Below, piece after piece: positions 1 through 64,000 of a stretch of DNA of 64,000 bases; the first letter of the stretch is position 1, and each line of letters starts with the position of its first letter. Under the pieces are notes generated by a model. The model was not told where the DNA came from and ran no database searches. It saw only the letters and a program-made list of their open reading frames with translations. This stretch comes from Oscillospiraceae bacterium (GTDB lineage: Bacteria; Bacillota; Clostridia; Oscillospirales; Oscillospiraceae): positions 62,001-126,000 of the forward strand of contig JAETQF010000005.1 in assembly GCA_021770845.1 (NCBI GenBank), read 5' to 3'. A program made the position numbers and the translations under genes.

Positions 1-3
1 CTG

Positions 4-786
4 ATGCTGGCCGCCGTGCTCGCCGAGGGCACCACTGTCATTGAAAATACCGCCCGAGAGCCCCATATTGTGGATCTGGCCAACTTTTTGAACTCCATGG
101 GGGCCGAGATCACCGGGGCGGGCACCGATGTGATCAAGATCCGGGGCGTGGAGCGGCTCCACGGCGGGGAATACTCCATCATCCCCGATCAGATCGAGGC
201 GGGCACCTATATGGCCGCCGTGGCCGCCGCCGGGGGCGAGGTTCGGGTGTGCGGCATCATCCCCAAGCACATGGAGTGCATCACCGCCAAGCTGGTGGAG
301 ATGGGCGCCGAGGTGGAGGAGGAGGGGGATTCCCTCATTGTGCGCCGCCATGGGCCCCTCCAGAGAACCAACATCAAAACCATGTTTTATCCGGGCTTTC
401 CCACCGATATGCACCCTCAGATCGCGGCGGTGCTGTGCCTGGCCCAGGGCACCAGCGTGATCACCGAGGGCGTGTGGGACAACCGGTACCGCTATACCGA
501 GGAGTTCCGGCGGCTGGGCGCCAAGATCCAGGTGGACGGCAAGATCGCCATCATCGAGGGCGTGGAGAAGCTGACGGGGGCGCCCATGGAGGCCTGCGAT
601 CTGCGGGCGGGGGCGGCCATGATCATCGCGGGTCTGGCTGCTCAGGGCACCAGCGAGATCTCCAATGTGAAGCACATCGAGCGGGGCTATGAGGACATCA
701 TCGGGAAGCTGACCGGGATCGGAGCGGATATCCGGGCGGTGGAGGTGCCTGAGCCGGAGCGGAAGCAGACGCCCGTCGCGGGGTGA
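4..786 (+). CDS. murA: UDP-N-acetylglucosamine 1-carboxyvinyltransferase, C-terminal part (gene starts upstream of window)
   Basis: EPSP-synthase-like fold sequence; motifs FPTDMHPQ and DLRAGAAMIIAGLAAQGTSEI typical of MurA. Confidence 0.93.
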   Translation: MLAAVLAEGTTVIENTAREPHIVDLANFLNSMGAEITGAGTDVIKIRGVERLHGGEYSIIPDQIEAGTYMAAVAAAGGEVRVCGIIPKHMECITAKLVEMGAEVEEEGDSLIVRRHGPLQRTNIKTMFYPGFPTDMHPQIAAVLCLAQGTSVITEGVWDNRYRYTEEFRRLGAKIQVDGKIAIIEGVEKLTGAPMEACDLRAGAAMIIAGLAAQGTSEISNVKHIERGYEDIIGKLTGIGADIRAVEVPEPERKQTPVAG

Positions 787-829
787 CAGGATAAAAGCTG
801 GTGCCCCCGCAAAGCCCGTCCTCCGGCTT

Positions 830-1005
830 TGTGGGGAGAGAAGGGGCAAGGGTGCGCAGCAGAAAATGCCCGAGGGGCGTTTCCTGGGGAACGGATTTTG
901 CCCCGACGATGTGGGGAGAGGCAGAGCAAGGAGATGAAGTCCGGGATGCTCGAGGGGCGTCCCGGACGGAATGGACTTTGCGACGGCGAAGGGCGGCGAT
1001 GCCGC
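830..1005. repeat. Two degenerate tandem copies of a ~80-nt GC-rich repeat (GTGGGGAGAG...CCCGAGGGGCGT...GGA(C)TTTTGC)
   Basis: GTGGGGAGAG occurs twice, each followed by a GAGGGGCGT core flanked by short inverted segments. Confidence 0.5.
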
Positions 1006-1014
1006 CCTTTTTTG
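988..1014 (+). terminator. Intrinsic terminator-like hairpin GGGCGGCGATGCCGCCCTTTTTT
   Basis: GC stem plus T-run. Confidence 0.6.
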
Positions 1015-1033
1015 ATGGGAGAGGGTGTGTTTT

Positions 1034-1819
1034 GTGTTAAAAGCGGCGACGCTGGCCAGCGGATCCTCCGGAAACTGCATGGTGGTCAGCGACGGGCGGG
1101 TACATATTTTGATCGACGCGGGCATATCTACCCGGCGGATCGCCCAGGGGCTGAAGGAGCTGGGGCTGGAGCTGCGGCATATCGCCGGGGTGCTCATCAC
1201 CCATGAGCACGTCGATCACGTGGCGGCGCTGCCGGTGCTGTGCCGGCAGGCCGGGGCAGCGCTGTTTACCGCGGAGAGCACCGCCTTCGCCCTGTGCGCC
1301 AAGTGGCCCGGGCTGGAGGAGCGGTTCCGGGTGTTCGCGCCGGGACAGCGGTTCGCCCTGGGGGAGTGGGAGATCGGCACCTTCGCCACCAGCCACGACT
1401 GCGCCTGCCCGGTGGGGTTCTCCGTGGAGGACGGGCGGCGAAAGCTGGCGCTGTGCACCGATACCGGCTATATCACCCCCCAGGCCCGGGAGGGGGTGCG
1501 GGGGGCCCGCACGCTGGTGGGGGAGTTTAACTATGACCCGGAGATGCTGCGGCGGGGGCCCTATCCCAGGCACTTGCAGGAGCGCATACGGGGGGACGCG
1601 GGGCACCTGTCCAACGAGATGGGCGGGGAGCTGGCGGCCTGGACGGTTGAGCACGGGGCGGCGCGGGTGGTGCTCGCCCACCTCTCCCAGGAGAACAACC
1701 GGCCGCAGCTGGCGCTGGAGGCGGCGGGACGGGCGCTGGCGGGGGCTGGAGTCAGAGAGGGAGACGTGGAGCTGCTCTGCGCGCCCCGGGGGGAGTGCTC
1801 AGGGTGGTTTGAGGTTTGA
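1034..1819 (+). CDS. MBL-fold metallo-hydrolase (YycJ/WalJ-like)
   Basis: LASGSSGNCMVV N-terminus and THEHVDHVAAL metal-binding motif. Confidence 0.88.
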   Translation: MLKAATLASGSSGNCMVVSDGRVHILIDAGISTRRIAQGLKELGLELRHIAGVLITHEHVDHVAALPVLCRQAGAALFTAESTAFALCAKWPGLEERFRVFAPGQRFALGEWEIGTFATSHDCACPVGFSVEDGRRKLALCTDTGYITPQAREGVRGARTLVGEFNYDPEMLRRGPYPRHLQERIRGDAGHLSNEMGGELAAWTVEHGAARVVLAHLSQENNRPQLALEAAGRALAGAGVREGDVELLCAPRGECSGWFEV

Positions 1820-1867
1820 GGGGACGTTCCGCGATGAGCCTGGACTTCTGGGGCGGCTGTCAGGCGC

Positions 1868-2035
1868 CGCCCGTGGGAACCGCTTGGGCTAATAACCGCA
1901 TACGGGCGGCAGCACAAATGGGGAGAAAACGCGTCCAGATCCTGGGCGCCGGAAACCTTTAGACACGTTTTCCAAGGAAGAAGGGGGTACATAGGGGGGA
2001 ACAAAGGGGCCCCCGCCGGAGGCGCGTCCCCCGGT
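1868..2035 (+). repeat. Dispersed composite element, copy 1 (module A plus degenerate 3' part)
   Basis: GGCGCCGCCCGTGGGAACCGCTTGGG..CGCATACGGGCGGCAGCACAAATGGGGAG shared with other copies. Confidence 0.7.
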
Positions 2036-2057
2036 GGACAGAAGGGGGAAAATAACG

Positions 2058-2540
2058 ATGATCGATGTTACGCTGATCTGTGTTGGGAAAATGAAGGAGA
2101 AGTTTTATCAAGAGGCAGCGGCCGAGTATGTCAAGCGGCTGGGCGGGTACTGCAAGCTGAGCATTGTGGAGATCCCCGAGCAGCGGCTGCCGAAAAATCC
2201 GTCGCTGGGGGAGATCCAGGGGGCGCTGGAGAAGGAGGGGGACGCGATCCGGGGGAAGATTCCGCCCAATTCCAGCGTGGTTGTGCTGGCCATTGAGGGG
2301 AAAACGCGATCCAGCGAGGAGCTGGCCCAGATGATCTCCGATTGGGCCCGCAGCCCGGCAAAGCATCTGGTGTTTGTCATCGGGGGATCCTATGGGCTCC
2401 ACCCGTCGGTGAAGGCGGGAGCGTGGTGCTCGCTGTCTATGTCGCCCATGACCTTTCCCCACCATTTGGCCCGGGTGATGCTGCTGGAGCAGATCTATCG
2501 GGCGTTTAAGATTCAGGAGGGGGCGGATTATCATAAGTAG
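2058..2540 (+). CDS. rlmH: 23S rRNA (pseudouridine1915-N3)-methyltransferase RlmH
   Basis: Full-length SPOUT/RlmH signature: FVIGGSYGLHPSV ... MTFPHHLARVMLLEQIYRAFKI. Confidence 0.95.
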   Translation: MIDVTLICVGKMKEKFYQEAAAEYVKRLGGYCKLSIVEIPEQRLPKNPSLGEIQGALEKEGDAIRGKIPPNSSVVVLAIEGKTRSSEELAQMISDWARSPAKHLVFVIGGSYGLHPSVKAGAWCSLSMSPMTFPHHLARVMLLEQIYRAFKIQEGADYHK

Positions 2541-2550
2541 GCAGACCGGG

Positions 2551-3192
2551 ATGGAACGGGTTGTGGACGACGCGCTGGCCTTCGTCAAAGATGTGTTTTG
2601 CGAGGATTGCAGCGGGCACGATTATTTTCATACCCTGCGGGTATACAGGATGGCGGTGAAGCTGGCGGAACGGGAGCAGGCGGATTTGAGCATCGTTCGG
2701 CTGGCTGCGCTGCTGCATGACGTGGACGACGTCAAATTGTCGCCGGAGACCTGCGCGGATCAGGGCAGGGCGGCGGGCTTCTTGAGGGCGCACGGCGTGC
2801 CGGAGGACAGGATAAAAACGATATGCGATATCATCGGGGAGGTGTCGTTCAAGGGGAGTGATTCCGCTGCGCCGGAGACGGTGGAGGGGAAGTGCGTGCA
2901 GGACGCGGATCGGCTGGACGCGCTGGGGGCCATCGGGATTGCCAGGGCGTTTGCGTATGGGGGAAGCCGAGGCCGCGTCATGTATGACCCCGAGGTAAAG
3001 CCGGTTGAACATATGGACGGGGCACAATACCAGAGCCATTGCGCTACAACGGTGAACCACTTTTATGAAAAGCTGTTTCTGCTCAAGGATCTGATGAATA
3101 CAGACACGGCAAAAAAGATTGCGGAGCAGAGAGAGGATTATATGAGACGCTATCTTGCGGAGTTTATGAGGGAATGGGACGGTATGTGTTAA
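2551..3192 (+). CDS. HD domain phosphohydrolase (YedJ-like)
   Basis: HDYFHTLRV...LLHDVDD...DADRLDALGAIGIAR. Confidence 0.88.
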   Translation: MERVVDDALAFVKDVFCEDCSGHDYFHTLRVYRMAVKLAEREQADLSIVRLAALLHDVDDVKLSPETCADQGRAAGFLRAHGVPEDRIKTICDIIGEVSFKGSDSAAPETVEGKCVQDADRLDALGAIGIARAFAYGGSRGRVMYDPEVKPVEHMDGAQYQSHCATTVNHFYEKLFLLKDLMNTDTAKKIAEQREDYMRRYLAEFMREWDGMC

Positions 3193-3222
3193 ATACCAAG
3201 GACAAGAAAATAGACGCGGAGG

Positions 3223-3258
3223 ATTCCGGGGCAAAATTTGCCTCGGAATTTTTTTGGT
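3223..3258 (+). terminator. Strong intrinsic terminator immediately upstream of the phage-like cluster
   Basis: ATTCCGGGGCAAA/TTTGCCTCGGAAT 13-bp stem followed by T-run. Confidence 0.85.
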
Positions 3259-3314
3259 TTGCACCGGAATGGACAACAAAAGGGGCGTTTCCGGCACCGG
3301 CGAGGAGGCTTGGT

Positions 3315-3635
3315 ATGGAGCGCGAGGAGATGGGGCTGGAGGAGCTGGGCCAGGCGGAGCTGCTGGAGGAGCTGCGGCGGCTGGCGGCGTGGAGGAACAA
3401 CGACGTGGTGAAGCTGGCCTTCCTGGACGGGGAGGCGGCGGATCAGGTGGACGCGCTGGATCTGTCCGGCGTGGTGGAGCTGAAACGGAACGCAAACGGT
3501 ACGTTTGAGGCCAAATTTGTGGACAAGGTGCGGGTTTTGACCATGATCCGGGAGCTGATGGAGGAGCGCCGGGACGGGGAGCTGGAGGCGTTTCTGGACG
3601 GGCTGTGCCGGAACGGGGAGGCGGATAAGGAGTGA
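3315..3635 (+). CDS. Putative terminase small subunit / phage packaging protein
   Basis: Small acidic helical ORF overlapping start of TerL; position-based. Confidence 0.6.
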   Translation: MEREEMGLEELGQAELLEELRRLAAWRNNDVVKLAFLDGEAADQVDALDLSGVVELKRNANGTFEAKFVDKVRVLTMIRELMEERRDGELEAFLDGLCRNGEADKE

Positions 3636-4864
3636 GGCGGCCGGAGTTTTCCCCCAAGCAGCGGGTGGTGCTGGACTGGTGGAGGGACGGGCGGTACGAC
3701 GCCGTGATCTGCGACGGGGCGGTGCGGTCGGGGAAAACCTTTGCCCTGAGCGTGTCCTTTTTTCTGTGGGCCATGGCCCGGTTCCAGAGGCAAAAGTTCG
3801 GGCTGTGCGCCGGGTCGATTGCCGGGGTGCGGCGGAACCTGCTGGCCCAGGCCAGGCCCGTGCTTACCGGGCTGGGGTTCCGGTGGGAGGAGGTTGTGAG
3901 CCGGAACGAGGTCACCCTGCGGGGCGGGGGACGGGAGAATACCTTTTACCTCTACGGCGGACGGGACGAGGGGAGCTTTGCCTCCATCCAGGGGATCACG
4001 CTGGCGGGGGCGCTGCTGGACGAGGCGGCGCTGATGCCCCGATCCTTTGTGGAGCAGGCGGCGGCCCGTTGTTCCGTGCGGGGCGGGCTGGTGTGGTTCT
4101 CCTGCAACCCGGCGGGGCCGGAGCACTGGTTTTATAAGGAGTGGATCTGCAAGGCGGAGGAGAAGCGGGCGCTCTACCTGCGCTTCACCATGGAGGACAA
4201 CCCGGCGCTGGCGCCGGCGGTGCGGGAGCGGTATGAGCGGATGTTCCGGGGGGCCTTTTACCGGCGGTATGTGCTGGGGGAGTGGGCGGCGGCGGAGGGG
4301 CTGGTGTATGACTTCTTTGACGCGGACGCCATGCCGCCGGCCCCGGCGGGGCCCTTTGCCCGGTGGCGGATCTCCTGCGATTATGGGACGAGGAACCCGG
4401 CCTCCTTCGGGCTGTGGGGGGAGCTGGACGGGGCCTGGTACCGGGTGCGGGAGTTTTACTATGACGCGCGGCAGGAGGGACGGCAGAAAACCGATGGGGA
4501 ATACGCGCAGGAACTGAAAAATTTGGCGGGGGAACGTTGCATCGAAACAGTCATCGTAGACCCCTCGGCGGCCAGCTTTATTGAGACGCTGCGGCGGGAG
4601 GGCTGGAGCGTGCGGAAGGCGGACAACCGGGTGCTGGAGGGCATCCGGAGGACGGCTACGGCGCTGAAAACCGGGCGGATTGTGATCTGCCGGGAGTGCG
4701 GGGCGGCGGCCCGGGAGTTCGGGCTGTACCGCTGGGAGGAGAGCGGGGACGGCGATCAGGTGCGGAAGGAAAACGATCACGCCATGGATGAGATTCGGTA
4801 TTTTGTGATGGCCATGGACAGCGGCGGAGAAACGGCACGGTTTGTGGAGCGAGGAGTGTTTTGA
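3632..4864 (+). CDS. Phage terminase large subunit
   Basis: ATPase Walker-like CDGAVRSGKTFALS, GALLDEAALM, nuclease-region ISCDYGTRNPASFGLW and IVDPSAASF. Confidence 0.93.
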   Translation: MRRPEFSPKQRVVLDWWRDGRYDAVICDGAVRSGKTFALSVSFFLWAMARFQRQKFGLCAGSIAGVRRNLLAQARPVLTGLGFRWEEVVSRNEVTLRGGGRENTFYLYGGRDEGSFASIQGITLAGALLDEAALMPRSFVEQAAARCSVRGGLVWFSCNPAGPEHWFYKEWICKAEEKRALYLRFTMEDNPALAPAVRERYERMFRGAFYRRYVLGEWAAAEGLVYDFFDADAMPPAPAGPFARWRISCDYGTRNPASFGLWGELDGAWYRVREFYYDARQEGRQKTDGEYAQELKNLAGERCIETVIVDPSAASFIETLRREGWSVRKADNRVLEGIRRTATALKTGRIVICRECGAAAREFGLYRWEESGDGDQVRKENDHAMDEIRYFVMAMDSGGETARFVERGVF

Positions 4865-4871
4865 GGAGGCT

Positions 4872-5180
4872 GGGTGCGCCACGGTGGTACGCAGGAGAAG
4901 CTTAGGCGCTAACCGAGGGAACCGCTTGGGGTTGTTCCCACACACGGGCGGCAGCACTAATGGGGAGTATATCAGTCCAGCCCCTGCGCGCCGGTCACTC
5001 CCTCCTGACTCAAAGGGGATAGCCCCCGTAAAATGGGGGTTCTTAGGGGGTGGCCAACCTGTGAGCGCAGGGCCGCCCTTTGGCCCGGAGTCGAACCGGT
5101 GGCCACCCCCTAAGCGTGTCTTTCGGTTCCTTTCTGCACGAGCAGAAAGGAACGCCCCCGGCAGGGGTGCCCCCCCTGTC
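4872..5180 (+). repeat. Dispersed composite element, copy 2 (modules A-B-C)
   Basis: GGCGCTAACCGAGGGAACCGCTTGGG..CACACGGGCGGCAGCAC (A); GGGTTCTTAGGGGGTGGCC..CACCCCCTAAGCG (B); GGTTCCTTTCTGCACGAGCAGAAAGGAAC (C). Confidence 0.85.
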
Positions 5181-5251
5181 CAGGGGAAAACTTTGGGGAA
5201 TGCCCCTTGAAGGGGGATTTCTATAACTTTTTAAGCGAAAGGAGAAGGGAT

Positions 5252-5635
5252 ATGGATATCTGTTTCGAGGGCGTGGGCCAGACGGCCGCCACCTTCCAGG
5301 CCGGGGAGGGCGTGAAGCCGGGCATGGCGGTGGCCATGACGGGCAACGGCGCCGTGGGCCTGGGCAGCGATGGGGCGCTGCCCTGCGGCGTGGTGCTGGG
5401 CGGCGTGCGGGACGGCGCGGCGGCGGTGCAGATCGGCGGGGCCGCCGAGGTGGCCTACTCCGGGGACACCGCGCCCACGGCGGGCTGGCAGGAACTGGTG
5501 CTGGACGGCGCGGGCGGCGTCCGGCTGGCGAACAAGACCGCGGATCAGGCCGCCGGCAAGACCGCCGAGAGCGGCTTGCACTGTCTGGTGCTGACGGTGG
5601 ACACCACGGCGAAAACCGCCGTGGTGTGTATGTGA
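5252..5635 (+). CDS. Putative capsid decoration/head protein
   Basis: Glycine/alanine-rich beta protein immediately upstream of major capsid gene; RBS AGGAGAAGG. Confidence 0.6.
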   Translation: MDICFEGVGQTAATFQAGEGVKPGMAVAMTGNGAVGLGSDGALPCGVVLGGVRDGAAAVQIGGAAEVAYSGDTAPTAGWQELVLDGAGGVRLANKTADQAAGKTAESGLHCLVLTVDTTAKTAVVCM

Positions 5636-5651
5636 GACGGGAAAGGGAGGA

Positions 5652-6668
5652 ATGGATATGGCGCAGAGATTTGACGGCCTGAGGCTGGAAAAGGGGATGT
5701 ACCACGAGGCGGGCAAGTCCTTTACCCAGGTGCTGGAGAAGCTGGATCCCAGCGAGCAGTACCGGGGCACCGCTTTGGAGGGGCTGGACGCCTACCAGCG
5801 GCAGCTCAAGCGGTTCGACATCCGGGTGAAGGGGGCGGGCTCCGACCTGGTGGACAAGTTCTTCTCCACCAGCCAGTCGGCGGTGCTGTTCCCCGAGTAT
5901 ATCGCCCGGGCGGTGAAGGCGGGCATGGAGGAGGCCAATATCCTCCCCGAGATCACCGCCACCGAGACCCTCATCGAGGGGATGGACTACCGCTCCATCA
6001 CCTCCGTGCCCGAGGACGAGAAAAAGCTCAAGGAGGTGGCTGAGGGGGCGGCTATTCCCCAGACCACCGTCCGCACCCGGGACAGCCTGGTGAAGCTCCA
6101 CAAGCGGGGCAGGGTGCTGGTGGCCTCCTATGAGGCCATCCGGTTCCAGAAGCTGGATCTGTTCTCCGTCACCCTGCGGCAGATCGGAGCCCAGATCGGG
6201 CGGATGCACCTGGAGGACGCCATCAACGTGATTGTGAACGGCGACGGCAACAACAATGCCGCCAAAACCAGCGCCGTCGCCACCGCGGGCAAGCTCACCT
6301 ACGCGGATCTGGTGGCGTTCTGGAACAGCTTTGAGCCCTATCAGCTCAATACGCTGCTGGTGGGCGCCGACACCATGCCCAAGCTGCTGGAGATGAGCCA
6401 GATGCAGGACGCCGCGGCCGGCCTGGACTTCCACGGCACCGGCAAGCTCATCACCCCCATGGGCGCCAGGGTGCTGCGTACCTCCGCCGTCACCGGGGGC
6501 AAGCTCATCGGCCTGGACAAGAACTACGCCCTGGAGATGGTGAAGGCCGGGGACGTGATGGTGGAGTACGACAAGATCATCGACCGGCAGCTGGAGCGGG
6601 CCGCCATCACCACCATCTCCGGCTATGCCAAGATCTTTGAGGACGCCAGCCGGGTGCTGACCGTCTGA
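5652..6668 (+). CDS. Phage major capsid protein
   Basis: 338 aa; HK97/encapsulin-like features: MEEANILPEI..., EGAAIPQTTVRTRD, VNGDGNNNAAKTS. Confidence 0.8.
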   Translation: MDMAQRFDGLRLEKGMYHEAGKSFTQVLEKLDPSEQYRGTALEGLDAYQRQLKRFDIRVKGAGSDLVDKFFSTSQSAVLFPEYIARAVKAGMEEANILPEITATETLIEGMDYRSITSVPEDEKKLKEVAEGAAIPQTTVRTRDSLVKLHKRGRVLVASYEAIRFQKLDLFSVTLRQIGAQIGRMHLEDAINVIVNGDGNNNAAKTSAVATAGKLTYADLVAFWNSFEPYQLNTLLVGADTMPKLLEMSQMQDAAAGLDFHGTGKLITPMGARVLRTSAVTGGKLIGLDKNYALEMVKAGDVMVEYDKIIDRQLERAAITTISGYAKIFEDASRVLTV

Positions 6669-7816
6669 TGAGCGGGCGCAGGCGAGACACGGGGCGGGGG
6701 GCGGCGGCTGCCGCCGCCCAGCTCCGGGACGCGGGCCGGCACCCCTTCTTGCAGCTGGACGGGTACGTGCCCCTGGGGCGGGGGGAGATCGCCCTGTACC
6801 GGGCCATCCGGGAGGGGGTGCCGGTGGTGGACGCGGCCATCTGCAAGCTGGTGCGGCTGTGCGGCGGGGCCAAGGCGGCCTGCCGGGATCCCAGGGCCCA
6901 GGAGGGGCTGGATCGGTTCCTTCGCACGGTGAGCGTGGGCCGGGGACAGCGGGGGCTTCAGGCCTTTCTGGATCAGTATCTGGACTCCATGCTGGTGTGC
7001 GGCAGGGCGGTGGGCGAGCTGGTGCCCAGCCGGGACGGGCGGGATGTCGCCGCGCTGCTGTGCGCCGACCCGGCCAGGGTGGAGATCAAGGAGGGGGACA
7101 GCCCGCTGGACATCACCCTGTGGGCCAGGGACAGCGGCGGAAAGCTCCGGGAGCTGCCCCGGCAGGAGCTGCTGCTGTTTACGCCGTTCCAGCCGGAGAC
7201 GGGGTCTCCCTACGGCGTGTCCATGCTGCGCTCCATGCCCTTTTTGGCGGAGATCCTGCTGAAGATCTTTGACGCGGTGGGCAAGAACTGGGAGCGGATG
7301 GGCAATGTGCGCTTCGCCGTGGTGTGCAAGGGCGAGGACGGCACGGCCCGGGATCGGTGCAATACGGTGGCCCGGGAGTGGAGCGCCGCCATGCAGGCGG
7401 GCCGGGACGGGGCCGTGCGGGACTTCGTGTGCGCCGGGGATGTGGACATACGCGCCATCGGGGCGGACAACCAGATCCTGGATTCCGAGGTTCCGGTGCG
7501 GCAGATCCTGGAGCAGCTGGTGGCCAAGACCGGCATACCGCCCTTTTTGCTGGGGCTGAGCTGGTCGTCCACCGAGCGGATGAGCTCCCAGCAGGCGGAC
7601 ATTATGACAAGCGAGATCGCCGCCATCCGCCGGGGGCTGGAGCCGGTGGTGGAGCGGATCTGCGAGCTGTGGCTGCGGCTGAAGGGGTTTGACGACCGGG
7701 TGGAGGTGGACTGGCTGGACGTGAATTTGCAGGACGAGGAGTCGGAGGCCAAGGCGGCGCTGTACCGGGCCCAGGCCCGGGCGCTGGAGGAGGAGCGAGA
7801 CGATGGAGATCTGTAA
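6668..7816 (+). CDS. Phage portal protein
   Basis: Portal-like sequence with GTARDRCNTVAREW and SSTERMSSQQADIMTSEIAAIRRGLEPVVERI. Confidence 0.85.
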   Translation: MSGRRRDTGRGAAAAAAQLRDAGRHPFLQLDGYVPLGRGEIALYRAIREGVPVVDAAICKLVRLCGGAKAACRDPRAQEGLDRFLRTVSVGRGQRGLQAFLDQYLDSMLVCGRAVGELVPSRDGRDVAALLCADPARVEIKEGDSPLDITLWARDSGGKLRELPRQELLLFTPFQPETGSPYGVSMLRSMPFLAEILLKIFDAVGKNWERMGNVRFAVVCKGEDGTARDRCNTVAREWSAAMQAGRDGAVRDFVCAGDVDIRAIGADNQILDSEVPVRQILEQLVAKTGIPPFLLGLSWSSTERMSSQQADIMTSEIAAIRRGLEPVVERICELWLRLKGFDDRVEVDWLDVNLQDEESEAKAALYRAQARALEEERDDGDL

Positions 7817-8672
7817 GGAAGCGGCGGTGAAGGGGATCGGCACCCCGGATCAGGAGGAGCTGGGGCTGATCAACGCCCTGGCCCGGCGGGAGCTGGGGGC
7901 GGACGAGGTGTACACCTTCGCCCTGCGGCTGTGCGACAACGACATCGACCGGGATTTGGAGCGGTTTGACGACGCCACCCTGGATCAGCTGGCCCCCATG
8001 TTCGTGGGGGCGTCCGGGGTGTTCGATCACCAGTGGAGCGCCCGGGGGCAGACCGCCCGGATCTACCGGGCGGAGGTGGTGGGCGGAGAGGGCCTGCTCA
8101 CCTCCGACGGGCGGCCCTACCGCTTTTTGAAGGGATGGGCCTACCTGATGCGCACGGCGGAGAACGCCGCCCTCATCGCCGAGATCGACGGCGGCATCAA
8201 GCGGGAGGTCAGCGTGGGCTGCGCGGTGGAACGGGTGCTGTGCTCCGTGTGCGGCCAGGAGCTGGACGGGTGCCCCCACGAGAAGGGGGAGGAGTATGAC
8301 GGCCAGATGTGCCACGGGGTGCTCACCGGGGCCAAGGACGTGTACGAGTGGTCCTTCGTGGCGGTGCCCGCCCAGCGGCGGGCCGGGGTGATCAAGAGCG
8401 CCGGGGCGCGGCTGGAGGACGAGGCGCGGCTGGGGCGGAAGTACCTGAAGGGCCTGCGGGCCGAGCTGGTGCGGCTGGCGGGCATCGCCGAGCCGGAGCT
8501 GGAGCACGGACTGCTGGAAAAGGTGGCCGGCAAGCTGGGCGAGGAGGAACTGGCGGGGCTGATCCGGGTGTACCGGGGGAAGGCGGACCGGCTGCTGGCG
8601 CCCGGGCCCCAGCTGAGCTATGGACAGGAGGAGGTTCCGGAGGGGATCGCGGACGGGGCCTTCCTCATTTAG
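7803..8672 (+). CDS. Putative prohead/maturation protease with Cys-rich insert
   Basis: Location after portal; D-H-x pattern (FDHQWSARGQTARIYRAEV) and DVYEWSFVAVPAQRRAGV, plus CSVCGQELDGCPHEKG. Confidence 0.6.
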   Translation: MEICKEAAVKGIGTPDQEELGLINALARRELGADEVYTFALRLCDNDIDRDLERFDDATLDQLAPMFVGASGVFDHQWSARGQTARIYRAEVVGGEGLLTSDGRPYRFLKGWAYLMRTAENAALIAEIDGGIKREVSVGCAVERVLCSVCGQELDGCPHEKGEEYDGQMCHGVLTGAKDVYEWSFVAVPAQRRAGVIKSAGARLEDEARLGRKYLKGLRAELVRLAGIAEPELEHGLLEKVAGKLGEEELAGLIRVYRGKADRLLAPGPQLSYGQEEVPEGIADGAFLI

Positions 8673-8684
8673 GAGCGTGAGCGG

Positions 8685-9035
8685 ATGACGGAAGAAGTGC
8701 TGGAGCTGGTGCAGGCGCTGCGGGGGCCGGGGACGGACGAGACGGTGCTGCGCACCCTGTGCGGGAGCGCCTGCGGGGCGCTGAACCGGCGGCTGAGGAA
8801 CGGGGTGCGCCCGGAGGACTGCGGGGGGCTCTACCCGGTGGCGGCGGCGTGGCTGGTGATGGACTGGCTTGGCCAGTGCCAGGGGATGGACGGGATCACG
8901 GCGCTGTCCGCCGGGGATATCTCCGTCCGCCGGGAGGGAGGCGGCGACGGCAGCAGGCTGTCGGAGCGGGCCATGGAGCTGATGGCCCCCTTCCTGGAGG
9001 ATGACGGGTTTGTGTTTCGGGGGGTGAGCGGTTGA
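8685..9035 (+). CDS. Putative head-tail connector
   Basis: Position and size; helical adaptor-like composition. Confidence 0.55.
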   Translation: MTEEVLELVQALRGPGTDETVLRTLCGSACGALNRRLRNGVRPEDCGGLYPVAAAWLVMDWLGQCQGMDGITALSAGDISVRREGGGDGSRLSERAMELMAPFLEDDGFVFRGVSG

Positions 9036-9367
9036 TCGAGGCGTTCGATTGGGTGATCAGAACCTATGGACAGGAGATGGTGTGCCGCAAGGAGGACGGC
9101 ACGGAGGCCGGACGGGGTATGGCCATCGTGCAGCCCATGACAAAGGCGGACTGGCAGTATACCGGCGGGGCGCTGGGCAGCTTCTCCCAGGATCGGTTCC
9201 TGGGGCTGGCGGAGCCGGAAATGCCGCTGGACAAGCTGGGGCCCGGGGGCTGGCTGGAATGGGGCGCGGGGCGGTTTGAGGTGATGACCGTGCGGCCCGT
9301 CTGGGTGGGGGGCCAGGTGACCCACCTGTGGCTGGCCCTGCGGCCCTGCCCGGAGGACGGGGCTTGA
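9032..9367 (+). CDS. Putative head closure / minor structural protein
   Basis: Position in head-tail joining region, overlapping starts. Confidence 0.45.
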   Translation: MIEAFDWVIRTYGQEMVCRKEDGTEAGRGMAIVQPMTKADWQYTGGALGSFSQDRFLGLAEPEMPLDKLGPGGWLEWGAGRFEVMTVRPVWVGGQVTHLWLALRPCPEDGA

Positions 9368-9864
9368 CCGGGGCGCTGGGCCGCTGGCGGAGGTTGGTGA
9401 CGGAGCAGCTGCGCTCCGCGGGGCTGGAGGCCGTGGAGGCCATGGGGCCGGAGCGGGCGGCTCGGGTTCGGGGGCCGGCGGCGGCGGTGGCGCTGGCCGG
9501 GGCGGTCTGCGGCCCGGGCGGGTTCCAGGACTATCTGGGCGCCGAGGAGACCCAGGGCGGCGGACGCCGGGAGGTGTACGGACGCTGGGTGGAGCTGACG
9601 CTGCGGGTGGATGTGTTCGCCCCCAGGGACGGGGGCGCCCCCGCCTGCCGCGCCGCGGCGGAACAGGCGGCGGAGGAGCTGCTGTTCCAGGGGGCGGCGG
9701 GACTGCCCGTGGCGGAGCTGACGGCGGGAGAGACGGAGTTTTTGGAGCGGGACGGACTGTACCGGCTGGCGGTGCGCTGCCGGTGCGGGGCGTGGCTGAC
9801 GGCCCGGGCCGACGAGGAGACCGGGACGCTGACAGACTTTGAAGTGAGGGGGACGATGAGATGA
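9364..9864 (+). CDS. Putative tail completion/neck protein
   Basis: Position immediately upstream of tail sheath; TTG start assumed. Confidence 0.45.
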   Translation: MTGALGRWRRLVTEQLRSAGLEAVEAMGPERAARVRGPAAAVALAGAVCGPGGFQDYLGAEETQGGGRREVYGRWVELTLRVDVFAPRDGGAPACRAAAEQAAEELLFQGAAGLPVAELTAGETEFLERDGLYRLAVRCRCGAWLTARADEETGTLTDFEVRGTMR

Positions 9865-10895
9865 GCGCAGGGACTAAGCACGAGCGGCCGGGGGTGTATT
9901 CCTCCTATGAGACGTCCGGGCTGACGGCGGCCAACGCCGGCGGCGGCCGGGTGGCGGTGATTGCCGCCGCCGGGGAGACGGACGCGGGGAAGTGCTTCCA
10001 GTGGACCAGCTACAGCCGGGCGGCGGCGGACGTGGGCGACTGCGCCCTGAGCCGGCTGGCGCGGCTGGCCCTCCGCAACGGCGCGGGGACGGTGTACGGC
10101 GCGGCGGCGGGGACGGACTACACCGACGCCATCGAGGCGGTGGGCAAGCTGGAGGACGTGGACGTGGTGGTGTGCGACAGCACGGTGCTGTCCGTCCAGC
10201 AGAAGGTGAAAACCATGGTGACGGAGTGCTCCGCCGCCCGGAAGGAGCGCATCGCCGTGGTGGGCGGCGCGGCGGAGGAGACGGTGGAACAGCTCACCAC
10301 CCGGGCCGCGGGCCTCAACTGCGAGCGGGTGGTGCTGGTGGCCCCCGGCATGGGGGACGGCTCCGGCGGGGCGGCCTGCGCCGCCGCCGTGGCGGGGGCC
10401 ATCGCGGGCAACCGCGACCCGGCCCTGCCCCTGGGGGGCGCGGAGCTCTACGGGCTGGACGGGCTGGAGTGTAGCTATGACGACGGCGAGATCGACGCGC
10501 TGGTGCAGGGGGGCGTGACGGCGCTGGAGACGCTGGCGGGCTCCTGCTACGTGGTGCGGGGGGTGACCACCCGTACCACCACCGGCGGCGCGGCGGATAC
10601 CACCTGGCGGGAGCTGACCACCATTCTGGTGGTGGACGAGGTGATCCCGGGGCTGCGCGACGCCCTGCGTGCCCGGTTCAACAGGGCCAAGAATACCGTC
10701 CAGACCCGGGGGGCCATCCGATCCCAGACGGTGATGGAGCTGGAGAAGCGGGTGGCCCGGGAGATCATCGACGGGTACGAGGACGTGACGGTGACGGCGC
10801 TGGAGGACGACCCCACGGTGTGTTTGGTGGAGTTCGCCTTTACGGTGGCCCACGGGCTCAACCAGGTGTGGCTGTCGGCGCATATTACCGTTTGA
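9861..10895 (+). CDS. Contractile tail sheath protein (XkdK-like)
   Basis: ERPGVYSSYE N-terminus, RGVTTRTTTGGAADTTWRELTTILVVDEV and C-terminal VTVTALEDDPTVCLVEFAFTVAHGLNQVWLSAHITV sheath motifs. Confidence 0.9.
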   Translation: MSAGTKHERPGVYSSYETSGLTAANAGGGRVAVIAAAGETDAGKCFQWTSYSRAAADVGDCALSRLARLALRNGAGTVYGAAAGTDYTDAIEAVGKLEDVDVVVCDSTVLSVQQKVKTMVTECSAARKERIAVVGGAAEETVEQLTTRAAGLNCERVVLVAPGMGDGSGGAACAAAVAGAIAGNRDPALPLGGAELYGLDGLECSYDDGEIDALVQGGVTALETLAGSCYVVRGVTTRTTTGGAADTTWRELTTILVVDEVIPGLRDALRARFNRAKNTVQTRGAIRSQTVMELEKRVAREIIDGYEDVTVTALEDDPTVCLVEFAFTVAHGLNQVWLSAHITV

Positions 10896-10907
10896 CGGCC
10901 GCTGGGA

Positions 10908-10946
10908 CGGAGAGGCGGGCCGGGGTCGTCCCGCCCTACGGCCTGG
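10908..10946. repeat. Partial copy (one arm) of palindromic repeat family PAL-1
   Basis: GGCGGGCCGGGGTCGTCCCGCCCTACG matches arm 2 of copies at 40494 and 62655. Confidence 0.65.
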
Positions 10947-11003
10947 GCTTGGCGGGAGCGCCGCGCGGCAACGGGCGGGGCATGAGTATAAGGAGGGGTT
11001 TGA

Positions 11004-11414
11004 ATGGCAGGGTTTAACACGGGGCTGCGGGCGGCGGGCTTCCCCACCAGCAGCGACATCTGGCTGGAGGTGGACGGGCAGAAGGTGGCGGTGGTGCAGA
11101 GCTATTCCTGCAAGGCCAGCCGCACGTCCATGACGGTGGAGGCCTTTGGCGAGGACGAGCCGGTGGCTACGGTGCAGGGGCCCCAGAGCTATGTGATCCA
11201 GCTCACCCGGCTGTACGCCACCGATCAGGCGCTGGCGGACGGGCTGAATTTCTACGACTTGAAGAATTTTTCCCTGGTGATCTGCAAGCCGGATCGGAAG
11301 GTGATCTACTCCGACTGCCAGTGGAGCGGCATCGAGGAGGACGCCCAGCTGGGCAAGACCGTGGTGGAAAAGCTCACCCTGGTGGCCGGCCGCCGGATGG
11401 AGACGGCGGCTTAA
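11004..11414 (+). CDS. Tail tube protein (XkdM-like)
   Basis: 136 aa, immediately after sheath; ...IWLEVDGQKVAVVQSYSCKASRT... Confidence 0.85.
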   Translation: MAGFNTGLRAAGFPTSSDIWLEVDGQKVAVVQSYSCKASRTSMTVEAFGEDEPVATVQGPQSYVIQLTRLYATDQALADGLNFYDLKNFSLVICKPDRKVIYSDCQWSGIEEDAQLGKTVVEKLTLVAGRRMETAA

Positions 11415-12046
11415 ATGGGCGGGCCGGTGTGGATGGGACAGGAGCGGGTGAGGGTTCCCGAAGGGGAGCTGCGGCTGCTGTCCGCCCGGGAGGTGCTGGA
11501 CGCCCGCCGGGAGGGAGACGCCCTGGCCGGGGACGGGGGCGGGCGGGCGCTGTGCCGCAACGCCTGCCTCCTGGCCCGGGCGCTGGAGCGGAAGGGGCGG
11601 CCCGTGTTTGACAGCGGGCGGGCCGTGCTGGACGGGCTGCGGGTGGAGGACATCGCCCGGCTGGCGGACGCCTGGGGGGCGTTCAACCGGGAGGCCAACC
11701 CCTCCCCCCTGGACGGGGAGGAGGAGATCCGGCGGCGAAAAAAAGGCTGGAGCACGCGCCTTATGAGCGCCTTCAGTGGCGCGTGCTCCGGCTGTTCGGC
11801 GCTCTGCCCACGGAGGAACGGGCGAAACGGATGACCGACCGGGACTTCCTGTGGTGCGCCCTCAACCTGGCCCTTGACCGGGAGGAGGAGCTGGGACGGC
11901 TGTGCCCCGCCTGCCGGGAGCGGGCGGAGGCGGAGCCCTGCCCGGTGTGCGGCGCGCCCCGGGGGGAGTGGGCGGTCAACGAGGGATTTGACTGGAAGCG
12001 GTATGAGGAATTGAAGGGGGGGCGGGACGATGACGGATTGGATTGA
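11415..12046 (+). CDS. Tail assembly chaperone, frame-0 product 11415-11834 plus -1 frameshift product ending 12046 (XkdN/gpG-gpGT-like)
   Basis: Slippery heptamer A AAA AAA at 11738-11744 in frame 0 of ORF1; 12-bp perfect stem 4 nt downstream; ORF2 (11783-12046) lies in the -1 frame and is open back to the slip site. Confidence 0.85.
11738..11789 (+). promoter_or_regulatory. Programmed -1 ribosomal frameshift signal
   Basis: CGA AAA AAA GGCT then GGAGCACGCGCC-N17-GGCGCGTGCTCC stem-loop. Confidence 0.88.
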
Positions 12047-12677
12047 GTGGATGCTGGGCGAGGACGACGAGGACGAAGCGGAGGACGAGGAGCGGCCCGC
12101 CCTGGACGGGGCGGCGGAGGTGCGCCGCCCGGCGCTGCCTCGGGAGGACGGGGCGGAGGATGAGTTGGAGCCGGAAGCGGAGCCGGAGAAGGCGCCGGAA
12201 TGGAAGCCGGGGTACGGGATGCAGGACGCCGCGCCGGGGGCTTTGGGCGGGACGGACTGGGCCGGGGTGAGGACGGACAGGACGGACTGGGCCGGGGTGA
12301 GGACGGACGGGACGGACTGGGCAAGGTGGACGGCGGAGGCTGGGCTGGACGCGATAGTTCCGGAGTGGGCGCGGGAGACGGCCGAAGCGGGCCGAAAGCT
12401 GGGCGGAGATCTGGAGAACAGGCCGGAGGCGGCGGAAGCGGGTTCGCCGGGGCCGGCGCGGAAGCCGGACAGGGGAGGCTCCGCCGCGCTGATGGAGCTG
12501 TACCGGGGGGCGGCGGAGGGGGCCCGGGCCCCTGCCCCCGCCCTGGCCCGGTCGGAGACGTCCCGGACGGTGCTGGAACGGGAGACCGGGGGAGCGCCGG
12601 GGCTGACGGTGGAGGAGCTGGATCGGGCCGTGCGGCGGGACAGCAGACGGTATGACGGCGGGATGAGTATTTTCTGA
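12030..12677 (+). CDS. 215-aa acidic low-complexity protein in the tape-measure position
   Basis: Between chaperone and LysM baseplate gene; tandem TDWAGVRTDR/TDWAGVRTDG repeats; C-terminus RAVRRDSRRYDGGMSIF. Confidence 0.7.
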   Translation: MTDWIEWMLGEDDEDEAEDEERPALDGAAEVRRPALPREDGAEDELEPEAEPEKAPEWKPGYGMQDAAPGALGGTDWAGVRTDRTDWAGVRTDGTDWARWTAEAGLDAIVPEWARETAEAGRKLGGDLENRPEAAEAGSPGPARKPDRGGSAALMELYRGAAEGARAPAPALARSETSRTVLERETGGAPGLTVEELDRAVRRDSRRYDGGMSIF

Positions 12678-12695
12678 TTGAGGGGAGGATGCGGA

Positions 12696-13274
12696 ATGAT
12701 TCTTTCTCCCATGCGGTTCAAAAATTTTGTGTGGCCCCACAATCCCCGGGTGTACTCCATCACCTATGAGCGGAAGATCGCGGTGCACAAGATCCCCTTC
12801 GGGCGGCACTATTTGCAGAGCCTGGGGCAGACGCGCCGGGTGCTCCGGGGGGAGGGGGAGTTTGTGGGCGAGGGGGCCTACGACACCTTCAAGGAGCTGG
12901 CCACCGTGTTCTATGAGGAGACGCCGGGGGTGCTGGCCCATCCGGTGTGGATGACTACCACGGCCTGGTTCGCGGGGCTGGAGCTGCGGCAGGAGCCCCG
13001 GCGGGACTATGTGGCCTACTCCTTTGAGTTCTGGGAGGTCATGACCGACGGGAACAACGGGGAGCTGGAGCGCCGGACAACGGCCGAACCGGGGTCGGGG
13101 ACGGGGACGGCGGATACGGGCCAGGGGACACTGTGGCACACGGTGGTTCGGGGGGACACCCTCTGGGGGATCGCCCGGAAATACGGGGTGGCGCTGAACC
13201 GGATCATCGCCCTGAACCCGGACATCCGGAACCCCAACCTGATCTATCCGGGACAGAGGGTGAGAATTTCATGA
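12696..13274 (+). CDS. LysM-containing baseplate/tail protein (XkdP-like)
   Basis: C-terminal LysM VVRGDTLWGIARKYGVALNRIIALNPDIRNPNLIYPGQRVRIS; RBS GGAGG before ATG 12696. Confidence 0.88.
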   Translation: MILSPMRFKNFVWPHNPRVYSITYERKIAVHKIPFGRHYLQSLGQTRRVLRGEGEFVGEGAYDTFKELATVFYEETPGVLAHPVWMTTTAWFAGLELRQEPRRDYVAYSFEFWEVMTDGNNGELERRTTAEPGSGTGTADTGQGTLWHTVVRGDTLWGIARKYGVALNRIIALNPDIRNPNLIYPGQRVRIS

Positions 13275-14224
13275 TGGAGTGCTGGGTGAGGCTGGGTGAC
13301 GGGCAGGAGTGGAAGCTGCCCACGGCGGTGGGGTGGACGTTCCGCTATGGGACGGATACGCCCTGCGACAGCTTTTCCCTGCGGTGCCTGTGGGACAAGG
13401 GGCAGGAAAAGCTGCTGTCCGGCGCCTGCCGGTTCTTCGCCGAGTGGGACGGGGAGCGGGTGTTCACCGGGGTGGTGGACGAGTTCGCCGTGGTGTGCGG
13501 CGGGGACGGGCTGCGCCTGGAGCTGGAGGGCCGGGGTATGGCGGCGCTGCTGCTGGACAACGAGGCCATGCCGGCGGAGTACCAGCGGTGCACCCGGGCG
13601 GATCTCATCGCCAACCACGTGGCGCCCTATGGGGTGGAGGCCCTGGGGGGCGGCGGGCTGCCCCCCGTCAGCGGCTTCACCGTGGGCAGCGGGGAGAGCG
13701 AGTGGAGCGTGGTGCGGCGGTTCGCCCGCTATTACGGCGGGGTGACGCCCCGGTTTGACCGGCAGGGGCGGCTGGTGCTGGATCCCTATGGGGACAGGCT
13801 GGCGGCCCAGATCGGCGGAAAGGAGAGGATCACGGCCTGGGAGTACCGGGAGGATCGGCACGGGGTGCTCAGCCGGGTGGCGGTGCGGCGGCGCACCACC
13901 TGGGGCACCCAGTGGGTGTCCGATCCGGCGTTTCTCGCCCAGGGGGGCTGCGCCCGCAGGGTGATCACGGTGCCCAACACCACGGGCACCACCGCCATGC
14001 GGTATACGGCGGACTATCAGCTCCGGGCGGCGCGGCGGGAGCGGGTGCGCCTGCGGCTCACGGTGGCCGGGGGCTTCCTGGCCTGGCCGGGGGAGCTGGT
14101 GGACGTGGAGCTGGATGGCTTCGGGGCCAACGGGCGCTACCGGGCGGCCCAGGTTGAGGTGAGCTGCGGAGGCGATGGGCTCACCACCACGCTGGTGCTT
14201 GGGGAAACGGACGCGATGATTTAG
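13271..14224 (+). CDS. Baseplate hub protein (XkdQ / gpD-like)
   Basis: Size, position and beta-rich hub-like sequence. Confidence 0.75.
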   Translation: MMECWVRLGDGQEWKLPTAVGWTFRYGTDTPCDSFSLRCLWDKGQEKLLSGACRFFAEWDGERVFTGVVDEFAVVCGGDGLRLELEGRGMAALLLDNEAMPAEYQRCTRADLIANHVAPYGVEALGGGGLPPVSGFTVGSGESEWSVVRRFARYYGGVTPRFDRQGRLVLDPYGDRLAAQIGGKERITAWEYREDRHGVLSRVAVRRRTTWGTQWVSDPAFLAQGGCARRVITVPNTTGTTAMRYTADYQLRAARRERVRLRLTVAGGFLAWPGELVDVELDGFGANGRYRAAQVEVSCGGDGLTTTLVLGETDAMI

Positions 14225-14242
14225 GGCCTCCCAGCGCCCCGG

Positions 14243-14500
14243 CGGTTAGGCGCACCACCCAGGCGCCAACCGTGGGAACCGCCTGTGACAGTACCCACAC
14301 ACAGGCGGCAGCACAAATGGGGGAGAAGCCAGTCCAGTTCCGGAGCGCCGGTCACTCCCCCGCCACGTGCTCCAAGGAAGCAAGGGGGTACATAGGGGCA
14401 CAGCCCCTATGCGCGCTCTTTGGTTACTTTCTCTCGCGCGAGAGAAAGTAACCCCCCGCGGAGCGGCGTCCCCTGGGGGCTGAGGGGGAAAACAAAAGGA
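14243..14500 (+). repeat. Dispersed composite element, copy 3 (modules A and C)
   Basis: GGCGCACCACCCAGGCGCCAACCGTGGGAACCGCCTGTG..CACAGGCGGCAGCACAAATGGGGGAG..CTCCCCC; GGTTACTTTCTCTCGCGCGAGAGAAAGTAACC palindrome. Confidence 0.85.
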
Positions 14501-14511
14501 GGAATTGACAT

Positions 14512-14936
14512 TGTGGCTGAGCGGACAGCAGAAGCGCCCCGCCGACTTTGGCGAGGGCCAGACCGGCATCGTCACCATGAGCGGCGGCGAGACGGCGGTG
14601 CTGCTGGATCGGGAGCGGCGGGGGCTGGAGGTGTACGCCCCCGGCGGCTACCACTGGACGCCCCAGGCGGGGCAGCGGGCGCTGGTGATCCAGGGCCGGG
14701 GGGAGATCCCCTGCGTGGTGGGGGTGCGGCAGGGGGGCGGCACCCCGGATTCCGTGGGCATCGGGGCCAAATCCGTGGAAATCAACGGGCAGAGCGTGTC
14801 CATACAGTCGGAGGGGACGGCGGCAGTAGGGGGCGGCGGGGTGGATCTTCAAGGGGACGTTTTTGTGAACGGGGAGCCGCTGCCGGAGTACATCGCCCGG
14901 ATTGTGGCCGGACTTCTGGGAGGAGGCGGAGCATGA
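14512..14936 (+). CDS. Baseplate spike/assembly protein (gpV/gp45-like)
   Basis: OB-fold-like N-terminus GIVTMSGGETAVLLDRE... followed by glycine-rich beta region; start assigned at the TTG near 14512. Confidence 0.65.
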
Positions 14937-15283
14937 GCCTGAAGCTGATAAACCGGGACTATGTGCCGGACGGCAACGGCGGCGTGGCCGTGGCCTCGGA
15001 CGGGGACGAGCTGGTGGGCGAGGCCCTGTTCCGGCTGACGGCCCGGCGGGGGAGCTTCCCCTTTTTGCCGCAGCTGGGCAGCCGGATGCATCTGCTGCGC
15101 CGGGAGCGGCCCTCGGAGTGGGACAGCCTCGCCCTGCAATACGCCGTGGAGGCGCTGGAGGATATGGAGGGCGTCCAGGTCACCGGGGCGGCGGTGCGCC
15201 GGGACGGGGACGGCCTGCTGGTGACGGTGGAGCTGCTGTGGCAGGGGGCAACTCTGCCGGTGGAGGTCAGGCTGGAGGGATGA
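14933..15283 (+). CDS. GPW/gp25 baseplate wedge protein (XkdS-like)
   Basis: LFRLTARRGSFPFLPQLGSRMHLL motif. Confidence 0.82.
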   Translation: MSLKLINRDYVPDGNGGVAVASDGDELVGEALFRLTARRGSFPFLPQLGSRMHLLRRERPSEWDSLALQYAVEALEDMEGVQVTGAAVRRDGDGLLVTVELLWQGATLPVEVRLEG

Positions 15284-15287
15284 GCAT

Positions 15288-16385
15288 TTGATTACGTTAG
15301 AGGAGATCTACGCGGGGCTGGCGTCGGAGTTCCAGACCCGGACGGGCAAGACCGCCGGGGCCAGCAGCGAGCTGGCGGTGCGGTTCTACGCGGTGGCGGC
15401 CCAGATTTACGCCCTGTACGTCCAGGGGGAGTGGACGCGGCGGCAGTGCTTCCCCCAGACCGCCCAGGGGGAGGATCTGGACAAGCACGCCCAGATCCGG
15501 GGCGTCACCCGCCGGCAGGCGGCCAAAGCCAGCGGCGCGGTGCGCTTCTATGTGGACGAGGCCCAGGAGGTGGAGGTGGACATACCGGCGGGGACGGTGT
15601 GCATGACCGCCGGCGGCGTGCGGTTCGCCACCACCCAGGCGGCGGCGGTGGCGCCGGGGGCGCTGTACGCCCAGGCGCCCGTGGAGGCCGTGGAGGCCGG
15701 GGCGGCGGGCAACGTGGGAGCGGGTACCATTGTATATATGTCCCTGCCGCCGGTGCGGATTGTGGCCTGCGCCAACCCGGAGCCCTTCACCAACGGGCTG
15801 GATCAGGAGGGGGACGACTCCCTGCGGGAGCGGGTGCTGGCCACCTACCGTCGGCTGGCCAACGGGGCCAACAGCGCCTTCTACCGGCAGGCGGCCATGT
15901 CCTTCCCCGAGGTGGCGGCGGTGACGGTGCTGCCCAAGAACCGGGGGGTGGGGACGGTGGACATCGTCCCCGCCGCCCAGGGCGGGGCGCCCAGCCAGGC
16001 GCTGCTGGCGGAGATGCAGAGCTATTTCGACCAGGTGCGGGAGATCGCCGTGGACGTGGAGGTGAACGCCCCCACGGTGGAGACGGTGAACCTGTCGCTG
16101 AAGCTGTGGGCGGAGGAGGGCCGGGACTTTGACGACGTGGCCGAGGCGGTGGAGGACGCCCTCACCGCCTGGTTCAACGGGGAGCGGCTGGGCAAGCCCC
16201 TGCCCCGGGCCCAGCTCACCAGCCTGGTGTTTGCGGTGGACGGGGTGGACAACTGCCAGATCCTCCAGCCGGGGTCGGATCTGGAGCTGAGCAACGTGAC
16301 CCTGCCGGTGCTGGGGACGGTGACCATCGCCAACGGGGCGGCGGCCGCGGCCTCCAACGCCCCGCAGGAGGGGGTGAGCCAATGA
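15288..16385 (+). CDS. Baseplate J-like protein (XkdT-like)
   Basis: GEDLDKHAQIRGVTRRQAAKASGAVRFYV...GAAGNVGAGTI...NGLDQEGDDSLRERVLATYR...NRGVGTVDIV. Confidence 0.93.
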   Translation: MITLEEIYAGLASEFQTRTGKTAGASSELAVRFYAVAAQIYALYVQGEWTRRQCFPQTAQGEDLDKHAQIRGVTRRQAAKASGAVRFYVDEAQEVEVDIPAGTVCMTAGGVRFATTQAAAVAPGALYAQAPVEAVEAGAAGNVGAGTIVYMSLPPVRIVACANPEPFTNGLDQEGDDSLRERVLATYRRLANGANSAFYRQAAMSFPEVAAVTVLPKNRGVGTVDIVPAAQGGAPSQALLAEMQSYFDQVREIAVDVEVNAPTVETVNLSLKLWAEEGRDFDDVAEAVEDALTAWFNGERLGKPLPRAQLTSLVFAVDGVDNCQILQPGSDLELSNVTLPVLGTVTIANGAAAAASNAPQEGVSQ

Positions 16386-16969
16386 TCCACGAGGACTACC
16401 TGGCGGCGCTGCTGCGGCCCCTGGGCGTCTACGACCTGCGGGCGAGCACGGTGAACCGGGGGGAGCTGGGGGCCTACGGCAAGCGGCTGGATCACATGGA
16501 GCAGGAGCTGGAGGATACCGCCCGGGAGATGAACCTGGCCACCGCCCGGGGCTTCGGGCTGGAGCGGGTGGAGGAGCTGCTGCCCTACCGCCCGGTGTGC
16601 AGCACCCCGGGCCAGCGGCGGGCGGCGCTGGCGGCCCTGCTGCGGATCGGCGGGGACAGCTTCACCCCCGCGGCCATCAATGACACCCTGCGGGGCTGCG
16701 GCCTCAACGCCCGGGCGGAAGAAGGGAATCAGCCGGGGTATGTGAAGGTATACTTTCCCGATGTGGCGGGCATTCCCGAGGGGTTCCAGGAGCTGCGGGC
16801 CATCATTGAGGAGATTCTGCCCAGCCATGTGGACGTGACCTATGTGTTCTGGTACAACACCTGGGCCATGGCGGCCCAGCGGCACCCCACCTGGGGACAC
16901 GTCCAGGCCGCGGGGCTGAGCTGGTACGGCGTCGCCACCGAGAACGACGGGGATCTGGACTGGCCGTAA
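16382..16969 (+). CDS. Tail protein I / DUF2313-like (XkdU-like)
   Basis: Position after baseplate J; sequence typical of XkdU family. Confidence 0.75.
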   Translation: MIHEDYLAALLRPLGVYDLRASTVNRGELGAYGKRLDHMEQELEDTAREMNLATARGFGLERVEELLPYRPVCSTPGQRRAALAALLRIGGDSFTPAAINDTLRGCGLNARAEEGNQPGYVKVYFPDVAGIPEGFQELRAIIEEILPSHVDVTYVFWYNTWAMAAQRHPTWGHVQAAGLSWYGVATENDGDLDWP

Positions 16970-16973
16970 ACTG

Positions 16974-17014
16974 GGGCGGGCCTGTGTCTGCGATAGGCGG
17001 ACACAGGCCCGCCC
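16974..17014 (+). terminator. 15-bp perfect hairpin closing the phage-like cluster
   Basis: GGGCGGGCCTGTGTC/GACACAGGCCCGCCC. Confidence 0.7.
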
Positions 17015-17060
17015 TTTGCGGATGGGATCAAAAAAATTTAAAAAATCCCACAAAAGGGGG

Positions 17061-17089
17061 TTGACAAATCCGAGGGTTTATCGTACAAT
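17061..17089 (+). promoter_or_regulatory. Sigma-A-type promoter for intergenic ncRNA
   Basis: TTGACA-N17-TACAAT. Confidence 0.85.
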
Positions 17090-17095
17090 ACAGAC

Positions 17096-17397
17096 AGAAA
17101 GGAAAAGGTGAGTCCAATGTATTAACGTAGAACGCACCAACCTCTTTCTGCGATTGGGGAACGCAAAGTGAGACGAAGTCTCAACCGTTCCAAACACGCT
17201 TACGCAAGCGACGGAAGCCAGATCAAGTCTGAAGCCCACCATTGTTTGAGGAAACGAGGAGAAGCAGTTTCAGGCGCAGCCCCAACGCAAACCATCCGGC
17301 AGGGCCGGAAGAAAGTGAAGGTATCAGCCCTTGGACAATCAAACCCAGAAGTAGGCCCCCAGCCGCGGAATAGGACGGCTGGGGGCCTGGTGTTTTT
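17096..17397 (+). ncRNA. Highly structured ~300-nt intergenic RNA candidate (class unassigned; raiA motif is one hypothesis)
   Basis: Consensus promoter, several short hairpins (GAGAC-GAA-GUCUC, CGCUU-ACGC-AAGCG, UCCGGC-AGG-GCCGGA), terminator GGCCCCCAGCCG..CGGCTGGGGGCC plus TTTTT, no convincing ORF. Confidence 0.75.
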
Positions 17398-17500
17398 GGA
17401 GGGCAGGCATCGATCCGCTGGGCGGTGCTTTTGATCAAGGGGAACATGGAATAGAACTGGTGCGGCTCCATAGAACTGGGCGGAGAAAGGGGAGGCTGGG

Positions 17501-17848
17501 ATGTTTCATGAAATCACGATTTATGAGGCGAAGATTGAGAAGCAGGAGGAAATAGAGGCTTTGATGAAGGAGGTTGCCGCGTTCTATCGCGCGCAGCCCG
17601 GAGTGGTGGAGGTAACATACATCAAGCGGACGCACCGGCAAGCGGATTTTAATGCGGTCAGGGAGGGAAAGCCGCCCATCCGCCTGACAAAATGGGTGGG
17701 GAAGGTTACCTATATGCTGCATTGGATACTGGAGGACGAGGAAGCCCATGCCCGGGCTTCGAGGCTTGGATTGGAACGTTTTTATAAACGATGGAACCGC
17801 TGCTTGATTACAATGCCCAAAATTTTGTTGGGGGAGGAGATCGGATAG
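17501..17848 (+). CDS. Small conserved-looking protein (ABM/ferredoxin-like-fold candidate)
   Basis: 115 aa, RBS GGGAGGCTGGG; ABM-like 'FYRAQPGVVEVTYI'. Confidence 0.5.
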   Translation: MFHEITIYEAKIEKQEEIEALMKEVAAFYRAQPGVVEVTYIKRTHRQADFNAVREGKPPIRLTKWVGKVTYMLHWILEDEEAHARASRLGLERFYKRWNRCLITMPKILLGEEIG

Positions 17849-18050
17849 GGGAATTTGGCGGGGCGACAATCCGCCGGAGGGCGCGCTCCCCTTCTTCACG
17901 AAAATTTAAAGGGCCGAACAGGCAAAAAGGCTTGCAAATTGGGAAATAGTTTAGTATCATGAGATGTGGTACCCAGACGGGCACCTGCGGCGATTCAAGG
18001 CGCTTTTGGTGCATACCTCCAGGCGCAGAACAGATACAGGAGTGAAAACT

Positions 18051-19073
18051 ATGTTTGCAAGAGATATCGGCATTGATTTGGGCACTGCCAGCGTGCTGGT
18101 TTATATCAAGGACAAGGGCATCGTCCTGCGGGAGCCGTCGGTGGTGGCGCTGGACAAGAACACCGGCAAGCTGCTGAAAGTGGGCACCGAGGCCCAGCAG
18201 ATGCTGGGCAAGACCCCCGGCAACATCGTGGCCATCCGCCCCCTGCGGGAGGGCGTGATCTCCGACTACGACATGACCGAGCGGATGCTCCGGGAGTTCA
18301 TCCGCAAAGTGTCCCCCGTCCACCTGTTCAAGCCCCGGGTGGTGATCTGCGTGCCCTCCGGCATCACCGAGGTGGAGGAGCGCGCCGTCATCGACGCGGG
18401 CATCCAGGCCGGCGCCCGGCGGGTGTACCTCATTGAGGAGCCCCTGGCCGCCGCCATCGGCGCAGGGGTGGACATCACCCAGCCCGACGGCCACATGGTG
18501 GTGGACATCGGCGGCGGCACCGCCGACATCGCGGTGATCTCCCTGTCCGGCATTGTGGAGTCCGCCTCCATCAAGGTGGCGGGGGATGCGTTCAGCGAGG
18601 CGGTGGTGAAGTATATCCGCAAGCGGCACAACGTGCTCATCGGCGACCGCACCGCGGAGGAGCTGAAGATGACCATCGGCTGCGTGTTCCCCCGGCCGGA
18701 GGAGATCTCCATGGAGGTCAAGGGCCGCTGTCTCATGACCGGCCTGCCCCGGGTGTTCTCCGTCACCTCCGGCGAGATGATCGAGGCCTTCGAGGAGCCC
18801 TGCTCCCGGATTCTGGAGGCCGTCCACGGGGTGCTGGAGCGCACCCCCCCCGAGTTGGTGGCCGATATCTCCAGCAACGGCATCATCATGACCGGCGGCG
18901 GCTCGCTGGTGTGGGGGTTCGACAAGCTCATCGAGTCCCACACGGGCATCGAGACCTATGTGGCGGACGACGCCATCTCCTGCGTGGCCAACGGCACCGG
19001 GCGCAGCCTGGAGTGGGTGAACGAGATGCAGGACGGAACCATGAACATCTCCCGCAGCAGGCAGATGCTTTAA
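18051..19073 (+). CDS. mreB: Rod shape-determining protein MreB family
   Basis: Actin-like motifs DIGIDLGTASVLVY, IGAGVDITQPDGHMVVDIGGGTADIAVISL, GIIMTGGGSL. Confidence 0.93.
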   Translation: MFARDIGIDLGTASVLVYIKDKGIVLREPSVVALDKNTGKLLKVGTEAQQMLGKTPGNIVAIRPLREGVISDYDMTERMLREFIRKVSPVHLFKPRVVICVPSGITEVEERAVIDAGIQAGARRVYLIEEPLAAAIGAGVDITQPDGHMVVDIGGGTADIAVISLSGIVESASIKVAGDAFSEAVVKYIRKRHNVLIGDRTAEELKMTIGCVFPRPEEISMEVKGRCLMTGLPRVFSVTSGEMIEAFEEPCSRILEAVHGVLERTPPELVADISSNGIIMTGGGSLVWGFDKLIESHTGIETYVADDAISCVANGTGRSLEWVNEMQDGTMNISRSRQML

Positions 19074-19087
19074 GAATCCAAACAACG

Positions 19088-19118
19088 GGAGGGGGCTTCT
19101 TCCGAAGCCCCCTCCTTT
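19088..19118 (+). terminator. Intrinsic terminator
   Basis: GGAGGGGGCTTC-TTC-CGAAGCCCCCTCC. Confidence 0.8.
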
Positions 19119-19213
19119 CGCGCCTTTTCGCGTGGCCGGGGCCTTGACTGCTCCGGCCTTTTTGCGGTATACTATAAAATCAGGGAATGAATGCGCTCCC
19201 CCTGCAAATTTTT

Positions 19214-19380
19214 ATACTAATTCTTCATAAAACGGTTTTACCGTTTTATGGGGCCGCGGAACGCGGCCCGGCGGCGAAGCCGTCAAGAATGTTGTCAATA
19301 CTTTTCTTGGCGCGCCGCAGGCGCGGCGGCGCGAAGCGCCGCGATAAAAAGGTTTTAACCTTTTTATCAAGAAACAGTAT
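19214..19380. mobile_element. MITE-like 167-bp element
   Basis: Imperfect 12-bp TIRs ATACTAATTCTT/AAGAAACAGTAT (10/12) enclosing two AT palindromes (CATAAAACGGTTTTACCGTTTTATG, GATAAAAAGGTTTTAACCTTTTTATC). Confidence 0.6.
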
Positions 19381-19435
19381 TACCATTTGGCTTCCTCGGG
19401 GCGCGGCCACACTATGGGTTTAGGCAGGTGCAGAC

Positions 19436-21424
19436 ATGGCGAAGTCCACATCGAAACAGCAGTACGGCAACGACTCCATCTCCGCCCTCAAGGGGGCCGA
19501 CCGGGTGCGGAAGCGCCCCGGCGTCATCTTTGGCTCCGACGGGCTGGAGGGCTGCCAGCACGCCGTCTTTGAAATTCTGTCCAACGCCATCGACGAGGCC
19601 CGGGAGGGCCACGGCGATCTCATCACCGTCACCCGGTACGAGGACAAGTCCATCGAGGTGGAGGACTTCGGCCGGGGCTGCCCGGTGGACTGGAATGAGG
19701 CGGAGGGCTGCTACAACTGGGAGCTGGTGTTCTGCGAGCTGTACGCCGGCGGCAAGTACCAGGAGGGGGGCGGGGACAACTACGAGTACTCCCTGGGCCT
19801 CAACGGCCTGGGGGCCTGCGCCACCCAGTACACCAGCGAGTACTTCGACGCGGTGATCTACCGGGACGGCTTCAAGTACACCCTCCACTTCGAGAAGGGC
19901 GAGATCGCGGGGGAGATGAAGAAGGAGCCCGCCGACCGGAAAAAGACCGGCTCCCGTTTCCACTGGAAGCCCGACCTGGAGGTGTTCACCGATATTGACA
20001 TCCCGGCGGACTACTACCTGGACATGATCAAGCGCCAGGCGGTGGTGAACGCCGGGGTCACCTTCCGCTTCCGGAACCAGGAGGGCGGGAAGTTCGAGAC
20101 CACCGACTTCCGCTATGAGAACGGCATCAGCGATTACGTGGCGGAGCTGGCGGGGGAGGACTCCCTCACCGCCCCGGTGTTCTGGCAGGGGGAGCGGAGG
20201 GGCCGGGATCGGGAGGACAAGCCGGAGTACAAGGTGAAGCTGTCCGTGTCCTTCTGCTTCTCCAACCGGGTGCAGGTCATCGAGCACTACCACAACTCCT
20301 CCTGGCTGGAGCACGGCGGCTCGCCGGAGAAGGCCATGCGCTCCGCCTTCGTGTCCGCCATCGACGGCTGGCTGAAGCAGAACGGCAAGTATCAGAAGGG
20401 GGAGGCCAAGCTCACCTTCAACGACATCCAGGACGCCCTGGTGCTGGTGAGCAGCAACTTCTCCACCCAGACCAGCTATGAGAACCAGACCAAGAAGTCC
20501 ATCACCAACAAGTTCGTCCAGGAGGCCATGACCGACTTCCTCCGCTCCCAGCTGGAGGTGTACTTCATCGAGAACCCCCTGGACGCGGAAAAGATCGCCG
20601 GCCAAGTGCTGGTGAACAAGCGCTCCCGGGAGACGGCGGAAAAGACCCGGCTGGGCATCAAGAAGAAGCTGTCCGGCTCGGTGGACATATCCAACCGCGT
20701 GGCCAAGTTCGTGGACTGCAGAACCCGCGACGTGGAGCGCCGGGAGCTCTACATCGTGGAGGGCGACTCCGCCCTGGGCAGCGTGAAGCTGGCCCGGGAC
20801 AGCGAGTTCCAGGCCATCATGCCCATCCGGGGCAAGATCCTGAACTGCCTCAAGGCGGACTATGCCCGCATATTCAAAAGCGAGATCATCACCGACCTGC
20901 TGAAGGTGATGGGCTGCGGCGTGGAGGTGAAGGATAAGCACGTCAAGGATCTGAACGCCTTCGACCTGGACAACCTGCGGTGGAACAAGATCGTCATCTG
21001 CACCGACGGCGACGAGGACGGCTTCCAGATCCGCACACTCCTGCTGGCCATGCTCTACCGGCTCACCCCCACCCTGATCCAGGAGGGCTACGTGTATATC
21101 GCCGAGTCCCCCCTGTACGAGATCACCTGCAAGGAAAAGACCTGGTTCGCCTACTCCGACCGGGAGCGCAACGAGATCGCCGCCTCCCTGGAGGGGAAGA
21201 AGTTCGACGTGCAGCGCTCCAAGGGCCTGGGCGAGAACGAGCCGGACATGATGTGGCTGACCACCATGAGCCCGGACACCCGGCGGCTGATCAAGGTGAT
21301 GCCCGAGGACGGGGAGCGCACGGCCCAGATCTTCGAGATGTTCCTGGGCAACGACCTCCAGGGCCGGAAGGATCACATCGCGGACAGCGGGTACAAGTAT
21401 TTGGAGCTGGCGGATATTTCCTGA
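19436..21424 (+). CDS. Divergent type IIA topoisomerase subunit B (ParE/GyrB-like)
   Basis: GHKL motifs EILSNAIDEA, DFGRGCPVD, GLNGLGAC; TOPRIM EGDSALG, CTDGDEDGFQIRTLLL. Confidence 0.9.
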   Translation: MAKSTSKQQYGNDSISALKGADRVRKRPGVIFGSDGLEGCQHAVFEILSNAIDEAREGHGDLITVTRYEDKSIEVEDFGRGCPVDWNEAEGCYNWELVFCELYAGGKYQEGGGDNYEYSLGLNGLGACATQYTSEYFDAVIYRDGFKYTLHFEKGEIAGEMKKEPADRKKTGSRFHWKPDLEVFTDIDIPADYYLDMIKRQAVVNAGVTFRFRNQEGGKFETTDFRYENGISDYVAELAGEDSLTAPVFWQGERRGRDREDKPEYKVKLSVSFCFSNRVQVIEHYHNSSWLEHGGSPEKAMRSAFVSAIDGWLKQNGKYQKGEAKLTFNDIQDALVLVSSNFSTQTSYENQTKKSITNKFVQEAMTDFLRSQLEVYFIENPLDAEKIAGQVLVNKRSRETAEKTRLGIKKKLSGSVDISNRVAKFVDCRTRDVERRELYIVEGDSALGSVKLARDSEFQAIMPIRGKILNCLKADYARIFKSEIITDLLKVMGCGVEVKDKHVKDLNAFDLDNLRWNKIVICTDGDEDGFQIRTLLLAMLYRLTPTLIQEGYVYIAESPLYEITCKEKTWFAYSDRERNEIAASLEGKKFDVQRSKGLGENEPDMMWLTTMSPDTRRLIKVMPEDGERTAQIFEMFLGNDLQGRKDHIADSGYKYLELADIS

Positions 21425-21493
21425 CCCGCTCCCCACGCCGCGGGCGCGGCGTAACGATAGAAACCCACAAGCCACAAAAAAGGAGGAAGCAAG

Positions 21494-23077
21494 ATGAAGA
21501 AACTGTTTGCACTGCTGCTGTCTCTGGCCATGGCCCTGTCCCTGGCGGTTCCCGCCTTCGCGGACGGCGCCTACACGGTGGACGGCGAGCCTGTGCCCAC
21601 CTACACCCCGGGGGACGCCATTGGCATCATCGGCGGCGCGGACGGGCCCACGGCCATCTTTACCACCGAGATACCCGCCGACGTGGATGCGCTCAAGACC
21701 GCCCTGGGCGGCGTGCCCGGGCAGATCGGCGTGCTGGTGAACGGGGCCTATGTGAAGTTCCCGGACGCCGTCCCCGAGATCTCCAGCAGCCGCACCATGA
21801 TCCCCGTCCGGGCGCTGGTGGAGACCCTGGGCGGCGAGATCGGCTACCAGGACGGGGTGGTGACCTTTGTGCTGGACGGCTATGCCTATGAGTTCACCAT
21901 CGGCAGCACCACCGTGACGGCTGCCCCCACCGGGGAGGGCGGCGAGCCCCTGCCCGACATCAAGATGGACTGCGCCCCCTACATCAAGGGCGGCCGCACC
22001 TATGTGCCCATCCGCTTCATCAGCGAGGCCCTGGGCTACGAGGTGGGCTGGGACGACGACTTCCAGACCGCCGTGCTGCTGGATCGGGCGGCGCTGGCGG
22101 CGGAGATCGACAAGGACTTCACCATCCTCAACAAGGTGCAGGCCAACCAGGGCATGGCCATGGAGGAGGGCAAGAACTACAAGGCCGACGTGAAGGGGAA
22201 CCTGACCGTCACCGCCTTCGACACCATCAACGGCAACAAGACCTACACCGCCGACCTGGCCGCCAAGCAGATCTTCAACACGGAGGCGGCCAACGCCCAG
22301 GTGTCCCTGAAGCTGTCCGACAATGTGAAGGAGGATCTGGTGAAGCTGCTGATCAGCGCCAACGCCCCCGAGGGGGACACCGCCGCTGTGAACGAGCAGG
22401 TTGGGCTGCTGCTGGACGGCCTGGAGGACATGGAGATCATCCTGACCCGGAAGGGGCTGGGCTGGTTCCGGATGGCCTCTCTGGATGAGCTGGCCGGGGT
22501 GGACAACGTGTGGCTGGGCCTGGATCTGGGCGCTGAGCTGGGCGAGCTGGCCTTTGCCCAGACCGGAGAGGCCACCGTGGGCTCCGCCCTGACAGGCGTG
22601 CTGGACGAGAACTCCGTGATCAGCGTGGCCGCCCTGGACTACACCGTGGAGATGATGGCCGTCCTCTACGGGGACGACACCTTTACCACCACCGGCGGCG
22701 TGTCCACCCGCACCATCGGCGTGGACGACCTGATGGCGCTGTACGAGGATCTGGATCTCAGCGCCGACGACCTGGAGGAGGCCAAGGCCGCCTTCAAGGA
22801 GTACCAGATCACCATGAAGGTGGACAGCAAGGGCGGGGTTGACGTGACCTGCACCGTGGAGACCGCGGCCCAGGCCGGCGTGCCCGCCATCAAGCTCACC
22901 ATGGACGCCAAGCAGGACGGCGGGAACGCCACCCTGAACATGAGCCTCCACGTGGCCAATCTGTGCGAGGGCAAGCTGACCCTCACCCAGACCTGGGGCG
23001 CCACCACCCAGACCCCCGAGGATCAGCCCCCCGAGGGCTCCACCGTGGTGGACGCCGGGGAGCTGCTGGAGTCCTGA
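21494..23077 (+). CDS. Secreted copper-amine-oxidase-N-domain-like (stalk) protein
   Basis: Signal peptide MKKLFALLLSLAMALSLAVPAFA; VNGAYVKFPDAVPEISSSRTMIPVRALVETLG and GGRTYVPIRFISEALGYEVGWDD. Confidence 0.88.
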   Translation: MKKLFALLLSLAMALSLAVPAFADGAYTVDGEPVPTYTPGDAIGIIGGADGPTAIFTTEIPADVDALKTALGGVPGQIGVLVNGAYVKFPDAVPEISSSRTMIPVRALVETLGGEIGYQDGVVTFVLDGYAYEFTIGSTTVTAAPTGEGGEPLPDIKMDCAPYIKGGRTYVPIRFISEALGYEVGWDDDFQTAVLLDRAALAAEIDKDFTILNKVQANQGMAMEEGKNYKADVKGNLTVTAFDTINGNKTYTADLAAKQIFNTEAANAQVSLKLSDNVKEDLVKLLISANAPEGDTAAVNEQVGLLLDGLEDMEIILTRKGLGWFRMASLDELAGVDNVWLGLDLGAELGELAFAQTGEATVGSALTGVLDENSVISVAALDYTVEMMAVLYGDDTFTTTGGVSTRTIGVDDLMALYEDLDLSADDLEEAKAAFKEYQITMKVDSKGGVDVTCTVETAAQAGVPAIKLTMDAKQDGGNATLNMSLHVANLCEGKLTLTQTWGATTQTPEDQPPEGSTVVDAGELLES

Positions 23078-23087
23078 GCCATACAAA

Positions 23088-23115
23088 GCCCTCCCCCCAT
23101 GAAGGGGGGAGGGCG
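23088..23115 (+). terminator. Terminator-like hairpin GCCCTCCCCCCATGAAGGGGGGAGGGC
   Basis: Perfect GC stem. Confidence 0.65.
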
Positions 23116-23140
23116 TCCAAAAGGAAGGGCGTGATCCCCC

Positions 23141-24589
23141 ATGGGCGCGAAGCTCAAACGGAACTGGCCAGCGGCGGCGCTCCTGGGGGCGCTGCTGCTG
23201 TCGGTGATCCCCATCCTGCTGGTGGGGGACTGCGCCCACCCCTACGGGGATGACTACGCCTTCTCCGAGTGGATCCACCACGCGGCAGCGGACGGGCGCA
23301 CCCCCCTCACCGCCCTGCTCTACACCATCAAACGCTACTACTTCGGCTGGCAGGGCACCTACGCCGGGACGGCGGTGATGGCCCTCCAGCCGGGGCTGAT
23401 CTCCGAGGGGGCCTACGCCCTCACCCCTGTGGTGCTGCTGTCCGCCCTGAGCCTGTCCGCTCTGGCCCTGTCCCACACCCTGCTGCGGCGGTGGCTGGGG
23501 CAGGGCTGGGGGGCGTGGCTGGGCTTTACGGCGGGGCTGCTGCTGGTGACCGTCCAGTTCCAGCCCAGCCCCCACCAGGCGTTCTTCTGGTGGAACGGTT
23601 CCACCTACTACACCCTGTTCTACTGCCTCACCCTGCTGCTGGCCTGCTGCCTGATCCGGCTTCAGCTGAACCCCGGGAGGCCGGGGCTGTGGCTGGTGGC
23701 GGCGGTGATGCTGGCGGCAATCATCGGCGGGGGGAACTACGTCTCCGGCCTGTTTGCCTGCCTGTTGACGGCGGGCTTTGTCCTGCTGACCCTGATCCGG
23801 GACAAAAAGAAGGTCTGGCAGCCTCTGCTGGTGGAGCTGGTGCTGATCACCGGTTTCCTGATCAACGCCCTGGCCCCGGGCAATCAGGTGCGGCAGGCGT
23901 CCTCTGAGGGGATGGGGCCGGTGCGGGCCGTGCTGCGCTCCCTCACCCTGGCGGGGGAGGACATGGTGGGCTGGTTCAACCTGCCCACTCTGGCGCTGCT
24001 GATCCTCCTCATCCCCCTGCTGTGGCGGGCGGCGGGAGGGACGGGCTTTTCCTTCCCCCTGCCGGGAGTGGCCACGGTGGTGTTCTTCCTGGCCCTGGCC
24101 TGCCAGAACGCCCCCCACCTCTACGCCCTGGCCGCCCCCGGGCCGGGGCGGCTGCGGAATATCGTCTATGACAGCTACCTCTGGCTGGCCATCCTGTGCC
24201 TGGGCTACTGGCTGGGCTGGCTGCGCCGCCGGATGGAACGGCAGGGGCGCACCCCTCCGCCCCGGCTGGGCCGGGGACTTGCCGCCCTGGGGCTGGCTCT
24301 GGGCTGTATCGGCTTTGCCCTCACCCTCCCCAATACCACGTCGGGCCAGTGCGTCCGGGCGCTGGCGGACGGCTCCGCCCGGGCCTATGACGCCGCCATC
24401 CTGGAGTGGGATCGGATCCTGTCCGACCCCGGCTCCGGGCCGGACGTGGTGGTGGACGCCCTGCCCGTCCGCCCGCCTCTGCTGTACGCCTTCAACCTGG
24501 AGGAGATCCCGGACAGCTTCCCCAACATCGCCTGCGCCAACTACTATGGCAAGAACACCGTGCGCGCCCTGCCCCCAAACCAACAGTAA
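23141..24589 (+). CDS. Polytopic membrane protein (DUF6056-like)
   Basis: ~10 hydrophobic segments; YGDDYAFSEWIHHAA and WNGSTYYTLFYCLTLL features. Confidence 0.7.
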   Translation: MGAKLKRNWPAAALLGALLLSVIPILLVGDCAHPYGDDYAFSEWIHHAAADGRTPLTALLYTIKRYYFGWQGTYAGTAVMALQPGLISEGAYALTPVVLLSALSLSALALSHTLLRRWLGQGWGAWLGFTAGLLLVTVQFQPSPHQAFFWWNGSTYYTLFYCLTLLLACCLIRLQLNPGRPGLWLVAAVMLAAIIGGGNYVSGLFACLLTAGFVLLTLIRDKKKVWQPLLVELVLITGFLINALAPGNQVRQASSEGMGPVRAVLRSLTLAGEDMVGWFNLPTLALLILLIPLLWRAAGGTGFSFPLPGVATVVFFLALACQNAPHLYALAAPGPGRLRNIVYDSYLWLAILCLGYWLGWLRRRMERQGRTPPPRLGRGLAALGLALGCIGFALTLPNTTSGQCVRALADGSARAYDAAILEWDRILSDPGSGPDVVVDALPVRPPLLYAFNLEEIPDSFPNIACANYYGKNTVRALPPNQQ

Positions 24590-24601
24590 GGACTGATCCC
24601 A

Positions 24602-26854
24602 TTGGCCAAGAAGAAAACCCCGGAACAAAAGGGGCCCAAAAAGGTGGACAACCCCAACGTCCTGGGCCTGCGGGCCCAGGTGCTGGAGCAGCCCATCACC
24701 GAGACGCTGGAGCTCAACTATATGCCCTACGCCATGTCCGTCATCGTCTCCCGGGCCATCCCGGAGATCGACGGCTTCAAGCCCTCCCACCGGAAGCTGC
24801 TGTACACCATGTACCAGATGAAGCTGCTGGGCGGGGCGCGGACGAAATCCGCCAATGTCGTCGGAGCCACCATGAAGCTCAACCCCCACGGGGACGCCGC
24901 CATCTACGACACCATGGTGCGCCTGTCCCGGGGCTACGGGGCGCTGCTCCACCCCCTGGTGGACTCCAAGGGCAACTTCGGCAAGGTGTACTCCCGGGAC
25001 ATGGCCTGGGCCGCTTCCCGATATACGGAGGTGCGCCTTGACCCCATCTGCCAGGAGCTGTTCCGGGACATCGACCAGGACGCGGTGGACTTCGTGCCCA
25101 ACTACGACGGCAAGCTCACCGAGCCCACCCTGCTGCCCACCACCTTCCCCAACGTGCTGGTGTCCGCCAACCAGGGCATTGCCGTCAGCATGGCGTCCAA
25201 CCTGTGCGGCTTCAACCTGGGCGAGGTGTGCGACGGGGCCATCGCCTGTATGAAGAACCCCGGGGTGGATCTGCTGGGCATTTTGAAGGCCCCGGACTTC
25301 TCCACCGGCGGGGAGCTGCTGTACGACGGGGCGGCCCTGGCGGAGATCTACCGCACGGGCCGGGGGCCCGTCAAGCTGCGGGCCAGGTGGCGGTACAGCA
25401 AGGCGGACAACGTGATTGAGATCTACGAGATCCCCTACTCCACCACCGTGGAGGCCATCCTGGACAAGGTGGCCGAGCTGGTGAAGGGGGGCAAAATCCG
25501 GGAGATCGCCGATATGCGGGACGAGACGGATCTGAACGGCCTGAAGCTGGCCATCGACCTGAAGCGGGGGACGGATCCGGAAAAGCTGATGGCCCGCCTG
25601 TTCCAGGCCACCCCCCTCCAGGATACCTTCTCCTGCAACTTCAACATCCTCATCGCCGGGGTGCCCCGGGTGATGGGGGTGGGCGAGATTTTAGAGGAGT
25701 GGATCGCCTGGCGGATGGACGGGGTGCGGCGGCGCACCTGGCACGTCTGCAAGAAGAAGGAGGAGAAGCTCCACCTGCTCAAGGGCTTGAAGCGCATCCT
25801 GCTGGACATCGACAAGGCCATCCGCATCATCCGGGAGACGGAGGAGGAGGCCGAGGTGGTGCCCAACCTGATCATCGGCTTCGGCATCGACCAGATCCAG
25901 GCGGAGTACGTGGCGGATATCCGGCTGCGGAACATCAACAAGGAGTATATCCTCAAGCGGACGGAGGAGACCGCCTCCCTGGAGGACGAGATCGCCGACC
26001 TGAAGGAGATCATCAACTCCCCCGACCGGATCAAGCAGATCATCACCGAGGAGCTGCGAAACGTCAAGAAGAAGTACGCCGTCCCCCGGCGCACCGAGAT
26101 CGTCTACGAGTACCAGCAGGCGGGGGAGGAGCGGGCCGGGTTGGTGGAGGAGATCCCCGCCTATCCGGTGAACGTGTTCATCTCCCGGGAGGGGTACTTC
26201 AAGAAGATCACCCCCCAGTCCCTGCGCATGAGCGGCGAGCAGAAGTACAAGGAGGGGGACGGCCCCTACCTCCAGTGGGAGGGGGCCAACGGGGACGAGC
26301 TGCTGGTGTTCACCGACAGGCAGCAGTGCTACAAGACCCGCCTCAGCGACTTCGATGACGCCAAGGCCAGCGTGCTGGGCGACTACCTGCCCGCCAAGCT
26401 GGGCATGGATCCGGAGGAGCGGTTCGTGTGGGCCTGCGCCCCGGGGGACTACTCTGCCCATGTGCTGTTCTTCTTCGACAACGGCAAGGCCGCCCGGGTG
26501 GAGCTGTCCGCCTACCAGACCCAGACCCGGCGGCGGAAGCTCACCGGGGCCTACTGCGACAAGTTCCCCCTGGTGTCCGCCTGCCTGCTCCCGGAGGATC
26601 AGGAGATGGCGGTGGGGGCGTCCGACGGGCGGTGCGTGGTGTTCCACACCGCCTCCCTCACCCCCAAGACCACCCGGAACACCCAGGGGGTGGGTGTCAT
26701 GGCGGTGAAGGCCCGGCATAAAGTGGAGTGGGCGAAGCCCCTGGCCGCCACCCACATCGTCAACGCCGCCCGCTACCGGGCCCGCTCCCTCCCCGCCGCC
26801 GGGGCCCTCCTCAAGGAGGAGGATCGGGGGGAGGAGCAGATGACGCTGCTGTGA
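24602..26854 (+). CDS. Type IIA topoisomerase subunit A (ParC/GyrA-like)
   Basis: YAMSVIVSRAIPEIDGFKPSHRKLLY; catalytic-Tyr region AASRYTEVRL; GyrA-type CTD repeats. Confidence 0.92.
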   Translation: MAKKKTPEQKGPKKVDNPNVLGLRAQVLEQPITETLELNYMPYAMSVIVSRAIPEIDGFKPSHRKLLYTMYQMKLLGGARTKSANVVGATMKLNPHGDAAIYDTMVRLSRGYGALLHPLVDSKGNFGKVYSRDMAWAASRYTEVRLDPICQELFRDIDQDAVDFVPNYDGKLTEPTLLPTTFPNVLVSANQGIAVSMASNLCGFNLGEVCDGAIACMKNPGVDLLGILKAPDFSTGGELLYDGAALAEIYRTGRGPVKLRARWRYSKADNVIEIYEIPYSTTVEAILDKVAELVKGGKIREIADMRDETDLNGLKLAIDLKRGTDPEKLMARLFQATPLQDTFSCNFNILIAGVPRVMGVGEILEEWIAWRMDGVRRRTWHVCKKKEEKLHLLKGLKRILLDIDKAIRIIRETEEEAEVVPNLIIGFGIDQIQAEYVADIRLRNINKEYILKRTEETASLEDEIADLKEIINSPDRIKQIITEELRNVKKKYAVPRRTEIVYEYQQAGEERAGLVEEIPAYPVNVFISREGYFKKITPQSLRMSGEQKYKEGDGPYLQWEGANGDELLVFTDRQQCYKTRLSDFDDAKASVLGDYLPAKLGMDPEERFVWACAPGDYSAHVLFFFDNGKAARVELSAYQTQTRRRKLTGAYCDKFPLVSACLLPEDQEMAVGASDGRCVVFHTASLTPKTTRNTQGVGVMAVKARHKVEWAKPLAATHIVNAARYRARSLPAAGALLKEEDRGEEQMTLL

Positions 26855-26882
26855 TACCCTGTTTGAGAAAGAAGGCCGCCCT

Positions 26883-27749
26883 ATGGCAACTGTGAAAAAG
26901 ACCCTGATCTCCTTTGTGATCATCACCCTGGGCGCCGCCGCCTACGCCCTGGGCTTCGTCTGGTGCTACGCCCCCAACGGCATCGCCTTCGGCGGCGTCA
27001 CCGGCGTGGCCCAGATCCTCAACTATCTGATCCCCGCCCTGCCTGTGGGCATCACCGTCATTGTGCTCAACATCCCCCTGTTCCTGCTGGGGTGGAAGCT
27101 CATCGGCGGGCGGCTGCTGGTGTCGTCGCTGTACGCCATGTTTATCTCGTCGGTGTTCATCGACCTGCTCACCGCCGTCCATTCCTGGCAGCCCATGGAT
27201 CCCATGCTGGCCACCATCTTCGGCGGGGTGCTGATGGGGCTGTCCCTGGGGCTGGTGTTCCAGCAGGGGGCCACCACCGGCGGCACCGACCTGCTGGCCC
27301 GGCTGCTGAAGCTGAAGCTGGCGTGGCTGCCCATGGGCAAGCTGCTGATGGGCATTGACCTGGCGGTGATCCTGTCGGTGGCGGCGGCCTTCGGCACGCT
27401 GAAGGCCGCCCTGTACGGGCTGGTGGCGCTGTATATTACGTCCATCGTCATGGACGGGGTGCTGTACGGCATGGACAAGGCCAAGGTGGCCTACATCATC
27501 AGCGACCGGAACCAGGAGATCTCGGAGGCCATTTTCAAAGGGCTGGATCGGGGGGTCACCATCCTCCACGGCCAGGGGGCGTACACGGGGAAGGAGAAGG
27601 ACGTGCTCATGTGCGCCTTCAAGCAGCGGGAGATCACCGCCATCAAGGCGGCGGTGAAGGAGATCGACCCGGAGGCGTTCCTCATCGTGTGCGACGCCCA
27701 CGACGTGCTGGGCGAGGGATTCAAAGAGTACAAGAAGGACGATCTGTAG
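26883..27749 (+). CDS. YitT family membrane protein (DUF161/DUF2179)
   Basis: NGIAFGGVTGVAQIL, GATTGGTDLLARLL, GLDRGVTILHGQGAYTGKEKDVLMC. Confidence 0.93.
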   Translation: MATVKKTLISFVIITLGAAAYALGFVWCYAPNGIAFGGVTGVAQILNYLIPALPVGITVIVLNIPLFLLGWKLIGGRLLVSSLYAMFISSVFIDLLTAVHSWQPMDPMLATIFGGVLMGLSLGLVFQQGATTGGTDLLARLLKLKLAWLPMGKLLMGIDLAVILSVAAAFGTLKAALYGLVALYITSIVMDGVLYGMDKAKVAYIISDRNQEISEAIFKGLDRGVTILHGQGAYTGKEKDVLMCAFKQREITAIKAAVKEIDPEAFLIVCDAHDVLGEGFKEYKKDDL

Positions 27750-27829
27750 GGCGGGACGATCCCGGCCCGCCGCACCATGAACGGAAGGCGCCGGCACAAA
27801 GGGTGCGCCGGGTCGTCGCGCCCTGCTGA
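27745..27829. repeat. Palindromic repeat PAL-1 (inverse-orientation copy)
   Basis: TGTAGGGCGGGACGATCCCGGCCCGCCG ... GTGCGCCGGGTCGTCGCGCCCTGC. Confidence 0.8.
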
Positions 27830-27851
27830 GCGGAAAAGGGGGAGGCTCGCA

Positions 27852-28997
27852 GTGAAAAAGCGCATATTAGCCCTGCTGCTGTGCCTGGGACTGCTGCCCC
27901 TGCCTGGCTGCGCCGCCATGCTGGAGCGGGGCCACGTGTCCTCCGCCGACCATGTGGACTACGCCGTGGAGGATGATGACGAGTCCATCCTCCGGGCGGA
28001 GAGCTATGCGGGGCTGGTGAACTCCATCCTGTATATGGTGGACGGGCACCGGGGAGGCGGTACCATCCGGCTGTACCATTACGCCGGGGATGTGGAGGCG
28101 GATCTGGCCGCCGCCCGGGAGGCGGTGCTCCAGACCCCGGTGGGGGCCTACGCCGTGGGGGAGCTGGAGCTGGACAGCACCCGGATCCTCACCTACTACG
28201 AGGTGAAGCTGGCCATCCGCTACACCCGCACCGCCCGGGAGGTGGAGGACATCCCGGACGTGATGGGGCTGGCCGGGGTGCGGCAGGAGCTGAACCGGCT
28301 GGTGTCCGAAGGGCGGCGGAGCGTCACCTTCCTGGCCTCCTACTTCACCGGGGACAAGGCACTGGTGGAGCAGCTGTTCCGCCTGGCCTGCCAGGGGGCA
28401 CCGCATCTGTTCCGGCACCACCAGCTGAGCGCCTCCGGAGACGGGGCGGGGATCTCGGTGGCCCTCTACCCCGAGACGGGGGCCCGCCGGATCATCGAGG
28501 TGAAGCTGAGCCTCCCCTTCGGGACGGACGGGGAGGAGCGGAGCTACGCGGAACAGCTGGAGGCGGCGTCCTCCGCCCTGCTGGAGGAACACCCCCCCGC
28601 CGGGGAGGGTTACACGGTGGAGGAGCTGGCCGCCCTCGTCCGGGCCTCCGCCGCGGCCTGGGAGGAGGAGGGCTCCGACCTGGCGCTGGACGCGCTGTCC
28701 GGGGCGGGGGCCTCCGACTTCGGTCTGCTGATGGCCATGGAGCACCTGTGCCGCCAGTGCGGGATCGGGGTGGAGCCGGTGGAGGGGGAGCAGGGCCTGT
28801 GGCTCATTGTGAACACCCCCCGGGGCAGCCGGCATCTGCTTCCCCAGTCCCTGCGGCCCGTCCCGCCGCGGTCGGACGGGGAGGAGCCGGGGGAGCCGGA
28901 GTTCCGCCTGTACACCGACCGGGAGCTGACGGAGCTGGGCTATGAGTGGGCCACGTCGCTGTACCCGGTGTGCCTGGATACGGGGACGGGGGGATAG
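27852..28997 (+). CDS. Putative lipoprotein
   Basis: GTG start; signal peptide with lipobox LLPLPGC; preceded by GGGGGAGGC. Confidence 0.75.
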   Translation: MKKRILALLLCLGLLPLPGCAAMLERGHVSSADHVDYAVEDDDESILRAESYAGLVNSILYMVDGHRGGGTIRLYHYAGDVEADLAAAREAVLQTPVGAYAVGELELDSTRILTYYEVKLAIRYTRTAREVEDIPDVMGLAGVRQELNRLVSEGRRSVTFLASYFTGDKALVEQLFRLACQGAPHLFRHHQLSASGDGAGISVALYPETGARRIIEVKLSLPFGTDGEERSYAEQLEAASSALLEEHPPAGEGYTVEELAALVRASAAAWEEEGSDLALDALSGAGASDFGLLMAMEHLCRQCGIGVEPVEGEQGLWLIVNTPRGSRHLLPQSLRPVPPRSDGEEPGEPEFRLYTDRELTELGYEWATSLYPVCLDTGTGG

Positions 28998-29010
28998 ATC
29001 AGATTGCCTG

Positions 29011-29039
29011 TTGCTTTTCTGCGGGAAAACGGATATAAT
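29011..29039 (+). promoter_or_regulatory. Sigma-A-type promoter of glnS
   Basis: TTGCTT-N17-TATAAT. Confidence 0.75.
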
Positions 29040-29097
29040 GAATGGGTTCCGGCCAGGCCCGGAACCCATTCAAATTTTTACCGAGGAGTGACAGACA

Positions 29098-30785
<1,688 letters not shown>

Positions 30786-30797
30786 GGGTGACACGGC

Positions 30798-31175
30798 ATG
30801 GTTACAGGACTTCATCACATATCAATGAAGTGCGGAACAACCGAGGACTTTGAGCGGGCGAAAGCGTTTTACTGTAACGTTTTGGGCTTGTCCGTAAAGC
30901 GGGAGTGGGCAGAGGGCATTTTGATTGATGCAGGCAGCGGTTTGATTGAAATTTTCAACAATGGAAAAGGGGAAATGAAAAAGGGCGCAGTCCGGCATTT
31001 TGCGCTGAAAACGGACAATGTGGACGTGGATGCTGAAAAAGTCAAGCGGGCCGGATACCGGGTCTTTATTGAGCCCAAAAACATTGTAATGGATTCGATT
31101 CCACCTTATTCGGCGAGAATTGCCTTTTGTTTTGGCCCGCTGGGGGAAGAAATCGAACTGTTCCAGGAGCTGTAG
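30798..31175 (+). CDS. VOC/glyoxalase family protein
   Basis: GLHHISMKCGTTEDFERAKAFYCNVLGL... Confidence 0.88.
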   Translation: MVTGLHHISMKCGTTEDFERAKAFYCNVLGLSVKREWAEGILIDAGSGLIEIFNNGKGEMKKGAVRHFALKTDNVDVDAEKVKRAGYRVFIEPKNIVMDSIPPYSARIAFCFGPLGEEIELFQEL

Positions 31176-31185
31176 CGATCTAAAA

Positions 31186-31220
31186 TAAGCCCGGGCGGAA
31201 TAACTCCTGCCCGGGCTATT
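31186..31220. terminator. Bidirectional terminator-like hairpin
   Basis: AGCCCGGGC..GCCCGGGCT between convergent genes. Confidence 0.7.
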
Positions 31221-31929
31221 CTGTTAAGGCTTCCCTTAAATGCGCCACCGCCCGCCGCTCGATGCGGGACACCTGCACCTGGCTCACGCCTAAGACCTTG
31301 GACACCCTGTCCTGGGTCAGGTTCTTGTAAAACCGCAGCAGGATCACCATCCGCTCCCGCTCCGGCAGGTTGTCGATGGCGTGGCGCAGGGCCAGCTTTT
31401 CCACCAGCTCGTCCTCAATGCCCTCGTCGCCTAAGACCGCCTCCAGGGAGAAGCCGCCCTCCCCCGTCTCCTCCTGGAGGGAGGCCACCGACAGCACCGC
31501 CGTGTCCGCCGCGGCGATCTCCTCCGGCTCCAGCCCGGTGGCGGCGGCCAGCTCGCCCACCGTGGGCTCCCGGCCCAGCCGCTGGGTCAGCTCCTGCCGC
31601 CGCTGGCGCAGGGCCATGGCCCGCTCCTTCGTCCCCCGGCTCACCTTCACCGCCCCGTCGTCCCGGAGGAAGCGCCGGATCTCCCCGGCGATCTTGGGCA
31701 CGGCGTAGGTGGAGAACTGGGTGCCGTAGGCGGTGTCAAACCCCCGGATGGCCTTCAAAAACCCCAGACAGCCCAGCTGGTACAGATCCTCCGGATCCAC
31801 CCCCCGGCCGTAGTACCGCCGGGCCACCGACCAGATCAGGCCGCTGTTGTCCAGCAGCAGCCGCTCGCAGGCGTCGTTGTCGCCGGCCTTGGCGGCCTCC
31901 AGCAGGGCGGGGGCGTCCAGCCCCCTCAC
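31216..31929 (-). CDS. sigF: Sporulation sigma factor SigF
   Basis: RNA polymerase sigma-70 family; order after SpoIIAA/SpoIIAB. Confidence 0.95.
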   Translation of the reverse strand: MRGLDAPALLEAAKAGDNDACERLLLDNSGLIWSVARRYYGRGVDPEDLYQLGCLGFLKAIRGFDTAYGTQFSTYAVPKIAGEIRRFLRDDGAVKVSRGTKERAMALRQRRQELTQRLGREPTVGELAAATGLEPEEIAAADTAVLSVASLQEETGEGGFSLEAVLGDEGIEDELVEKLALRHAIDNLPERERMVILLRFYKNLTQDRVSKVLGVSQVQVSRIERRAVAHLREALTE

Positions 31930-32369
31930 CGGGCTCCGCCCGCCCGGGGGGCTAGGCGTTTCCGCATGGTAACGGTGGTGCCCTTCCCAGGCAGGGAGCG
32001 TACCTTCAGCTTGTCCATAAAGCTCTCCATGATGGTGAAGCCCATGCCGGAGCGCTCCTCGCCGCCGGTGGTGTAGAGGGGGGTGCGGGCCTTGTCCACG
32101 TCGGGGATGCCCACGCCGGAGTCCTTCACCTGGAGCTCCAGCCAGCCCTCCTCGTAGAGCCGCAGGCGCAGGGTGATCCGGCCCAGCCGGTCGGGGTAGG
32201 CGTGGACGATGGCGTTGGTGACCGCCTCGGACACGGCGGTTTTGATGTCCGCCACCTCGTCCAGGGTGGGATCCAGCTGGGCGGCGAAGCAGGCCGCGCA
32301 GGCCCGGGCAAAGCCCTCGTTGGCGGAGCGGGAGGTGAAGGTGATGGTCACCTGATCCGTAGCTTTCAT
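31926..32369 (-). CDS. spoIIAB: Anti-sigma F factor SpoIIAB
   Basis: GHKL kinase N-box DIKTAVSEAVTNAIVHAYP. Confidence 0.95.
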   Translation of the reverse strand: MKATDQVTITFTSRSANEGFARACAACFAAQLDPTLDEVADIKTAVSEAVTNAIVHAYPDRLGRITLRLRLYEEGWLELQVKDSGVGIPDVDKARTPLYTTGGEERSGMGFTIMESFMDKLKVRSLPGKGTTVTMRKRLAPRAGGAR

Positions 32370-32384
32370 CTTATGTAGCCCTCC

Positions 32385-32690
32385 TTATTCAAATGGGATC
32401 AGCCGGCCTACCCCGGCGGCGTCCAGCACCCGGCGGGCCTGGGCGGGGATATGAGAGGCCCGCAGGGCGCCCCCGTGCCGCTCCATCTGCCGCAGGGCCC
32501 GGAGGAGCACGGCGATGCCCGAGCTGTCCATGAAGGTGACGCCGGACAGATCCAGGGTGAGCCGGGAGGGCAGGCGCTCCGCGATGGCCTCGTCCAGCTG
32601 GGCCATCATGTCCCGGGCGGCGTGGTGGTCGATCTCGCCGGACAGGGCGATGGTGAGGCCGCTGTCCCGGCCGGTGATGGTGATGGGCAT
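32385..32690 (-). CDS. spoIIAA: Anti-sigma F antagonist SpoIIAA
   Basis: STAS motif LDLSGVTFMDSSGIAVLL. Confidence 0.93.
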   Translation of the reverse strand: MPITITGRDSGLTIALSGEIDHHAARDMMAQLDEAIAERLPSRLTLDLSGVTFMDSSGIAVLLRALRQMERHGGALRASHIPAQARRVLDAAGVGRLIPFE

Positions 32691-32715
32691 GGCTTGTCCC
32701 TTCCTTGCGTCAAAA

Positions 32716-32756
32716 ATAAGCGCGGTACGGGATTGTCCCGTATCGCGCTTATTATA
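32716..32756 (-). terminator. Hairpin plus U-run in spoIIA 5' leader
   Basis: Minus strand AATAAGCGCGATACGGGACAATCCCGTACCGCGCTTATTTTTG. Confidence 0.65.
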
Positions 32757-32808
32757 GTATACCCCGTTGGGCGGATTTTGTTGAAGGGGAAACCAGAAAC
32801 TGGAAAAT

Positions 32809-33633
32809 TTATGGGGCGGGGAAGCTGTCCAAAACCGTTTTGAGTTGGGCTTCGGTGGTCTCCTGGGGAGGAATGGGGTGGAAGGCGGTGACAAAGTAGA
32901 GGATGCCGTCCTGCATGAAGTAGCCGGCGCAGTGCTGGGGGCGGAAGCCGGTGGGGGCGCCGTCTGCATAGACTGTCTCGGGATCGGTGACCCGGATCAG
33001 CTCCGCCGTGGCCCCGCTGGCCATGGGATAGCTGTCCAGCTGCGTGACGTTGCCGCCGGGGAGGGTGCCCATGCTGGAGCTGGCGTTTTCGCCCGGCCAG
33101 AGTTCTGTGCGGATTTCCATTAGGATCTGTGCCTGACGGGAAAGATCTGTGCTGTAGATGTCAACGCCCCACAGCACTTCCGATTCCGTGTGGAACAGCA
33201 ACACCTGGATCCAACTGGTGTCCCAGTCCTCCGGCCAGACGCAGGGAATGTCCTCGCCCAGAAACGCCTGTACCTCGTCCCAGGTGTGAAAGGTCAGGCT
33301 GACAACGGGGCCGTCCCGGTTCTCGCTGGCGGCAAGGAGGGCGGGGCTGAAGGCGCTGAGGGGGTATTTGGTCATGGCGCCGCCGGTGACGGAATAGCCG
33401 GGGGCCTGTTCGTCGGGAAAAATACGGACGGTCAGACGGTCGATGAACTGGGCCACCGCTTCCGGGTTGGCGGCAAAGGCGGTGCCCAAGAGGGCAAAGC
33501 ACAGGCAGGCGGCGATGAGCCCCGCCCGGGCCAGCCTGGGCAGGCGGCGCTTTACGGGCGCGTCGAGATCGGCCTCCTCGATGAGGTCGGCGGGCAGGCC
33601 GGTCATGAGATTCAAAACGTCCTCTTTTTTCAC
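32809..33633 (-). CDS. Putative membrane anti-sigma factor / DUF4367-like, partner of ECF sigma
   Basis: Downstream of ECF sigma; single TM AGLIACLCFALLGTAFA; extracellular domain; GTG start. Confidence 0.65.
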   Translation of the reverse strand: MKKEDVLNLMTGLPADLIEEADLDAPVKRRLPRLARAGLIAACLCFALLGTAFAANPEAVAQFIDRLTVRIFPDEQAPGYSVTGGAMTKYPLSAFSPALLAASENRDGPVVSLTFHTWDEVQAFLGEDIPCVWPEDWDTSWIQVLLFHTESEVLWGVDIYSTDLSRQAQILMEIRTELWPGENASSSMGTLPGGNVTQLDSYPMASGATAELIRVTDPETVYADGAPTGFRPQHCAGYFMQDGILYFVTAFHPIPPQETTEAQLKTVLDSFPAP

Positions 33634-34178
33634 AGGAAACCCTCCTTTAGCAGTTGTGCGCGCAGCCTGTTCCGGGTGCGGAACAGGACGCTTTTGGTTT
33701 TGCTCACGCTCCAGCCCAGGCGGCGGGCGGCGTCCTCCACCCGGTCGCCGTACCAGTAGCGGCGCAGGAAGGCGATACGCACGTCCTTTGGCTGGGCGCG
33801 GAGGAAATGGGCCACGGCGTCCAGCAGGGCGCGGCGGGCGGCCTCCTCCTCCGGGCCGTCCCCCGGGGGCAGGCAGGAGGCCAGCTCCAGGGCCGCCTCG
33901 TCCACCGTGGGCGGGCGGCGGCTGTTCTCCCGGCCCAGGGCCAGGGCCCGGTGGCGGACGATGGCCGCCAGCCAGCCCTTGAAATGCTCCGGCCGGGCGG
34001 GCGGGATGGCCTGCCACACCGCCAGGAAGCTGTCATTGAGGCACTCGTCCACGTCCCGGGGGTCGGACAGGAGGCGGGACGCCACGGCGCGGCAGTAGGG
34101 GCCGTATTGGGAGTTTAGGGCGGGGATCGCGTCCTCCGAGCGGGCGGTGAACAGGGCGATGAGATGGGCGTCCGTCAT
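33630..34178 (-). CDS. ECF-type RNA polymerase sigma factor
   Basis: Sigma-70 region 2 (YGPYCRAVASRLLSDPRDVDECLNDSFLAVW) and region 4 (RIAFLRRYWYGDRVEDAARRLGWSVSKTKSVLFRTRNRL). Confidence 0.92.
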   Translation of the reverse strand: MTDAHLIALFTARSEDAIPALNSQYGPYCRAVASRLLSDPRDVDECLNDSFLAVWQAIPPARPEHFKGWLAAIVRHRALALGRENSRRPPTVDEAALELASCLPPGDGPEEEAARRALLDAVAHFLRAQPKDVRIAFLRRYWYGDRVEDAARRLGWSVSKTKSVLFRTRNRLRAQLLKEGFL

Positions 34179-34349
34179 GGCGTCACTTCCTTTCCGGGGC
34201 GGGAACCGGTTCCTGTCTCTATAGAGTGCCATTTAGGGCGGTTGGTTGCAAGTGCCCGCAAAAAATTTTTTGTCTGCCTGTCCCCGCTCTGCCGGAAGCA
34301 GACGAAAACCGCCTGGATCCCTCAGACGGTTTTTGTGCACAATCCCAGC

Positions 34350-34378
34350 TTGCAACTTTTGCCCGGTTCTGGTATCAT
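34350..34378 (+). promoter_or_regulatory. Sigma-A-type promoter of uraA leader
   Basis: TTGCAA-N17-TATCAT. Confidence 0.75.
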
Positions 34379-34405
34379 AGAGCGAACGCAAAGGAGGGGA
34401 ACGAG

Positions 34406-34474
34406 ATGCGCCAGCTTACGCCGCTGTTTTTCAAAGCGCCCGGCTGCGGGCGTGCTGTTCCCTTTTCCACGTAG
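34406..34474 (+). CDS. Candidate 22-aa leader peptide MRQLTPLFFKAPGCGRAVPFST
   Basis: RBS AAAGGAGGGG 6-7 nt before ATG; stop codon 2 nt before terminator stem. Confidence 0.65.
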   Translation: MRQLTPLFFKAPGCGRAVPFST

Positions 34475-34476
34475 CT

Positions 34477-34515
34477 GAGACAATCGCCGTTTTTTCGGTG
34501 GTTGTCTCTTTTTTT
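34477..34515 (+). terminator. Leader terminator upstream of uracil permease
   Basis: GAGACAATCGCCG-T6-CGGTGGTTGTCTC followed by T7. Confidence 0.9.
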
Positions 34516-34558
34516 GCGCGGAGCCGTACCATGACATTTGAAAGGGAGAGAGTAGAGT

Positions 34559-35917
34559 ATGACAAATCAGGAACCCGTCCGCGACGCCCGCACCCTGGGA
34601 GTGCCCAAAATGCTCATCCTGGGCCTGCAGCATATGTTCGCCATGTTCGGGGCCACCATCCTGGTGCCCATCATCGTCAGCGGCGCCTATGGCCTGCCCC
34701 TGTCCGTCCAGACCACCCTGTTCTTCGCCGGCATCGGCACCCTGTTCTTCCACCTGTGCGCCAAGCTGAAGGTGCCCGCCTTCCTGGGCTCCTCCTTCGC
34801 CTTCCTGGGCGGCTTCGAGGCCGTGTCCAAGCTGGACTCCGGCAGGTTCGCCGGCATGGAGGCGGCGGAAAAGCTCCAGTACGCCTGCGGCGGCATCGTG
34901 GTGGCCGGCCTGCTGTACCTGGTGCTGGCCCTGCTGGTGAAGGTGGTGGGCGTGCGCAAGGTGATGCGCTTCCTGCCCCCGGTGGTGACCGGGCCCATCA
35001 TCATCTGCATCGGCCTGAACCTGGCCCCCTCCGCCGTGGCCAACGCCTCCCAGTGCTGGCCCCTGGCCCTCATCGCCCTGGCCGTCATCGTGGTGTTCAA
35101 CATCTGGGGCAAGGGGATGTTCAAAATCATCCCCATCCTGCTGGGCGTCGTCATCGCTTACATTGCCGCCATCATCATGAACGCCTGCGGCGTAACCAAC
35201 GCGGACGGCTCCGCCATCCTGAACTTTGAGGCGGTGGCCAAGGCCGGCATCGTGGGCCTGCCCCCCTTCCAGATCGCCAAGTTCGACCTGTCCGCCATCC
35301 TGGTGATGGCCCCCATCGCCATCGCCGCCATGATGGAGCACATCGGCGATATGTCCGCCATCTCCGCCACCGTGGGCGAGAACTTCATTGAGGATCCCGG
35401 CCTGCACCGCACCCTCATCGGCGACGGCGTCGCCACCTCCCTGTCCGCCATGTTCGGCGGCCCCGCCAACACCACCTACGGCGAGAACACCGGCGTGCTG
35501 GTGCTGTCCAAGGTCTATGACCCCCGGGTCATCCGGCTGGCCGCCATCTACGCCATCGTGCTGGGCTTCATCCCCAAGATGAGCGAGCTCATCGGCTCCA
35601 TGCCCACCGCCATCGTGGGCGGCATCAGCTTTATGCTCTACGGCATGATCTCCGCCATCGGTGTGCGCAACGTGGTGGAGAACCGGGTGGACTTCACCAA
35701 CTCCCGGAACCTGATTATCGCCGCGGTGATTCTGGTGTGCGGCCTGGGCTTCTCCGGCGGGCTCACCTTCCAGGTGGGCGGCGCGTCCATCACCCTCACC
35801 TCCCTGGCCATCGCCGCCATCGCGGGGATTGTGCTCAATGCCATCCTGCCGGGGAAGGACTACGAGTTCGGCTCCGACGTGACCGACGGGCGGTCGGCGG
35901 ATTTTGGGCGGTATTGA
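34559..35917 (+). CDS. uraA: Uracil/xanthine permease family (uracil permease-like)
   Basis: LGLQHMFAMFGATILVPIIV; NTTYGENTGVL. Confidence 0.92.
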   Translation: MTNQEPVRDARTLGVPKMLILGLQHMFAMFGATILVPIIVSGAYGLPLSVQTTLFFAGIGTLFFHLCAKLKVPAFLGSSFAFLGGFEAVSKLDSGRFAGMEAAEKLQYACGGIVVAGLLYLVLALLVKVVGVRKVMRFLPPVVTGPIIICIGLNLAPSAVANASQCWPLALIALAVIVVFNIWGKGMFKIIPILLGVVIAYIAAIIMNACGVTNADGSAILNFEAVAKAGIVGLPPFQIAKFDLSAILVMAPIAIAAMMEHIGDMSAISATVGENFIEDPGLHRTLIGDGVATSLSAMFGGPANTTYGENTGVLVLSKVYDPRVIRLAAIYAIVLGFIPKMSELIGSMPTAIVGGISFMLYGMISAIGVRNVVENRVDFTNSRNLIIAAVILVCGLGFSGGLTFQVGGASITLTSLAIAAIAGIVLNAILPGKDYEFGSDVTDGRSADFGRY

Positions 35918-35935
35918 GACGCGCCCTCTCAAATC

Positions 35936-35975
35936 GATCAAAAGGCCCCTGCCATGTGGCAGGGGCCTTTTGATC
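35936..35975. terminator. 18-bp perfect bidirectional terminator hairpin
   Basis: GATCAAAAGGCCCCTGCC-ATGT-GGCAGGGGCCTTTTGATC. Confidence 0.88.
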
Positions 35976-35981
35976 CGCTCC

Positions 35982-38033
35982 TTATTTCTGGAAGTAGACA
36001 GTGGTGTTGGCTACGGTCATCATGGTGATGAGCATGGTGTTCAGAAAAGCGGGAATCCAGATGTTTCCGGTTTTCTTATACAGGAACTTGGTCAGGCAGG
36101 AGGCCAGGGCCAAGGTGGGCACCAGCGCCATGAGCAAAATGCCGGACAGGGCTTCGCCGGGATAGAAGGCGGAACCAGTTATGAACAGCTTGCCGTACTG
36201 GAAGATGAGCCATAACAGGATTCCACCCATGTTGGTCAGCGCGGCCAGCACATATCCCCAGGCACCTTGGAGCTTCTCGCTGCTGGTGTTGTTGACGCAA
36301 GCCATACCAGCTACCAGATAGTAGATGAAGAACAGGGGCATATACTTGAGTGCGGCGGGGATGGCGCTGACCTCAAAGGTCTTAAAAGCGAAGGTCCAGA
36401 TGCGGAAATCTGTCTTGAAAATGGCGTCCACGAGAAATACCAGGACGAAAGCCATGACCGTCACGATGATTGCCACGCAGAAAGAGGCCAAGACGCTCAT
36501 GGGGGTTCCAGCGACGCCGTAGTGGGCCAGGCTGGAGCCCTGTGCCTTCTTATTGCCCAGCAGATACACGCAGACCATCACCACGGCGGCGATGCAGGCG
36601 CAAATCACAGCCCAGGTAACAATGGTGCTGGTGGTAGGAGCTTGGAAGATTTCATTGTTAGGAACGCCCTTAGTTACCATGTAGCGCATCAGGACGCCAG
36701 CTACGATAACCACCACAGAACCGCCGACCCAGGAGGTTTTCTGCTCCTCCTTCGTTACCAGGGTCACAACCAGGCCGACGACGCCGCAGATGATAGCCAG
36801 AATCGCGGCATAACCCAGCCAGTTTTTGGCCTCGGAGTTTCCGGCGGTGTAGATGATGGAGGGGATTACCATCGTCACCAGGAAAAGGGAGATGGCGCCC
36901 ACCCGGCCGCGGGTGGTGGTGGCGGCGGGCATGGGAGCGGGCGCTTCGGTAACAGCGTTTTTGAGGAATGGGGCCTTTATCAGCAGCAGAACCGCAGCCA
37001 CCAGCACCATAAAGAAGCCCACCATGGCCACCAGCTCAAAGAGCTCCTTGAACATCCAGATCTGGTTGTTGGAGGCAATGCTGGTGAGAGAGTCCTGATA
37101 ATCGGCGAAGGCAGTCTCATAGAAGGAGAGCATATGCCCGGTGGTAGTTCTGGAGAAGTGGTTCCACGGATGAATTTCACTGGGCTCATAGATAATGCGC
37201 TGGCCTCCGTCGGAAGTGGAGTACCAGGTATTGGCCTTGGTGTCGGGATTCAAAACGGCATTCCCATCAGCATCATAGCTGATGGTTTCCAGAATAATCT
37301 GGCCCTCCTCGGTGGCTACGTAGTCTTTGTAGTTGACGGTGCCCGTGTCTTCGGGGGCGTTGAAGAAAAATTCATCATAATGGGCGGCGATCTTACCAAT
37401 GGTACGCCCGCCGAACATGGACGCGCCAGTGGCAGCGTCCAGACCCAGATAGGAGGTCCAGGAGTAATCAGCGCCGGCGGAAAGCTGGGCATAAATCATC
37501 CGCACACCAGTTTCCTGATAGGCAAGCTCGTCATAGTATACTGCGGTGGTGGAGGAGAAGCCGCCCATGGAGTGGCCGCTGACAGCGATGATTCCATTGC
37601 CGTCGGCGTCTTTCAGGACATAGTCCTGCTGATACATATACTGGACGGCGTCCCAAATGGCAGTGGGCCAGAAACTGAAGAACGCACCGGTGTGCTCCGC
37701 GTTGCCCTTGGAGTGGCCGTGGTCATACATATCCAGCGCCAGCACCACATAACCCCGACGGGACATCTCAACAGCGGGCGCGTCCTGCATCTCCGCGCTA
37801 TTCAGGTAGCCGTGGGTGGTGACCAGAGTGGGCCGGGGATCACTGCCGCTGGCGCCCTTGGGCAGATACAGCAGGCCGGACAAGGTGCCGGACTCCGTAT
37901 CAAAGTAGACGCGAGATACCTTGACGGAATAGAAAGACGTGTTAAAGGCCTGAGCCAAGATGCTGCCCAACAGCATCACTGCCAACCCGATGGCCAAGAT
38001 GATGATAGACTTGTTCTTTTGCGTTGCTTTCAT
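35982..38033 (-). CDS. Alpha/beta hydrolase domain fused to large polytopic membrane domain
   Basis: GHSMGG nucleophile elbow, LVTTHGYLNSAEMQ, then ~10 TM segments. Confidence 0.82.
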   Translation of the reverse strand: MKATQKNKSIIILAIGLAVMLLGSILAQAFNTSFYSVKVSRVYFDTESGTLSGLLYLPKGASGSDPRPTLVTTHGYLNSAEMQDAPAVEMSRRGYVVLALDMYDHGHSKGNAEHTGAFFSFWPTAIWDAVQYMYQQDYVLKDADGNGIIAVSGHSMGGFSSTTAVYYDELAYQETGVRMIYAQLSAGADYSWTSYLGLDAATGASMFGGRTIGKIAAHYDEFFFNAPEDTGTVNYKDYVATEEGQIILETISYDADGNAVLNPDTKANTWYSTSDGGQRIIYEPSEIHPWNHFSRTTTGHMLSFYETAFADYQDSLTSIASNNQIWMFKELFELVAMVGFFMVLVAAVLLLIKAPFLKNAVTEAPAPMPAATTTRGRVGAISLFLVTMVIPSIIYTAGNSEAKNWLGYAAILAIICGVVGLVVTLVTKEEQKTSWVGGSVVVIVAGVLMRYMVTKGVPNNEIFQAPTTSTIVTWAVICACIAAVVMVCVYLLGNKKAQGSSLAHYGVAGTPMSVLASFCVAIIVTVMAFVLVFLVDAIFKTDFRIWTFAFKTFEVSAIPAALKYMPLFFIYYLVAGMACVNNTSSEKLQGAWGYVLAALTNMGGILLWLIFQYGKLFITGSAFYPGEALSGILLMALVPTLALASCLTKFLYKKTGNIWIPAFLNTMLITMMTVANTTVYFQK

Positions 38034-38378
38034 AAAGCAATTACCTCCTGTTTCTCTTCCGTTTCACAGTTTAAGTCCGCTCCGAAACCGCTCCACACCC
38101 CCTGTTAAAACAAAATGGGCGTAACAGCCCTCTAAGCTGCCACGCCCTTCTCCAAACTCATGAGCAGATATCCACTTTTCAGCATTGCTGTACTTTCAGC
38201 ATACCAGCCTCACAGTTTTTTGTCAATCTACTTTTTTGATTTTGTAGAAAACCTCCAAATGTGAAAGGCATTTTTTGTCTGCCCCGCCAAAATGCCAAAA
38301 ACCAGAGTTTCCCGACTTGCATTTTTTCCCGGGTCCTGTTATGATAAATGCACGTAAGTTTTGTGCAGAGTCTGAGAC

Positions 38379-38416
38379 GCGCAGAGCAGCCGCCCGGTTG
38401 CTTTGCGCTCTTTTTG
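38379..38416 (+). terminator. Leader terminator upstream of glpP
   Basis: GCGCAGAGCAGCC-GCCC-GGTTGCTTTGCGC plus CTCTTTTTG; promoter TTGCAT-N17-TATGAT at 38317-38345. Confidence 0.8.
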
Positions 38417-38445
38417 TCCGCGGGGATGTGGAAGGGGGGACTCCC

Positions 38446-39012
38446 ATGGATCGAAACAAGCTGCTGGATCTGCTGGCCGAGGGGCCGGTGATTGCCGCCG
38501 TGAAGGACGGGGACGGCCTGACCGCCGCCCTGGAGAGCGACGTGTCCGTGATCTTCCTGCTCAGCGGCGACGTGCTCACCATACCGGATGCCGCCGCCCG
38601 GGTAAAGAAGGCGGGCAAGCGGGCCTTCGTCCACCTGGATCTGGTGGACGGGCTGGCCTCCCGGGAGGTGTCCGTGGACTTCATCGCCCGGCAGACCGCC
38701 GCCGACGGCATCATCTCCACCAAGGCCGCCCTCACCCGCCGGGGCCGGGAGCTGGGGCTGGTGAGCATACAGCGGTTTTTCCTGCTGGACTCCATGGCGC
38801 TGGACAACATCCAGCGCCAGCGGCCCCAGGACGCGGATCTCATTGAGGTGCTCCCCGGCCTGATGCCCAAGATCATCCGCCGGGTGGGGCAGATCACCGG
38901 CAAGCCCGTCATCGCCGGGGGGCTCATCTCCGACAAGGAGGACGTGACCGCCGCCCTCAGCGCGGGGGCGGTGGCGGTGTCCACCACCAACCCGAACGTG
39001 TGGCGGATGTGA
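38446..39012 (+). CDS. glpP: Glycerol uptake operon antiterminator GlpP
   Basis: VIAAVKDGDGL, VFLLSGD-like, FVHLDLVDGL, LPGLMPKIIRRV, PVIAGGLISDKEDV. Confidence 0.93.
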   Translation: MDRNKLLDLLAEGPVIAAVKDGDGLTAALESDVSVIFLLSGDVLTIPDAAARVKKAGKRAFVHLDLVDGLASREVSVDFIARQTAADGIISTKAALTRRGRELGLVSIQRFFLLDSMALDNIQRQRPQDADLIEVLPGLMPKIIRRVGQITGKPVIAGGLISDKEDVTAALSAGAVAVSTTNPNVWRM

Positions 39013-39060
39013 CAATTTTTATGGTAAAACCCTGAATTTTCCGATTTGGGAGGTTATTTC

Positions 39061-40593
39061 ATGTACGATGTCCTGATCATCGGCTGCGGCGTCACCGGCG
39101 CGGCCGCCGCCTTCCAGCTGTCCAAGTACCGGCTGAAGGTGGGCATTTTGGAGCGGGAGAACGACGTGGCCCTGGGCACCACCAAGGCCAACTCCGCCAT
39201 CCTCCACGCCGGGTACGACCCGGAGCCGGGGACGCTGATGGCAAAGCTCAACGTCCGGGGGGTGGAGCTGGCCCGGGAGCTGTGCCAGAAGCTGGACGTG
39301 CCCTATCACAACTGCGGATCCCTGGTGCTGGCCTTCTCGGAGGAGGAGCGGCCCGCGGTGGAGGAGCTGTACCGCCGGGGGATCGAGAACGGCGTGCCGG
39401 GGCTGAGGCTGCTCACCGGGGACGAGGCCCGGGCGCTGGAGCCCAACCTGTCCGGGGAGGTGGTGGCCGCCCTCCACGCCCCCTCCGCCGCCATCTGCTC
39501 GCCCTGGGAGTACTGCCTGGCCCTGGCGGAGACGGCGGTGAAAAACGGGGTGGAGCTGCATTTGAGCACCGCGGTCACCGGCCTGGAGCGGACGGCGGAG
39601 GGCTGGACGGTGCGCACCAGCAGCGGGGAGTTCCAGAGCCGCTTCGTGCTCAACGCCGCCGGGGTGGACGCCGCCATTGTCCACGACCTGGCCGCCCCCC
39701 ACGCCTTTGACATCCACCCCAGCCGGGGGCAGTATTACCTGCTGGACAAGAGCGAGGGCGGCCGGGTGAGCCGGGTGATCTTCCAGTGCCCCAGCAAGGT
39801 AGGCAAGGGCGTGCTGGTGGCCCCCACCGTCCACGGCAACCTCATCGTGGGCCCCGACGCGGAGCGGGTGGAGGGGAACGACACCGCCACCACCGGGGAC
39901 GGCCTGTGCTTCGTCCGGGAGACGGCCCGGAAGTCCGTGCCCTCCGTCAACTTCCGGGAGTCCATCCGCAACTTTGCCGGGGTACGGGCGTCCACCGACC
40001 GGGGGGACTTCATTTTGGAGGAGAGCGCCCCCGGCTTCATCGACCTGGCGGGGATCTGCTCGCCGGGGCTGTCCGCCGCCCCCGCCATCGGGGAGTACGC
40101 GGTGGAGCTGCTGCAAAAGGCGGGGCTGGCGCTGGAGCGGAAGGACGACTTTGTGTGCGAGCGCCGCCGCACCCGTTTTAAGGAGCTGCCCCCCCAGGAG
40201 CGGGGGGCGCTGGTGGAGCGGGAGCCCGCCTTCGGCCGGGTGATCTGCCGGTGCGAGACCATCACCGAGGGGGAGATTTTGGAGGCGCTCCACGGCCCCA
40301 TCCCCCCCTGCTCGGTGGACGGGGTGAAGCGCCGGGTGAACGCAGGCATGGGCCGCTGCCAGGGGGGGTTCTGCGGGCCCCGGGTGGTGGACATCCTGGC
40401 CCGGGAGCTGCACAAGTCCCCTGGGGAGATTGTGCAGGATCAGGCGGGCTCCTGGCTGCTGGATCGGGAGACGAAAACCAATGCCGAACCCAATGTAGGG
40501 CGCGACGACCTCGGCGCGCCGCTCAATTCAGCCCACGGCGGGCCGAGTCGTCCCGCCCTACAATCCACAGAAGGAGGTGCCAGCCATGTATGA
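39061..40593 (+). CDS. FAD-dependent oxidoreductase (GlpA-like, glycerol-3-phosphate dehydrogenase type) with BFD-like C-terminal region
   Basis: VLIIGCGVTGAAAAFQLS; ICRCETITEGEILEAL...GRCQGGFCGPRVV. Confidence 0.9.
   Translation: MYDVLIIGCGVTGAAAAFQLSKYRLKVGILERENDVALGTTKANSAILHAGYDPEPGTLMAKLNVRGVELARELCQKLDVPYHNCGSLVLAFSEEERPAVEELYRRGIENGVPGLRLLTGDEARALEPNLSGEVVAALHAPSAAICSPWEYCLALAETAVKNGVELHLSTAVTGLERTAEGWTVRTSSGEFQSRFVLNAAGVDAAIVHDLAAPHAFDIHPSRGQYYLLDKSEGGRVSRVIFQCPSKVGKGVLVAPTVHGNLIVGPDAERVEGNDTATTGDGLCFVRETARKSVPSVNFRESIRNFAGVRASTDRGDFILEESAPGFIDLAGICSPGLSAAPAIGEYAVELLQKAGLALERKDDFVCERRRTRFKELPPQERGALVEREPAFGRVICRCETITEGEILEALHGPIPPCSVDGVKRRVNAGMGRCQGGFCGPRVVDILARELHKSPGEIVQDQAGSWLLDRETKTNAEPNVGRDDLGAPLNSAHGGPSRPALQSTEGGASHV
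40494..40562. repeat. Palindromic repeat PAL-1 inserted in 3' end of the oxidoreductase CDS
   Basis: TGTAGGGCGCGACGACCTCGGCGCGCCG ... CGGCGGGCCGAGTCGTCCCGCCCTACA. Confidence 0.88.
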
Positions 40594-41845
40594 CCTCATT
40601 GTGATCGGCGGCGGGCCCGCCGGGCTGGCCGCGGCCTGCGCCGCCTGGGAGGGCGGACTGCGGAAAATTTTGATTGTGGAGCGGGACAGGGAGCTGGGCG
40701 GCATCCTGAACCAGTGCATCCACAACGGCTTCGGCCTGCACCACTTCAAGGAGGAGCTCACCGGCCCGGAGTACGCCGGACGGTTCGTGAAGCTGCTGGG
40801 CGAGACCGGCGTGGAGGTGCGGCTGGACACCATGGTGCTGGAGGTCACCGGCCACCGCCAGGTGCACATGGTGGGCAAGTCCACCGGCTACCGGGTGGAG
40901 GAGGCCAAGTCCATCGTCCTTGCCATGGGCTGCCGGGAGCGCACCCGGGGGGCCATCGCCATCCCCGGCACCCGCCCCGCCGGGGTGTTCACCGCCGGGG
41001 CCGCCCAGCGGTATGTGAACATGGAGGGCTGGATGCCCGGGAAACGGGTGGTGATTCTGGGCAGCGGCGACATCGGCCTCATCATGGCCCGGCGCATGAC
41101 CCTGGAGGGCGCCAAGGTGCTGGCCTGCGTGGAGGTGATGCCCTACTCCGGCGGGCTGAACCGGAACATCGTCCAGTGCCTCCACGACTACGACATCCCA
41201 TTGTACCTGTCCCACACCGTCACCGACATCAGGGGCCGCGACCGGGTGGAGCAGGTGGTGGTGTCTCAGGTGGACGCCAGCCGCAATCCCATCCCCGGCA
41301 CGGAGATGGTGTTCGACTGCGACACCCTGCTGCTGTCGGTGGGGCTCATCCCGGAGAACGAGCTCACCCGGCAGGCGGGCATCGAGATCGACCGCCGCAC
41401 CAACGGCGCGGTGGTGTACGAGAATATGGAGACCTCCCTGCCGGGGGTGTTCGCCTGCGGCAACGTGTGCCACGTCCACGACCTGGTGGACTTCGTGACG
41501 GCGGAGAGCCAGAAGGCCGGGGCCGCCGCGGCGGCCTACGTGCGGGGCGGCGGGGCCGCCGCCCCTGACCGGGTGCTGGAGGTCAAAAACGGGGACGGGG
41601 TGACCTACACCGTGCCCCAGCGCATCCGGCCCCATCGGGTGGACAAGCTGTGCGGGCTGTTCTTCCGGGTGAACCGGGTGTGCGGGGACAGCGAGATTCT
41701 GGTGAAGTCCGGGGATACCCAGATCGCCCGCTTCAAGCGGGAGCACCTGGCCCCCGGCGAGATGGAGCGCATCGACCTGCCCCGGGCCCTGCTGGACAGG
41801 GCGGAGGGGGAGCTCACCGTGTCCATCCGGGAGGTGGAGCAATGA
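40586..41845 (+). CDS. FAD/NAD(P)-binding oxidoreductase (GlpB-like partner)
   Basis: YDLIVIGGGPAGLAAACAA; CGNVCHVHDLVDFVT. Confidence 0.9.
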   Translation: MYDLIVIGGGPAGLAAACAAWEGGLRKILIVERDRELGGILNQCIHNGFGLHHFKEELTGPEYAGRFVKLLGETGVEVRLDTMVLEVTGHRQVHMVGKSTGYRVEEAKSIVLAMGCRERTRGAIAIPGTRPAGVFTAGAAQRYVNMEGWMPGKRVVILGSGDIGLIMARRMTLEGAKVLACVEVMPYSGGLNRNIVQCLHDYDIPLYLSHTVTDIRGRDRVEQVVVSQVDASRNPIPGTEMVFDCDTLLLSVGLIPENELTRQAGIEIDRRTNGAVVYENMETSLPGVFACGNVCHVHDLVDFVTAESQKAGAAAAAYVRGGGAAAPDRVLEVKNGDGVTYTVPQRIRPHRVDKLCGLFFRVNRVCGDSEILVKSGDTQIARFKREHLAPGEMERIDLPRALLDRAEGELTVSIREVEQ

Positions 41846-42195
41846 AGGAACTGATCTGCATCGTCTGCCCCAAGGGGTGCCACCTGAAGGTGGACGAGGA
41901 AAAGGGCTTTGCCGTCACCGGCAACGCTTGCCCTCGGGGGGCGGAGTATGGTAAACTGGAGCTGACGAACCCCACCAGGGTGGTGACCTCCACCGTGCGG
42001 TGCGAGGGCGGCGCCCACCCCCGGTGCCCGGTGAAAACCGACCGGGCCGTCCCCAAGGGGAAGATCGCCGACGTGATGCGGGCGCTTGATACTGTGTCCC
42101 TTACCGCCCCTGTCCGGGTGGGGCAGGTGGTGCTGGAGAACGTGTGCGGCACCGGGGTGGACGTGGTAGCGACCCGGGATTTGATTTGCCCGTAG
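41842..42195 (+). CDS. DUF1667 domain protein
   Basis: CIVCPKGCHL...NACPRGAEYGKLELTNPTRVVTSTV. Confidence 0.92.
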   Translation: MKELICIVCPKGCHLKVDEEKGFAVTGNACPRGAEYGKLELTNPTRVVTSTVRCEGGAHPRCPVKTDRAVPKGKIADVMRALDTVSLTAPVRVGQVVLENVCGTGVDVVATRDLICP

Positions 42196-42278
42196 GGGAG
42201 GGGCTTGCCCCTCCCGTGGGTATGGTTTTCACCGCGTTCCATATGACGGCGGGCGGGGCAAGCCCCGCCCCTACATAA
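42192..42278. repeat. Palindromic repeat PAL-2
   Basis: GTAGGGGAGGGGCTTGCCCCTCCCG ... CGGGCGGGGCAAGCCCCGCCCCTACA. Confidence 0.85.
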
Positions 42279-42299
42279 TCGAGTGGGAGGTATCGTGAA

Positions 42300-43787
42300 A
42301 TGTCCGGCAAATACATCCTCGCCCTGGATCAGGGCACCACCAGCTCCCGGGTGATCCTGTTCGACCGGGATCAGAACATTTTAGGGGTGAGCCAGAAGGA
42401 GTTTACCCAGTATTACCCCCACGAGGGCTGGGTGGAGCACGACGCCATGGAGATCTGGTCGTCCCAGTACGCCACCATGATGGAGGTGGTGGCCCAGTCC
42501 GGCGTGGCCCCGGAGGACATCGCCGGCATTGGCATCACCAACCAGCGGGAAACCACCATCCTGTGGGATAAGGAGACGGGCCGGCCCGTCTGCAACGCCA
42601 TCGTGTGGCAGTGCCGCCGGACGGCGCCCATTGTGGATCAGCTGCTGGCCGACGGTTTAGGGGATCACATCCGGGAGACCACCGGCCTGATCCCCGACGC
42701 CTATTTCTCCGCCACCAAGATCAAGTGGATCCTGGATCACGTGGAGGGGGCCCGGGAGAAGGCCCGGCGGGGGGAGATCCTGTTCGGCACCGTGGACAGC
42801 TGGCTGGTGTGGAAGCTCACCGGCGGGGCGGCCCACGTCACCGACGTGACCAACGCCTCCCGCACCATGTTGTTTGACATCCACAAGCTGGACTGGGACG
42901 AGACGCTGCTCAACGCCCTGGACATCCCCCGGGCCATGCTGCCCAAGGTCTGCTCCTCCAGCGAGATCTACGGCTACGCCGACATTCAGGGGGTGCGGGT
43001 GCCTATCGCGGGCATCGCCGGGGATCAGCAGGCGGCCCTGTTCGGCCAGACCTGCTTCCAGCCCGGGGACGCCAAGAATACCTACGGCACCGGCTGCTTC
43101 CTGCTGATGAACACCGGGGAGAAGCCCTGTGAGAGCAAAAACGGCCTGCTCACCACCATCGCCATCGGTCTCAATGGGAAGGTGCAGTACGCCCTGGAGG
43201 GCTCCGTGTTCGTGGGCGGGGCGGTGATCCAGTGGCTGCGGGACGAGCTGCGCTTCTTCACCGATTCCAGCGACGCGGAGTATTACGCCCAGAAGGTGCC
43301 GGACAACGGCGGGGTGTACCTGGTGCCCGCCTTTACCGGCTTAGGCGCGCCCTATTGGGATATGTACGCCCGGGGGACCATCGTGGGCCTCACCCGGGGC
43401 ACCAAGCGGGAGCACATCATCCGGGCCGCCCAGGAGTCCATCGCCTATCAGGTGGCGGATCTGGTGGGGGCCATGGAGGCGGACACCGGCCTGCCCCTCA
43501 GCGCCCTGAAGGCGGACGGCGGGGCCAGCCGGGATCGGTTCCTCATGCAGTTCCAGGCAGACATCGTGGGCCGGGAGGTGCGCCGGCCCGCCATCCGGGA
43601 GACCACCGCCCTGGGGGCGGCGTACTTAGCGGGGCTGGCCACCGGCGTGTGGAGCGGCACGGACGAGATCAAGCGCCTTTGGATGTGCGACAACAGCTTC
43701 CAGCCCGCCATGGCCCCGGAGGAGCGGGAGCGGCTGCTGTCCGGCTGGCACCGGGCGGTGGGCCGCAGCCGGGACTGGGCGCGGTAG
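42300..43787 (+). CDS. glpK: Glycerol kinase
   Basis: [32 protein letters not shown]. Confidence 0.96.
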
Positions 43788-43815
43788 TACTTTTTCTCGA
43801 GAGAAAAAGTACCAA
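43785..43815. repeat. Palindromic hairpin GTACTTTTTCTCGAGAGAAAAAGTAC (module-C-like) at glpK 3' end
   Basis: Perfect self-complementary sequence resembling module C hairpins. Confidence 0.7.
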
Positions 43816-43955
43816 AAGGGTCTTAGACCCGCGAGCTTGAAACCGTTACCGCCGTGGGCAATCCAGGAGACGTTCTACGTCGGCAACGGTACGAGCCGGT
43901 CAAGACAAAAAGCAGCCCCCCGGCAAAGCCGGGGGGCTGTCTGTTATGTTATCTG

Positions 43956-45632
43956 TTATCGGATACCGGCGGGGATGTGGCCGCCGTTCTTCAGGCGGAA
44001 CTTCTTCGTCTCGTCCTCCAGCAGGTGCACCTGCTCGAACAGCTCGGTGCTGACGGCGGCGGATTCCTCGCTGCTGGCGGAGTTGGTCTGCACCACGGAG
44101 GAGATCTGCCCGATGCCCTCGGACACCTGGGACAGGGACTCGGCCTCCTGGTGGACGGCGTCGGTGATGGAGTGGATGGCCTTGTCGGACTGCACCACCA
44201 GCTCCAGCGCCGCCTTCAGGGACTGGGACACCTCGCCCACGATCCGGCTGCCCCGTTCAGTGGACTGGACGGAGTTCTCAATGAGATCCTTGGTGGCCTT
44301 GGCCGCCTCGTCGGACTTGGAGGCCAGGTTGCGGACCTCGTCCGCCACCACGGCGAAGCCCTTGCCCGCCGAGCCGGCCCGGGCGGCCTCCACCGCCGCG
44401 TTCAGGGCCAGGATATTGGTTTGGAAGGCGATATCCTCAATGGTGGCGATGATCCGGCCGATCTGCTCGGAGGAGTCCGCGATGTCCGCCATGGCGGCCA
44501 CCATCTCCTCCATCTGCTTGCTGCTGAGGGTGACCTGCTCGCTGGTGAGCTTGGCGCTCTTTTGGGCGTTGGCGGCGGCCTCCACGTTGCGGCTGGCGCT
44601 CTTGGACAGGTCGTCCACCGTGGCGTACAGCTCCTGCACCGCGCTGGCCTGCTCCGTGGCCCCCTGGGCCAGGGCCTGGGCCCCGCTGGACAGCTGCTCG
44701 GCGTGGTTGGCCACCCGCTGCTCCGCCTGGACGATGCTGCCCATGGCGCCGGAGATGGACACGGTAAAGCGATCCAGCGCCTCCTCAATGGACTGGAAGT
44801 CGCCGATGTACCGGGCGGAGGTGGACACGTCGAAATTGCCCCGGGACAGCTCGGACATCACCCGGTCAATGTCCTCCACGTATTCCTTGACGCGGCCCAT
44901 GGACTCCTCCAGGGTCAGGGCCAGCTGGCCCAGCTCGTTTTTGGAGCGGTAGCCCAGATCCAGGTTGAGGTGGCCCTCCTGGAGGGGCTGAACCCGCTGG
45001 GTGATCTGCACCAGAGGCTTGATGACATACCGCAGCACATAGACCACCAGGCTGATCAGGGCCACCAGGGCCAGCACCAGGCAGATCACGGTGGAAAAGT
45101 GCATAAAGGCGATGGTGCTGTTCATCGTCTCCGTGCACTCGCTGCTCAGGGCGGTGCCCCGCTCCACCACCTTGTCCAGCAGGCCCACCAGGGTGGTGAG
45201 GTTGGCCTGGATCGTCTCCTGATAATACTGCTGGGCGGTGGTGCGGCTGTTGGAATACAGCCCCAGGGCGGTGCCCGCGGAGGCGTGGAGCTCCTTGTGG
45301 AGGGGCTCGATCTGGGTGCGCAGGGCCTCGATCTGGCTGTCCGGCAGGTTCAGATCGGAGTAGAGCCACTTGCCCAGCACGCAGCTGGTGTGATCCATGC
45401 TGCCGGTGAACTCGGTGCCGGAGTACAGGGCGTTGCTCAGGTTGGCTGACCACTTGTAGTGGGCGGTCTCCGCCTGCTGCACCTGGCTGAGCACATTGGC
45501 GGCCCGGACGCTTTCATCCTGGGTGGCCTCAATGCGGAGAATATTCATGGTAGTGATGCCGCTGAACAGGAAGATGGCCACGATGGCGCAGACGACGCGG
45601 ATGCTGACGGAGCGTTTGATACTGGTACCCAT
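43956..45632 (-). CDS. Methyl-accepting chemotaxis protein with extracytoplasmic CZB-like zinc-binding domain
   Basis: MCP signalling hairpin [40 protein letters not shown]-terminal H..W...[14 protein letters not shown]. Confidence 0.92.
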
Positions 45633-45916
45633 GGGATAGGTCCTCCTTCTCGCTTTTTTCAAGGGCTTCGGGGGAGCGGCGCAGGGCCTATCCCCCCGCC
45701 GCGGCAGGCGCGGCAGGCTGTTGGGCAGATTACATACTTATTTTAGCACAGCGCCCAGGCGTATGCAAGAATTTTGTGGAGGGGATCGTATTTTTTCCAG
45801 GACTCCCTGTTCCCGGCTTCCCCGCAACCTGGGGTTGACAAAAAAATAACCCGCGATTGGTGGCGGGCGGGGGCGTTTCATGGTATCATAGGGCCAAAAG
45901 AAAGGAGGCGGAGCCC

Positions 45917-47170
45917 ATGACGGTGGGACAGCGGATCGCGCAGAAGCGCAGGGAGCTGGGCCTGTCCCAGGAGGGGCTGGGGGAGAAGCTGGGGGTGTCC
46001 CGGCAGGCCATCTATAAATGGGAGTCGGACGCCGCCCTCCCGGAGATCGAGAAGCTGGTGAACCTGAGCCGGGAGTTTTCCGTGTCGGTGGACTGGCTTT
46101 TAGGCGAGGAGGACGGGGCTCCGGAGCGTCCCGAGCTGACGGCGGAGCAGCTGCGCATGGTGGAGGAGATCGTGGGGCGGTATCTGGACGCCCGGCCCGC
46201 CGCCGTCCCGCAGAAGGCGGAACCGGAGGAGGGCGGGGAATCGGAACACCCGGAGCCCGAAACGTCCAACCGCCGCCGGCGGTGGATTGCGGCGGCGCTG
46301 GTGCTCATCGGGGTGTTCGCCAGCCTGTTCATCCGGCTGGAGCAGATGCGGCAGGAGAACCAGGGCCTGCAAATGGCGATGGAAGGGATGCTCTCCGATG
46401 TGAACAGCGAGATCTACGCCATCACCCGCCGGGTGGAGGAGGTGCTCCAGAGCCAGAACGCCCTGACGGCGGAGCAGAGCGCCCAGGTGGTGGATCTGGA
46501 TTACAGGGCCAACACCGTCACCATCGAGGCAAGGGTGGTGCCCCGCACCTATGTGGAGGGCGTCACAGCGCAGTTCGCTGTGGTGAGCGGCGGGGAGACG
46601 GTCAACGTGACCGGGGAGCTGGAGGAGAACCACGCCTTCACCGCCCGGATCACCGCCCCCCTTACCGATCAGATCACGGTGTCCGCGGCCTTGCTCAACG
46701 GGGAACAGCGGCAGACCCAGGTGCTGGCGGAATTCACCGACCTGTATAACCGGAGCTTTTCCGGCGTCGCCCCCATGGGCGGAGTGTCCCGGGCCACCAA
46801 AGTCCCGTGGACTTCGGCGCTGCGGGTTCCCATACATCGGGTGGAGGTGTATACCTGGAACGGAGGGCTGGACGACGCCCCGGATCTGGCCAGCGTGCGG
46901 GTGGGCATATTCCAGGATCAGAAGCTGATGGCGTGGCTGACCGAGGAGGGGGAGGGGCCCAAGCCCACGGGAGAGCGCCGGTTCTTCCGGCTGGAGGAGG
47001 AGACGATCTGGATGGAGGCGGGCCACATCTACTGCATCGCTGCCGTGGTGGAGGACGAGGCGGGCCGGAAATGGGTGGAACCGGAAAACGACGTCTATAC
47101 CGTAACGGAGGACGGAATGAAGAAGCAGAGGGTGGAACTCAGCCGGGATCCGGCGGACTGGGAGTATTGA
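45917..47170 (+). CDS. Membrane-anchored XRE-family regulator
   Basis: [65 protein letters not shown]; large C-terminal region. Confidence 0.85.
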
Positions 47171-47181
47171 ACGAAGCGCAG

Positions 47182-47218
47182 GCGGGGCCGGGGAATTTTC
47201 CTCCGGCCCCGCATTTTT
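47182..47218 (+). terminator. Intrinsic terminator
   Basis: GCGGGGCCGGGG..CTCCGGCCCCGC ATTTTTG. Confidence 0.8.
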
Positions 47219-47361
47219 GTGCGCTTCTTCCCTTGACTGCCGCTTCCGGCGGGCGTAAAATAAACCGTCTGAAATTGGATAAACGGGCAGGCCGGACAAG
47301 GGCGTCCGGGCAGATGGGGTTGAGGCAAGGGGGCCGCACCTGCCCCATGGGAGGAATTCTT

Positions 47362-48963
47362 ATGGCAACGGGCACGAAATTCATCTTTGTCACCGGCGGC
47401 GTGGTGTCCGGCCTGGGCAAGGGCATCACGGCGGCGTCCCTGGGGCGGCTGCTGAAGCAGCGGGGGCTGCGGGTGCGGGTGCAGAAGCTGGATCCCTACC
47501 TCAACGTGGATCCGGGCACCATGTCCCCCTACCAGCACGGGGAGGTGTTCGTCACCGACGACGGGGCGGAGACCGACCTGGATCTGGGCCACTATGAGCG
47601 GTTCATCGACGAAAATCTGACCTTCAACTCCTCCGTGTCCTCCGGCAAGGTGTACTGGAATGTGCTGAACCGGGAGCGGGCGGGGGACTACCTGGGGGGC
47701 ACGGTGCAGATCATCCCCCACATCACCGACGAGATCAAGCGGCACATCTACTCCCTGGAGGGGGAGGACGTGGACGTAGCCATCGTGGAGATCGGCGGCA
47801 CCGTGGGCGATATCGAGTCCCAGCCCTTCCTGGAGGCCATCCGGCAGGTGGCCGCCGAGCGGGGGCGGCAGAACGTGATGTTTATCCATGTCTCGCTGAT
47901 CGTGTCCATCCCCGGCTCCGGGGAGCTGAAGTCCAAGCCCACCCAGCACTCCGCCAAGGAGCTGCTGTCCCTGGGTATTCAGCCGGACGTGATCATGTGC
48001 CGCAGCGACGCTCCCATCCCCCGGGAGATTCTGGACAAGATCTCCCTGTTCTGCAACATCCCCCGGGATCACGCCATCCCCAACCTGACGGCGGAGCTGC
48101 TGTACGAGGTGCCGCTGATGCTGGAGCGGGAGGGGCTGGCCGACGTGGTGGTGCGGCGCTTAGGGCTGATCTGCCACGCGCCGGATCTCACCGAGTGGGC
48201 CACCATGGTGCACCGGGCCAAGCACCCCACGGGGAAGGTGACCATCGCGCTGGTGGGCAAATATGTGGCCCTCCACGACGCGTACCTGTCGGTGGCGGAG
48301 GCCCTCACCCACGGGGGGATTGAGAACGGCGTGTCGGTGGACGTCCGCTGGGTGAACTCGGAGGAGGTCACGGCGGACACGGCGGACAGGCTGCTGGCGG
48401 GGGCCCAGGGGATTCTGGTGCCCGGGGGCTTTGGGAACCGGGGGATTGATGGAAAAATTGAGGCCATCCGGTACGCCCGGGAGAAGAAAATCCCCTTCCT
48501 GGGCATCTGCCTGGGGATGCAGCTGGCGGTGGTGGAGTTCGCCCGGAACGTGTGCGGGCTGACGGGGGCCCACTCGTCGGAGCTGGATCCCCAGACGCCC
48601 TATCCGGTCATCGACCTGATGCCCGACCAGGTGGGGGTGACGGCCAAGGGGGGCACCATGCGGCTGGGCAGCTATCCCTGCCGGCTGAAGGAGGGCTCGC
48701 TGGCGGCGTCGGTGTACGGCGGGTCGGAGATCGGCGAGCGGCACCGCCACCGCTACGAGTTCAACAACAAGTACCGGGAGGCGCTGGAGGGGGCGGGGCT
48801 GTCGCTGTCCGGCCTGTCGCCCGACGGGCGGCTGGTGGAGCTCATCGAGCTGCCGGGGCACCCCTGGTTTGCGGCGTGCCAGTTCCACCCGGAGCTGAAG
48901 TCCCGGCCCAACCGGGCGCACCCGCTGTTCCGGGAGTTTATCCGGGCCGCGGCGGCGCGGTAG
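47362..48963 (+). CDS. pyrG: CTP synthase
   Basis: [27 protein letters not shown]; GATase [16 protein letters not shown]. Confidence 0.97.
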
Positions 48964-49290
48964 GGCAGGGTTGCGCCCTGCCGGGGGCGTTCCTTTCTGC
49001 TCGTGCAGAAAGGAACCGAAAGACACGCTTAGGGGGTGGCCACCGGTTCGACTCCGGGCCAAAGGACGGCCCTGCGCTCACAGGATGGCCGCCCCCTAAG
49101 AACCCCCTTTTACGGGGGCTGTCAGATCGGTGGGTTGGGTGGTTACCCTTCCGGCGCGGAGGGGATACGGACGCGGGGGCCCCTGTCGCCGCTGCCGCTG
49201 AGGGTGCGGGTACTGAGAAGTAGGTGGGATCCACGTCAGATGCGCCTGGGTGTCGGGTGGTGCTTCACGCGGTGGGGATCGGGCGCACCC
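48962..49290 (-). repeat. Dispersed composite element, inverted copy (C-B clear, A degenerate)
   Basis: Reverse complement of the 5030-5170 block: CGTTCCTTTCTGCTCGTGCAGAAAGGAACCGAAAGACACGCTTAGGGGGTGGCCACCGGTTCGACTCCGGGCC. Confidence 0.82.
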
Positions 49291-49299
49291 GCCCTGCTG

Positions 49300-49524
49300 C
49301 TATCCCGGTATCCTGGGATAGGGTTCCCGCACGTTGGTCAGGCCCAACAGATAATCCACGCTGGTATTGTAGAATTTGGCCAGGGCGATTAAAACATCCG
49401 GCGGGATGATCTGCCGGCCTAATTCATATTGACTGTAGGTCTGCTGGTAGCAGTTCAATGCCTCTGCCAGCTGTGCTTGCGTCAAATCGGAATCCTCCCG
49501 CAAATCTCGAATTCTACGGTACAT
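49300..49524 (-). CDS. Small XRE-family transcriptional regulator
   Basis: HTH RDLREDSDLTQAQLAEALNCYQQTYSQYELGRQIIPPDVLIALAKFYNTSVDYLLG. Confidence 0.9.
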   Translation of the reverse strand: MYRRIRDLREDSDLTQAQLAEALNCYQQTYSQYELGRQIIPPDVLIALAKFYNTSVDYLLGLTNVREPYPRIPG

Positions 49525-49558
49525 GATGATCACCTCAGCACCAGTATAAATACAATCA

Positions 49559-49594
49559 ATTCTTGTATTTACGTTCACAAGAATATCTTGTAAA
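49559..49594. promoter_or_regulatory. Dyad operator candidate between XRE and RHH genes
   Basis: TTCTTGT-N10-ACAAGAA overlapping ACAAGA-ATA-TCTTGT. Confidence 0.55.
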
Positions 49595-49615
49595 ATGGGG
49601 TTGAGGTGATTGTTT

Positions 49616-49906
49616 ATGATAAGCGGCCCGAAGAAAACAATTTCTATAATCGTACCGTTGGATCTCTATGAGGAGCTGGACGCACTGGCAAAAGGCGCTT
49701 CCCATTCCCTGTCGGCCTACCTCCGGCAGGTGTTAAAGGCGCATCTGCACTATATCCAGCGGGTTTCCCCGCACCCCCCAGGCGCCAACCGAGGGAACCA
49801 CCCAGGGGTTGTCCCGCACACGGGCGGCAGCACCAATGGGGAGCCCACCAGTCCAGCCCCACGCGCCGATCACTCCCCCGCCCCTCAAAATCGACGGTGC
49901 CCTTAA
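49616..49906 (+). CDS. Ribbon-helix-helix-like small protein, C-terminus derived from repeat module A
   Basis: KKTISIIVPLDLYEELDALAKGASHSLSAYLRQVLKAHL, then repeat-encoded tail. Confidence 0.55.
   Translation: MISGPKKTISIIVPLDLYEELDALAKGASHSLSAYLRQVLKAHLHYIQRVSPHPPGANRGNHPGVVPHTGGSTNGEPTSPAPRADHSPAPQNRRCP
49771..49905 (+). repeat. Dispersed composite element, copy 4 (module A)
   Basis: AGGCGCCAACCGAGGGAACCACCCAGGGG..CACACGGGCGGCAGCACCAATGGGGAG. Confidence 0.85.
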
Positions 49907-49916
49907 CCGCACCCCG

Positions 49917-50190
49917 AACGTCCGGCGCACCACTTAGGCGCCAACCGAGGGAACCGCCTGGGTGCCGTCCCCACATACGGGCGGCAGCACCAATGGGGGA
50001 GAAGCCAGTCCAGTCTTTGCGCGCCGGTCACTCTCCCGCTCCGCAAAATCGGCGTGCCCTTGACCTTAACGGGGGTTCTCAGGGGGAGGCCGTCCTGAGA
50101 GCGGGGGCCCGCCCTTGGGGCCCCCGCGAACCGGCGGCCACCCCCTGAGCGTTCTCTTTGGTTACTTTCTCTCACGTGAGAGAAAGGCAA
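49917..50190 (+). repeat. Dispersed composite element, copy 5 (modules A-B-C)
   Basis: GGCGCACCACTTAGGCGCCAACCGAGGGAACCGCCTGGG...; GGGGTTCTCAGGGGGAGGCC..CCACCCCCTGAGCG; TTTCTCTCACGTGAGAGAAA. Confidence 0.85.
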
Positions 50191-50195
50191 AAAGC

Positions 50196-50233
50196 AGCAC
50201 CCCCGGTCAAACGACCGAGGGTGCGTTTTTTTG
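50196..50233. terminator. Bidirectional terminator downstream of ilvE
   Basis: GCACCCCCGGTC-AAAC-GACCGAGGGTGC flanked by A and T runs. Confidence 0.8.
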
Positions 50234-50234
50234 C

Positions 50235-51323
50235 TCAGTCCACCGGCTCCACCCAGCCGTAGGGGTCGGGCTCGGTGCCCCACTGGATGCCGGTGAGGGT
50301 GTCGTACAGCCGCTGGGTCAGCCGGCCGATTTTGCCGCCGCTGACCTCCACCTTGGCGTTGCCCTCCGCCAGCAGGCCGATGGGGGATACCACCGCCGCC
50401 GTGCCGGTGCCCCAGGCCTCCTCTAAAGTGCCCGCCCGGGCGGCGTCAAACAGCTCCTGGGCGGAGATGAGCCGCTCCTCCACGGAGTAGCCCCAGTCCC
50501 GCAGCAGCTCCAGGCAGCTCTTGCGGGTGATGCCCGGCAGCACCGAACCGGTGAGCTCCGGCGTCACCACTGTGCCGCCGATCTTGAACATCACGTTCAT
50601 GGAGCCCACTTCCTCAATATACTTCCGGTGCACGCCGTCCAGCCACAGCACCTGGGAGTAGCCCTGCTCCTCCGCCCGCTCGCCGGCGCGGATGGAGGCG
50701 GCGTAGTTGCCGCCGCACTTGGTGAAGCCCGTGCCGCCCTTGACGGCCCGCACGTCCTCGTCCTCCACGTAGATCTTCACCGGGTTGATGCCCTCGGGGT
50801 AGTAGGCCCCCACCGGGCAGCAGATCACCGCGAACAGGTAGCTGTGGGAGGCGTGGACGCCTAAACCGTTGTCGGTGGCGATGATGAAGGGGCGGATATA
50901 CAGGGAGGTGCCCACCTTGTCCGGCACCCACGCCTTGTCGGCGGACACGATGGCCTTGACGGCCTGGACGAAGTCCTCCTCCGGGATCTCGGGGATGCAC
51001 AGGCGGCGGCAGGAGGAATTCATCCGCCGGGCATTCTCATAGGGGCGGAACAGCTGCACCTTGCCCTCGGGGGTGCGGTAGGCCTTCATGCCCTCAAAGA
51101 TCTCCTGGGCGTAGTGGAACACCATGCAGGACGGCTCGAAGGGCAGGGGGCCGTAGGGCACCACCCGGGGGTCGTGCCAGCCCTGGCCCGCGTCATAGTT
51201 CATCAGGAACATATGGTCGGTGAAGGTCTTGCCGAACACCAGCGTGTCCGGGTCGGGCCGGGGCTTGGGGTTGGAATTGGGGGTAAACGAAATATCCAGC
51301 ATCAGGATCGGCTCCTTTTTCAT
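50235..51323 (-). CDS. ilvE: Branched-chain amino acid aminotransferase
   Basis: QEIFEGMKAYR; GYSQVLWLDGVHRKYIEEVGSMN; GTGTAAVVSPIG. Confidence 0.95.
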   Translation of the reverse strand: MKKEPILMLDISFTPNSNPKPRPDPDTLVFGKTFTDHMFLMNYDAGQGWHDPRVVPYGPLPFEPSCMVFHYAQEIFEGMKAYRTPEGKVQLFRPYENARRMNSSCRRLCIPEIPEEDFVQAVKAIVSADKAWVPDKVGTSLYIRPFIIATDNGLGVHASHSYLFAVICCPVGAYYPEGINPVKIYVEDEDVRAVKGGTGFTKCGGNYAASIRAGERAEEQGYSQVLWLDGVHRKYIEEVGSMNVMFKIGGTVVTPELTGSVLPGITRKSCLELLRDWGYSVEERLISAQELFDAARAGTLEEAWGTGTAAVVSPIGLLAEGNAKVEVSGGKIGRLTQRLYDTLTGIQWGTEPDPYGWVEPVD

Positions 51324-51434
51324 CGAAGTAAATCGGTAAAACCTCACCTATTATACCAGCGCCGGGGCCGGGACGCAAGGATCTTTTTTCCGGGGCCGGG
51401 CCGTGGCTTTTTCCGCCCCGCGCCCCAGTCCCTC

Positions 51435-51488
51435 TTGACAAACTCGATATTCGAGAATATAATGAAACCAGGATACTCGAATATCGAG
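51435..51488 (+). promoter_or_regulatory. padR promoter with two identical palindromic operators
   Basis: TTGACA-N17-TATAAT; CTCGATATTCGAG (51443-51455, inside spacer) and CTCGAATATCGAG (51476-51488). Confidence 0.85.
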
Positions 51489-51504
51489 ATTAGGGGGTGG
51501 GCCC

Positions 51505-51828
51505 ATGCCCAGGGAGAAATTCAGCACCCTGACGGAGCAGATGTTTTATGTGCTGCTGTGCCTCCGGGAGGAGTGCTGCGGCATGGATATCCTGGACAAG
51601 GTGCCGTCCATGACGGGCGGGCGGGTGAGTGTGGGCTCGGGGACGCTCTACAACCTGCTGGAGCAGTTCCGGGCGGAGGGCATGATCCGGGAGACCCGCA
51701 CAGAGGGCCGCAAGCGCAGCTATCTGCTCACCGACGCCGGACGGGCCCGGCTGGAGCGGGAGTATCAACGGATACAGGCCCAGGCGGAGGACTACCGCCG
51801 GGCCTTCGGAGAGGAGGGCGCCACATGA
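51505..51828 (+). CDS. PadR-family transcriptional regulator
   Basis: VSVGSGTLYNLLEQFRAEGMIRETRTEGRKRSYLLTDAGRARLERE. Confidence 0.93.
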   Translation: MPREKFSTLTEQMFYVLLCLREECCGMDILDKVPSMTGGRVSVGSGTLYNLLEQFRAEGMIRETRTEGRKRSYLLTDAGRARLEREYQRIQAQAEDYRRAFGEEGAT

Positions 51829-53207
51829 GAGAGATCAAGCGGCAGATGACCCTGTATTCCTTTTACGACCACACCGGGCTGGAGCGGCACTTTGAGCGGA
51901 TGGCGGCCCAGGGCTGGCTGCTGTGCAAGGGCGGGCAGTACACCTGGCACTACCGGCGGATCGAGCCGAAACAGCTGACCTTCTGCGTGTGCTATTACCC
52001 CAGGGCCACTATTTTCGACCCCCTGCCCTCGGTGAGCCAGGAGGAGTTCTATGACTTCTGCGCCCACACCGGCTGGACGCTGGCGGCCTCCTCGGCCCAG
52101 CTCCAGGTGTTTTACAACGAGCGGGAGGATCCCACGCCCATCGAGACCGACCCGGCGCTGGAGGTGGAGGCCATCCACCGCTCGGCAAAAAAGAGCTTTC
52201 TGCTGCCCAACGGCCTGCTGCTGGCGGTGGGGCTGCTGAATCTGGGGCAGTTCCTGTGGCGGCTGCGGGACGATCCCATCCAGACCCTGTCCAACGCCGG
52301 CACCCTGCTGGCCGCCGTGGCGGGCGTCATCCTGCTGGCGCTGTGCTCCGTAGAGCTGTGCGCCTACTTCCTTTGGCACAGGCGGGCGCGGAAGGCGGCG
52401 GAGCGGGGGGAGTTTTTACCCACCCGCAGCCACCGCTGGTTCCAGAGAATCATGCTGGTGATTCTGGCGGCGGCGACGGTGTGGTTTTTCATCAGTATGG
52501 CCGGGGACGGCCTGGGCGGCGTGATGCTGGTGTCCATGGCGGGGGGCGTGCTGGTGGTGGCCGCGGTGATCGGCGTCCGAGAGGGGCTGAAAAGGTGCTA
52601 TTTCTCCGCCGAGGACAACCGGGTCATCACCATCATTGCCTGCGTGGTGCTGTCTCTGGCGGTTTCGGCGGGCATCCCCTGGCTTGTGGTGCGGGGGCTG
52701 GACAGCCGCCCCCAGCCCAAGGCGGAGGATCTGCCCCTGACGCTGGCCGACCTGCGGGAGGGGGACTTCGGCGGCTACACCCGGAAGTGGCAGGGGGCCC
52801 AGTCCCCCCTGCTGGGGCGGTACAACGCCCACGAATGGCCCCTGGGGCCCGCAGGGCAGTTTCCGGAGAAGGTCTATCTGGACTATGAGGTCACCCTGGT
52901 GAAGCTCCCCGCCCTCTATGGCCTGTGCCGGGAGACCCTGCTCCATGAGCGGGACGACTGGGGCAGTGAAGGCCCAGAGGACGTGTGGTACGGGTACGCC
53001 TACGTCCCCACAGACCCCGCCCCCTGGGGGGCGGAGGAGGCGTACCAGTGGCTGCCGGAGGACGGGTTGGACAATGGGGCGGACAACAACCAATACCTGC
53101 TGTTCTACCCGGATCGGGTGGTGACCATCAGCCTGCAGTGGGATGGGCCGCCCACCCGGTCGCAGATGGCGGCGGTGGGGGAGAAGCTGGGCCGGGGGCC
53201 GCTGTAA
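51825..53207 (+). CDS. DUF2812 membrane protein (PadR partner)
   Basis: SFYDHTGLERHFERMAAQGWLL...W.Y.R.EPK; TM segments. Confidence 0.88.
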   Translation: MREIKRQMTLYSFYDHTGLERHFERMAAQGWLLCKGGQYTWHYRRIEPKQLTFCVCYYPRATIFDPLPSVSQEEFYDFCAHTGWTLAASSAQLQVFYNEREDPTPIETDPALEVEAIHRSAKKSFLLPNGLLLAVGLLNLGQFLWRLRDDPIQTLSNAGTLLAAVAGVILLALCSVELCAYFLWHRRARKAAERGEFLPTRSHRWFQRIMLVILAAATVWFFISMAGDGLGGVMLVSMAGGVLVVAAVIGVREGLKRCYFSAEDNRVITIIACVVLSLAVSAGIPWLVVRGLDSRPQPKAEDLPLTLADLREGDFGGYTRKWQGAQSPLLGRYNAHEWPLGPAGQFPEKVYLDYEVTLVKLPALYGLCRETLLHERDDWGSEGPEDVWYGYAYVPTDPAPWGAEEAYQWLPEDGLDNGADNNQYLLFYPDRVVTISLQWDGPPTRSQMAAVGEKLGRGPL

Positions 53208-53275
53208 ATTTCCGTTGCGGCGGGGGTGGAAAGGTGATATACTCTCCCCATAAAAAACAGAAATGAGGGATCCCC

Positions 53276-53800
53276 ATGGCCCGCATCGACAAACAGAACT
53301 ATTACCTGGACATCGCCGCCACCGTACTGGAGCGCTCCACCTGTATGCGCCGGTGCTACGGGGCCATCATCGTCCAGAACGACGAGATCGTGTCCTCCGG
53401 CTACAACGGAGCGCCCCGGGGGCGGAAAAACTGCGGCGATCTGGGCTACTGCGCCCGGGAGGCCATGAACATCCCCTCGGGCCAGCGGTACGAGCTGTGC
53501 CGCTCCGTCCACGCCGAGGCCAACGCCATCATCTCCGCCCCCCGGCGGGAGGTTTTAGGCGCCACCCTCTATATGGCCTGCAAGGATCCGGCCACCGGGG
53601 CGCTGATCCCCGGCTCCACCTCCTGCTCCATGTGCCGCAGGCTCATCATCAACGCAGGCATCGCCAAGGTGGTGATCCGGGACACCCCCACCGAGTACCG
53701 GGTGGTGGACGTACAGCGGGAGTGGATCGATCAGGACGACTCCATCCCGGAGCACCTGCGATGCGAGCACCTGCGGGAGGCGGGAGAGTGCGGGGTATGA
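53276..53800 (+). CDS. dCMP/cytidine deaminase family (ComEB-like)
   Basis: CRSVHAEANAI ... STSCSMCRRLIINAGI zinc motifs. Confidence 0.92.
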   Translation: MARIDKQNYYLDIAATVLERSTCMRRCYGAIIVQNDEIVSSGYNGAPRGRKNCGDLGYCAREAMNIPSGQRYELCRSVHAEANAIISAPRREVLGATLYMACKDPATGALIPGSTSCSMCRRLIINAGIAKVVIRDTPTEYRVVDVQREWIDQDDSIPEHLRCEHLREAGECGV

Positions 53801-54804
53801 GGCGCTGGGCGGCCCTGCTCTGCGTCATGCTGCTCCTGGCGGGCTGCGCCGCCCCCCAGGCCCAGGCCCAGCCGGGGGCGGAGCGCACCTTCTTTGCCAT
53901 GGATACCGTCATGACCCTGCGGCTGTATGAGGGCGGGGACGAGGCCCTGCTGGCCGACGCCGAGGCCCGGGTGCGGGAGCTGGAGGGCCTGCTGTCCGTC
54001 ACCGGCAGGGGCAGCGAGATCCACTCACTCAACCGGGACGGGGCGGCGGAGCTGTCATCGGAGACGGGGTCGCTGCTGCGGGGGGCGCTGGCGCTGTGCG
54101 CCCGGACGGAGGGGGCGCTGGACATCTCCACCTACCCGGTGCTGCGCACCTGGGGCTTCACCACGGGGGAGTATGCCGTCCCCGACGGGGAAGCCCTGGC
54201 CAAGCTGCTGCCGCTGGTGGACTATACCAGGGTGGCGCTGGACGGGAACGCCGCCTCCCTGCCGGTTGGCATGGAGATCGACCTGGGCAGCGTGGCCAAG
54301 GGCTACACCGGGGCGGCGCTGGCCGCCCTGCTGCGGGAGGGCGGCGTCACCTCCGCCCTGCTGGATCTGGGGGGCAACATCCAGGCGGTGGGGGCCAAGC
54401 CCGACGGCTCCCCCTGGCGGGTGGGCATCCGGAACCCGGCGGGGGAGGGGAACATCGGCGTGGTGGAGGTGGACAACCAGGCCGTGATCACCTCCGGCGG
54501 ATACGAGCGGTATTTTGAGGAGGGCGGCGTGCGCTATTGGCACATCCTGGATCCCAAGACCGGGGCCCCCGCGCACAGCGGGCTGGCCTCCGTCACCGTG
54601 GTGGGGGACGACGGGCTGATGTGCGACGGGCTGTCCACCGCCCTGTTCGTCATGGGGCGGGAGAAGGCCGTGGAGCACTGGCGGCGGCATCGGGACTTTG
54701 AGGCGGTGCTGGTGGCGGAGGACGGCTCGGTCACCATCACCCCGGGGCTGGAGGGGCGGTTCACCCTGACGGAGCAGGGGCGGACGCTGACGGTGGCGGA
54801 ATGA
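53797..54804 (+). CDS. apbE: FAD:protein FMN transferase (ApbE family lipoprotein)
   Basis: Lipobox LLLAGC; FFAMDTVMTLRLY; DLGSVAKGY; VITSGGYERYF. Confidence 0.94.
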   Translation: MRRWAALLCVMLLLAGCAAPQAQAQPGAERTFFAMDTVMTLRLYEGGDEALLADAEARVRELEGLLSVTGRGSEIHSLNRDGAAELSSETGSLLRGALALCARTEGALDISTYPVLRTWGFTTGEYAVPDGEALAKLLPLVDYTRVALDGNAASLPVGMEIDLGSVAKGYTGAALAALLREGGVTSALLDLGGNIQAVGAKPDGSPWRVGIRNPAGEGNIGVVEVDNQAVITSGGYERYFEEGGVRYWHILDPKTGAPAHSGLASVTVVGDDGLMCDGLSTALFVMGREKAVEHWRRHRDFEAVLVAEDGSVTITPGLEGRFTLTEQGRTLTVAE

Positions 54805-54843
54805 GAGTTCCACGGCATTGTCACGCTGCGAAGCCTCCGCGAC

Positions 54844-54935
54844 GGAGCCTAAGTCCTCCGACTCCGGGAAAACCCATCCGGGGCCTGCGGCCCCTCCTTG
54901 GGCTTTTCCCTGCGCTCCGGCCTTAGTCTCCTGCT
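54844..54935. repeat. Long imperfect inverted repeat/hairpin
   Basis: GGAGCCTAAG...GGGAAAACCCATCCGGGGCC-TGC-GGCCCCTCCTTGGGCTTTTCCC...CCTTAGTCTCC. Confidence 0.65.
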
Positions 54936-55008
54936 CCCGGCTTCTCCGCGCTTCTGCAATCTGCACAGAAAAAATTTGGAATGTTTACGAAACTTTCACA
55001 TTTCCACT

Positions 55009-55038
55009 TGACGGCGGCGCGGCCGGACTATATAATGG
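55009..55038 (+). promoter_or_regulatory. Promoter of rny with ~200-nt leader
   Basis: TTGACG-N17-TATAAT. Confidence 0.75.
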
Positions 55039-55242
55039 ACGAGGATAATTTTGAAAGACCGCCGTCTTGTTTGCCGTTTGAGCGTTTGCGCCCCCTTTGG
55101 GGTGTTTATATAGTCTATACGACCCGTCATAGATTTTGACACTCAAATACTGCGCCCAAACCTGGTGGGCGGTTTTTCAATTATCGCGGTGCGTCTATTC
55201 ACGCATCGCGTGTTATTTTGTAACAGGAGGTGTGGAACCCAG

Positions 55243-56802
55243 ATGCAAGTGCCAGTCTTTGTGACCGTGATCATTGCCATCGCCGCCGGTCTGATCTGCC
55301 TGGCGATCGGAGCGGTGGTTGGATACCAGCGGCGAAAGGCCGCCGCCGAGCGGGAGATCGGCTCCGCCGAGGAGGAGGCCCGCCGGATCATCAACGACGC
55401 CATCAAGTCCGCTGAGAGCAAAAAGCGGGAGGCCACCGTGGAGGCCAAGGAGGAGATCCTGAAAGCCCGCAGCGAGTTCGACAAGGAGGTCAAGGATCGC
55501 CGCAGCGAGATCCAGCGCCAGGAGAACCGGCTCAACTCCAAGGAGGAGAACCTGGATCGCAAGCTGGAGAACCTGGAGCGCAAGGAGGAGAACGTCTCCG
55601 CCCGCATCGCCCAGTTGGAGCAGGAGAAGGTGGAGCTGGACGGGCTGAAGAACAGCCAGGTGGAGCTGCTGGAGCGCATCTCCGGCCTGACGGTGGAGGA
55701 GGCCAAGCGCTACCTCATCGAGCAGCTGGAGGAGGATGTGACCCACGAGCAGGCCCTGAAGCTCAAGGAGATCCAGGCCCGCTACAAGGAGGAGGCGGAG
55801 ACCTACGCCCGGGAGCAGATCGCCCTGGCCATCCAGCGGTGCGCCGCCGACCATGTGGCGGAGGCCACCGTGTCCGTGGTGCCCCTGCCCAACGACGAGA
55901 TGAAGGGCCGCATCATCGGCCGGGAGGGCCGCAACATCCGCACCCTGGAGACCATGACCGGGGTGGATCTCATCATCGACGACACCCCCGAGGCCATCAC
56001 CGTGTCCTGCTTCGACCCGGTGCGCCGGGAGATCGCCCGGCTGGCCCTGGAAAAGCTCATTCTCGACGGCCGCATCCACCCCACCCGCATCGAGGAGATG
56101 GTGGAGAAGGCCAAGCGGGAGGTGGACGCCACCATCCGGGCCGAGGGCGAGCGGGCGGTGTTTGAGACCAACGTCCACGGGCTGAACCCGGAGCTGGTGA
56201 AGCTGCTGGGCCGTCAGCACTACCGCACCAGCTACGGCCAGAACGTGCTCAACCACTCCATCGAGGTGGCCCAGCTGGCGGGCCTGCTGGCCGCCGAGAT
56301 CGGCGTCAATGTGGCCGAGGCCAAGCGGGCGGGACTGCTCCACGACCTGGGCAAGTCCATCGACCACGAGGTGGAGGGCTCCCACGTGCAGATCGGCGTG
56401 GAGCTGGCCCGGAAGTACCGGGAGAGCGAGAACGTGATCCACGCCATCGAGGCCCACCACGGCGACGTGGAGGCCCGCACCATCGTGGCCTGTCTGGTGC
56501 AGGCCGCCGACGCCATTTCCGCCGCCCGCCCCGGCGCCCGCAAGGAGAATGTGGAATACTACATCAAGCGGCTGGAGAAGCTGGAGGAGCTGACCTCCGC
56601 CTTCCCCGGGGTGGACAAGGCCTTCGCCATCCAGGCGGGCCGGGAGGTGCGCATCATGGTGAATCCGGAGGACGTGCCCGAGGATCGCATGGTGCTGCTG
56701 GCCCGGGAGATCGCCAAAAAGATCGAGGACGAGCTGGAGTACCCGGGGCAGATCAAGGTGAACCTGATCCGGGAGACGAAGGCGATCGAATACGCCAAAT
56801 GA
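55243..56802 (+). CDS. rny: Ribonuclease Y
   Basis: N-terminal TM, coiled coil, KH ([31 protein letters not shown]), HD ([17 protein letters not shown]). Confidence 0.97.
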
Positions 56803-56806
56803 ATCA

Positions 56807-56842
56807 AGCGCGCCGCCGGAAAGCCCCGGCGGCGCGCTTTTA
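56807..56842 (+). terminator. Intrinsic terminator of rny
   Basis: GCGCGCCGCCGG..CCGGCGGCGCGC TTTT. Confidence 0.85.
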
Positions 56843-56905
56843 CCCGTTGCGCTTTTCTCGCCGCCGTGATATGATATCCAGACACCAAGAAAAGGAATGG
56901 TATGG

Positions 56906-57820
56906 ATGCTTACCTTTGAAAGCCCTCAGTTTGAGGATCGGGAATGGGTGCAGCCCCTGCTTGCTGCCGAGGCCAGCCCCGCCTGCGAGTACAACTTCGC
57001 CAACATCTACCTGTGGAGCCGGGCCTACCCCCAGCAGATCGCCCGCCTGGGGGATCGGCTGCTGGTGCAGATCCAGGGCTCCCTGGGGCTGTGTTACCTC
57101 TACCCGGCGGGCGGCGGGCCCCTGGCCCCGGCCGTGGACGCGTTAGCCAACCACGCCGCCGCCAACGGGGTGCCCCTCACCCTGGTGTGCGTGACGGAGG
57201 ATCAGCGGGCCGCCCTGGAGGAAGCCTGCCCGGGCCGCTTCGCCTTTGAGGAGGATCGGGGCGGCTTCGACTACCTCTACGACGTGAACCGGCTGGCCGA
57301 CCTGCCGGGGAAGAAGCTCCACGCCAAGCGGAACCACATCCGCCGCTTTGACGAGCAGTTCCCCGACTGGCTGCTGGAGGACATCACCCCCGCCAACGTC
57401 CCCGAGTGCGTGGAGCTGGAGCGCCAGTGGGCCGCCATCCGCCAGGAGGAGGCCGGGGAGGACGTGAACTCCGTCTCCGAGGAGACGGTGGCGGTCATCG
57501 AGGCCCTGTACCACATGGACAAGCTGGGGCTGGAGGGGGCGCTGATCCGGGCGGACGGCTCGCCGGTGGCCTTCTCTTTGGGGGGCTTCATCACCCCCGA
57601 GGTGTTCGACGTGAACTTCGAGAAGTCCTTCGGCGACATCCAGGGGGCCTACCCCGCCATCAACCGGGAGCTGGCCCGGCTGATCCGCGGCCGCCACCCC
57701 CAGGTCAAGTGGTTCAACCGGGAGGACGACCTGGGGCTGGAGGGTCTGCGGAAGGCCAAGCTGTCCTACTATCCGGATATTCTGCTCACCAAATACACCG
57801 CCCGGGAGGTGGCCCGATGA
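56906..57820 (+). CDS. DUF2156 (phosphatidylglycerol lysyltransferase C-terminal-like) protein
   Basis: CEYNFANIYLWSRAY; AKRNHIRRF; NREDDLGLEGLRKAKLSYYPD. Confidence 0.85.
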   Translation: MLTFESPQFEDREWVQPLLAAEASPACEYNFANIYLWSRAYPQQIARLGDRLLVQIQGSLGLCYLYPAGGGPLAPAVDALANHAAANGVPLTLVCVTEDQRAALEEACPGRFAFEEDRGGFDYLYDVNRLADLPGKKLHAKRNHIRRFDEQFPDWLLEDITPANVPECVELERQWAAIRQEEAGEDVNSVSEETVAVIEALYHMDKLGLEGALIRADGSPVAFSLGGFITPEVFDVNFEKSFGDIQGAYPAINRELARLIRGRHPQVKWFNREDDLGLEGLRKAKLSYYPDILLTKYTAREVAR

Positions 57821-58650
57821 TTCAGATCCACCACGCCGAGGGCTGGGAGATCTCCGACGCGGAGGCCCTGTGGGGCAACGCCTTCGGGGACGAGCCAGAG
57901 TTCCAGCAGTCGTTTTACCGCCTGTGCGCCCCCGAGGGGCCGCTGGTGCTCAGCGAGGAGAGGCTGGTGCGCTCCATGCTGGCCCTGCCGGAGCTGGCCC
58001 TGATTCTGGCGGACGGCACCCGGCTGCGGGCGGGATATGTCTACGCCCTGGCCACCGATCCGAGCTGCCGGAGGCAGTGCTGGGCGACCATCCTGCTGGA
58101 GGTGGCGGCGGGGCTGGGCGGCAGCCGGGGGCTGGACTGCCTGCTCACCGTGCCGGCGAGGCCGGGGCTGTTCCCCTTTTTTGAGCGGAACGGCTTCCAG
58201 CCGGGCTGTTACCTCCGGGAGATGGAGGCGGAGCCCGTCCCCGCCCCGGTGGAGGAGCTGTCCCCCGAGGGGTACGCCGCCCTGCGGGAGGAGCTGCTGG
58301 CGGGCCGAACCCACACGGCGTACACCGCGGAGCAGCTGGCGTTCCAGCGGGCCATGTGCCCCGAGCCCGGCAGCGGGCTGTACCGGCTGGAGCTGGCCCA
58401 CGGCCCCGGCTGCGCCGCCGTGGAGAACTGGGACAGGGCGCCGGTGGTGAAGGAGCTGCTGTGCGCCCCCGGCGACCAGGATCAGGGAGCGGCGGCCTGC
58501 GCCGCCCTGTGCGGGAGGCCGGTGAAGGTTCGGGTTCCGGCGGGGCGGTCGGAGGGGAGGCCGTTTGCCTGCATTCGCTGGGCGGAGGGCACCCCCGCCT
58601 CGATCCAGGCCGGGGCGGGGGAGGGCTGGCTGGGGCTGGCCTTTGACTGA
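57817..58650 (+). CDS. GNAT-family N-acetyltransferase-like protein
   Basis: YALATDPSCRRQCWATILLE acetyl-CoA binding-like region. Confidence 0.75.
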   Translation: MIQIHHAEGWEISDAEALWGNAFGDEPEFQQSFYRLCAPEGPLVLSEERLVRSMLALPELALILADGTRLRAGYVYALATDPSCRRQCWATILLEVAAGLGGSRGLDCLLTVPARPGLFPFFERNGFQPGCYLREMEAEPVPAPVEELSPEGYAALREELLAGRTHTAYTAEQLAFQRAMCPEPGSGLYRLELAHGPGCAAVENWDRAPVVKELLCAPGDQDQGAAACAALCGRPVKVRVPAGRSEGRPFACIRWAEGTPASIQAGAGEGWLGLAFD

Positions 58651-58752
58651 ATCCCCACCGGGGCGCTATGGTTCATTTTGTATAGAAATGTATTTTTATT
58701 CGCCTCAAATTGTATAAACCCCATGAAATGCAGGAGGACGCCAAAAATCCTC

Positions 58753-58781
58753 TTGCATTTTTTGTGAATAGGCGGTATACT
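58753..58781 (+). promoter_or_regulatory. Promoter of ABC transporter operon
   Basis: TTGCAT-N17-TATACT. Confidence 0.7.
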
Positions 58782-58829
58782 CTGTCTCAACAACCCGCTG
58801 ACCGGGCGGGCTGTACCGCATCCTATTCA

Positions 58830-59723
58830 ATGGAGATGAATGAAATGAAAACGATGAAAAAGCTGACGGCCCTTCTGCTGGCCCTCACCATGGCACTGGC
58901 GCTGTGCGCCTGCTCCAGCACGGGGGGCACCCCCACGGACGCCCCCACCCAGCCCGCCGAGAGCCAGCCCGCCGCCGACCCCACCGACGCGCCCACGGAG
59001 GAGCCCACCAACGCCCCCGCAGCCTTCACCACCGTGGAGGAGGGCAAGCTACATATGTCCACCAACGCCGCGTTCCCTCCCTATGAGATGACCACCGACG
59101 ATGGCGGCTTCGAGGGCATCGACGTGGAGGTGGCCGAGGCCATCGCCAAGAAGCTGGGCCTGGAGCTGGTGGTGGACGACATGGCTTTCAACAACGCCCT
59201 GCTGGCCGTGCAGAACGGCGAGAGCGACATTGCCATGGCCGCCATCACCGTGAAGCCCGACCGTCTGGAGGTCATGGACTTCACCGAAAGCTACGCCACC
59301 GGTGTCCAGGTGGTCATCGTCAAGGAGGACTCCCCCATCCAGTCCATCGACGACCTGGGCAACGCCGAGATGATCGGCTGCCAGGCGGACACCACCGGCT
59401 ACTTCTACTGCTCCGATACCCCGGAGAACGGCGGCTACGGCGAGGATCACGTCACCGCTTATGACACCGGCGCCCTGGCCGTCATGGATCTGGTGGCGGG
59501 CACCATCGACGCGGTGGTCATCGACAACGGCCCCGCCCAGGCCTATGTGGCCCAGAACCCCGGCCTGAAGATCCTGGACGGTGCCTGGGTCACCGAGGAC
59601 TACGCCATCGGCCTCGCCAAGGGGAACACCGCCCTGCTGGATGCGGTGAACGCCGCCCTGGCCGAGCTGAAGGCGGACGGCACCTTCCAGGGCATCGTGG
59701 ATAAGTACATCAAGGCCGGCTGA
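58830..59723 (+). CDS. Amino acid ABC transporter substrate-binding lipoprotein
   Basis: Lipobox LALCAC; SBP family 3 motif GGFEGIDVEVAEAIAKKLG; start could be 58845. Confidence 0.92.
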   Translation: MEMNEMKTMKKLTALLLALTMALALCACSSTGGTPTDAPTQPAESQPAADPTDAPTEEPTNAPAAFTTVEEGKLHMSTNAAFPPYEMTTDDGGFEGIDVEVAEAIAKKLGLELVVDDMAFNNALLAVQNGESDIAMAAITVKPDRLEVMDFTESYATGVQVVIVKEDSPIQSIDDLGNAEMIGCQADTTGYFYCSDTPENGGYGEDHVTAYDTGALAVMDLVAGTIDAVVIDNGPAQAYVAQNPGLKILDGAWVTEDYAIGLAKGNTALLDAVNAALAELKADGTFQGIVDKYIKAG

Positions 59724-59751
59724 TTCGCAACCAAACGGAAATGCTCCAAGC

Positions 59752-59781
59752 AGGGGCGGCTCTGACGGGCCGCCCCTGCCT
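59752..59781 (+). terminator. Intra-operon hairpin between SBP and permease genes
   Basis: AGGGGCGGC..GCCGCCCCT. Confidence 0.6.
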
Positions 59782-59808
59782 TACAACACTTGAGAGGGGA
59801 ATACCTCA

Positions 59809-60567
59809 ATGCTCCAACCGCTTATCGACTGGCTGTACGGCCTTCCCTTTGTCCAATGGCTGATCAAGCTGGCCCCCCGGTTCCATACCGCCTTCGTGGA
59901 GGCCGACCGCTGGCAGATGTACCTCAAGGGGCTGGTGATCACCTTTGAGATCACCTTGGTATCCATCGCCATGGGCCTGGTGCTGGGCCTGTTTGTGGCC
60001 ATGGTACGTACCGCCCACGATCAGCAGCGCCCCGGGCGGCGCAACCCCCTGCTGGGCGTGGTCAACCTGATCTGCAAGGTGTATACCACCGTGATCCGGG
60101 GCACCCCCATGATGGTGCAGATCCTGATCTGGGCTTTTGTCATCCTCCGGGGGGAGCGCAACAAGGTGATGGTGGGCATGATCGGCATGGGCGTCAACGC
60201 CGGGGCCTACATCTCGGAGATCATCCGGGGCGGGCTGATGAGCGTGGATCCGGGCCAGTCCGAGGCGGGCCGCTCCCTGGGGCTGGGCTATTTTGACACC
60301 ATGCGCTTTATCATCATCCCCCAGGCCTTCAAAAATATCCTGCCCTCCATGGGCAACGAGCTGGTGACGCTGTTCAAGGACACCTCTCTGGTGAACGCCA
60401 TCGGCGCGGCGGAGATGACCTACTACGCCAACCGGATCGGCGGCAAGACCTACGACTATATGCCGCCCCTCATCGGCATCGCCTGCATCTACTTATTCTT
60501 CGTTATCATCCTCACCTGGCTCCAGGGAAAGCTGGAAAGGAGGCTGGCCCAAAGTGATCGACGTTAA
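59809..60567 (+). CDS. Amino acid ABC transporter permease
   Basis: HisM-type: [31 protein letters not shown]. Confidence 0.94.
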
Positions 60568-61276
60568 ACACCTGTCCAAGTCCTTTGGGGACAACCTGGT
60601 GCTGGACGATATCTCGGAGCACATCCACCCCGGGGAAAAGGTGGTGGTGATCGGCCCGTCCGGCTCGGGCAAGTCCACCTTCCTGCGGTGCCTCAACCTG
60701 CTGGAGACTCCCACCGCCGGCACCATCACCTTCGACGGCGCGGAGATCACCGACCCCAAGGCGGACATCAACAACCTCCGCCGCCAGATGGGGATGGTGT
60801 TCCAGCACTTCAACCTGTTCCCCAACATGACCATACGCAAAAACATCACCCTGGCCCCGGTTCGCACCGGCCTGATGAAGCAGGCCGAGGCGGAGGAGGA
60901 GGCCATGGCCCTGCTGCGCCGGGTGGGGCTGGAGGAGAAGGCGGACGCCTACCCCGCCCAGCTGTCCGGCGGCCAGAAGCAGCGCATCGCCATCGTGCGG
61001 GCCCTGGCCATGAAGCCCAAGGTGCTGCTGTTCGACGAGCCCACCTCCGCCCTGGATCCCGAGATGGTGGGGGAGGTGCTGGAGGTCATGAAGGAGCTGG
61101 CCCGGGAGGGCATGACCATGGTGGTGGTGACCCACGAGATGGGCTTTGCCCGGGAGGTGGGCACCCGGGTGCTGTTCATGGACGGGGGGAAGATCCTGGA
61201 GCAGGACGAGCCCCACGCCTTCTTCGCCCACCCCAGGGAGCAGCGCACCATTGATTTTTTGTCCAAGGTGCTGTAA
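60554..61276 (+). CDS. Amino acid ABC transporter ATP-binding protein
   Basis: Walker [26 protein letters not shown]; Walker [13 protein letters not shown]. Confidence 0.96.
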
Positions 61277-61279
61277 GGA

Positions 61280-61312
61280 ATTTCCCACCCCTGCGGGGTG
61301 GGAAATTTGCGT
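61280..61312 (+). terminator. Hairpin GAAATTTCCCACCCC-type terminator
   Basis: AATTTCCCACCCC-TGC-GGGGTGGGAAATT. Confidence 0.75.
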
Positions 61313-61317
61313 ACCTC

Positions 61318-61360
61318 CGGGAGCGGCGCGCCATCGGCTTCCAGTCCAAGGTGCTGTAAA
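61318..61360 (+). repeat. Duplicated 3' end of the ABC ATPase gene (encodes ERRAIGFQSKVL*)
   Basis: Matches [12 protein letters not shown] end of the upstream gene. Confidence 0.75.
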
Positions 61361-61402
61361 AAATATCGGCGGAACGGGTTTTCCATTCCGCCGATATTTT
61401 GC
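61358..61402. terminator. Bidirectional terminator
   Basis: AAAATATCGGCGGAA..TTCCGCCGATATTTT. Confidence 0.85.
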
Positions 61403-61413
61403 TGTTGAAACGG

Positions 61414-61959
61414 CTAACGCCGACCGCCTCCCCGGCCGCCGCCGAAGGAGCCGCCGCCGGGACGCCCGCCCCCAAAGGAGGAGCGCCCCCCGCCAAAGGA
61501 GCCGCCGGGCCGTCCCCCGCCGAAGGAGGAGCGCCCGCCGCCGAAGGATCCACCGGGCCGTCCGCCGCCGAAGCTGCCGCCAGGCCGGGAGGAGGGCCGG
61601 GTGGTGGGCCGCCCGCCGCCGAAGGAGCCGCCGGGCCGGGGGCCGGAGGAGGGCCTGCCTCCCCCGAAGGAGCCGCTGGGCCGTCCGCCGCCAAAGGATC
61701 CGCCCGGCCTTGTGCCCGCGCCGGGCCGTGCGTTGGGACGGGGCTGGCCTGGGCCGAAGCCCATGCCGGGGCCGAACCCCGGGCCGTGGGGGGGCCGGGG
61801 GGGCCTGGGGGGCCGGGGCCGGAAGATATAGAAGGGCCGGTAGACGTAGCTGGGCCCGTACCACCCGCAGCGGTAGCGCCGCCGGTGGGAGCCCTCCAGA
61901 GCCAGCAGCACGATCACCACCAGTACGATGATGATAATAAGGTCGGTCAAATCGCCCAT
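61414..61959 (-). CDS. N-terminally membrane-anchored Arg/Gly-rich low-complexity protein (GGSFGGGRP repeats)
   Basis: TM LIIIIVLVVIVLLAL then many GGSFGGGRP/SSFGGGRP repeats. Confidence 0.75.
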   Translation of the reverse strand: MGDLTDLIIIIVLVVIVLLALEGSHRRRYRCGWYGPSYVYRPFYIFRPRPPRPPRPPHGPGFGPGMGFGPGQPRPNARPGAGTRPGGSFGGGRPSGSFGGGRPSSGPRPGGSFGGGRPTTRPSSRPGGSFGGGRPGGSFGGGRSSFGGGRPGGSFGGGRSSFGGGRPGGGSFGGGRGGGRR

Positions 61960-61980
61960 TGCGGGGCCTCCTTTCCCGGG

Positions 61981-62610
61981 TCAGCGGTAATAGCTCCCGT
62001 ACCAGTCCTCCAGCGCCGCGGTGAGATCCAGCACGGCGTCGTCATACATTCCGCGGACGAAATAGTCCTCCATATAGTCGTAGGCGTAGTTGGAGCAGTC
62101 GTCGTCGGTGAAATCCCGGCGGATGTCGTCCCCCTGCACCAACCAGTAGTTGTCGCCGCTGATGTCCAGGGCCACGATCATGTCGTAGCCGCCCAGGCCC
62201 ATCTCCACGGCCTGCCGGTAGGCGTAGTCACCCAGATCGTCCCGGCCGTAGTTGCAGGTGATCACGGCCACGGTGACGCTGTGCCGCTGCCACAAGCGCT
62301 GGTTGCGCTGGGCCAGCTCCTGCTCCGTCCGGGTGGACAGCACGCTGGCGTCGTCCCGCACGAAGGTGTCGGAAGCGGCGGGGGCGTTGGGCAGATCAGG
62401 CTCCGGCACCGGGTTGTTGATGGGCGCCCTGGCGTAGCCGATGCCGATGGCGGCAACAACCATCAGCGCCGTCAGCCCCCAGGCCACCCCCTGCTTTTTG
62501 AACACAGTCCTGCCCCGCTGGCTGACGGCGGCCAGCACCGCCGCCGCGATGGCCACCGGGAGGAGGAGCATCAAGATCCATCTGATTGGAAATACAGGTA
62601 ACATAGACAT
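61981..62610 (-). CDS. TPM-domain membrane protein
   Basis: DDASVLSTRTEQELAQRNQRLWQRHSVTVAVITCNYGRDDLGDYAYRQAVEMGLG. Confidence 0.82.
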   Translation of the reverse strand: MSMLPVFPIRWILMLLLPVAIAAAVLAAVSQRGRTVFKKQGVAWGLTALMVVAAIGIGYARAPINNPVPEPDLPNAPAASDTFVRDDASVLSTRTEQELAQRNQRLWQRHSVTVAVITCNYGRDDLGDYAYRQAVEMGLGGYDMIVALDISGDNYWLVQGDDIRRDFTDDDCSNYAYDYMEDYFVRGMYDDAVLDLTAALEDWYGSYYR

Positions 62611-62653
62611 AGGAAGTCCTTTCTAAGACGCGGACGTTTTCTTTGTGTGCGCC

Positions 62654-62738
62654 CTGTAGGGCGCGACGACCCGGCGCGCCGCTGGATCGCGCGGCATTTG
62701 CTGAAAGATCGGCGGGCCGGGTCGTTCCGCCCTACGGT
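62654..62738. repeat. Palindromic repeat PAL-1 between TelA and TPM genes
   Basis: TGTAGGGCGCGACGACCCGGCGCGCCG ... CGGCGGGCCGGGTCGTTCCGCCCTACG. Confidence 0.88.
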
Positions 62739-62755
62739 GCACCGTTTACGATCTC

Positions 62756-63973
62756 TTACCCCCGCAGCTCCAGCAGCTTCTGCTTCAGTTCGCCCTCGAT
62801 ACGGCCCAGCTCCAGCTCGGCCTCCTTGCGCTTCTGGGCGCCGTCCTTCTGGATCTGCATCACCTCGTCCAGGGTGGAGATGAGCTGCTGGTTGGTGTGC
62901 TGGAGGGTCTCGATATCCACCACGCTCCGCTCCGCCTCCTTGGCCGTCTCAATGGTGCCCATCTTCAGCATCTCGGCGTTTTTCCGCAGCAGGTCGTTGG
63001 TCATGTTGGTGACGGCGGACTGGGCCGCGGTGGCCTGCCGGGAGTGCTCCAGCCCCAGGGCCAGCACCATCTGGCTTTTCCACAGGGGGATGGTGTTCAC
63101 CAGGGAGGACTGGATCTTCTCCAGCATCAGCGCGTCGTTGTTCTGGATCATCCGGGTCTGGGGGCCCATCTGGATGGAGATCATCCGGGTGAGCTCCAGG
63201 TCGTGGAGCTTCTTCTCAAACCGGTTGCACAGGTTGGCGTAGTCGTTGTACTTCTGGGCGTCCTCCTGGGAGCCGCTCTCCGCCGCCTTTTTCCGCAGCT
63301 CCTCCAGATCCTCGTTCCGGGCCTTCATCAGGGCCTTCTTGCCCGCCAGGATATACATGGTGAGCTCCTTGTAGTACTTGGTGTTCAGCTCATACATCTG
63401 ATCCAGCATGGCGATGTCCTTCATCAGCGTGACCTGGTGCCCCTCCAGGATGGAGGCGATCTTATCCACGTTGACCTCCGCCTTGTCGTAGCTGGCCTTG
63501 AGGGCCAGGGCCTCGTTCTTCTTCTTCTGGAACCAGCCGCCGATGCCCTTCTTCTCCTCCTGGCCGAAGGTTTTCAGCTCCACCACCAGGGAGGACAGGG
63601 CCTCCCCCACCTGGCCCAGATCCTTGGTGCGCACGTTGTTGAGGGCGTTCTCCGAGAAGCCGGCGATGTTCTTCTGGGCCGCCGCGCCGTACTGGAGCAC
63701 CTGGGTGGAGTCGGTGATGTCGATCTTCTGGGCGAAGTCGTTCACCATCTTCCGCTCCGCCTCGGACAGCTGGCTCTCGTCCAGCTGGATGGCCTGGGCG
63801 TCCCGGGCGGCCTGCACCGCGGCGGCGTCCTCCGGGGTGACGCTGTTCTCCAGAGTGAGGGTGGGGGCCTCCGGGGCCTTGGGAATGGTGGCCTCGGCGG
63901 CCTGGGCGGCCTGAGCGGCGGCCGCGGCGCCGGTGGGATCCAGGGTCAGCTCGGGCATCATGTTCTCATCCAT
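62756..63973 (-). CDS. telA: TelA-family toxic anion resistance protein
   Basis: GQVGEALSSLVVELK, LMKARNEDLEELRKKA, long coiled coils typical of TelA. Confidence 0.93.
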   Translation of the reverse strand: MDENMMPELTLDPTGAAAAAQAAQAAEATIPKAPEAPTLTLENSVTPEDAAAVQAARDAQAIQLDESQLSEAERKMVNDFAQKIDITDSTQVLQYGAAAQKNIAGFSENALNNVRTKDLGQVGEALSSLVVELKTFGQEEKKGIGGWFQKKKNEALALKASYDKAEVNVDKIASILEGHQVTLMKDIAMLDQMYELNTKYYKELTMYILAGKKALMKARNEDLEELRKKAAESGSQEDAQKYNDYANLCNRFEKKLHDLELTRMISIQMGPQTRMIQNNDALMLEKIQSSLVNTIPLWKSQMVLALGLEHSRQATAAQSAVTNMTNDLLRKNAEMLKMGTIETAKEAERSVVDIETLQHTNQQLISTLDEVMQIQKDGAQKRKEAELELGRIEGELKQKLLELRG

Positions 63974-64000
63974 GTTTTTTCTCCTCCGTTTTCTGATCGG

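Follow-up and report, generated by a model that had tools for sequence, protein, structure and literature searches.

A leader in a 64,000-nt stretch of Oscillospiraceae DNA (the whole stretch analysed, hereafter the window) is proposed to be a UTP-timed, ribosome-mediated transcription attenuator of the pyrBI type that controls a uracil permease gene. We assign this reading a probability of roughly 0.8. It is based on sequence comparison and analogy, and we infer both the UTP response and the role of the ribosome from the anatomy of the leader and from precedent. An initial annotation, made from the letters of the window, had suggested a pyrBI-like attenuator at this site. The leader open reading frame (ORF), the U tract, the lack of an antiterminator, the lack of PyrR, and the identity of the permease all fit that suggestion. 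The initial annotation overlooked the conserved part of the leader, which by sequence comparison is a predicted pairing of the leader's Shine-Dalgarno (SD) sequence and start codon with the U tract.

The understanding of pyrimidine control via polymerase pausing comes from enteric bacteria, and Firmicutes are taught as PyrR users. A group of common gut Clostridia without PyrR appears to use pyrBI-like control on its uracil importer, with one sensor in place of another at the same gene. This bears on the question of whether transcription-translation coupling is usable for regulation where the polymerase runs ahead of the ribosome; the SD/U-tract hairpin offers a concrete means by which such coupling could work.

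Anatomy of the leader and its target gene

All features described here lie on the forward strand. A promoter had been claimed upstream of the leader ORF, and a consensus scan located a sigma-70-type promoter at 34350-34378, with the -35 hexamer TTGCAA (34350-34355), a 17-bp spacer, and the extended -10 hexamer TATCAT (34373-34378) preceded by TG. The same extended -10 is found in relatives. From the promoter position, transcription is predicted to start at about 34385. With no U run near 34385, we discarded the possibility of reiterative transcription at the start site. The SD sequence AAAGGAGGGG (34390-34399), which doubles as a portion of the SD/U-tract hairpin's 5' arm, is followed by a leader ORF of 22 codons (MRQLTPLFFKAPGCGRAVPFST) that extends from ATG (34406-34408) to TAG (34472-34474). 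The stop codon lies 2 nt ahead of the 5' arm of an intrinsic terminator (34477-34515; -20.8 kcal/mol), which consists of a 13-bp stem (34477-34508) and U7. The ORF, the placement of its stop codon, and the terminator were thus confirmed as initially annotated. The fold of the whole leader is more stable than expected by chance (z -3.8).

A pyrimidine tract precedes the terminator at 34454-34469. It is U-rich in relatives and is presumed, from its composition, to be a UTP-sensitive polymerase pause region. The tract had been described as pyrimidine-rich, and this holds, with the qualification that the window's own copy is C-rich as well as U-rich; its 10 U in the last 24 nt correspond to the 28th percentile among relatives. 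A pause-type hairpin (GCGCCCG-GCUG-CGGGCGU, 34436-34453) had also been described. This hairpin can form (-14.1 kcal/mol in isolation), but it competes with the SD hairpin, does not appear in the minimum free energy (MFE) fold computed for the whole leader, and is not conserved; the inner ORF, where it is located, has no excess local structure across relatives.

The controlled gene (34559-35917) encodes an NCS2 nucleobase:cation symporter of 452 aa, annotated as a UraA-type uracil permease. The protein matches PF00860 at 291 bits and exceeds the cut-off of TIGR00801 (NCS2). Uracil permease is the best-scoring substrate-named model, yet the score is under that model's curated cut-off. The best PDB relatives are solved uracil permeases (E 1e-58). 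In PyrR-bearing relatives, pyrR often lies directly before the permease gene, as in genome G211 (pyrR at 27169-27693, permease from 27759). Judging from the model scores, the solved relatives, and the adjacency of pyrR, the permease probably imports uracil, which is its likely substrate.

Another region of the window (38293-41845) contains a gene for a GlpP-type antiterminator (PF04309) just before that for an FAD oxidoreductase of the DAO type that carries a BFD-like [2Fe-2S] domain; a further Pyr_redox_2 protein is also encoded there. By its gene content, this is likely a GlpP-regulated glycerol-3-phosphate operon.

Conservation of the leader ORF, the U tract, and the SD pairing

A total of 196 regions upstream of the permease (191 distinct) were collected from named contigs and whole genomes. 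On two criteria alone, a terminator at a distance of 20-145 nt from the gene and a suitably spaced SD-start pair, 94 leaders were selected. Conservation of the start and frame of the leader ORF had been named in the initial annotation as a check on the proposal, and the proposal passed it. In 88 of the 94 leaders, the ORF stays open as far as the terminator (no stop before -6), compared with 37 and 67 for the other two frames read from the same point. These 88 leaders form 74 clusters with little mutual sequence similarity, which were used for the later tests; counts across species are not phylogenetically independent. The stops fall mostly on the first bases of the terminator 5' arm (+1 to +3), and the end of the stop falls between -3 and +24 of the arm in 69 of 74 clusters. 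The leader peptides have a median length of 23, and their sequence is not conserved. Relative to the closest relative, L082 (permease 96% identical), the window has lost one base and the frame of the tract is shifted; despite this, the new stop is again at the terminator. This looks like selection on the arrival of the ribosome at the terminator, not on the peptide.

The U fraction rises from 0.22 at -42 to 0.54 beside the terminator in the 74 clusters. In the same clusters, the last 24 nt were compared with the first part of the ORF: U is enriched (0.49 vs 0.24, p 1e-12), whereas C is unchanged (0.25 vs 0.25, p 0.5). The enrichment of U but not of C points to UTP, rather than CTP, as the sensed nucleotide.

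The tract also appears as a partner of the leader's ribosome-binding site. The window leader has an MFE fold in which a hairpin spanning 34393-34466 joins the SD and start codon to the pyrimidine tract (34393-34403 with 34456-34466, and the start region 34406-34409 with 34450-34453). The RNAalifold consensus of 15 relatives, computed with no prior given, consists of exactly the SD/U-tract helix and the terminator. Across the 74 clusters, pairing of the SD and start codon with their own tract averages -21.2 kcal/mol, as against -18.0 kcal/mol with permuted partners (z -9.2), and the own tract outperforms its dinucleotide-shuffled version in 63 clusters (p 1e-10). The control pairings (SD with mid-ORF, SD with upstream sequence, and upstream sequence with tract) have no excess in the shuffle test. 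Folds from the SD to the start of the terminator contain excess structure in 71 of 74 clusters (p 1e-12), and the excess is lost once the tract is omitted. The SD has a mean openness of 0.47 until the tract is made and of 0.21 afterwards, compared with 0.30 with a shuffled tract (p 9e-9). In the window, the unpaired probability of the SD declines from 0.33 to 0.13 during emergence of 34461-34465; the start was set one base late in this calculation, with no consequence. The comparisons identify the SD/U-tract hairpin as the conserved part of the leader.

We propose the following mechanism. The terminator would be the default state, with no antiterminator RNA. Read-through would occur only with a ribosome on the leader stop codon, beside the 5' arm, during synthesis of the terminator; the footprint of this ribosome would cover the arm, a case of direct occlusion. 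RNA polymerase itself would read UTP. At low UTP, it would pause in the U tract, and the ribosome would gain time to load and catch up. With plentiful UTP, the polymerase would pass the tract without delay, the emerged tract would pair with the SD and start codon, ribosome entry would be shut, and the terminator would form. The permease would thus be made only under UTP shortage. At ordinary speeds, RNA polymerase moves at about 50 nt/s and the ribosome at 15-20 codons/s. The interval from exposure of the SD to emergence of the tract would then be about 1 s, and 22 codons would be translated in about the same time. With such similar timescales, the ribosome must load before the polymerase exits the tract. 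Pausing at low UTP would lengthen exactly this loading window, and completion of the tract would end it.

The last step, closure of ribosome entry by the hairpin after the polymerase clears the tract, is tentative, and we rate it at slightly under even odds. The same grade, a little short of an even chance, applies to the wider idea of a self-closing ribosome gate, in which the UTP-sensing tract serves at the same time as antisense to the ribosome-binding site of its own leader. If true, the gate would convert the speed of the polymerase through the tract into a yes/no decision on ribosome loading. RNA polymerase outruns the ribosome in Bacillus subtilis (PMC9226507); coupling in Clostridia therefore cannot be taken for granted. 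The gate, if true, would make pyrBI-type control workable where the polymerase normally outruns the ribosome.

An unlikely alternative is plain pyrBI logic without a gate. Pausing and occlusion would act as above, and the hairpin would be a by-product or serve another role, for example, in preventing backtracking of the polymerase or in limiting wasteful translation of terminated leaders. The whole evidence for the core mechanism applies equally to this alternative, and purine-rich SDs readily pair with pyrimidine tracts. The similar predicted pairing in the Escherichia coli pyrBI leader is not significant alone, 8% of shuffles being as good. Unlike a by-product, the pairing in the Clostridia leaders exceeds that of composition-matched shuffles and is lineage-specific. 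In addition, pairing alone would favour C opposite a G-rich SD, yet U is enriched; hence, the tract and the pairing are probably both selected.

Other modes of control and distribution of the module

The terminator could be governed by a riboswitch or by a protein regulator acting in trans, either PyrR or some other RNA-binding protein, and PyrR acts in this way on uracil permeases in Bacillus-type bacteria. We consider such control very improbable here. Pairing of the terminator 5' arm with the upstream leader does not exceed that of shuffled sequence and, if anything, is avoided; in the positive control, pairing of the 5' arm with the 3' arm was plain (-8.5 kcal). The absence of an antiterminator speaks against schemes of the PyrR, riboswitch, T-box, and trp types. 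An Rfam search of the leader matched no family, the PyrR site included, in agreement with the initial annotation, which saw no PyrR-type aptamer. No PyrR match (NF003549) exceeds its cut-off in the 37 genomes of the genus examined (the own genome and 36 congeners); the own genome is 82% complete, and congeners up to 100% complete give the same result. Conserved aptamer-like local structure is lacking in the leaders, and a trans-acting regulator would leave the conserved ORF unexplained.

The 90 family genomes with the permease comprise 49 with the module only, 14 with PyrR only, 1 with both, and 26 with neither. Module and PyrR are thus close to mutually exclusive, with both in 1 of 50 module genomes (Fisher p 2.6e-5, uncorrected for relatedness). 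The 26 genomes with neither indicate that the permease can do without either. These genome contents suggest that the module and PyrR substitute for each other in the control of a single gene, neither of them being obligatory. Genome G293 (L189) is the sole genome with PyrR and a UTP-type leader, and is a possible intermediate in a swap of controls.

Amino-acid leader attenuation of the trp/his type, in which stalling at Phe, Tyr, or Ser codons sets the choice of RNA structure, is likewise very improbable. Phe and Ser are common among the last 8 codons of the peptides, but their abundance is explained by the U-rich tract. Neither the peptide nor the frame of the tract is conserved, conserved regulatory codons are absent, no antiterminator pairs with the terminator arm, and a uracil permease is unconnected with Phe supply.

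The module occurs in 23 of 45 genera of the family. A scan of 979 kb on both strands for the combination of SD-led ORF, U tract, and terminator gave 56 matches at permease leaders and none away from this permease. A covariance model (R1) revealed no second site in the own genome; in the genus, it matched essentially permease leaders only, and two weak extra matches looked unrelated on reading. The module is absent upstream of pyrG, upp, and the second NCS2 permease gene of the own genome, and carA there has no match over the cut-off. The pyrB leaders examined in the genus are short and without the module. An unregulated arrangement, with a constitutive, partial terminator and a short ORF present by accident, has only a slim chance of being correct: across 74 divergent clusters and 23 genera, the ORF stays open, its stop stays in place, and the U tract and SD pairing persist, and the combination is confined to this permease in the scanned sequence.

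Two observations concern single loci. Unlike the congeners examined, the own genome has a strong terminator, AACCCTGCCC-GTT-GGGCAGGGTT TTTTG, about 40 nt before the pyrB start (L246 591-900, G000:C22), with no U tract. The same type of leader, with SD-ORF, U tract, and terminator, precedes the permease in a metagenome-assembled genome labelled uncultured Spirochaetales (L019 2850-2983); this reflects either horizontal transfer or a mislabelled bin.

Comparison with known systems

At pyrBI, abundant UTP lets the polymerase run through pyrL and terminate, whereas at low UTP it pauses and the ribosome prevents formation of the terminator (PMC10135430, PMC4824070). The pyrBI leader (pyrL) of E. 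coli and Salmonella and the leader described here have in common an SD-led short ORF that reaches the terminator, a U-rich tract, a default intrinsic terminator, and no antiterminator. All of the core anatomical features of pyrBI tested here are present, and by analogy the action of the leader would be UTP-timed. The two systems differ in several respects. pyrBI controls aspartate transcarbamylase, whereas the Clostridia leader controls a permease. The pyrBI ORF has 44 codons and runs through the terminator; the present ORF has 22 and ends at it. pyrBI has a pause hairpin before the U tract, a feature that we regard as particular to E. coli and not as part of the core. No pause hairpin is conserved here; instead, the SD/U-tract hairpin is strongly conserved in the Clostridia leaders. 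There is also no U run for slippage at the predicted transcription start, unlike in pyrBI. Folding of E. coli K-12 pyrL (L235 1400-1560) predicts pairing between the SD GGGAGG and the UUCUUCCCG tract of that leader, an arrangement with the geometry of the Clostridia leaders. This is a single sequence, and the pairing falls short of significance against the shuffles, as noted above; similar SD/tract pairing may exist in E. coli pyrBI. Given the different phylum and gene, an origin independent of pyrBI is plausible.

The upstream ORF of the E. coli rph-pyrE attenuator also ends just before the terminator, but it is a full enzyme gene, whereas the present leader has a dedicated ORF of 22 codons. 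PyrR attenuation of Firmicutes pyr operons and uracil permease genes has the same class of target gene and the same output, termination under plentiful pyrimidines. It differs in that PyrR, a PyrR-binding loop, and an antiterminator are all absent here, and the two controls nearly exclude each other in the family.

According to a 2010 survey, leader-peptide systems had until then not been shown outside Proteobacteria and Actinobacteria, with ermC as the exception (PMC2965389). Literature searches of open-licence papers yielded no description of a UTP-sensing leader from Clostridia, which is a weak sign of novelty. Antibiotic-sensing leaders in Firmicutes are now known. Of these, the ribosome-mediated leaders bmrB, vmlR, and cplR share with the present leader a short leader ORF and a premature terminator. 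They sense drug-stalled ribosomes, whereas the step proposed to be sensed here is the speed of the polymerase.
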